DNA from: Candidatus Parcubacteria bacterium | GTDB lineage: Bacteria; Patescibacteriota; Patescibacteriia; CAIXNZ01 | Assembly (NCBI GenBank): GCA_026395685.1 | Contig: JAPLYG010000002.1 | Span: 1 to 33,630, forward strand | DNA length: 33,630 nt | Direction: 5' to 3' | Part shown: in pieces, positions 1 to 33,630 of the stretch | Position numbering within the stretch: position 1 is the first letter of the stretch | Layout: each line of letters opens with the position of its first letter | Program-made: the position numbers and the translations under genes | Notes under the pieces: generated by a model | The model's input: only the letters and a program-made list of their open reading frames with translations | Told to the model about the DNA's origin: nothing | The model's database searches: none

Positions 1-38
1 ACGCTATGATTTAGATGCCGAATTCTCATGCTAACAGC

Positions 39-61
39 TTAGCACACTTAACGTGTGCTAA
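39..61. repeat. Hairpin TTAGCACAC-ttaac-GTGTGCTAA
   Basis: 9-bp perfect arms; followed by a second inverted repeat CCCCGCC...GGCGGGG (about 73-117). Confidence 0.6.
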
Positions 62-188
62 GCACATTCATCCCCGCCTTCGGTCGCGGCTCGCTTCTCG
101 CCGCTCCTTCAGGCGGGGTTTCCTGTTAGGATATAAAAAAAAGGAGCCAAACATGTGGTCTGGCTCCGTGTAAATTTAATAATTTTGC

Positions 189-1868
189 CTAAGCTTTGGT
201 TATCTCCAAGATAGCCAGAATCGCTTCGGTAACACTGTCACAAATTTTCAAGCTGTAATATTTTTCCCTATCTTTTTGCTCCAGAAAGTAAGCAGGTATT
301 CCACCCCAGCCTTTGATGAGCACAACGGGCTTGCCCAGCTTGAGGGCAAGAAGAATTTCTTTCAAAGTACCTTCGCCTCCGCCAAATGCAAATACCAGCT
401 GAGAATCCCTCACCATTTGTGTGCGCATATCTTCTTTATCCTCGCCTGCAAAAATGACAGGCACGCCTCCGAATGAAGCATCAATCCGGTCTTTTTTATA
501 TCCGGGCTGGTACAAACGAACTTCGGGGACAGCAATACGATTAAGAATTGTCCTGAGAATCATCCCGGGATTTCCCTCTCTAGTACCGGCAAAAAATGAA
601 TGCTGCGGTCCCAGAGTATCAGCGACAAGATCAGCGACTTTCTGCGGGATATCAATATCCCTGCCATTGCCGCTAATAAGGATATTAAAGCCGTTATGTT
701 TTGCTCCGATGGGAATACTTTCAGGCAAATCTGCAAATGAGACAGTAAGCCCAATAAATGGACGCTTTTGCCATTTTGCTGAATATATTATCTTTTGATA
801 CTCTTCTTCTGCTTGCTGACAAAGCTGCTCTTCTTTTTCCAGATCAGCGTTCTTCTTTTTTATGACGCAAATCTGTTCGTCGATGTCGGAAAAATCAAAG
901 ATGTACCCGTCAGGAACATCAAGCAGCAATTTGCGAATTTTTTCAGAAGTTTCTGAAGGGACCTCCACAACCTTGGTACACGAACCCGGTGCATAATCTA
1001 CACCCATAAGCTGGGGATTATCTTCAAATGTCTGATCAGGATTCACACCCCAGTTAATGTTGAGATGATTCTCATGATTGAAACCATTTTCATTGGAGCC
1101 AACAATGCTCCAGCTTTTGAATCCAAGCTTCTGCTGCCACTCCTGCTGATCAAAATATCCGCGTAAAGCCCGGATCTGTCTTCCGCTATCAACCGTGGAA
1201 TCCACAAACAAGACATGCTTTTTGTAAAAAGTTGCCTCATGGACAAAATGATTGAGCTGGTCAACATCGAGCCCTCGTCCGCCCTGATCAACTTTAAGGA
1301 AAAACACCTTTGAATGATTTAACGCACGGCCCAGGATAATCGCCGGCAAACGACCGCCACGGTCAATACCGACAATCACGGTCTGCTTAAGAGAAACAGC
1401 ATGCTCTTTTTTAAGATGTTTTTTGATCTGCCTAAGCAAGGTAGAGTATGGAATTGCACGGGCAATCCGCTCCATCTGGCCGACATTATCCAAGATTGCC
1501 AAGGCGCGCTCATATTCAGCCTTAGAAATACGAATTTTAATCTTATCAATATCAACACGAAAATCTCGCATCAGCGGTATTTTGAAATAATACGAAGACT
1601 TGCCGTTTTTATTCTTACCGCGAGTATAAACGAAGCGAAATACTTGGTTATGCTCATCAATCAGCTTCATTTTTGCCTGATGATCAAGTTCATCAAAGCC
1701 ATCAATGCGCCTACGCTTAATGGTCAGCGGATAATTAAAACCGCGTTTTCCGTCTTCTTCAAATGCCTGCAAAAGACTCCAGTTAGTCGGAGGCAGAGAA
1801 ACGCGCAATTGCTGTGAGACTGACTGACGCAGAGAAAGTCCCGGTCCCATGCTCATGCCAATAGCCAT
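189..1868 (-). CDS. Phosphoribosyltransferase domain fused to C-terminal SLOG/LOG-like Rossmann domain
   Basis: PRTase-like motif VLFVDSTVDSGRQ and upstream VIVGIDRGGRLPA; C-terminal FAFGGGEGTLKEILLALKLGKPVVLI typical of SLOG/LOG. Start moved from 1976 to ATG at 1868 because AAAGGAGC lies just upstream and the supplied TTG start is a -35 box. Confidence 0.7.
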   Translation of the reverse strand: MAIGMSMGPGLSLRQSVSQQLRVSLPPTNWSLLQAFEEDGKRGFNYPLTIKRRRIDGFDELDHQAKMKLIDEHNQVFRFVYTRGKNKNGKSSYYFKIPLMRDFRVDIDKIKIRISKAEYERALAILDNVGQMERIARAIPYSTLLRQIKKHLKKEHAVSLKQTVIVGIDRGGRLPAIILGRALNHSKVFFLKVDQGGRGLDVDQLNHFVHEATFYKKHVLFVDSTVDSGRQIRALRGYFDQQEWQQKLGFKSWSIVGSNENGFNHENHLNINWGVNPDQTFEDNPQLMGVDYAPGSCTKVVEVPSETSEKIRKLLLDVPDGYIFDFSDIDEQICVIKKKNADLEKEEQLCQQAEEEYQKIIYSAKWQKRPFIGLTVSFADLPESIPIGAKHNGFNILISGNGRDIDIPQKVADLVADTLGPQHSFFAGTREGNPGMILRTILNRIAVPEVRLYQPGYKKDRIDASFGGVPVIFAGEDKEDMRTQMVRDSQLVFAFGGGEGTLKEILLALKLGKPVVLIKGWGGIPAYFLEQKDREKYYSLKICDSVTEAILAILEITKA

Positions 1869-1947
1869 AAAATGCTCCTTTGGTTCAATTTTCAAGCTAC
1901 TACGAAACCCTCGCAGCAGGGATAAATCTACCAGAAACTGATTGTTC

Positions 1948-1976
1948 AACTTACCAAATTTTCCGTTGTATGTCAA
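1948..1976 (-). promoter_or_regulatory. Sigma70-type promoter TTGACA-N17-TAAGTT
   Basis: Exact TTGACA, 17-bp spacer, upstream of the PRTase-SLOG gene. Confidence 0.6.
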
Positions 1977-2040
1977 TGGTAAATAATAATAATCTTGCTA
2001 CACAAAAAGACAGAAATCCTGGTGAATTCCTGCCTTTATC

Positions 2041-2127
2041 TGGTGCGGGCGAGAGGACTTGAACCTCCACGAGATTGCTCCCACTTGCTCCTAAGGCAAG
2101 CGCCTATGCCAATTCGGCTACGCCCGC
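2041..2127 (-). tRNA. tRNA-Leu(UAG), CCA encoded
   Basis: Acceptor GCGGGCG/CGCCCGC, anticodon arm CTTGC-CTTAGGA-GCAAG, long variable arm, T-arm GGTTCAAGTCC, 3' CCA. Confidence 0.93.
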
Positions 2128-2750
2128 ATGAAAGGCTCAGCTTTTAAAAATTTCCGTCTCAAATATGGTGAAGCTTTATCTTTATATATATTTTTAAGAA
2201 GCCTCAAAGAATCTTTAGACCCATAACATAATATATTTACCCCCTTACCTTTCTCAATCCAACCGCCGGCTAATTTTAAAATTTTAGCATTCCCAGCTTT
2301 AAGCCAGATCAAAAACTGATTACTTGCAGAAGCTATTCTGACTCTTAATTGCGGGAATTGACTTTCGGGATGCTTGAAACAATGTATATTCCCATCCCCA
2401 TCTATGCAGCCCCGCAAAAAATCTTTAAAATATTTGTCTGGTATTTTTAAACTGCCTAAAATCTTGGACTTATTTGGCATCAGGCCGATTGAAAGCAGAA
2501 AACGATAAAAATTTATATCGCCGAACTGTACCACAAAATACTTTTTATCTCCGCCATCTCCTCGTGACTTTCTGCCTATTTTATTTGATAATCCCAAAAT
2601 CCTTTTAAATAGTGCTGCTAATTCTAAATCCTTGGAAGTAAAATGCAAATGCCGTCCGTCTGGAGACAGATTGCCGTCAGTAGCCATTAAACCGATTACA
2701 TAGGCAAAATCCGGCGACCAGGAATTTTTTACATTAGATAAGGGTTTCAT
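2118..2750 (-). CDS. LAGLIDADG-type homing endonuclease
   Basis: Two LAGLIDADG-like helices: YVIGLMATDGNLS and FLRGCIDGDGNI; stop codon lies inside the tRNA-Leu(UAG) gene. Confidence 0.82.
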   Translation of the reverse strand: MKPLSNVKNSWSPDFAYVIGLMATDGNLSPDGRHLHFTSKDLELAALFKRILGLSNKIGRKSRGDGGDKKYFVVQFGDINFYRFLLSIGLMPNKSKILGSLKIPDKYFKDFLRGCIDGDGNIHCFKHPESQFPQLRVRIASASNQFLIWLKAGNAKILKLAGGWIEKGKGVNILCYGSKDSLRLLKNIYKDKASPYLRRKFLKAEPFMRA

Positions 2751-2763
2751 TATTTGATTATAT

Positions 2764-2805
2764 CACACTAAGCCTAGATGTGCATACCAATTTCGCCACG
2801 TCCCC
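2764..2805 (-). pseudogene. 5'-half tRNA-Leu-like relic
   Basis: GGGGACGTGGCGAAATTGGTATGCA resembles the tRNA-Leu 5' half; no matching 3' half with CGTCCCC seen downstream. Confidence 0.5.
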
Positions 2806-2908
2806 TTGATTTCGGCTATCGTTATTCGGTATCGAAGTTCGTTTCGGTTGTCGGTTATCGTATAACGTAACGGAAAACGAAACCGATTTACGTTAAACGT
2901 ATAAAAAG

Positions 2909-2990
2909 TGCCGAGGAGGGGATTTGAACCCCTATGCCTTGCGGCGCTGGAACCTGAATCCAGTGCGTCTACCAGTTTCGCCACCTCGGC
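2909..2990 (-). tRNA. tRNA-Leu(CAG), CCA not encoded
   Basis: Acceptor GCCGAGG/CCTCGGC, anticodon arm CTGGA-TTCAGGT-TCCAG, T-arm GGTTCAAATCC; followed by CTTTTTAT rather than CCA. Confidence 0.93.
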
Positions 2991-3017
2991 CTGTCGCTCG
3001 CGAGCGACAGGCCGAGG
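2984..3017. repeat. Perfect 34-bp palindrome
   Basis: CCTCGGCCTGTCGCTCG|CGAGCGACAGGCCGAGG, 17/17 arms; left arm includes the tRNA-Leu(CAG) 5' acceptor strand. Confidence 0.95.
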
Positions 3018-3061
3018 CCAATCACTGCAAGTTAAGTCCTAAATTAAATTCATAACCAACC

Positions 3062-3430
3062 TTACGACGTCGCCTGATAAATCGCATTTAGCAAAAACTG
3101 CGCAATTGAATAAGAAGTAACCATAATGACCAACCCGATGGTTGCCTGAATAATTGTATCTTTCGCCAGCTTAACTTTTTCCTCATTACCCAAGGCTACC
3201 ATCCAGGTAACACCTGCATACAAAAAAATTCCTACCAAAAAAATCCCGGCAAGACCGATAAAAACGTTAATAATTCTGGAAACAATAACTTCCAAATTAC
3301 CGGATGGCAAAACAGTATAATCACCAAAAATATCCAGCCCATCCATATAAGTGCTTTCCTGCGCAAAAATTGCCTGAGGCCAAAATATTAAATTTAACAA
3401 TAAAATAATGAATATAATCTTCTTTTTCAT
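3062..3430 (-). CDS. Small membrane protein, VirB2/TrbC-like pilin
   Basis: Signal peptide plus two hydrophobic segments (VFIGLAGIFLVGIFLYAGVTWM; IIQATIGLVIMVTSYSIAQFLL). Confidence 0.6.
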   Translation of the reverse strand: MKKKIIFIILLLNLIFWPQAIFAQESTYMDGLDIFGDYTVLPSGNLEVIVSRIINVFIGLAGIFLVGIFLYAGVTWMVALGNEEKVKLAKDTIIQATIGLVIMVTSYSIAQFLLNAIYQATS

Positions 3431-3458
3431 AAGCTTAAAATTGAATAAACCTGCTTAA

Positions 3459-3487
3459 AATTTATCAAAATTAACCTAAACTGTCAA
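3459..3487 (-). promoter_or_regulatory. Promoter TTGACA-N17-TAAATT
   Basis: Consensus boxes upstream of the pilin-like gene. Confidence 0.6.
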
Positions 3488-3561
3488 TGATAATCTTTTT
3501 AATAATTGAAAAATATAGTATAATTGATTTATCGTTTTAAATTCTTAACTATAAAATATCT

Positions 3562-3840
3562 ATGATCCAAGAAAAATTTGTCTGCCCATTTTGCGGCTTT
3601 GAATCAAACGGCTCCGGCCTCTGTCCAAGCTGTGATGAAAACTTACAAAAAGTCTGCAATTGCGGTTCCGGAAAATATTCAGCTGATTGCTGCATGCTCA
3701 ATCAAGAGCCAGACGAGAGCGAAAAATTAATTAAAGCAGAAGTTGCCAGCGAAACCTTGAAAGAGTTGGCAGAGAAAGAAGAAAAAGAGCTGAAAGAGGA
3801 AGAAGAACTGTCTAATGTCAAAGAAGTTGATGAAGAATAA
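3562..3840 (+). CDS. Zinc-ribbon / SEC-C motif small protein
   Basis: CPFCGF...LCPSC and CNCGSGKYSADCC (SEC-C-like). Confidence 0.7.
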   Translation: MIQEKFVCPFCGFESNGSGLCPSCDENLQKVCNCGSGKYSADCCMLNQEPDESEKLIKAEVASETLKELAEKEEKELKEEEELSNVKEVDEE

Positions 3841-3850
3841 AATATACCCT

Positions 3851-3881
3851 AAAAAACTGCGCGGCACTGCGCAGTTTTTTT
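3851..3881 (+). terminator. Rho-independent terminator
   Basis: AAAAAACTGCGC-ggcac-TGCGCAGTTTTTTT. Confidence 0.85.
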
Positions 3882-3907
3882 CATTATCTTAAAACCATGG
3901 TCAGGGG

Positions 3908-3936
3908 TTGACAATTTAATATTTCTATGATAAATA
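3908..3936 (+). promoter_or_regulatory. Promoter TTGACA-N17-TAAATA
   Basis: Upstream of the ORF at 3984. Confidence 0.5.
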
Positions 3937-3983
3937 TTAATAAATTAGTTAAATAAACAACAAACCCTAGACAGGAGGAAACA

Positions 3984-4565
3984 ATGACCATCGAGCTGAA
4001 AGTAACGCTAGGACCTGGTGGCAAGTCAATTTCTCTAGGGCAAAAAGATGACAGCCGGTATCAACGCATTGCCGAGCAGTTAATACCTTTTGCCAGCCAA
4101 GACCGTGATCAAGACGGGAATATCATGTATCTGATTGAAAGATTGCATCAGGTCTTTGAAGGCCTAAAAATCAATACGGCTGAAATACCCATTATGATTG
4201 AAAAAGGATTTTTGGAAATCAATGACAAGCATCCTGAAAGCTTTTATGTGCACCTTAAAGGCAAGCCTAGCGAAGAGCTACCTGCACTAAAAACTAAAAC
4301 ATTACAAAGGCTTGCCAAGAGGCTGTATAAACGAGCATTGAAAGAAGAAAATTCCGAACTACGCTATCTATCCCGTTACCTGATTGAAATCTACCTTTCT
4401 AAATGGCTTCGCGATGCCGATGTTGTCATTCCCCAGCTAAAAGGCAAGGGGTACCTGAGGGAAAAGAAAAACGGGACACCCAATCCCGATTCCCAACAAA
4501 AATTTTTCTACATCTTTAGCACCCAAAAACAAAGCCGAACCTTTATGGACAAAAAGATTGTCTAA
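3984..4565 (+). CDS. Hypothetical protein
   Basis: Strong RBS (GACAGGAGGAAACAATG), own terminator downstream. Confidence 0.75.
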   Translation: MTIELKVTLGPGGKSISLGQKDDSRYQRIAEQLIPFASQDRDQDGNIMYLIERLHQVFEGLKINTAEIPIMIEKGFLEINDKHPESFYVHLKGKPSEELPALKTKTLQRLAKRLYKRALKEENSELRYLSRYLIEIYLSKWLRDADVVIPQLKGKGYLREKKNGTPNPDSQQKFFYIFSTQKQSRTFMDKKIV

Positions 4566-4644
4566 GTATTGCCAAACCCTCTGCCACGCGGAGGGTTTTT
4601 TTTATTAGAAAAGGCCCTCCTGAAAGCAGGAGAGCCTTGTTGTT

Positions 4645-5643
4645 TTAGCAATTTTTCAATCTTTCGTGGAAATGCTCGACGAGCGAGGCAAAGTAGCTGC
4701 GCTCGGCCATAACCAAGGCCGGGCTTTTGGAGCCGCTGCCCAGCATATTGCTTTTGGCCCGGCTCAGCATCTGCGAGCACTGTTCGCGTTCTTCCGCCGG
4801 CAAACTCTTGAGCATCTCGACGCCGAAAGCATCGAAGAGCTTTACGACTTTAAGCTCAGCGGTCGGGACATCTTTTTCACCAGACAAACGAACCTGGCTG
4901 AAATTTGCACCGCTGCTGGAAATCCAGCTCAGGACGTGAAGTTGGCGGGATGATAACCATCTTCCGTTAAGTTCACCTGACTGTTCCAGCAACTCGCTGA
5001 CAAACTCATCCAGTGAATGGGTAAGAAAAGGACGATTGCCGCAATTTTCGCAAATCGCCACATCAATATTCATCACCTGACCGTTAACACCCACGGGATG
5101 TCCGCAATTACGGCAAGTCATGGGATAAACCATGTGGTCAAAATCCCAATTGCCTTTGGGCTCGATGCCGTGCAATTGCAGCCAGTTCAGCTTTTCCCCA
5201 TCCACGGGGCCAAGAAGATCAAACTGATCAAATCGCCCCATGTCCACCAGCTCTTGCAAGTTGCGATCCTTGTAAATCTCCCATCTGATTGGAGACATCG
5301 CATGGTTTGCCTTAAGATTACCAAGGGCAATCCTGATTGCATCATCATCATTGAGACAAGTGAGAACGGGTCGGTCACTTCTCCGATTATCGGTATTCAA
5401 GACAAATTTTAATGTCCTCTTCTTGCCCCCAGCGGGTTCGAAATAGCACATGTAAGAGAAAGGAAGATGTTCAGCCGAATAGGCATCACGGTATCTTCGA
5501 ATCTGGGATGCCATGACCTCGGGCGTAGGCAGGCAGGAAAGAGCCAAGCCATACCCCATTAAATCTGCCGGCCAGCAGGGAATCTGGGGAAGTCCGGATT
5601 GGACTTTGGCCAAATATTCTTGGCGACGCGCTAACCCGTTCAT
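4645..5643 (-). CDS. Hypothetical zinc-ribbon protein, paralogue of the upstream gene
   Basis: CRNCGHPV...CENCG; shares WEIYxDxxLQ...DxGRxDQxDL...PxGxWDFD with 5640-6749; ATGA overlap. Confidence 0.75.
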   Translation of the reverse strand: MNGLARRQEYLAKVQSGLPQIPCWPADLMGYGLALSCLPTPEVMASQIRRYRDAYSAEHLPFSYMCYFEPAGGKKRTLKFVLNTDNRRSDRPVLTCLNDDDAIRIALGNLKANHAMSPIRWEIYKDRNLQELVDMGRFDQFDLLGPVDGEKLNWLQLHGIEPKGNWDFDHMVYPMTCRNCGHPVGVNGQVMNIDVAICENCGNRPFLTHSLDEFVSELLEQSGELNGRWLSSRQLHVLSWISSSGANFSQVRLSGEKDVPTAELKVVKLFDAFGVEMLKSLPAEEREQCSQMLSRAKSNMLGSGSKSPALVMAERSYFASLVEHFHERLKNC

Positions 5644-6749
5644 ATTGCTTCCTCCTCTGCGGTTGGGTGAAAGTTTGCATCTAGATAGGCCTGATACCTA
5701 TACAATATATCAATCAACTGCATAATAAAAGGAATTAGCGTTGACTCCATGGCTTTCCTCATAATTGTTTGAAACTCGAGGGCTGTCTTTGACATCGTTA
5801 GTGACAACCCTGCGAAATAGGAGTCAAACATCTCTGCTTGCACCTGGACATCTATCCAGTTAAAACTTGTATCTTCGCGCGTACCGATAACAGCCAACAT
5901 TTTTTCCGTTTCCTGCTGCAAATGGTCAAAAATCTGTTCACTACCTTTGCAACGGGATAAGGCATAAAAAATTGACTGCTGGTAGAGCTTGGGCATGCAG
6001 TCCATAGAAGATCCATCAACCATCTTTAGCATCTTATCAAAGTAATCCTGATCAAGCACATAATAGGACATGGCCTGATAGATCAGAAATGTCGAAAGGT
6101 CAATCAAATCGCTCAGAGAAAACCCTTTACGCACTGCTTGTACTGATTTCAGCAGTGAATAGCGCATAACCTTCTTAAGGTAAATTCTCTGTATTCTGTC
6201 AGGCTCAAAACATTTTCTCTGGCAAATAGGGCATTTGTACTCAACTGTTAAATCATGATGGCTTTTTAAAGGATGCATTTCATTGCAAAAGCCCAAGAGC
6301 AAGAATGAGTCAAAATCCCAATCTCCATGGGGATAAATGTTCTGACTCACAAGAGATTCCCGCTCCTTTGGATCGTGGCTATTCCATAAATCATATTGGT
6401 CATAGCGTCCTCTATCAAGGCAGCCTTGCAAAGCAGAATCCTGATAAATCTCCCAGCCGATTCCGCTCATATTTGCCTTAGTTGCCCAGTTTCCAATCAG
6501 GATTTTGACTGCCAGCAAACTATTAATCGTTTTACCGATAAGAATATCAGAAAAACGATCAGCAGTATTATAATCGTTAACCAGACGCACACAAACTTGA
6601 TTTTTAGGTAAAGTTTGCAGATAAAATCTGGTTACTATGCTGCAATTATCATAACGCAGCAAGGCACACATCTTTGAAAGAAAATGAGGTTCTTGACCAG
6701 AAGTTAAAGCCTTTGGTTGGCTAACAATAGATAAATCAGTGATCTCCAT
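5640..6749 (-). CDS. Hypothetical zinc-ribbon protein, paralogue of the downstream gene
   Basis: CPICQRKC; shared WEIY...WDFD block; RBS GGAGG before ATG. Confidence 0.75.
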   Translation of the reverse strand: MEITDLSIVSQPKALTSGQEPHFLSKMCALLRYDNCSIVTRFYLQTLPKNQVCVRLVNDYNTADRFSDILIGKTINSLLAVKILIGNWATKANMSGIGWEIYQDSALQGCLDRGRYDQYDLWNSHDPKERESLVSQNIYPHGDWDFDSFLLLGFCNEMHPLKSHHDLTVEYKCPICQRKCFEPDRIQRIYLKKVMRYSLLKSVQAVRKGFSLSDLIDLSTFLIYQAMSYYVLDQDYFDKMLKMVDGSSMDCMPKLYQQSIFYALSRCKGSEQIFDHLQQETEKMLAVIGTREDTSFNWIDVQVQAEMFDSYFAGLSLTMSKTALEFQTIMRKAMESTLIPFIMQLIDILYRYQAYLDANFHPTAEEEAI

Positions 6750-6806
6750 ATCAACCTCCTCTTTTTCCTAGAACTATTTGATTTACAAAGAACCAGACAA
6801 TAGCTT

Positions 6807-6835
6807 AACTTAACAAAAAAATAGACCTTTGTCAA
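6807..6835 (-). promoter_or_regulatory. Promoter TTGACA-N17-TAAGTT
   Basis: Consensus boxes upstream of 5640-6749. Confidence 0.6.
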
Positions 6836-6838
6836 GAG

Positions 6839-6866
6839 AAAACCCCGACAACTGCCGGGGTTTTTC
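6839..6866 (-). terminator. Terminator hairpin downstream of uvrC
   Basis: AACCCCG...CGGGGTT flanked by A/T tracts. Confidence 0.65.
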
Positions 6867-6873
6867 TTATAAA

Positions 6874-6924
6874 ATTTATACCCTGCTTTAGCAGGCAGCC
6901 TACCCACTAAAGTGGGGTATAAAT
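6874..6924. repeat. Two-hairpin element closed by an outer stem
   Basis: Outer ATTTATACCC/GGGTATAAAT; inner CCTGC-ttta-GCAGG and CCCACT-aa-AGTGGG. Confidence 0.75.
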
Positions 6925-6925
6925 A

Positions 6926-8518
6926 TTATTTTAACTTCCTTAAACTCCTGTGATATTTAATCACAAACCGATGCACTTCATCTCTACCCTTGATAAGTAA
7001 TTTAATCCCCGGCTGTCTCTGATCCAATTTCAAAGGCGCATCCTTATGCGGTAAATAAATTTCCTCTTCCCTTTTTGCTAAGGAACAGATATTAAGATCT
7101 AATTTTAATTCATGCAAAGCTTTCAAGGCGGCGTTTAATTGCCCCTTGCCACCATCAATAACAATCAAGTCTGGCAAATTCTTTTTTTCTTTAACTAAAC
7201 GATAATACCGGCGCAATACTATTTCAAATAACATAGCAAAGTCGTCTTGGGCATCCTTCCATCTAATCTTGAATTTGCGATAATTATTTTTTTCAAAACG
7301 GTCGTTAACCATCTGAATCATTGCTCCCACATTATATTTTCCCTGCAAAGTGGAAACATCAAAAAATTCAATCACTCTAGGCAAGGCTGACAATCCGAGT
7401 TTTTGCTGTAAATCCAAAATCCCGGGTTCCAGGCCCAAAGTGATTTCCAGATTATTTTTAACTAACTGTAATAATTCCAATTTCTCCCCCTTTTGCGGCA
7501 TTGCCAGATCTACCCTGGGCAAATAACCGGCAGTAAATTTGTCGGCCTTGGTTTGGCGCAGATATTGAGTGATTAAATTCTGCTCCTGCAATTTTTGGGG
7601 CAGGATAATTTCCCGCGGGATGAAATTGACTGAATAATATTGCTTGACAAAATCCTCGACTACGCCGGGATAATAAACGAATTGGAATTTATGGCGCGAA
7701 GTTATCACACCTTTATCAATATTAAATAACTGAAAATAAATTTTATTATTTACAATTAACCAATTCAAAACATCCTGGTCAAAATTCTTGGGCACATCAA
7801 TTTTCTGGCGTTCCTCTATTAATTTTACGGCTATAATCTGGTCACGGTAATTTTTTGCCAGTTCGTATTGCTGTTGAGCGGACGCTGAATTCATGCGCCG
7901 GCTTAAGTCGGCGATAATATCCCTTGTTTCGCCTTTTAAAAGTCTCTCAGCGTTTTTAATATTAGCCAGATAATCAGCTTCCGTGATAAAGCCCTGACAG
8001 GGTCCGCTGCAGCGACCAATATGATACTGTAAACAAACTTTTTTCGGCATTTTGTTGCAGGTGCGGATTTTAAAAATGTCACCCAGTGTTTTCAAAATCA
8101 AACGGCGGGCTGAACCCTCGGTATACGGGCCATAATATCTGCCGTGTTTTTCAATTTTACGCGCAGTGATTAAGCGCGGGAACTTCTCGTCTGTAACTTT
8201 AATATAGGCGTAACGGATATCGCCGCGCAGATCAATATTATATTTGGGCTGGTACTGGTGAATCAAGCTTTGTTCCAACAATAAAGCTTCCACTTCATTA
8301 TCAGTGGTGATAAATTCCACATCAGCGATATTTTTGACTAAAAGCCTTGTTTTGGGGTCCAGCTCTTTTTTCTGAAAATACTGGCTGATTCTTTTCTGCA
8401 AATCCTTAGCCTTGCCAACATAAATTACCTGGCTACTTTTGTCTTTATAAAGGTAACAGCCGGGTTTGTGGGGGAAAGTTAAATTTTTGCCTATTATCTT
8501 CATGTTCTTATTATACAT
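6926..8518 (-). CDS. uvrC: Excinuclease ABC subunit C, short form
   Basis: GIY-YIG start (PGCYLYKDKSSQVIYVGKAKDLQKRISQYF), UVR motif region, RNase H-like IDGGKGQLNAA; start may be 8503. Confidence 0.93.
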   Translation of the reverse strand: MYNKNMKIIGKNLTFPHKPGCYLYKDKSSQVIYVGKAKDLQKRISQYFQKKELDPKTRLLVKNIADVEFITTDNEVEALLLEQSLIHQYQPKYNIDLRGDIRYAYIKVTDEKFPRLITARKIEKHGRYYGPYTEGSARRLILKTLGDIFKIRTCNKMPKKVCLQYHIGRCSGPCQGFITEADYLANIKNAERLLKGETRDIIADLSRRMNSASAQQQYELAKNYRDQIIAVKLIEERQKIDVPKNFDQDVLNWLIVNNKIYFQLFNIDKGVITSRHKFQFVYYPGVVEDFVKQYYSVNFIPREIILPQKLQEQNLITQYLRQTKADKFTAGYLPRVDLAMPQKGEKLELLQLVKNNLEITLGLEPGILDLQQKLGLSALPRVIEFFDVSTLQGKYNVGAMIQMVNDRFEKNNYRKFKIRWKDAQDDFAMLFEIVLRRYYRLVKEKKNLPDLIVIDGGKGQLNAALKALHELKLDLNICSLAKREEEIYLPHKDAPLKLDQRQPGIKLLIKGRDEVHRFVIKYHRSLRKLK

Positions 8519-8530
8519 TATTTAATAAAG

Positions 8531-8614
8531 AAATCAGCATTGGGCGAATATTTGCCAGATTGAAATGTAGAGACGCGAGATCTCGCGTCTCTACAAAACA
8601 AACAATGCTGATTT
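8531..8614. repeat. Terminator-like stem AAATCAGCATTG/CAATGCTGATTT with a perfect palindrome in its loop
   Basis: 12-bp outer arms; inner 30-bp palindrome TGTAGAGACGCGAGA|TCTCGCGTCTCTACA at 8566-8595. Confidence 0.9.
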
Positions 8615-8615
8615 T

Positions 8616-11438
8616 TTATTTGAGAATTTTTTTCAGGAATTGTCCTGTATATGATCCTGGTGTTTTCGCCACCTGTTCCGGCGTGCCTTCAGCAATAACT
8701 TTACCACCTGCATCCCCGCCTTCAGGTCCTAGATCGATAATCCAGTCCGCGGTTTTAATCACATCAAGGTTATGCTCAATTACAATCACGGAATTGCCCT
8801 TATTCACTAAACGATTTAAAACTTCCAGCAATTTCCTAATATCTTCAAAATGCAAACCGGTGGTTGGTTCGTCCAGAATATAGAGAGTCTTGCCGGTCGG
8901 GCGCTTGCCCAGTTCAGCCGCCAATTTTATTCTCTGCGCTTCACCGCCTGATAATGTCGTGGCTGACTGGCCTAATTTAATATAACCCAAACCAACGTCC
9001 TGTAAAAGCTTCAACTTATCGGAAATCAAAGGTATATCATAGAAAAATTTATATGCCTCCTCAACTGACATGCTTAAAACATCAGCAATATTTTTACCTT
9101 TGTAATGAACTTCCAAAGTCTCGCGATTATAACGTTTGCCTTTGCATTTTTCACACTCTACATAAACATCAGGCAAAAAATGCATTTCAATTTTAATCAA
9201 ACCGTCGCCTTCGCAGTTTTCACAACGGCCGCCGCGGACATTAAAACTAAAGCGGCCGGGTTTATAGCCGCGAAACTTGGCATCAGGTGTCTGAGTAAAT
9301 AAATCGCGGATATCAGTAAAGACTTTAGTATAAGTCGCGGGATTGGAGCGCGGAGTTCTGCCAATAGGAGCCTGATCAATTATAATCGCCTTATCAATAA
9401 ACCCGGCGTTATTTAATTTTTCATGTTTGCCGGCTAATTCTTTGGAGTGATATAAACGTCTGGCTAATTCCGTATGCAAAGTATCATTAACTAAGGTTGA
9501 TTTGCCTGAACCGGATACGCCGGTCACGCAAGTCAAAACATGCAAAGGAAATTTAACCTTAACCTGCTTTAGGTTGTTTTCTCTGGCGCCAACTAATTCC
9601 AGATAATCTTCCCACTGGCGCCTTTTTTGGGGCGTTTCAATTTTTTTAAAACCATTTAAATATTGGGCGGTAATAGAGGCTTTAACCTTTTTAACTTCAG
9701 GCAAAGTGCCGGCGGCGATAACTTTACCGCCATGAATGCCGGCGCCCGGGCCTAAATCAACGAGATAATCTGCGCTTTCCATTGTTTCTTTGTCATGTTC
9801 CACCACAATCACGGTATTACCCAAATCACGTAAGAATTTTAAAGTCTCAATCAGCTTTTTATTATCACGCTGATGCAAACCGATGGAAGGTTCATCCAAA
9901 ATATATAAGACCCCTCGCAATTCCGAACCGATTTGCGTAGCCAAACGAATGCGTTGAGCTTCCCCGCCCGATAAGGTACCGGCTGAACGGCCAAGCGTCA
10001 AATAATCCAAACCGACATTAATCATAAACATTAGCCGGCTCTTGATTTCTTTTAAAATCTGACTGGCAATTTCAGCCTGCTTTTCTTTTAGCTTTAATTC
10101 ATCTATAAACTGATAACAATCCTTAATGGCAAGCTCCGTGACTTCATAAATATTAAAATTATCAATGGTTACAGCCAAACTTTCCGGTTTAAGACGCTGC
10201 CCATGGCACAACGGACACTCGCGCATTCTCATATAACGAGCCATGTCCATACGGCGATCTTCTGATTCTGTCTGCTTATATAATCGTTCCAGTTGCGGAA
10301 TCACACCTTCAAAATATCCCTGCCAGGAATATTCAGCCTCTGAACTGCGAGACTTGTATTCAAAATCTAATTTTTCAGTTGAACCGTGCAAAATAACGTC
10401 AATAACCTTGCGCGGCAATTTTTTAATCGGCATTTCGGGATCAAATTTATAATGTTTCGCCAATGTTTCCAGTTTTTGTCCCACAAAACCAAAAACCTGA
10501 TTTTTCCAGGGAGCAATACCGCCTTCCATCAGGGATAACTCGGGATTTGGAATGATTAAATCCTCGGCAAATTCCTGAATACCGCCCAAACCATGACATT
10601 CCACGCAAGCCCCATAAGGGGAATTAAAAGAAAACATGCGAGGCTGAATTTCTTCAAAATTAATGCCGCACTTTCCGCAGGCTAATTTGGTATTAAAAAA
10701 TATTTCCCGTTCACCTGCCTTAACAATTAAAATTCCCTCCTGTGATAAATCAAAAGCGGTTTCCAAAGAATCATACAACCGGCTTTTATTATCTACTGAT
10801 AATTTAAACATATCAACGACCACTTCAATTTCATGTTTTTCAAATTTAGCTAATTCAATTTTAGCGGGCAAGACATATTCTTTATTATTAACCCGGACCT
10901 TGGAATATCCCTGCTTAAATAAATTTTCAAATAATTTTTCGTAAGTGCCTTTTCTGCCGCGTACCAAAGAAGCCAAAATTTCAACTGATTTATCTTCGTA
11001 CTTTGGATAAATTTGGTCAAAAATGCTTTGTACATTCTGAGAAGATATTTCCTGGCCGCATTTGGGACAATGAGGCTGGCCAATGCGCGCAAAAAGCAAG
11101 CGTAAATAATCATAAACTTCAGTCACTGTGCCGACAGTAGAACGCGGATTTCTGGAAGTTGATTTTTGTTCAATGGAAATTGCCGGCGACAAACCTTTGA
11201 TGGAATCCACATCAGGCTTATTCATAATGCCCAAAAACTGCCTGGCATAAGCTGACAGACTTTCCACATAACGGCGCTGGCCTTCGGCATAAAGAGTATC
11301 AAACGCCAAAGACGATTTGCCTGAACCTGATAAACCGGTAATCACAATGAAATCATTAATCGGCAGATCCAGGTCAATGTTTTTTAAATTATGTTGTCTA
11401 GCGCCACGTATTTTTATAAACTCCTGGTTATTTTTCAT
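8616..11438 (-). CDS. uvrA: Excinuclease ABC subunit A
   Basis: Two ABC cassettes ([46 protein letters not shown]), Cys zinc modules, LSGGEAQRI twice. Confidence 0.97.
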
Positions 11439-11611
11439 AAATCGTTTAATAAATTCTAAAGTATAAAGTCTAAGGTCTAATTTTTTGAATTATCTATTTA
11501 ATAAATTTTCCAAAAATTAGCCTTTAGCCTTAAAAAATTTATCCCCAATTGAAAAAAGCCGAGGTATTTCAAGTAACCCTGCCCTTCCCCTTATCTTTAG
11601 TTATCATCATT

Positions 11612-11640
11612 ATGATATACCCAAAAATCCCAATTGTCAA
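11612..11640 (-). promoter_or_regulatory. Promoter TTGACA-N17-TATCAT
   Basis: Upstream of uvrA. Confidence 0.5.
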
Positions 11641-11657
11641 AGCTGTTAAAATATAAA

Positions 11658-11690
11658 AGCCCCGGCCAATTTAGGCGAGGGGCTTGATAA
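11658..11690 (-). terminator. Terminator downstream of the ABC exporter gene
   Basis: AAGCCCC...GGGGCTT. Confidence 0.65.
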
Positions 11691-11692
11691 TT

Positions 11693-13453
11693 TCAGATTT
11701 GTTCGAGCTTTTGCCGAAGCTCCTGTTCTTTTTGCCAGAAGTTGAGATAAACCCCGGGCTTGGCAATCAATTCTTCGTGTGTGCCGGTCTGGCTGATCTT
11801 GCCATTATCCATGACAATAATTTGATCGGCTGACATAGTGATAGCGCTAAAGTCGTGGGAAATAATGACTGCTGTTCGGCCGGCAATCAATTGACGCAAA
11901 GCGCTTAAGACTTCAAATTTGGTCTGGGCATCAAGCGAGCTGGTGGCTTCATCCAGAAGCATAATCTTGGGATTGCGTAAAAAGGCGCGCGCAATCGCCA
12001 GACGCTGAACCTGTCCGCCGGACAATTTCACGCCCCGCTCGCCCACCTCAGTGTAATAACCCTTTGGTAAGGCTTCAATAAAATCATGCGCATTGGCCAG
12101 TCTGGACGCAGCCATGACTTCATCAAACGTGGCATCCGGTTTGCCGTAGCGGATATTAAAAAGAATACTTTCATTAAAGAGAATCGGATCCTGGGGTACC
12201 ACCGCCATTTGACGCCGGATGCAATGGCGATTGATACTATTGGCATCAAGACCGTCAAAAAGAATCTGGCCCTGAATATGGTTGTACAAGCGCAGAATCA
12301 GATTGTAGATCGTGGTTTTGCCTGAGCCTGTTTCTCCAAAAATTGCCAAAATTTTTCCGGCTTTGAGCTTGAAACTGATATTGCGCAAAATATCGCCTTC
12401 CCGGTCAGGGTAAGTAAAAGCAACATTACGGAATTCAATGCCGCCGTGAAGTTCGACATCCCTGGCATCAGGATTATCTTTCTCCTTTTCCATCTGGCGC
12501 AATTGGGCAGCATCTTCGAGATTAACAGAACGCTGGCGGATGTTATTCATATCATTAGCCAGAGTCTGCAAGGGGAAGATAACCATGCCAAAATAGGAAA
12601 CCAGCATAACCAGATCACCGGCCGTAATCTCCTGCTGTTTCAACAAATAGATGGAGTACAAAAGGATCAACAACCGGCTATAACGCATCAGACTGCTTTC
12701 GAGCAACCCGCGCTGGATTAAAATCCATTTGTTTTTTTTAACACGCTGATAGAGCATATCCCAGGATTGCTGAAAGCTTTGGGTATCCTGCTCCTCGCCG
12801 TTATTAGCCTTGACCGCAAAGATATTGGCAATAGAGTCGCCCAGATCACCAAAAACTTTTTTATATGATTCATTCACTTCGCGCTGATTCTCCACAATGT
12901 CTTTGAGACGGAAATTGAAAATCAGGGTAAAGTAAATAATCACTGTCAGCAGCAATAATGTTGCGATTTGCCAATTATTGAAATACATAATAATCAGCGC
13001 AATGATCATTTGCAGCAGCAAGGGAAAAAAACCGTAAATCAAAAATCTGAATATCGTGCTGATAGCGTCAGACGCCCGCTGGACTATCTGATGGATGGCT
13101 CCGCTTTTCTGCTTGTAATGATAATCAATGGGCAGATCCAACACATGATCGGAAAGATCAAGCGCCAGGTCCTGCTGGGTCTTATGCTCCAGCACCTCTG
13201 AATAATATCCATTGACGCGATAAAATATCAGGCCAAAAGTAAAGATGCCAAAAGTCACCAAAGCCATACTTTGCAGACTCAAATCCCAGATTACTTTCTT
13301 TCCCTGGACCGAGTTAATCATTTGGCCTAAAAGGAAAGGAACCGTGGATTCCAAGACTGCTAACAAGACAACAGACAGAATTAAAATACCCAAAGGATTG
13401 CGATAATTACGCAGATATTGCCAGGCAAAAAGCATTCTTTCTTTAAAGGACAT
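11693..13453 (-). CDS. ABC exporter (fused TMD-NBD)
   Basis: Walker A GETGSGKTT, signature LSGGQVQRLAIARA, Walker B IMLLDEATSSLD. Confidence 0.95.
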   Translation of the reverse strand: MSFKERMLFAWQYLRNYRNPLGILILSVVLLAVLESTVPFLLGQMINSVQGKKVIWDLSLQSMALVTFGIFTFGLIFYRVNGYYSEVLEHKTQQDLALDLSDHVLDLPIDYHYKQKSGAIHQIVQRASDAISTIFRFLIYGFFPLLLQMIIALIIMYFNNWQIATLLLLTVIIYFTLIFNFRLKDIVENQREVNESYKKVFGDLGDSIANIFAVKANNGEEQDTQSFQQSWDMLYQRVKKNKWILIQRGLLESSLMRYSRLLILLYSIYLLKQQEITAGDLVMLVSYFGMVIFPLQTLANDMNNIRQRSVNLEDAAQLRQMEKEKDNPDARDVELHGGIEFRNVAFTYPDREGDILRNISFKLKAGKILAIFGETGSGKTTIYNLILRLYNHIQGQILFDGLDANSINRHCIRRQMAVVPQDPILFNESILFNIRYGKPDATFDEVMAASRLANAHDFIEALPKGYYTEVGERGVKLSGGQVQRLAIARAFLRNPKIMLLDEATSSLDAQTKFEVLSALRQLIAGRTAVIISHDFSAITMSADQIIVMDNGKISQTGTHEELIAKPGVYLNFWQKEQELRQKLEQI

Positions 13454-13488
13454 ACCACACCTCCGAGTTTGACATTCAGCAACAGTTA

Positions 13489-13517
13489 ATTTTAGCGCCT
13501 TTTTACTGATTTGTCAA
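13489..13517 (-). promoter_or_regulatory. Promoter TTGACA-N17-TAAAAT
   Basis: Upstream of the ABC exporter gene. Confidence 0.65.
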
Positions 13518-13578
13518 CCTTATACTAGTACTTAAAACTTTAGCCAATATTCTACTAAATCCATACATAGGACGACTA

Positions 13579-13607
13579 TTGACAAGGGATACTTATTATG
13601 ATAGAAT
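13579..13607 (+). promoter_or_regulatory. Promoter TTGACA-N17-TAGAAT
   Basis: Upstream of 13665. Confidence 0.65.
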
Positions 13608-13664
13608 AATATAATGCTGAAGCCGAAACAGGCATAAAGTACATTTCATAACAAGAGGTAAAAC

Positions 13665-14288
13665 ATGGAACACGCACGCGTACTAGTGTCATATGGTGCC
13701 GAGATGTCTGCACAAACTGAAAACAACACCATGGACAATACGGCAGAAGGACAAGCGCAAAAACCCAAGCAGTATTTTTATCGAATCTGCTTCCAGGACA
13801 TGCGCACTAAAGGCGACCATAAACTGGATATTCCAGCTGATGATACAAATGAAGCATTGGAAAAAGCAGAAAAGCTGCTCCAAAAAAAAGATGCTAATCC
13901 CGATACCATCAAAATTTATACTTCGGAAGAATATCGTCTGCTGGGGCAGATGGCCACATTCTATGTTTATTACTCTCATTACGAGGGTGAACGTTTCTGT
14001 AGAATCACCATCCCTTTGGACAGCAATTATAACCAAATGCAGCAAAAAGCTCGGACAGAGCTTTTCAAGCGCCTGGGCAAAATGCCGACCAGAGTTGTGG
14101 ATGAAAAACAGTTCAAACGTCTCCATGCGCCCAGAAACAACCGCTATCGATTCTTTTTCCATACAATCGACAAGCTGTTTATACGCAATGTTAAATCAGT
14201 GATCATCGAAGCCCCAAACGCTATCGAGGCCGTAATCCTTTTCCGCCAGAAATACGGACGCCAGCCAATCAGCTGGGAATACGCCTAA
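13665..14288 (+). CDS. Hypothetical protein, possibly three repeated alpha/beta units
   Basis: RBS plus promoter plus terminator; recurring aromatic-beta-alpha blocks. Confidence 0.7.
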   Translation: MEHARVLVSYGAEMSAQTENNTMDNTAEGQAQKPKQYFYRICFQDMRTKGDHKLDIPADDTNEALEKAEKLLQKKDANPDTIKIYTSEEYRLLGQMATFYVYYSHYEGERFCRITIPLDSNYNQMQQKARTELFKRLGKMPTRVVDEKQFKRLHAPRNNRYRFFFHTIDKLFIRNVKSVIIEAPNAIEAVILFRQKYGRQPISWEYA

Positions 14289-14308
14289 TCTAAAACTAAC
14301 TTCTCAAC

Positions 14309-14337
14309 GAGGGAGCCACACGGCCCCCTTTTTTTTT
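14309..14337 (+). terminator. Terminator
   Basis: GGGAGCC-acac-GGCCCCC followed by T8. Confidence 0.65.
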
Positions 14338-14376
14338 GATAAAAAAATAAAAGGAGCCCTTGCGAGCTCCTTATTC

Positions 14377-14577
14377 TTATTTCGAAGGAATAAATCCTCT
14401 ATGGAAAAAACAATTGGGGCAGCAGAAGGCGTGTCCTTCATCTCCGCCCGAATATGTTTGCCGATACTCGAGTTTTTTGTGGCAGTTGGGACAATAATCC
14501 TTTCTGCGCCAAAGCCACTTTGCCCCATCATAAAGCAAACAAACCATCAAACAAATAAGCACAGTTTTCAAAGTCAT
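14377..14577 (-). CDS. Small membrane-anchored zinc-ribbon protein
   Basis: Hydrophobic N-terminus, CPNC...CCPNC; AAGGAGGTCAATG start. Confidence 0.65.
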   Translation of the reverse strand: MTLKTVLICLMVCLLYDGAKWLWRRKDYCPNCHKKLEYRQTYSGGDEGHAFCCPNCFFHRGFIPSK

Positions 14578-14597
14578 TGACCTCCTTAAATTCTGGT

Positions 14598-14807
14598 TTA
14601 AAACTTAATCGTTTGCACCAATTCATCGGTATTGGCATCACGAATCTGCAAGTCCTTTTTGCCGCCGGGGACAACGCCTTCTTCGTGAAGAAAATCAGTG
14701 AGTGCCAAAGCGCGCCTGAGCACCTCAGTCTGGGGAATTCGTTGCTCTTTGGCAAGACGTGAAATCTCAGCTGAGGCCTCCCTGGTAAACTCTACTTTCC
14801 ACGGCAT
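14598..14807 (-). CDS. Small ribbon-helix-helix-like protein
   Basis: MPWKVEFTREASAEISRLAKEQRIPQTEVLRRAL; RBS AAGGAGGG. Confidence 0.6.
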   Translation of the reverse strand: MPWKVEFTREASAEISRLAKEQRIPQTEVLRRALALTDFLHEEGVVPGGKKDLQIRDANTDELVQTIKF

Positions 14808-14826
14808 GTTAATCCCTCCTTGTTTG

Positions 14827-15024
14827 TCAGGGCATAACCACCTGTTTGATGACTTTACCCTTTACAGTTATGGACAGGTTATTATCACCTTGCGCTTCTT
14901 TGATCTGGCAATAAAGCCGAACCGCACGATTCAAAATAGTTTTTTTCGAATCACCTGCTTCTGTGGCGATTCGTTGTAAGACTGAAAATTGGCGATCCGG
15001 CATAACTACAGTATATCTTGGCAT
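14827..15024 (-). CDS. Small ribbon-helix-helix-like protein
   Basis: MPRYTVVMPDRQFSVLQRIATEAGDSKKTILNRAVRLY; start moved to 15024 after a G-rich RBS. Confidence 0.6.
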   Translation of the reverse strand: MPRYTVVMPDRQFSVLQRIATEAGDSKKTILNRAVRLYCQIKEAQGDNNLSITVKGKVIKQVVMP

Positions 15025-15085
15025 AACGCCCCCCCTTATTTCAGAGTATATAAAACAATAACAGAAAAATCTAGAAAGGTCAAGG

Positions 15086-15171
15086 GCGAAAACGGCCATT
15101 TGTAAAACAAATGTAGCCCAGCCCTTCGCGAAGGGCTGGGCTACAAAATTATTTATTTTGGCCGTTTTCGC
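15086..15171. repeat. Nested inverted repeat: GCGAAAACGGCCA/TGGCCGTTTTCGC stem with a perfect palindrome in the loop
   Basis: 13-bp outer arms; inner hairpin ATTTGTaaaACAAAT (15098-15112); 34-bp palindrome TGTAGCCCAGCCCTTCG|CGAAGGGCTGGGCTACA (15112-15145). Confidence 0.93.
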
Positions 15172-15173
15172 AT

Positions 15174-16961
15174 TTATTTTTTTTCCTGCAAATGTTTTTG
15201 CTGCGTCTGCCATAAATCACGGTAAATTCCCGCTTGTGATACTAATTTATGATGCTTACCCCGTTGTACGATTTTACCTTTATCCAAAACAATGATTTGG
15301 TCGGCTGACTGAGTAATGGCGGAAAAATCATGAGTAATAATAATAGTCGTACGATCTTTAATTAAATGCTGCAGCGCGTCTAAAACTGCAAATTTTGTTT
15401 TTTGATCTAAAGAAGTTGTGGCTTCATCAAGGATTAAAATTTTAGGATTTCTTAATGCCGCTCTAGCAATAGCAATGCGCTGAACTTGCCCGCCTGATAA
15501 TTTTACTCCGCGTTCACCCACTTTAGTTTTATAACCATTAGGTAAAGCACTTATAAAAACGTGGGCGTTGGCGATTTTGGCTGCGCTAATAACTTCTTGC
15601 ATGGTCGCATTTTGCTTGCCGTATTTGATATTATCCAAAATTGATTCGTTAAACAAAGACGGATCTTGCGGAACAACCGCAATCTGCGAGCGCAAAGATT
15701 GTCTGGCGACTTTTCTGGAATCAATCCCGTCGTAAAATATCTGACCCGAATCCGTTTCGTATAACCGTAAAAGTAAATTATAAGCGGTGGTTTTGCCAGA
15801 GCCTGTTTCGCCGAAAATAGCCAAAGTCTGACCGCCAGGAACTTTAAAACTGACATTTTGTAAAATCCCCTGATTCCTTTCCGGGTATTTAAAAGAAACA
15901 TTTTTAAATTCTAATTCACCTTTTAAATCCTTAATATCCTCCTGAGCCTGTCCGGATTCTTCCGGTGCTTCCTTAAGCATTTCCCGGGCATCGCCGATGT
16001 CAACAATCATTCTTTTCATTTGCCGGTACTGGTTGGTTAAAGACCATAATGGACGATAAATAATTTCCGTATAAAGCAGAAAGCTGACAAAATCTCCGAC
16101 CGAGATTATATTTTGCTCTAAAAAATATGCGCCTAATATTACCGTTAAGAGAATGCCTGTCCAGGAAATTAGGCCCTGTCCCAGACTAACCTGCGTCCAC
16201 AGCTTCATTGACTGATTAGTTGCAGCAATGACAGATTTATATTCTTTTTCAACTCGCTTAATTTCATATTTTTCAGTCGTATTTGTCTTAACCGTGAAAA
16301 TATTAGCCAAAAAATCGCCGATATTGCCGAACAACTTATTATATCTTGCATTGACTTCTTTTCTGATAACCAGTATCTTCTTCATCCGGAAAGTTGTTGC
16401 GAAGATTAAAAAAACAATGATAGCTACCATATTAATCAATGACAAGCGCCAATCCAGTTTGAACATTATTAGTAAGGAAACAATTATATTCAGGATGTTG
16501 CCGGCAAAATTGAATAATAGGCTGTCAAATATCATGGTTATAGAACTGGTTGCCCGATCTATTTTTTTGAAAGATTCACCCGGCTTTTGATCATAAAAAT
16601 ATTTTACCGGCAAATAAAGAATGCGGGAGACTATATCATTGGCAAAATCTTTTTCAATCATTACTTCAATCCAAACAATCAGGCGGGTGGTCACGCGGCG
16701 GGCAAACACCATTATAATAACTAATACAGACCATAACAATAATAATCCGGGAAGACTGAGATTAAAAATAATTTGCTTGCCCAGAAAAGAATCAATCATC
16801 CGGCCATAGAGATAAGGAGAAATTGATTCACCCAAGCTGATAAATAACGTCACCGCAAGAAGAATATAAAAAGGCCTGCTGTATTTTCGTACATAGGTCC
16901 AAATGAATCTCAGAATATCTGATACTTTATACTTTTTATCTTTTTTGTTTTTGTTCTCCAT
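15174..16961 (-). CDS. ABC exporter (fused TMD-NBD), paralogue of 11693-13453
   Basis: GETGSGKTTAYNLLLRLY, LSGGQVQRIAIARAALRNPKILILDEATTSLD. Confidence 0.95.
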   Translation of the reverse strand: MENKNKKDKKYKVSDILRFIWTYVRKYSRPFYILLAVTLFISLGESISPYLYGRMIDSFLGKQIIFNLSLPGLLLLWSVLVIIMVFARRVTTRLIVWIEVMIEKDFANDIVSRILYLPVKYFYDQKPGESFKKIDRATSSITMIFDSLLFNFAGNILNIIVSLLIMFKLDWRLSLINMVAIIVFLIFATTFRMKKILVIRKEVNARYNKLFGNIGDFLANIFTVKTNTTEKYEIKRVEKEYKSVIAATNQSMKLWTQVSLGQGLISWTGILLTVILGAYFLEQNIISVGDFVSFLLYTEIIYRPLWSLTNQYRQMKRMIVDIGDAREMLKEAPEESGQAQEDIKDLKGELEFKNVSFKYPERNQGILQNVSFKVPGGQTLAIFGETGSGKTTAYNLLLRLYETDSGQIFYDGIDSRKVARQSLRSQIAVVPQDPSLFNESILDNIKYGKQNATMQEVISAAKIANAHVFISALPNGYKTKVGERGVKLSGGQVQRIAIARAALRNPKILILDEATTSLDQKTKFAVLDALQHLIKDRTTIIITHDFSAITQSADQIIVLDKGKIVQRGKHHKLVSQAGIYRDLWQTQQKHLQEKK

Positions 16962-17015
16962 GAGAGAGATTTAATACTTGTATTATAGCATATTTAAGCA
17001 AAGATTATAAGGACG

Positions 17016-17120
17016 AAAACGGCCGGCGTTGTTATTCCGAACGAATGTGAGGAATCTCTCTGGAATCCAAAATCCATTGAGCTCTTTCGCTTTACTCGGA
17101 ATGACAACGCCGGCCGTTTT
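17016..17120. repeat. Long inverted repeat with REP/MITE-like interior
   Basis: AAAACGGCCGGCGTTGTTATTCCGA / TCGGAATGACAACGCCGGCCGTTTT, 24/25 complementary. Confidence 0.93.
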
Positions 17121-17123
17121 TTC

Positions 17124-19049
17124 TTATTTTTTTAACTTCCTGATTTCATCACGAATCTCTATGGCCTTTTCAAAGTCAAGATTCTCAGCTGCGATCTGCA
17201 TCTGAGTTTCCAGTTCAATGATCAATTCTTCAAGTGAGCCTACTTTCTTAAGATCAAATTTGGCAATTTCTTTTTTAAGTTCTGCCGGTTTTTCCTTGAT
17301 GGCCTTAACAATAGAAGCCGGAGTAATACCGTGTTCCTCATTATATTTAATCTGAATCTTACGGCGGCGGTTGGTTTCAGAAATAGCCTCTTTCATTGAG
17401 CCGGTCATGGTATCCGCATACATTAAAACATAAGAATCAACATTGCGGCTGGCGCGACCGATTGTCTGGATCAAGCTGCGCGCGTCGCGCAGGAAAGATT
17501 CTTTATCTGCGTCCAATATTGCCACTAGCCCGACTTCGGGAATATCCAAGCCTTCACGCAACAAATTAATGCCCACTAAAACATCATATTTGCCGCGACG
17601 CAAGTACGCGATAATTTCCGTGCGTTCCAAAGTGTCCACCTCCGAATGCATATAATTAACCTTGATATCCCTTTTCAAAAAATAATCCGTTAAATCCTCA
17701 GCCATTTGTTTGGTTAAAGTGGTTACCAAAATGCGATTGCCTTCAGCAATCTTCTTTTTAATTTCGCTAATCAAATCATCCATCTGACCAGCACTAGGCC
17801 TGACAAAAATCTCGGGGTCTATCAAACCTGTCGGCCTGATAATCTGCTCAACCACTTGCCCTGAATTTTTAAATTCATATTCAGCCGGGGTAGCCGAGGT
17901 ATAAACAACATGCTTTAAGTATTTTTCAAATTCTTCAAATTTAAGTGGTCGATTGTCATAAGCAGACGGTAAACGAAAACCATTATCAATCAAATTCTTT
18001 TTTCTAGATTGATCACCCTTATACATGCCATGGACCTGGGGTAATGTCTGATGAGATTCATCAATTATTATTAAAAAGTCTTTTGGGAAAAAATCTATCA
18101 ATGTTTTTGGCGGCTCCCCAGGAGCGCGATTGTCAAAATGACGGGAATAATTTTCAATACCCTTGCAAGAACCCAATTCCCTAATCATTTCCATATCATA
18201 ACGGGTTCTTTTTTCCAGCCGATGCGCCTCCAACGGCGGCAAAGTCGGTAAAACCTTTATCAATTCTTCTTCAATTGATTTTAAAGCCCGAAGATTGGCA
18301 TCGCGGGAAGTCATAAACGGTGAAGCCGGAAAAATATCCAATTTTTTAATTTCCTCGACAACTTTCAAATTAATTGGTTCAATAATTTTAATTGAGTCAA
18401 TAATATCACCCTTAAAATTTATTCTAAAAATATTATGGCCATAACCCTGGATCAAATCAATGGTATTGCCGCGCACGCGGAAACGGCCGGAACGCAGATC
18501 AGTATCATTACGTTCAAATTGAATGTTAACTAAAGCTTTAATCAGGTTATCGCGACCTAATTCCCTATTGACATTAATCTGAAAAATACCATGCTTGTAC
18601 TCTTGAGGGTCACCCAATCCGTAAATACAGGAAACCGAAGCCACCACAATTACATCCTCGCGCGAAATAACTGAGGAGGCTGCTTCCAGGCGAAATTCTT
18701 CAATTTTTTCATTAATGGCTGTATCTTTTTCAATATACGTATCAGTTGAAGGCACATAAGATTCGGGCTGGTAATAGTCGTAATAGGAAATAAAGTAGCA
18801 GACCTTATTCTCAGGAAAAAATTCTTTAAATTCTTCATACAATTGCCCGGCCAAAGTCTTATTATGAACCAAAACTAAAGTCGGCTTCTGAACTTTCTGA
18901 ATCAGATTGGCCATGGTAAAGGTTTTGCCTGAACCGGTCACTCCCAGCAACGTCTGCTGCGGGTATTTCAAAAAGCCCTCTTCAAGCTGTTTAATCGCCT
19001 TGGGTTGGTCGCCGGTGGGTTTGTAGGTTGTCTTTAACTTAAATTTCAT
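17124..19049 (-). CDS. uvrB: Excinuclease ABC subunit B
   Basis: [33 protein letters not shown]-terminal UVR motif. Confidence 0.97.
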
Positions 19050-19066
19050 AATCTTATCTCATCTCG

Positions 19067-19119
19067 GCTTCGACACTTTAGTGTCGAAGCAATGTCTGCC
19101 GAACACTAAAGTGTTCGGC
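19067..19119. repeat. Two-hairpin element
   Basis: GCTTCGACACT-tt-AGTGTCGAAGC, 7-nt spacer, GCCGAACACT-aa-AGTGTTCGGC. Confidence 0.9.
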
Positions 19120-19120
19120 C

Positions 19121-19177
19121 CGTAACCGCGGGCTGGTCGCCGGTGGGTTTGTAGGTTGTTTGTAATTTGAATTTCAT
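19121..19177 (-). pseudogene. Duplicated uvrB 5' fragment ([23 protein letters not shown])
   Basis: Near-identical to the uvrB start [16 protein letters not shown]; ends at TAG inside the adjacent hairpin. Confidence 0.85.
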
Positions 19178-19759
19178 CTATTTAATATTAATGGGATTAT
19201 TCCTGTCATTCTGCCAATTAATCGGATTATTCGCAATATATTCTTTAATACGCGCATAATCCTCGTCGTTTTTTATAATATGTTCGTAATAATTTGATTG
19301 CCATTGGAAATCAAGATTGTTTTTGTGGCAACTGCGGCTAACAGCGCCTTTAAAGGTATTAATAATCGTTGACAATGATTTTGGCGGCACATTGCCGAAT
19401 TTGCGGACGGTAGAGACAGGGTATACCCTGTCTCTACCGTTGGTGACAAAATCATTGTCTTTAATTACAATTATCCCATGCAAATGATTAGGCATTATTA
19501 TCCAATCAGCCAATTCAACATTATTAAAATGCTTCTTTATTTCCAGCCAGCATTTAAATACAATTTTCCCTATCTCAGATAGATAAATCTCATTATTGAT
19601 AATCTTACCTAAACAGCACTTCCTATCTTTAGTGCAAATCGTTACATAATAGAAACCTTCTCCCGAATAATCCCGATCCTGCAATCGCGTCGTGGCCGTT
19701 CGAAATTTGTTTTTGAAATATTCCTCCATAATATTCTGTTCCCACATTATATCAAACAT
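19178..19759 (-). mobile_element. REP-associated (IS200-like Y1) transposase
   Basis: YYVTICTKDRKCCLG, MPNHLHGIIVI (HxH), WQSNYYEHIIKN. Confidence 0.92.
19407..19440. repeat. Perfect 34-bp palindrome inside the transposase ORF
   Basis: ACGGTAGAGACAGGGTA|TACCCTGTCTCTACCGT. Confidence 0.97.
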
Positions 19760-19922
19760 AGTATCTAAATCAATATTACCATATTTACATTTTTCTGCCT
19801 AAACAGCACATAAATCTGGCAATTTAATTCAACTTTGCAAAATTTCCTAATTTATCCTAACGACTTGACATTATAATCAAAAAATGACAATCTACTATGA
19901 TGTCTGTGTAAAGGAGGAAGCA

Positions 19923-20381
19923 ATGGCACAAAAGGTAACAATCCGCAATCAGGGGTTATTTACCCGGGCAATTTCGTACTTGAAGGACAAAGCCCTTAAT
20001 ATTGACGATGATGTCTTGCCTCTGAAGGATATTTTTCCGCATCTGGCTGAAGTCGGAGTCAATCTCGGCCATAAAATAAGGCTTCAGTTCCAGTACACTG
20101 AAAAAATCGGGTTCTTTATTTACCTGATTGATTTCACCAAGCCGGACGAAGAAGATGCTGGTGATACCAGGGAAAATTTTCACAAGCGGATAAGATATTC
20201 AAAGCAGTATCATAGCTTAATGCCTGAAATGTTTCCGGAAAACATACTTGCTTTTGAGGAATTGGATAATTGGGGCTGGTATCTGAGCTTTTTCCCGGAC
20301 AGCGTCAAAAGCCTTAAGCTCATGATAGATCCTCAGGATCTGGATGATCTGCAAAAGCAGATTGAACTACTTGTTCGCTAA
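19923..20381 (+). CDS. Hypothetical protein
   Basis: AAAGGAGGAAGCAATG favours start at 19923 over 19884; terminator follows. Confidence 0.7.
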   Translation: MAQKVTIRNQGLFTRAISYLKDKALNIDDDVLPLKDIFPHLAEVGVNLGHKIRLQFQYTEKIGFFIYLIDFTKPDEEDAGDTRENFHKRIRYSKQYHSLMPEMFPENILAFEELDNWGWYLSFFPDSVKSLKLMIDPQDLDDLQKQIELLVR

Positions 20382-20393
20382 AATCACGAATAG

Positions 20394-20418
20394 AGCCCCC
20401 TGGGCTCTTTTTTTTTAT
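20394..20418 (+). terminator. Terminator
   Basis: AGAGCCCcctGGGCTCTTTTTTTT. Confidence 0.85.
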
Positions 20419-20423
20419 AAAAA

Positions 20424-20452
20424 AACCGCCCTAATCTCTTAAGGCGGTAAAT
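20424..20452 (-). terminator. Terminator
   Basis: ACCGCC...GGCGGT preceded by an A-tract. Confidence 0.6.
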
Positions 20453-20458
20453 TTCCCC

Positions 20459-20773
20459 TTATCTTTTAAAAAGATCAATACAATTATAATACTCAATCTG
20501 AACTTGGGTCGGCAATTCCCGATGTGGAGCCATCATCGATATCTCTGCCCTGGGATCTTTCTTTTTAATCTGAATCAGAGCGGCTTGAGCTTCAGCCCAG
20601 TTATTACAGGGATTATTATTGCCCACATCGCCGACATTGTACCTCAGCAGTACGGATTTTGGCTGAGTTGCCAGATATTCATTGGCTGCAGCCAATTCCT
20701 TGAATACCACCAAACCAGTTCGCGGTGCATGTACGAAAAAAAGAACAATAAAATCTGTAGGCAAATAACTCAT
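20459..20773 (-). CDS. Hypothetical protein
   Basis: GGAGGAGG RBS supports the MSYLPTDF start. Confidence 0.6.
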   Translation of the reverse strand: MSYLPTDFIVLFFVHAPRTGLVVFKELAAANEYLATQPKSVLLRYNVGDVGNNNPCNNWAEAQAALIQIKKKDPRAEISMMAPHRELPTQVQIEYYNCIDLFKR

Positions 20774-20968
20774 CGCTAAACCTCCTCCTTTGAACAAAGC
20801 TGATTACTAAGCAACTTGCCAAATTACTGCTAGCCGGCAAAATTTGCCGGAGAGCATTGCTTATTGTCTTATTTTACTTAATAATATGCAAAAGTCAAGG
20901 CTATTACCATTTGGAAAAAATTCTTAACTATTATATAATAAATACAGGAATTAATTCCTTTTTTCAAA

Positions 20969-21087
20969 TGGTGAAGGGTGTATAGGCTAGGAAGCTAGAA
21001 AGTAAAGCGGGAATGGTTAAGTGATTATAAAAACACATAACCCCAATACTTAGCACCTACCAGCACCTTTACCACCACACTTCACCA
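20969..21087 (+). other. Imperfect ~120-bp inverted repeat / possible smc leader
   Basis: TGGTGAAGGGTG/CACACTTCACCA outer arms (11/12); GGTTAAGTG/CACATAACC inner arms (8/9). Confidence 0.55.
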
Positions 21088-21096
21088 ATACCAATT

Positions 21097-23784
21097 ATGT
21101 ATTTAGAAAAACTCGAAATTCAAGGCTTCAAATCTTTTGCCAATAAGGTAACTCTGCAATTTCCTAACCGGCTTAATTCTTCCAAGGGCATTACCGGCGT
21201 AGTCGGACCGAATGGTTCAGGCAAATCAAATGTCGCCGATGCCATCCGCTGGGTTTTGGGCGAACAAAGCATCAAGACTTTGCGCGGGAAAAAGAGCCAG
21301 GATGTCATTTTTTCAGGCTCAGACAAAAAGTCTCGGCTTGGTTTTGCTGAGACGACCATGTATTTAAATAATGAAGATCATGCAATTGATATTGAATACA
21401 GCGAACTGGCGATTACCAGACGTGTATACCAAAACGGCGAAAGCGAATATTTTATTAATAAAAACAAGGCCAGACTTGCTGACATTCATCTGCTTTTAGC
21501 CAAAGCTAATTTTGGCCAGAGAACTTACAGCATTATCGGCCAAGGCATGGCTGATTCAGTCTTATCAGCTTCTTTAGCTGAACGCAAAGAACTTTTTGAT
21601 GAAGCGGTAGGCGTTAGGCAATTTCAAATAAAACGAGAACAAGCCTTGAATAAATTCAAAGCAACGATTGAAAATTTAGCCCAGACCGAGCTGACATTGC
21701 AGGAATTGGAGCCGCGCTTAAAATCATTGACCCGCCAGGTTAAAAAGCTGGAAAAACGGGAGGAAATCGAAAAAGAGCTGCGCAAGCTGCAATTTTCTTA
21801 TTTCAATAAAAATTTATCTCATCTGGAAAAAAATATCAGCCAGAACGAAATTCAAAAAAATAGCCTGGAAAAAATTTACAGCAATCTGGCGTCAGAACTG
21901 GAAAAAATCCAGAGTCTAATCAACCAATATTCCTCAGAATCATCACGCCAGGCCTTATATGAAAAATTGCAGGCTGATAATAACACCTTAATCCAGCAAA
22001 AAAATGCTCTGCTCCGCGATCAGGCTTTAATAAAATCTAAGCTTGATGTCCATCTGGAAAAAACTGGCCAGGGTAATTTAGTATATTTAAATAAAAGAGC
22101 CGACGAAATTAATATACAGCTTACAAATTTAAAACAGGAAATTTCAGAAATCACACTTTCGCTGACCAAAGAACAAACAGAAATTAATTCTAAAAATCTC
22201 AGCCTTGATTCCATTAACCAAAGGCTGGAACGAGTCAAGGAAGAATTAAACCAAATCCAGAAAAACACCCAGGTTCCTTTTGAAGCGGAAAAAGAGCTGG
22301 AATACATTTTTAACGCGCAACAAGAGCTGGTTAAAAAATTATTAAGCGTAAAAAAAATAGAGGAGCTTGCAGAGATTAAAAATCAGGCGCGGGAAATATC
22401 ACAGAAACTTTCTTTATATCTGGAAAAATTTAAATTAGCCAAAAAACAAGGCTCTGATAATTTAATTACCCTGCAAAATCAGCTTGAGATGCTGACCGTG
22501 CAAAAGAATAATTTGAGCCAGGAGATCAATCAGATTAATCTTAATATTCAGGTCAAGAAGGAAAAAATTTCCAACCTAGAGAATGAAGCTGCAAAATTAA
22601 AAACCGAAAAGGAGAAGACTGCAAATGAATTGAGCCTGAACCAGCTTGATCCCAAAGATAAGGAATTTACAGAACAAATTCAGACTGAATTAAATAAAAT
22701 TGAAGATCAAACAAGCAGCTTAGAGAATCAAATTAAAGAAAAAGAGGATAAAATCAGACAATTTAACCAGGAAGAACAGACAAAAAAAGAACAGTTAATC
22801 TCTCTGCAAAAAAACTCCCAGGAAAAACAAAGTCAAATCAATCAGCATAATCAGCAAATTAACGGCTACAATATAGAGCTGGCTAAATTTAGCACTAAAA
22901 AGGAAGATTTAGTTGCGGAAATAAAGCAGGAAAACCTTAACCTACAGGAAATAATAAACTATAAACCGGAAATTGAAATTGATGATAATACCTACCCCAA
23001 GATTCAGCAACTTAAAAGACAAATGGAAATAATCGGCAGCCTGGATGAGGAAACCCAGAAAGAATATATGGATATTTCTGAACGCTACAATTTTCTCAAA
23101 GAGCAGTCAGATGATCTTAAAAATGCAATCCAATCCCTGCAATCCGTAATTCAAGGATTGGACAAGACAATTCAGGAACAATTTGATAAATCATTTAAGG
23201 AAATAAACCTGGAATTCCAAAAATACTTTAAAATCCTATTTAATGGCGGCCAATCGGAATTAATCAAGGTAAGTGCTGATGAAATCAAAAAGGAAGAGAA
23301 GGATGAAAAAGAGACAGACGAGTCAGCCGCAGCTTTAGCAGAGGCCGAAGAATCAGGAGTATTAGCTCAGGCTGAAAAATTTGCCAAAGACCTGAAGCAA
23401 AGAGAAAAAGAAAGTTATGCCGGCATTGAAATTAAGGCGGTACCTCCGGGTAAAAAAATAAAATCAATCAGCATGCTTTCCGGCGGTGAACGCGCGCTAA
23501 CTTCTATTGCTTTAATCTGTGCCATCATTTCCAATAATCCCTCCCCCTTTGTTGTTTTAGATGAAGTAGATGCCCCGCTTGATGAGGCTAATGCTGAAAG
23601 ATTCAATGCTATTTTAGATGAGCTTGCCCACAAAACTCAATTCATCGTTATTACCCATAACCGCGTAACCATGCATTATGCAGACGTACTTTATGGGGTG
23701 ACTATGGGCGATGATGGTATTTCCAAGCTGCTCTCAATCAAACTGGCTGATGCTGAAGAAATTGTGGGTCAGGGAAGAGGCTAA
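21097..23784 (+). CDS. smc: SMC-family ATPase, short, no recognisable hinge
   Basis: GPNGSGKSNVADAIRWVLGEQ, Q-loop YSIIGQGMADSVLSA, LSGGERALTSIAL, VVLDEVDAPLDEAN. Confidence 0.9.
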   Translation: MYLEKLEIQGFKSFANKVTLQFPNRLNSSKGITGVVGPNGSGKSNVADAIRWVLGEQSIKTLRGKKSQDVIFSGSDKKSRLGFAETTMYLNNEDHAIDIEYSELAITRRVYQNGESEYFINKNKARLADIHLLLAKANFGQRTYSIIGQGMADSVLSASLAERKELFDEAVGVRQFQIKREQALNKFKATIENLAQTELTLQELEPRLKSLTRQVKKLEKREEIEKELRKLQFSYFNKNLSHLEKNISQNEIQKNSLEKIYSNLASELEKIQSLINQYSSESSRQALYEKLQADNNTLIQQKNALLRDQALIKSKLDVHLEKTGQGNLVYLNKRADEINIQLTNLKQEISEITLSLTKEQTEINSKNLSLDSINQRLERVKEELNQIQKNTQVPFEAEKELEYIFNAQQELVKKLLSVKKIEELAEIKNQAREISQKLSLYLEKFKLAKKQGSDNLITLQNQLEMLTVQKNNLSQEINQINLNIQVKKEKISNLENEAAKLKTEKEKTANELSLNQLDPKDKEFTEQIQTELNKIEDQTSSLENQIKEKEDKIRQFNQEEQTKKEQLISLQKNSQEKQSQINQHNQQINGYNIELAKFSTKKEDLVAEIKQENLNLQEIINYKPEIEIDDNTYPKIQQLKRQMEIIGSLDEETQKEYMDISERYNFLKEQSDDLKNAIQSLQSVIQGLDKTIQEQFDKSFKEINLEFQKYFKILFNGGQSELIKVSADEIKKEEKDEKETDESAAALAEAEESGVLAQAEKFAKDLKQREKESYAGIEIKAVPPGKKIKSISMLSGGERALTSIALICAIISNNPSPFVVLDEVDAPLDEANAERFNAILDELAHKTQFIVITHNRVTMHYADVLYGVTMGDDGISKLLSIKLADAEEIVGQGRG

Positions 23785-23796
23785 ATATATATACAA

Positions 23797-23829
23797 GGCG
23801 CTTCGCAAATTAGCGGAGCGTCTTTTTTG
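23797..23829 (+). terminator. Terminator downstream of smc
   Basis: AAGGCGCTTCGC...GCGGAGCGTCTTTTTT. Confidence 0.65.
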
Positions 23830-23993
23830 TGTATGGAAAAAAAGGTTAGACTGCTGGTTTAGTGTATAGTAATTTGCGTTATGTACTTAAACCTTAATAC
23901 CAAGCTCCATTGGCCAAACTAGCATCTTTGCCCTTACACCTAAAACAAAAACCGCCTCAAGTTTCATGAAGCGGTTTTTTCCACTTGTTACAA

Positions 23994-24197
23994 TTATGAC
24001 TGAGACTTTTTCAATTTGCTGAAAACATAGATGTAAAGAATTTCCAAGATGCCAAGGGTATTAGCTAGCAATAAAACAACATACCAAATCTTTTGGCCTT
24101 GCCTGGCAGATTTCCACAAAGCCAAACCCTTCCAAATCAATGACCAAATTAAAATTAAATAAATCAACCAGAGGTTATCCATTATAAATTGTTCCAT
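23994..24197 (-). CDS. Small membrane protein, DUF5652-like
   Basis: WSLIWKGLALWKSARQGQKIWYVVLLLANTLGILEILYIYVF. Confidence 0.65.
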   Translation of the reverse strand: MEQFIMDNLWLIYLILIWSLIWKGLALWKSARQGQKIWYVVLLLANTLGILEILYIYVFSKLKKSQS

Positions 24198-24223
24198 AAA
24201 ATTAAACTATTAAATACTAAACC

Positions 24224-24619
24224 TTATTGTACCAGCTGACCGAATTCCTCGTCTTCTTTATCCTTATCAGCCTGTTTTTTGGTTTTATGAATACGGCCGT
24301 CAATATGGTTTGGCGGGCAATAAACTGTCCAGACTTTTAAGGCACCTTTGCCGGTATTAATAACATTGTGCTTAGTTCCCGGGGTAACAATCAGGATATC
24401 GCCTTTAGTGGCAACTGATTCCACTCCGTCCAATACAACTTTGGCATCGCCTTTTTGGAAAAAGAAGATCTGTTCCACATGGGCATGCGTCTCTTCCCCG
24501 ATTTCTCCGTTCTTTTTAATACTCATCACAACCAATTGAGACTTGGCGCCGGTAAAAAGCACCTGCCGGAAAAATTTGTTTTCCTTGGTAGCTTTGAAAA
24601 TGTTTGTTTGATAGGGCAT
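24224..24619 (-). CDS. Cupin-domain protein
   Basis: IGEETHAHVEQIFFFQKGDAKVVLDG...VTPGTKHNVINTG. Confidence 0.88.
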   Translation of the reverse strand: MPYQTNIFKATKENKFFRQVLFTGAKSQLVVMSIKKNGEIGEETHAHVEQIFFFQKGDAKVVLDGVESVATKGDILIVTPGTKHNVINTGKGALKVWTVYCPPNHIDGRIHKTKKQADKDKEDEEFGQLVQ

Positions 24620-24710
24620 AATTATATGTTAATAGTTAATTTGTTGCTTATATTATAGCAACTTTTTGGATATTATTAAAACCGCCCCATGCCGTGGGAC
24701 GGTTTGATGA

Positions 24711-25364
24711 CTATGTACTTTTCAATTTTTCTCTGATTACTTCGTCAAAAATTACCTGTTTTCTAAAAACCAATTCCACCAGCCTCATATATGTACCGAA
24801 AATAGGCCGCAATTCATCCAGGGGGATATTAGCAATAAGGGCTTTCAAAATTTCCTGATTATACCATTCTTGCTTTTCATACCCTCCGGTAAAATTTAGC
24901 CAAATTTTTGCCCTGCTGCTATCCCTGCCTTCACGAAAACCTTCAGCCTTTAGTGCTTCGTTAATAGACTGCAAGTTATCCAACTTGTCAGCGCATTTAA
25001 CAAGTTTGACGTTTTTATCAATATCTTTAACACGGCTAATAATTGTTTGTTTTCTTTCCTGCCAAGCCATGGGCTTTGGCGGCTCAGTCACTGCGAGTAC
25101 AATTCTCAATACTTCAGCGCCGAAATGATAGCCTAAAATTTCAGGCTTGACTGGCGTATCTTCCAAAGTATCGTGGAAAATGCCCCCAATAATCGTATCC
25201 TCATCAGCGCCAGAAAGCGCTAAAAGCAGACTCACTCCCCAAAAATGGGCATTGGAAGGAATATTGGCTTCTTTGCGCCTTTGGCCTTCATGCCAAATTG
25301 AAGCCTGAACCAAAGCCTTCCTGATTCTTAAGGTCCAATAACTCAAATCACTAAATCCTTTCAT
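24711..25364 (-). CDS. HD-domain phosphohydrolase (RelA/SpoT HD or Mesh1-like)
   Basis: NAHFWGVSLLLALSGADEDTIIGGIFHDTLEDT...VKCADKLDNL; start moved to the ATG following GGGGGTG. Confidence 0.75.
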   Translation of the reverse strand: MKGFSDLSYWTLRIRKALVQASIWHEGQRRKEANIPSNAHFWGVSLLLALSGADEDTIIGGIFHDTLEDTPVKPEILGYHFGAEVLRIVLAVTEPPKPMAWQERKQTIISRVKDIDKNVKLVKCADKLDNLQSINEALKAEGFREGRDSSRAKIWLNFTGGYEKQEWYNQEILKALIANIPLDELRPIFGTYMRLVELVFRKQVIFDEVIREKLKST

Positions 25365-25424
25365 CTCACACCCCCTTTTACGGTATCTTACTGCCAAAGA
25401 ACATTACTTAATGTTTGATATTTA

Positions 25425-25453
25425 ACCTTAACTCTAAAAATTATTCTTGTCAA
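25425..25453 (-). promoter_or_regulatory. Promoter TTGACA-N17-TAAGGT
   Basis: Upstream of the HD-domain gene. Confidence 0.5.
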
Positions 25454-25560
25454 ACGTAAAAGCGCCCCACCCAGGACGCTTTTTTATAACCACGAATTAT
25501 TTACGAATTTACGGAGCAACCTCATATAACTTTATACAACCTAATACAACATCATAAAAC

Positions 25561-27552
25561 CTACAGCAATAATCCAACTATTAGCAACGCAACTATATTG
25601 AGAATCTTAATCATGGGGTTAATCGCCGGACCAGCAGTATCTTTATAAGGATCGCCAACTGTGTCGCCGGTCACTGCTGCCTGATGAGCAAAAGATCCTT
25701 TGCCGCCGAAATTACCTTCTTCAATATATTTCTTGGCATTGTCCCAGGCGCCACCGCCTGAAGTCATGGAAATCGCTACAAATAAACCAGTGATGATTGA
25801 ACCAACCAATAAACCTCCTAAAGCCGGAATGCCCAAGCCAGGCATAAAGCCGACTAAAATAGGGACTAAGACTGGAATTAAAGCCGGTACAATCATTTCC
25901 TTGATAGCAGTCTTGGTAACAATATCAACTGTTTTGCCATAGTCAGGCTTATCTGTACCCTGCATAATACCAGGCTTTTCCCTAAACTGCCTGCGCACTT
26001 CTTCCACCACTGAACCGGCAGCCTTACCAACTGCCTGCATGGCTAAAGCACCAAAGTAATATGGCAATAAACCGCCGATGAATAAACCGACTAAAACTTT
26101 CGGATCATTAATTGCAAAAACAAAGCCATCACCTAAGGCATGAGTAAAATCAGCGAACAAAACTAACGCTGCTAAAGCTGCCGAAGCAATTGCATAGCCT
26201 TTAGTCACAGCTTTAGTTGTATTTCCCACTGCATCTAATGGATCAGTAATATCGCGAACTTCTTTTGGCAATTCGGCCATTTCAGCAATACCACCGGCAT
26301 TATCAGTAATCGGTCCATAAGAATCAATAGTCACAATAATACCTGCCATTGAAAGCATGGACATGGCAGCAATAGCAATGCCATATAATCCAGCCAACCA
26401 ATAAGCAGCTAAAATCGCCAGAGAAATTACAATGATTGGCAAAGCCGTAGATTTCATAGAGACTGCCAAACCGGCAATAATGTTGGTACCATGACCAGTC
26501 TGAGATGCCTTCGCAATATCTTTTACTGGCTTATATTGTTTAGCTGTATAATATTCAGTAATTACGACCATTGCGCCTGTTACTAAAAGACCGACTAATG
26601 AAGCAACATATAGTTTAGTAACATCATATTTATCATTTTGTCCCAATAACCAGTTCGTCACCGGATAAAAAGCAATTGCCGCAAAAATACCGGAAGCAAT
26701 TAAGCCTTTGTATAAAGCACCCATGATATTTTTTTTATTTCCTAAGCGAATAAAGAAGCTGCCAAAAATTGAAGCGATTATTGAAACACCGCCCAGAACT
26801 AAGGGATAAATAACTGCATTTTCCCAGCCGCCAAAAAGCAAAGAGCCTAAAAGCATGGCAGCTACTGCAGTCACAGCATAGGTTTCAAATAAGTCAGCGG
26901 CCATACCAGCACAATCGCCGACATTATCACCGACATTGTCGGCAATCACAGCCGGATTTCTAGGATCATCTTCTGGAATACCCGCTTCAACTTTACCGAC
27001 CAGATCAGCGCCGACATCTGCTGCTTTAGTAAATATACCGCCGCCTAAACGGGCAAATATTGAGATTAAAGATCCGCCAAAACCCAAACCGATTAAAGCC
27101 TGCACATCTCTAAAAATTAAATAAAAAACCGTTACACCCAGTAATGCCAAACCAACGACAAAAAATCCGGTAACTGATCCGCCTCTTACTGCTACATTCA
27201 ATGCCGCCTTTAAACCATTGGTAGCTGCCTGTGCAGTACGCACATTAGCGCGCACTGAAACATTCATGCCGATATAACCGGTTGCGGCTGATAAAATAGC
27301 GCCAAATAAAAATCCCAAACCTGTTTTCCAGCTTAAAAAAATGCTGATTAAGGCAAATATCACAATCGCCACAATAGCAATAGTTTTATATTGACGATTC
27401 AGATAAGCGCTTGCGCCTTCCTGAATAGCCTTGGCAATAGCCTGCATTTTTTCATTGCCTGTCGGCAATTTTAATACCAGCTTAATCAAAACTAAGCCGT
27501 AAATTACTGCCGCTATGGCCGCCACTAATGCAAAGATAAGTCCTGATGACAT
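25561..27552 (-). CDS. hppA: Membrane-bound proton-translocating pyrophosphatase, K+-independent type
   Basis: [63 protein letters not shown] (Lys at the K+-determining position). Confidence 0.96.
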
Positions 27553-27652
27553 AAATTTAAAGTTATTTTTCCGCCTTGGGCGGATATTAATTAAGTTGAT
27601 TTCTTAATTTAAACAAAAAAAACTGACAAACGCCAAATTCCTTATACTTCTT

Positions 27653-27681
27653 ATTTTATCCTTATCGCATTTTAGTGTCAA
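27653..27681 (-). promoter_or_regulatory. Promoter TTGACA-N17-TAAAAT
   Basis: Upstream of hppA. Confidence 0.6.
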
Positions 27682-27956
27682 ATTGTGTTTATGTTAATAA
27701 TTTGTGATAAAAGCGATTTCAGCAGCAAACACTTTATAACTAATTTTAGCTAAATATATGCTAAAATCTTTGACGCAAGCCCTGATTTTTGCTATCATAA
27801 AAATTAGTTAAATTATATTGTTTTCAGGGTATTTTATCTCTTGGATATTAGCTAATGTAGGCTAATCTCAGCAAAAAAATATCCGACAATGTAACAAGGA
27901 TTAAATTTATCAACCAACCCTTTAAAAGCTTAATCATTAAACTGCTTTTATCCCTG

Positions 27957-29237
27957 GTGAAAGGCTTTAGTATAATTATAAAGTCCTTTTTTAATTTGCT
28001 GGCCAAGCTGCTTACCCCAATATTGAAAACTATCGGCATTATATTGAAAAAAATTCTTATTCTTGAAATACGTTTTTTTTATTGGTTAAAAAAATATTTT
28101 AAAAAAATATTCCCGGAAGATACCATTAAGCCGATTTACATTTTTCTTAACAAGTATATCAGCCATATTGTTATTATTGTGCTGGTTTTCATTATCAGCT
28201 TTGCTAATATTTTCACCAGTGAAATCAGGGCTGAAACTTACGGTGAAAAAAGCATCTTATTTGTTTTGGCAACAGGCTCTGATTATGAAGATGAATACAT
28301 TGAAGAAGGATTGATCTCCGGAGATTCTGAAACCGCTTCTTATTATGATCAAGGAGCTATTTCACTCACGGAATCAGCTTCGGTAGATGAAAATATGGAT
28401 ATTGCTTTTAGCAGTGATAATTCTTCATTAATTAAACCTGAAATACCATCCTTAGAGGCTGCTACTCCGACCAGAGATAAAATTGTGGAATATACTGTCC
28501 AGCAAGGCGATACCATCAGTACTATTGGCGCCAAATTTGGTTTGAACCAAAATACTATTTTATGGGAAAATAGCCTGACCGCAACCAGCTATATCAGGCC
28601 GGGACAAAAATTAACAATTTTACCTACTAATGGTATTTCTTATAAAGTTGTAAAAAATGACAATTTGGCAAAAATAGCTTCCCGTTATAGCATAGATAAA
28701 AACAAAATTATTGAATTTAACCGCTTGGCAGATGAAGCGGATATTCAGATTGGACAAATGCTGATTATCCCTGAAGCTCGTCCATATTATCCGCCGGTAG
28801 TAGCTTCTAAGCCAAAACTTTCCAATATAACTAAAATTTTTACCCCGACGCAAACTCATGTTGATGTTCCGGCTAGTGATAAAATGGCCTGGCCCACAAC
28901 CACTCACCGCATCTCACAGTATTTTAACTGGCGACACATAGGCTTAGACATTGACGGTGATTTTGGAGATCCAATTTGGGCAGCTGAAGCCGGAGTGGTC
29001 ATTAAATCTATCTGCATGAAAACCGGTTATGGCTGCCATGTAATAATCGACCATGGCAATGGCAAAACCACTTTATATGGCCATTTCCAAAAATTATATG
29101 TTAAAGAAGGACAACAAGTTAACCGCGGTGATGTTTTGGGAGAAGAAGGATCCACCGGACACTCAACTGGAGCACATTTACATTTTGAAGTACGCTTTGG
29201 CGGCAAAAGATATAACCCTTTAAGCTATATAAAATAA
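27957..29237 (+). CDS. LysM (x2) M23 peptidase, membrane anchored
   Basis: YTVQQGDTISTIGAKFGL, YKVVKNDNLAKIASRYSI, GLDIDGDFGDPIWAAEAG, GHSTGAHLHFEVR; GTG start, frame open further upstream to 27858. Confidence 0.92.
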   Translation: MKGFSIIIKSFFNLLAKLLTPILKTIGIILKKILILEIRFFYWLKKYFKKIFPEDTIKPIYIFLNKYISHIVIIVLVFIISFANIFTSEIRAETYGEKSILFVLATGSDYEDEYIEEGLISGDSETASYYDQGAISLTESASVDENMDIAFSSDNSSLIKPEIPSLEAATPTRDKIVEYTVQQGDTISTIGAKFGLNQNTILWENSLTATSYIRPGQKLTILPTNGISYKVVKNDNLAKIASRYSIDKNKIIEFNRLADEADIQIGQMLIIPEARPYYPPVVASKPKLSNITKIFTPTQTHVDVPASDKMAWPTTTHRISQYFNWRHIGLDIDGDFGDPIWAAEAGVVIKSICMKTGYGCHVIIDHGNGKTTLYGHFQKLYVKEGQQVNRGDVLGEEGSTGHSTGAHLHFEVRFGGKRYNPLSYIK

Positions 29238-29248
29238 ATAAAATTAAA

Positions 29249-29276
29249 AACTCCCCCGGACCGGGGGAGTTTTTTT
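29249..29276 (+). terminator. Terminator
   Basis: AAAACTCCCCCGGaCCGGGGGAGTTTTTT. Confidence 0.85.
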
Positions 29277-29280
29277 ATAT

Positions 29281-29946
29281 TTAAATATGCTGTTCATTAC
29301 CGAATATTCTGATATTGAATTTATCATACAAATTCTGATCATTAAAATCTGTATTGTAGCGATCTTCAAGCAAAAATAATATATCCTTTAACATTTTCTC
29401 GGAAAAAATTTCTTTAATCAGTGTTGCTGCCTCTTTTGAATTAATATCCTGCGGAATCTTTAATTTGCTTAAAACCTTTAAGACATTATCTAGCTGTAAA
29501 TTTTTTAAATTTTTTTCATTTACTTCCATAATAGTTTTTTCCAACCCGTCCTTTAGATTCATAATACCCTGTTCAATATCTTTTTTTATGGAATTAAACT
29601 TATCACTAACAGTTAAAGGTTCGCTTTCATCTTCAGCTTTCTTAAACGCTTGTCGTAATTCTTGCGGAGTATTAATCACGCCGGTAAGAGGCTTATAATT
29701 TTTAACCGGTTCATCTAAAATAATCTCGATTTCTTCCTGCGGTCTTAAAAAAACATTTAGACTATCAATTGCCATGCCCAAAATACCGATATTTTTCGTA
29801 CGTTTAAGCTCCTTATCCCGTCCTTTTAAACTTTTGTATAATTTAATTTCTTCAGTATCTAAAGGACCTAAATCTTCTTTAGGCTCAGAAACTGGTTCTG
29901 TCAGATTCTCAGGTCTAAATGGGTCTCGTGATAATTCAAATCCCAT
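29281..29946 (-). CDS. Hypothetical protein
   Basis: Long ORF directly downstream of the comM-like gene. Confidence 0.7.
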   Translation of the reverse strand: MGFELSRDPFRPENLTEPVSEPKEDLGPLDTEEIKLYKSLKGRDKELKRTKNIGILGMAIDSLNVFLRPQEEIEIILDEPVKNYKPLTGVINTPQELRQAFKKAEDESEPLTVSDKFNSIKKDIEQGIMNLKDGLEKTIMEVNEKNLKNLQLDNVLKVLSKLKIPQDINSKEAATLIKEIFSEKMLKDILFLLEDRYNTDFNDQNLYDKFNIRIFGNEQHI

Positions 29947-29956
29947 AATATTAAAA

Positions 29957-31471
29957 TTATTTGTTAAAACGATATTGCAGGGCCTCGGCTAAATGGCCTG
30001 CTTTAATATTAGCACATTGCTCCAAATCAGCAATTGTTCTGGCTAATTTCAAAATCCGATGGTATCCGCGGCCAGAGAGATGAAACTGATTTACTGCGAC
30101 TTTTAGTAATTCTGAACCGTCAGCGTCAACCCGGCAAAATTCCTTAATATCTTGGGGCCGCATTTCACTATTATACAATACAGCTGAATTTACAAAGCGA
30201 TTTCTTTGAATTTCCCTGGCCACCTCCACTCTTTTTCTTATCTCCGATGACGGCTCCGCAACTTTTTCCGCGGTTAATTGTTCAAATTTTAAACGAGGCA
30301 CCTCAATCTGCATATCAATTCGGTCAATTATTGGCCCGGAAATTTTTTGCTGGTAACGGATAATATTCCCCGGGGAGCAAGTGCAATGTCTCTCTGAATC
30401 AGAAGCAAATCCGCAGGGACAAGGATTTTGTGCTGCCACCAAAATAAACCGTGCAGGATAAGATAAGGTTCCCGACACCCGCGAAATATTAATAACTCCG
30501 TCTTCAAGTGGTTGCCTTAAATTTTCCAGCACCTGTCGGGGAAACTCCGGAAACTCATCCAAGAATAATACACCGCGGTGTGCCAGGCTGATTTCGCCTG
30601 GTCGGGGAATGCGACCGCCGCCAATCAAAGAAATGCCGGAGGCAGTATGGTGCGGAGAACGAAACGGCCGCTGAGTAATCAGGGGATAATCATGATGCAA
30701 TAAACCCGCCACGCTATAAATTTTCGTAACTTCTAAAACCTCGTTAAATGTCATTTTCGGCAAAATCGAGGACATGGCTTTGGCAAGTAAAGTTTTACCC
30801 GAGCCTGGCGGGCCGGAAAGCAGCACATTATGGCCGCCGGATGCAGCAATTTCCAAAGCGCGCTTGGCCAGCTCCTGACCAGTGATGTAAGCCATATCCA
30901 CTTCATTTTCCGGCTCACTATAATTAAGAATCTGACTGGCCTTTGAAGGCTCAATCAAATCCTGGCCAGTTAAATGTTCAACTAATTCTATTAAATTGCG
31001 TACTGTATAAATTTCTATGCCATCAATCAAACTTGCTTCCTGAGCATTTATCCAGGGAATATAAATTTTTTTAAACCCTTTCTCTTTGGCAAAAATAACT
31101 GCCGGTAAAATCCCCGAGGTATGACGCAAATTTCCTTCCAAGGATAATTCGCCGATAAACAGGCTGTCATTTAAATTCAGGTTTAATCCCAGTTCATTTA
31201 TTAAAACGCCGGTCGCCATTGCCAGATCAAATGCCGGGCCTTCTTTTTTTAAATCAGCCGGCGCCAGATTAACCACAATTTTTTTTAAATATGGATAAGA
31301 AAAATTACAATTTTTAATTGCCAGTCTGATGCGCAGTTTCGCTTCCTGAATAGCAGCATCACCCAGCCCGACAATAAAAAAATCAGGTTTGCCGTTAGAG
31401 ACATCCACTTCCACATCTACTAATTGCGGCTTAAGGCCGATCACGGCCACTGAATTTAATTTAGCTAGCAT
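29957..31471 (-). CDS. comM: ComM/YifB-family Mg-chelatase-like AAA ATPase
   Basis: GLGDAAIQEAKLRIRLAIKN, GPPGSGKTLLAKAM, FRSPHHTASGISLIGGG, NPCPCGF. Confidence 0.95.
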   Translation of the reverse strand: MLAKLNSVAVIGLKPQLVDVEVDVSNGKPDFFIVGLGDAAIQEAKLRIRLAIKNCNFSYPYLKKIVVNLAPADLKKEGPAFDLAMATGVLINELGLNLNLNDSLFIGELSLEGNLRHTSGILPAVIFAKEKGFKKIYIPWINAQEASLIDGIEIYTVRNLIELVEHLTGQDLIEPSKASQILNYSEPENEVDMAYITGQELAKRALEIAASGGHNVLLSGPPGSGKTLLAKAMSSILPKMTFNEVLEVTKIYSVAGLLHHDYPLITQRPFRSPHHTASGISLIGGGRIPRPGEISLAHRGVLFLDEFPEFPRQVLENLRQPLEDGVINISRVSGTLSYPARFILVAAQNPCPCGFASDSERHCTCSPGNIIRYQQKISGPIIDRIDMQIEVPRLKFEQLTAEKVAEPSSEIRKRVEVAREIQRNRFVNSAVLYNSEMRPQDIKEFCRVDADGSELLKVAVNQFHLSGRGYHRILKLARTIADLEQCANIKAGHLAEALQYRFNK

Positions 31472-31507
31472 GAAATTGTTATTTGATAATTCCTCATCTG
31501 TGCCTTA

Positions 31508-31536
31508 ATTGTATTTTTTTATGGGCAAACTGTCAA
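31508..31536 (-). promoter_or_regulatory. Promoter TTGACA-N17-TACAAT
   Basis: Upstream of the comM-like gene. Confidence 0.65.
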
Positions 31537-31579
31537 AAAGAAAAGGCGTTCCCAGGAACGGAACGCCAGTTAAATCGAC

Positions 31580-31843
31580 TCACTTTTTGGCTTTTGTCTT
31601 GATTCGGGCTGCTAGCATTTTTTCATCTCTTTCCGCGATGGCAGGTAACTGGTAGACAAGAGCATGGAAACATGATGCCCCGATGATGATAAATGTTATG
31701 CCAAATGGTATGACAAACAGCCTTGACCACAATATTAAGACACCAAAAACAATAAACAAAACAAGTACAGCATAGAACCAGGTTGGTATCAGCAAAACGT
31801 TTGGCTGGACACTTTCAAGTGTTTCATCTTTTTTGGGTTCCAT
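31580..31843 (-). CDS. Small membrane protein
   Basis: Two hydrophobic segments; GGAGGGTAAGATG start. Confidence 0.6.
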   Translation of the reverse strand: MEPKKDETLESVQPNVLLIPTWFYAVLVLFIVFGVLILWSRLFVIPFGITFIIIGASCFHALVYQLPAIAERDEKMLAARIKTKAKK

Positions 31844-31844
31844 C

Positions 31845-32318
31845 TTACCCTCCTTTTGAGATCCGTTTGGTCACTTTAAACTCACTTACAATATATACTA
31901 AAACTCCCGCTACTATCAAGCAATCAGCCAGATTAAAAATCGGCCAGATGTGAATATTTATATAATCAACCACGAATCCTAAGGCAAATCGGTCAATTAA
32001 ATTGCTTAAAGCACCAGCAATTACCAAGGAGCTTGCCCAAAACAACTTAATATTACCTGCCTTCAGATTATGCCACCAAAGGTAGCTTAAAAATACCAGG
32101 GCTGAAATTATGAAAAATAAAATTATTGCCTGGGGCAGAGGCAAGCTGAAGGCAATATTATAATTGGGAGTATAAATGATCTGCACTATCGGCTTAAATA
32201 AATAAAATCCCTGACTAGGGATTTTATTTACTATTGAGTATTTGATTATAGATTCTAAAACTAATAAACCAAAACCTGAGGCGATTATTAAACTAATTTT
32301 CCAGAACTTGGAAACCAT
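31845..32318 (-). CDS. lspA: Lipoprotein signal peptidase
   Basis: YNIAFSLPLPQ, GALSNLIDRFALGFVVDYI, FNLADCLIVAG. Confidence 0.93.
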   Translation of the reverse strand: MVSKFWKISLIIASGFGLLVLESIIKYSIVNKIPSQGFYLFKPIVQIIYTPNYNIAFSLPLPQAIILFFIISALVFLSYLWWHNLKAGNIKLFWASSLVIAGALSNLIDRFALGFVVDYINIHIWPIFNLADCLIVAGVLVYIVSEFKVTKRISKGG

Positions 32319-32319
32319 T

Positions 32320-32688
32320 TTATTGGCTGGTTAGTTTCTCTTTACATTCAATGCAGGCATTGGAAGTCGGTCTGGCTAAAAGCCTTTCTTCGGCAATTTC
32401 TTTACCGCAATAAGCGCATTTGCCATAATCCCCCTTATCAATTCGTTCCAGTGCGTTTTTGATATCACGCAAAGTTTTTTCCAAAGAAAATTCAACTGAC
32501 AAATTATCAGTATAGGTGGCAATTTCCTCTGCATTTTCATCCTCTTTATCGCCAAAGTCGGGAAATTCTGAACGATAATTATCCTTTATAAATTCATCCT
32601 TTTTGGTAAAACCCGCCAAATCTTTTTCAATTTGTTGTTTACGGATTAATAAGTCATTTTTAATTTTTTCTAAAATTTCTTTATTCAT
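32320..32688 (-). CDS. DksA/TraR C4 zinc-finger family protein
   Basis: ALERIDKGDYGKCAYCGKEIAEERLLARPTSNACIECKEK. Confidence 0.92.
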   Translation of the reverse strand: MNKEILEKIKNDLLIRKQQIEKDLAGFTKKDEFIKDNYRSEFPDFGDKEDENAEEIATYTDNLSVEFSLEKTLRDIKNALERIDKGDYGKCAYCGKEIAEERLLARPTSNACIECKEKLTSQ

Positions 32689-32778
32689 ACTTTTTTGACA
32701 GACAAGCTGCCTTAGTTTAAAAAATAACGGCTGAAAATAGCTGTTATCTATATTATAGCAAATAAATAACTTATTATA

Positions 32779-32807
32779 AATATAAATTGAATTGGTAATT
32801 TTGTCAA
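32779..32807 (-). promoter_or_regulatory. Promoter TTGACA-N17-TATATT
   Basis: Upstream of the DksA-like gene. Confidence 0.65.
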
Positions 32808-32839
32808 GTGCCCCCGGGGAAAAAATTTCTTCAAATAGA

Positions 32840-33020
32840 AAAGGCCTCCATGTGATGCCCAATTAAAAATTATTATTGTGGCCACATAAAGGCCTACAGA
32901 CTTCATTTATTAACGTTCGCCCTTACGGCAAAGCTATTAATATTAAAATAAAGTCTGGGAAATCCTCCCTAGAGCGTTAAAAGGATCAACCTTTTACCAT
33001 TTTTCGGCTATTATGCCTTG
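32840..33020 (-). ncRNA. Candidate structured RNA of unknown class
   Basis: ORF-free; stems AGGCC..ATGTG/CACAT..GGCCT, CAGACT/AGTCTG, GGGA/TCCC, AAAGG/CCTTT; minus-strand end runs into CTTTTCT. Confidence 0.4.
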
Positions 33021-33391
33021 GGGATATATATATTTGATTTTATTTGTTTTTGTTTTTGTACGCGAATATGCAAAAAAGGTACAAATAATTGCAGCTCCAG
33101 GTCTGCAACCCAGATAAAAAATAGTAAAAGGTAAGGAAATTTAGCCAAATATTAAACTTTGCTAAATATCCTTAAATCTTGTTAAGGTACATCTTTATAA
33201 ACTCATTATATCAATAAATTATATCCTTGTCAATTTTATGTTCTACTATAAACAACTAAATTATGACTAATTTAAGCCAAAATTCAATAATCTATACAAT
33301 AAACTTTATTTAAACTTATCAGACAAATCAAACCAAATTATATTCATTTAGCTACTAACGTTTTCCCCATCTTATCCACAGTATTTATTTT

Positions 33392-33622
33392 TTATTGTAA
33401 TATTAGCCAAAAATCACTAGTGGATAAACTTGAATTTACAATTATTTTAGAAAATATTTGGTTAAAGCGATTATTAGCTAACAAATAGTTAATATCCAAA
33501 TACAAATTTTCTCTATCTTTAGCTGATAATTCAGAAAGAACACCATTATTTTTCCAGTTTTCCCAAGCTAGCTCATTATTTATTAAAGTATATAAATTTT
33601 GCTTAGAATTAGCCAAAATCAT
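33392..33622 (-). CDS. Hypothetical ORF, possibly continuing past the window edge
   Basis: Open frame of 76 codons at the window edge. Confidence 0.4.
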   Translation of the reverse strand: MILANSKQNLYTLINNELAWENWKNNGVLSELSAKDRENLYLDINYLLANNRFNQIFSKIIVNSSLSTSDFWLILQ

Positions 33623-33630
33623 CTTCCTAC

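Follow-up and report, generated by a model that had tools for sequence, protein, structure and literature searches.

We analysed a pair of overlapping genes, B and A, located in a 33,630-nucleotide stretch of DNA, the whole of which is referred to below as the window. The features of the pair are listed in Table 1. Both reading frames lie on the minus strand, exactly where the original prediction had placed them; the ATGA overlap was confirmed, with B lying upstream of A. In protein A, a core is followed by a CxxC...CxxC ribbon and a C-terminal helical region, while in B the core is followed by a zinc-ribbon-like segment and a long C-terminal helical region. The proposed paralogy of the two proteins was borne out by BLASTP (39% identity over 102 aa, E 5e-18). 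The hairpin found downstream of A agrees with the predicted common terminator. The predicted common promoter is only plausible, since the candidate 5' of B was read by eye and was missed by the promoter scan. A and B would be produced from a two-gene operon through translational coupling.

Table 1. Positions of the genes, expression signals and conserved segments of the A/B pair in the window
Feature	Position	Strand	Basis or description
Gene B, first of the pair	5640..6749	minus	369 aa; ORF and subfamily of 7 orthologues
Gene A, second of the pair	4645..5643	minus	332 aa; ORF and subfamily of 7 orthologues
ATGA overlap, B stop / A start	5640..5643	minus	sequence
AGGAGG Shine-Dalgarno of A, within the 3' end of B	5651..5656	minus	sequence
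AGGAGG Shine-Dalgarno of B	6755..6760	minus	sequence
Candidate promoter TTGACA-N17-TAAGTT (read 6835-6807), extended -10 (TGn)	6807..6835	minus	by eye; weak
Terminator hairpin downstream of A	4611..4638	minus	-20.3 kcal/mol, z -4.08 (fold)
A signature block, W121 to D169 (WEIYKD...GRFDQFDL...WDFD)	5137..5283	minus	invariant columns, 14 sequences
B signature block, W99 to D147 (WEIYQD...GRYDQYDL...WDFD)	6309..6455	minus	BLASTP, motif pattern, alignment
A zinc-ribbon-like Cys pairs (CRNC...CENC)	5041..5115	minus	alignment; sub-threshold Zn-ribbon HMM matches only
B zinc-ribbon-like segment, degenerate first pair (C155 NEMH) and CPIC	6222..6287	minus	alignment

The shared motif (WExY.D / GRxD..DL / WDFD) described in the original prediction was found in both proteins, and a degenerate DNA pattern derived from it had exactly two matches in the window, with 0.00 expected by chance. 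The Cys pairs said to follow the motif are also present, except that the first pair of the window B protein has the form CNEM-H, the second Cys of the CxxC having been lost. Comparison of 14 members of the family (330-410 aa) revealed that W121, G136, R137, D139, W166, F168, D169, C177, C198 and C201 (A numbering) are invariant, while R52, E122, D126, D167 and C180 are nearly so; the members are otherwise 18-55% identical. The CxxC...CxxC arrangement is kept in 13 of the 14 members (window B, with its degenerate first knuckle, is the sole exception), and the third and fourth Cys of the ribbon are present in all of them. This cysteine pattern suggests that A and B may bind zinc.

The orphan status assigned to both proteins was upheld: neither A nor B matched any entry of Pfam, NCBIfam, PADLOC, PHROGs or the PDB sequences above threshold. 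An alignment of eight members, compared with the first four of these libraries, and one of fourteen members, compared with Pfam, gave sub-threshold matches only, mostly to zinc ribbons; the best ribbon-like Pfam match of any member had E 0.013 (DUF4428) and the next E 0.026. Profiles searched against the PDB sequences retrieved generic ribbons (of the eS27, eL43, RPB12 and ZPR1 type) together with scattered other proteins, at E 0.04 or worse, and the weak profile matches falling within the ribbon itself (eS27, eL43, RPB12, ZPR1 and Gin) all had E 0.07 or worse. No clear match to a characterised family emerged from the HMM, profile or Foldseek searches, nor did a brief literature search yield any counterpart; the A/B family appears to be undescribed in the libraries searched.

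Structure prediction with AF2 from the two window proteins alone was unusable (pLDDT 33). A model of the A protein of locus L029, built from eight sequences, had a core (residues 60-160) with pLDDT values mostly of 77-88 by ten-residue block and two dips to 58-70; confidence was low outside the core (mean pLDDT 60, pTM 0.45 overall). The predicted order of elements in this core is helix-strand-strand-strand-helix-strand-strand. Foldseek searches with the model gave no significant match in the PDB (best E 0.67) or among viral models (best E 0.16).

One way of reading the signature block is that A and B constitute a two-subunit enzyme, in which the conserved W/E/D/R/D/D residues would form a catalytic or ligand pocket beside the zinc ribbon, and the two proteins would share or split the active site. 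The retention of R137, D139 and D169 in all members, and of R52, E122, D126 and D167 in nearly all, despite the low overall identity, speaks for this explanation. We nevertheless consider it rather unlikely. E122 is replaced by H in the A protein of L063 and D126 by S in the B protein of L061, whereas Y124 and D142 are altered in three A members, which weakens a simple catalytic reading of these four residues; furthermore, the HMM and profile searches revealed no similarity to any enzyme family.

The distribution of the family was examined by scanning 84,980 species genomes with a hand-built degenerate pattern, the matches being confirmed by tblastn. Among 29 matches there were three true loci, two of them in Candidatus Taylorbacteria (L016 and L018) and one in a further bacterium (L029); as the pattern may miss divergent members, these genome counts are lower bounds. 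The genomes of L029 and G457 were placed in one class (the class samples overlap). Three further genomes (G916, G951 and G1020) came from a profile search covering 381 genomes of the class of the window, and the family is therefore rare, occurring in four of the 381. In two samples of 380 genomes taken across the phylum, the pair was found in the window genome only, and it is absent from close relatives of that genome, among them one from the same genus and seven from its family. No relatives were detected in viral contigs, in phages (searched with B) or in plasmids (searched with A). Early scans of viral contigs (with A or with A and B) and a first scan of genome contigs, which used conserved peptides that were too strict, gave no match. 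A match in G058 (E 0.004, internal stop) was judged spurious.

In total, six further genomes carry the pair; they apparently all belong to Patescibacteria and represent two classes. Each of the seven genomes contains exactly two copies, which are adjacent, with B preceding A, so the expectation that the genes are always paired was borne out in these genomes by synteny. The reading frames overlap by 4 bp (window, L044 and L045), 8 bp (L063) or 20 bp (L061 and L062), and are separated by a gap of 10 bp in L046; the presence of both paralogues, in fixed order and coupled, is thus common to all seven. Pairing in the sampled genomes is close to certain. In a tree of the 14 sequences, a single branch (support 90/87) separates all A from all B proteins, which places the duplication before the pair spread.

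The two partners are not equivalent. In 20 of 21 genome pairs B has diverged more than A, and in every genome A exceeds B in both GC content and third-position GC (0.562 versus 0.416 in the window). In a gene-by-gene comparison of five loci, third-position GC was highest in A except in L045, where it was second or third highest.

The pair of the window is flanked by the genes zf (3562) and D (3984-4565) on one side and by uvrC on the other. In three relatives (G006, G002 and G007) the same site is empty: uvrC comes directly after a D homologue or D-like ORF, at a distance of 60-117 bp. In the window a terminator (AACCCC...GGGGTTTTTC) is situated between B and uvrC; in G006 it is placed immediately 3' of D. 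The pair can therefore be regarded as a segment inserted between D and this terminator, and the cassette was probably gained in the lineage of the window, gain being a simpler reading than loss in several relatives. The D-uvrC site (4565-6926 in the window) is variable, since G001, of the same genus as the window, carries different genes there, including a 585-aa ORF. Horizontal transfer, considered on the basis of tree conflict, was dropped, because the AU test does not reject the placement of the window in its class (p 0.58 and 0.34). Gene D was rejected as a third component, as relatives keep it without the pair, and a comparison of seven loci revealed no third gene common to all of them. 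L044 and L045 have ribosomal-protein and EF-Ts neighbours in common, some 6-10 kb from the pair. L061 and L063, which come from different families, have the same flanks: an aminoacyl-tRNA-synthetase-like gene to one side of the pair and a PHP-like gene to the opposite side. This suggests that in this lineage the pair has been inherited vertically at a single site.

Several other elements were observed in the window and at two other loci. A REP-like double hairpin is present at the 3' end of uvrC (6869-6929); the first hairpin, ATACCCTGCTTTAGCAGG, has 4 exact copies in the genome (control 0), and in three cases the second hairpin, with CCCACTAAAGTGG, comes next. An IS200-like Y1 transposase gene (PF01797; 19178-19759), possibly of the REP-associated type, lies in the same window as this REP-like repeat. 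The window also contains a LAGLIDADG-type homing endonuclease-like gene (PF14528; 2118-2750) and a gene for a 595-aa protein (189-1976) with phosphoribosyltransferase-like and SLOG cluster4 domains, possibly a nucleotide-related fusion. Fragments of the integrase, LPD3 domain, resolvase-recombinase and HTH/transposase-like kinds were noted close to the pair in L046 (2605-4078 and 11048-12754) and in L062 (291-1241).

The sporadic presence of the pair, its gain at an empty site, the transposase or integrase genes near two pairs and the faster divergence of B would be compatible with a conflict module of the defence or toxin-antitoxin type, i.e. a two-gene cassette protecting against phages or mobile elements. 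We judge this explanation to be decidedly unlikely, because the PADLOC protein models of known anti-phage defence systems gave no match, the viral, phage and plasmid collections held no relative, and defence genes were not recognised beside the pair. Moreover, the two proteins are rather long for a toxin-antitoxin system, and the common site in two families suggests stable vertical maintenance. The least convincing alternative, which we regard as improbable, is that the pair is not a conflict system but a lineage-specific factor that assists transcription or translation in association with RNA polymerase or the ribosome: the weak similarity of the ribbon to eS27/S27ae, eL43, RPB12 and Gin and the high third-position GC of A point in this direction, but these ribbon matches are insignificant, the family is absent from ~99% of the sampled relatives, and rpsB of the same locus (L044) is not GC-rich, so high expression of A need not follow from codon choice.

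The explanation that we tentatively prefer, although we hold it with somewhat less than even confidence, is that A and B are diverged subunits of an obligate heteromeric, zinc-containing cytosolic complex, which probably binds nucleic acid and acts as an accessory or conflict-type module. The data are best read as an obligate A:B complex, given that the pairing is strict, the order fixed and the genes coupled; from these features we infer a physical association of the two proteins. A single ancestral gene would have given rise to both, each consisting of a predicted alpha/beta core, the signature region (W-E-x-Y, G-R-x-D, W-D-F-D), a zinc ribbon and a helical C-terminal part. The better conserved A may serve as a scaffold and the faster-evolving B may provide specificity. 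The complex might bind RNA or DNA, as could be supposed from the presence of the ribbon and its weak likeness to RNA- and RNA polymerase-associated ribbons; against this part, neither the sequence nor the fold searches gave a significant match to a nucleic-acid-binding domain, and zinc ribbons occur in enzymes too. Its role in Patescibacteria would be that of a rare accessory regulator or a module of the conflict type. The patchy distribution and the empty site in relatives count for this explanation, whereas the low confidence of the model outside the core and the loss of one of the four Cys from window B count against it. As regards the original prediction of an enzyme or nucleic-acid-binding two-component system, the "two-component" part is well supported by synteny if it is taken to mean two obligate subunits. 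The assignment as an enzyme or nucleic-acid binder was not substantiated: E122 and D126, on which an enzyme would depend, are each substituted in one member, and the fold searches gave no significant match.

The genomes of Patescibacteria are small and contain few accessory genes. A 2.1 kb cassette that two classes have kept strictly paired, and that occupies a common site in two families, is therefore likely to be useful. It is conceivable, but in our opinion unlikely, that the proteins represent a new alpha/beta-plus-zinc-ribbon fold, confined to Patescibacteria and acting solely as an A:B heteromer in a role outside the described systems; if so, this could be, for example, a new mechanism of nucleic-acid-directed regulation or immunity in episymbiotic bacteria. 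The seven pairs supply a signature (WExYxD...GRxD...WDFD...CxxC...CxxC) for metagenome mining, and the A/B pair is a small, expressible target for structural and binding studies.

Comparison with known systems points to three groups of proteins. The helix-strand-strand-strand-helix order of the core resembles the three-strand-plus-helix DNA-binding units of the AP2-like and integrase arm-binding type, as well as the dsRBD; neither likeness is backed by an HMM or Foldseek match, and it may be treated as a lead only. The top sub-significant match in both the PADLOC and the Foldseek search was to the RuvC plus zinc-ribbon region of Cas12-type proteins (Cas12f in PADLOC, E 0.054, covering the ribbon part only; Cas12-1, 8wrr and 8wrp, E 0.67 in Foldseek), in which a zinc ribbon likewise follows an alpha/beta region. 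We abandoned the Cas12 and RNase H-like interpretations in view of these E values, the TM-score (0.09-0.10) and the absence of the RuvC D-E-D triad, as none of the acidic positions on the first core strand is invariant in the 14 sequences; A and B also differ from Cas12 in their size and in always forming a tandem duplicate. The third group comprises the generic zinc ribbons (Zn_ribbon_8, Zn_Ribbon_1, RPAB4/RPB12, ZPR1 and eS27/S27ae), which share with A and B two CxxC pairs ~18-20 residues apart within a small segment. The matches fall far below the curated cut-off (13.1 bits at best for A, versus 34.4 for Zn_ribbon_8), and nothing in these ribbons corresponds to the W/GRxD/WDFD core or to the pairing of paralogues.
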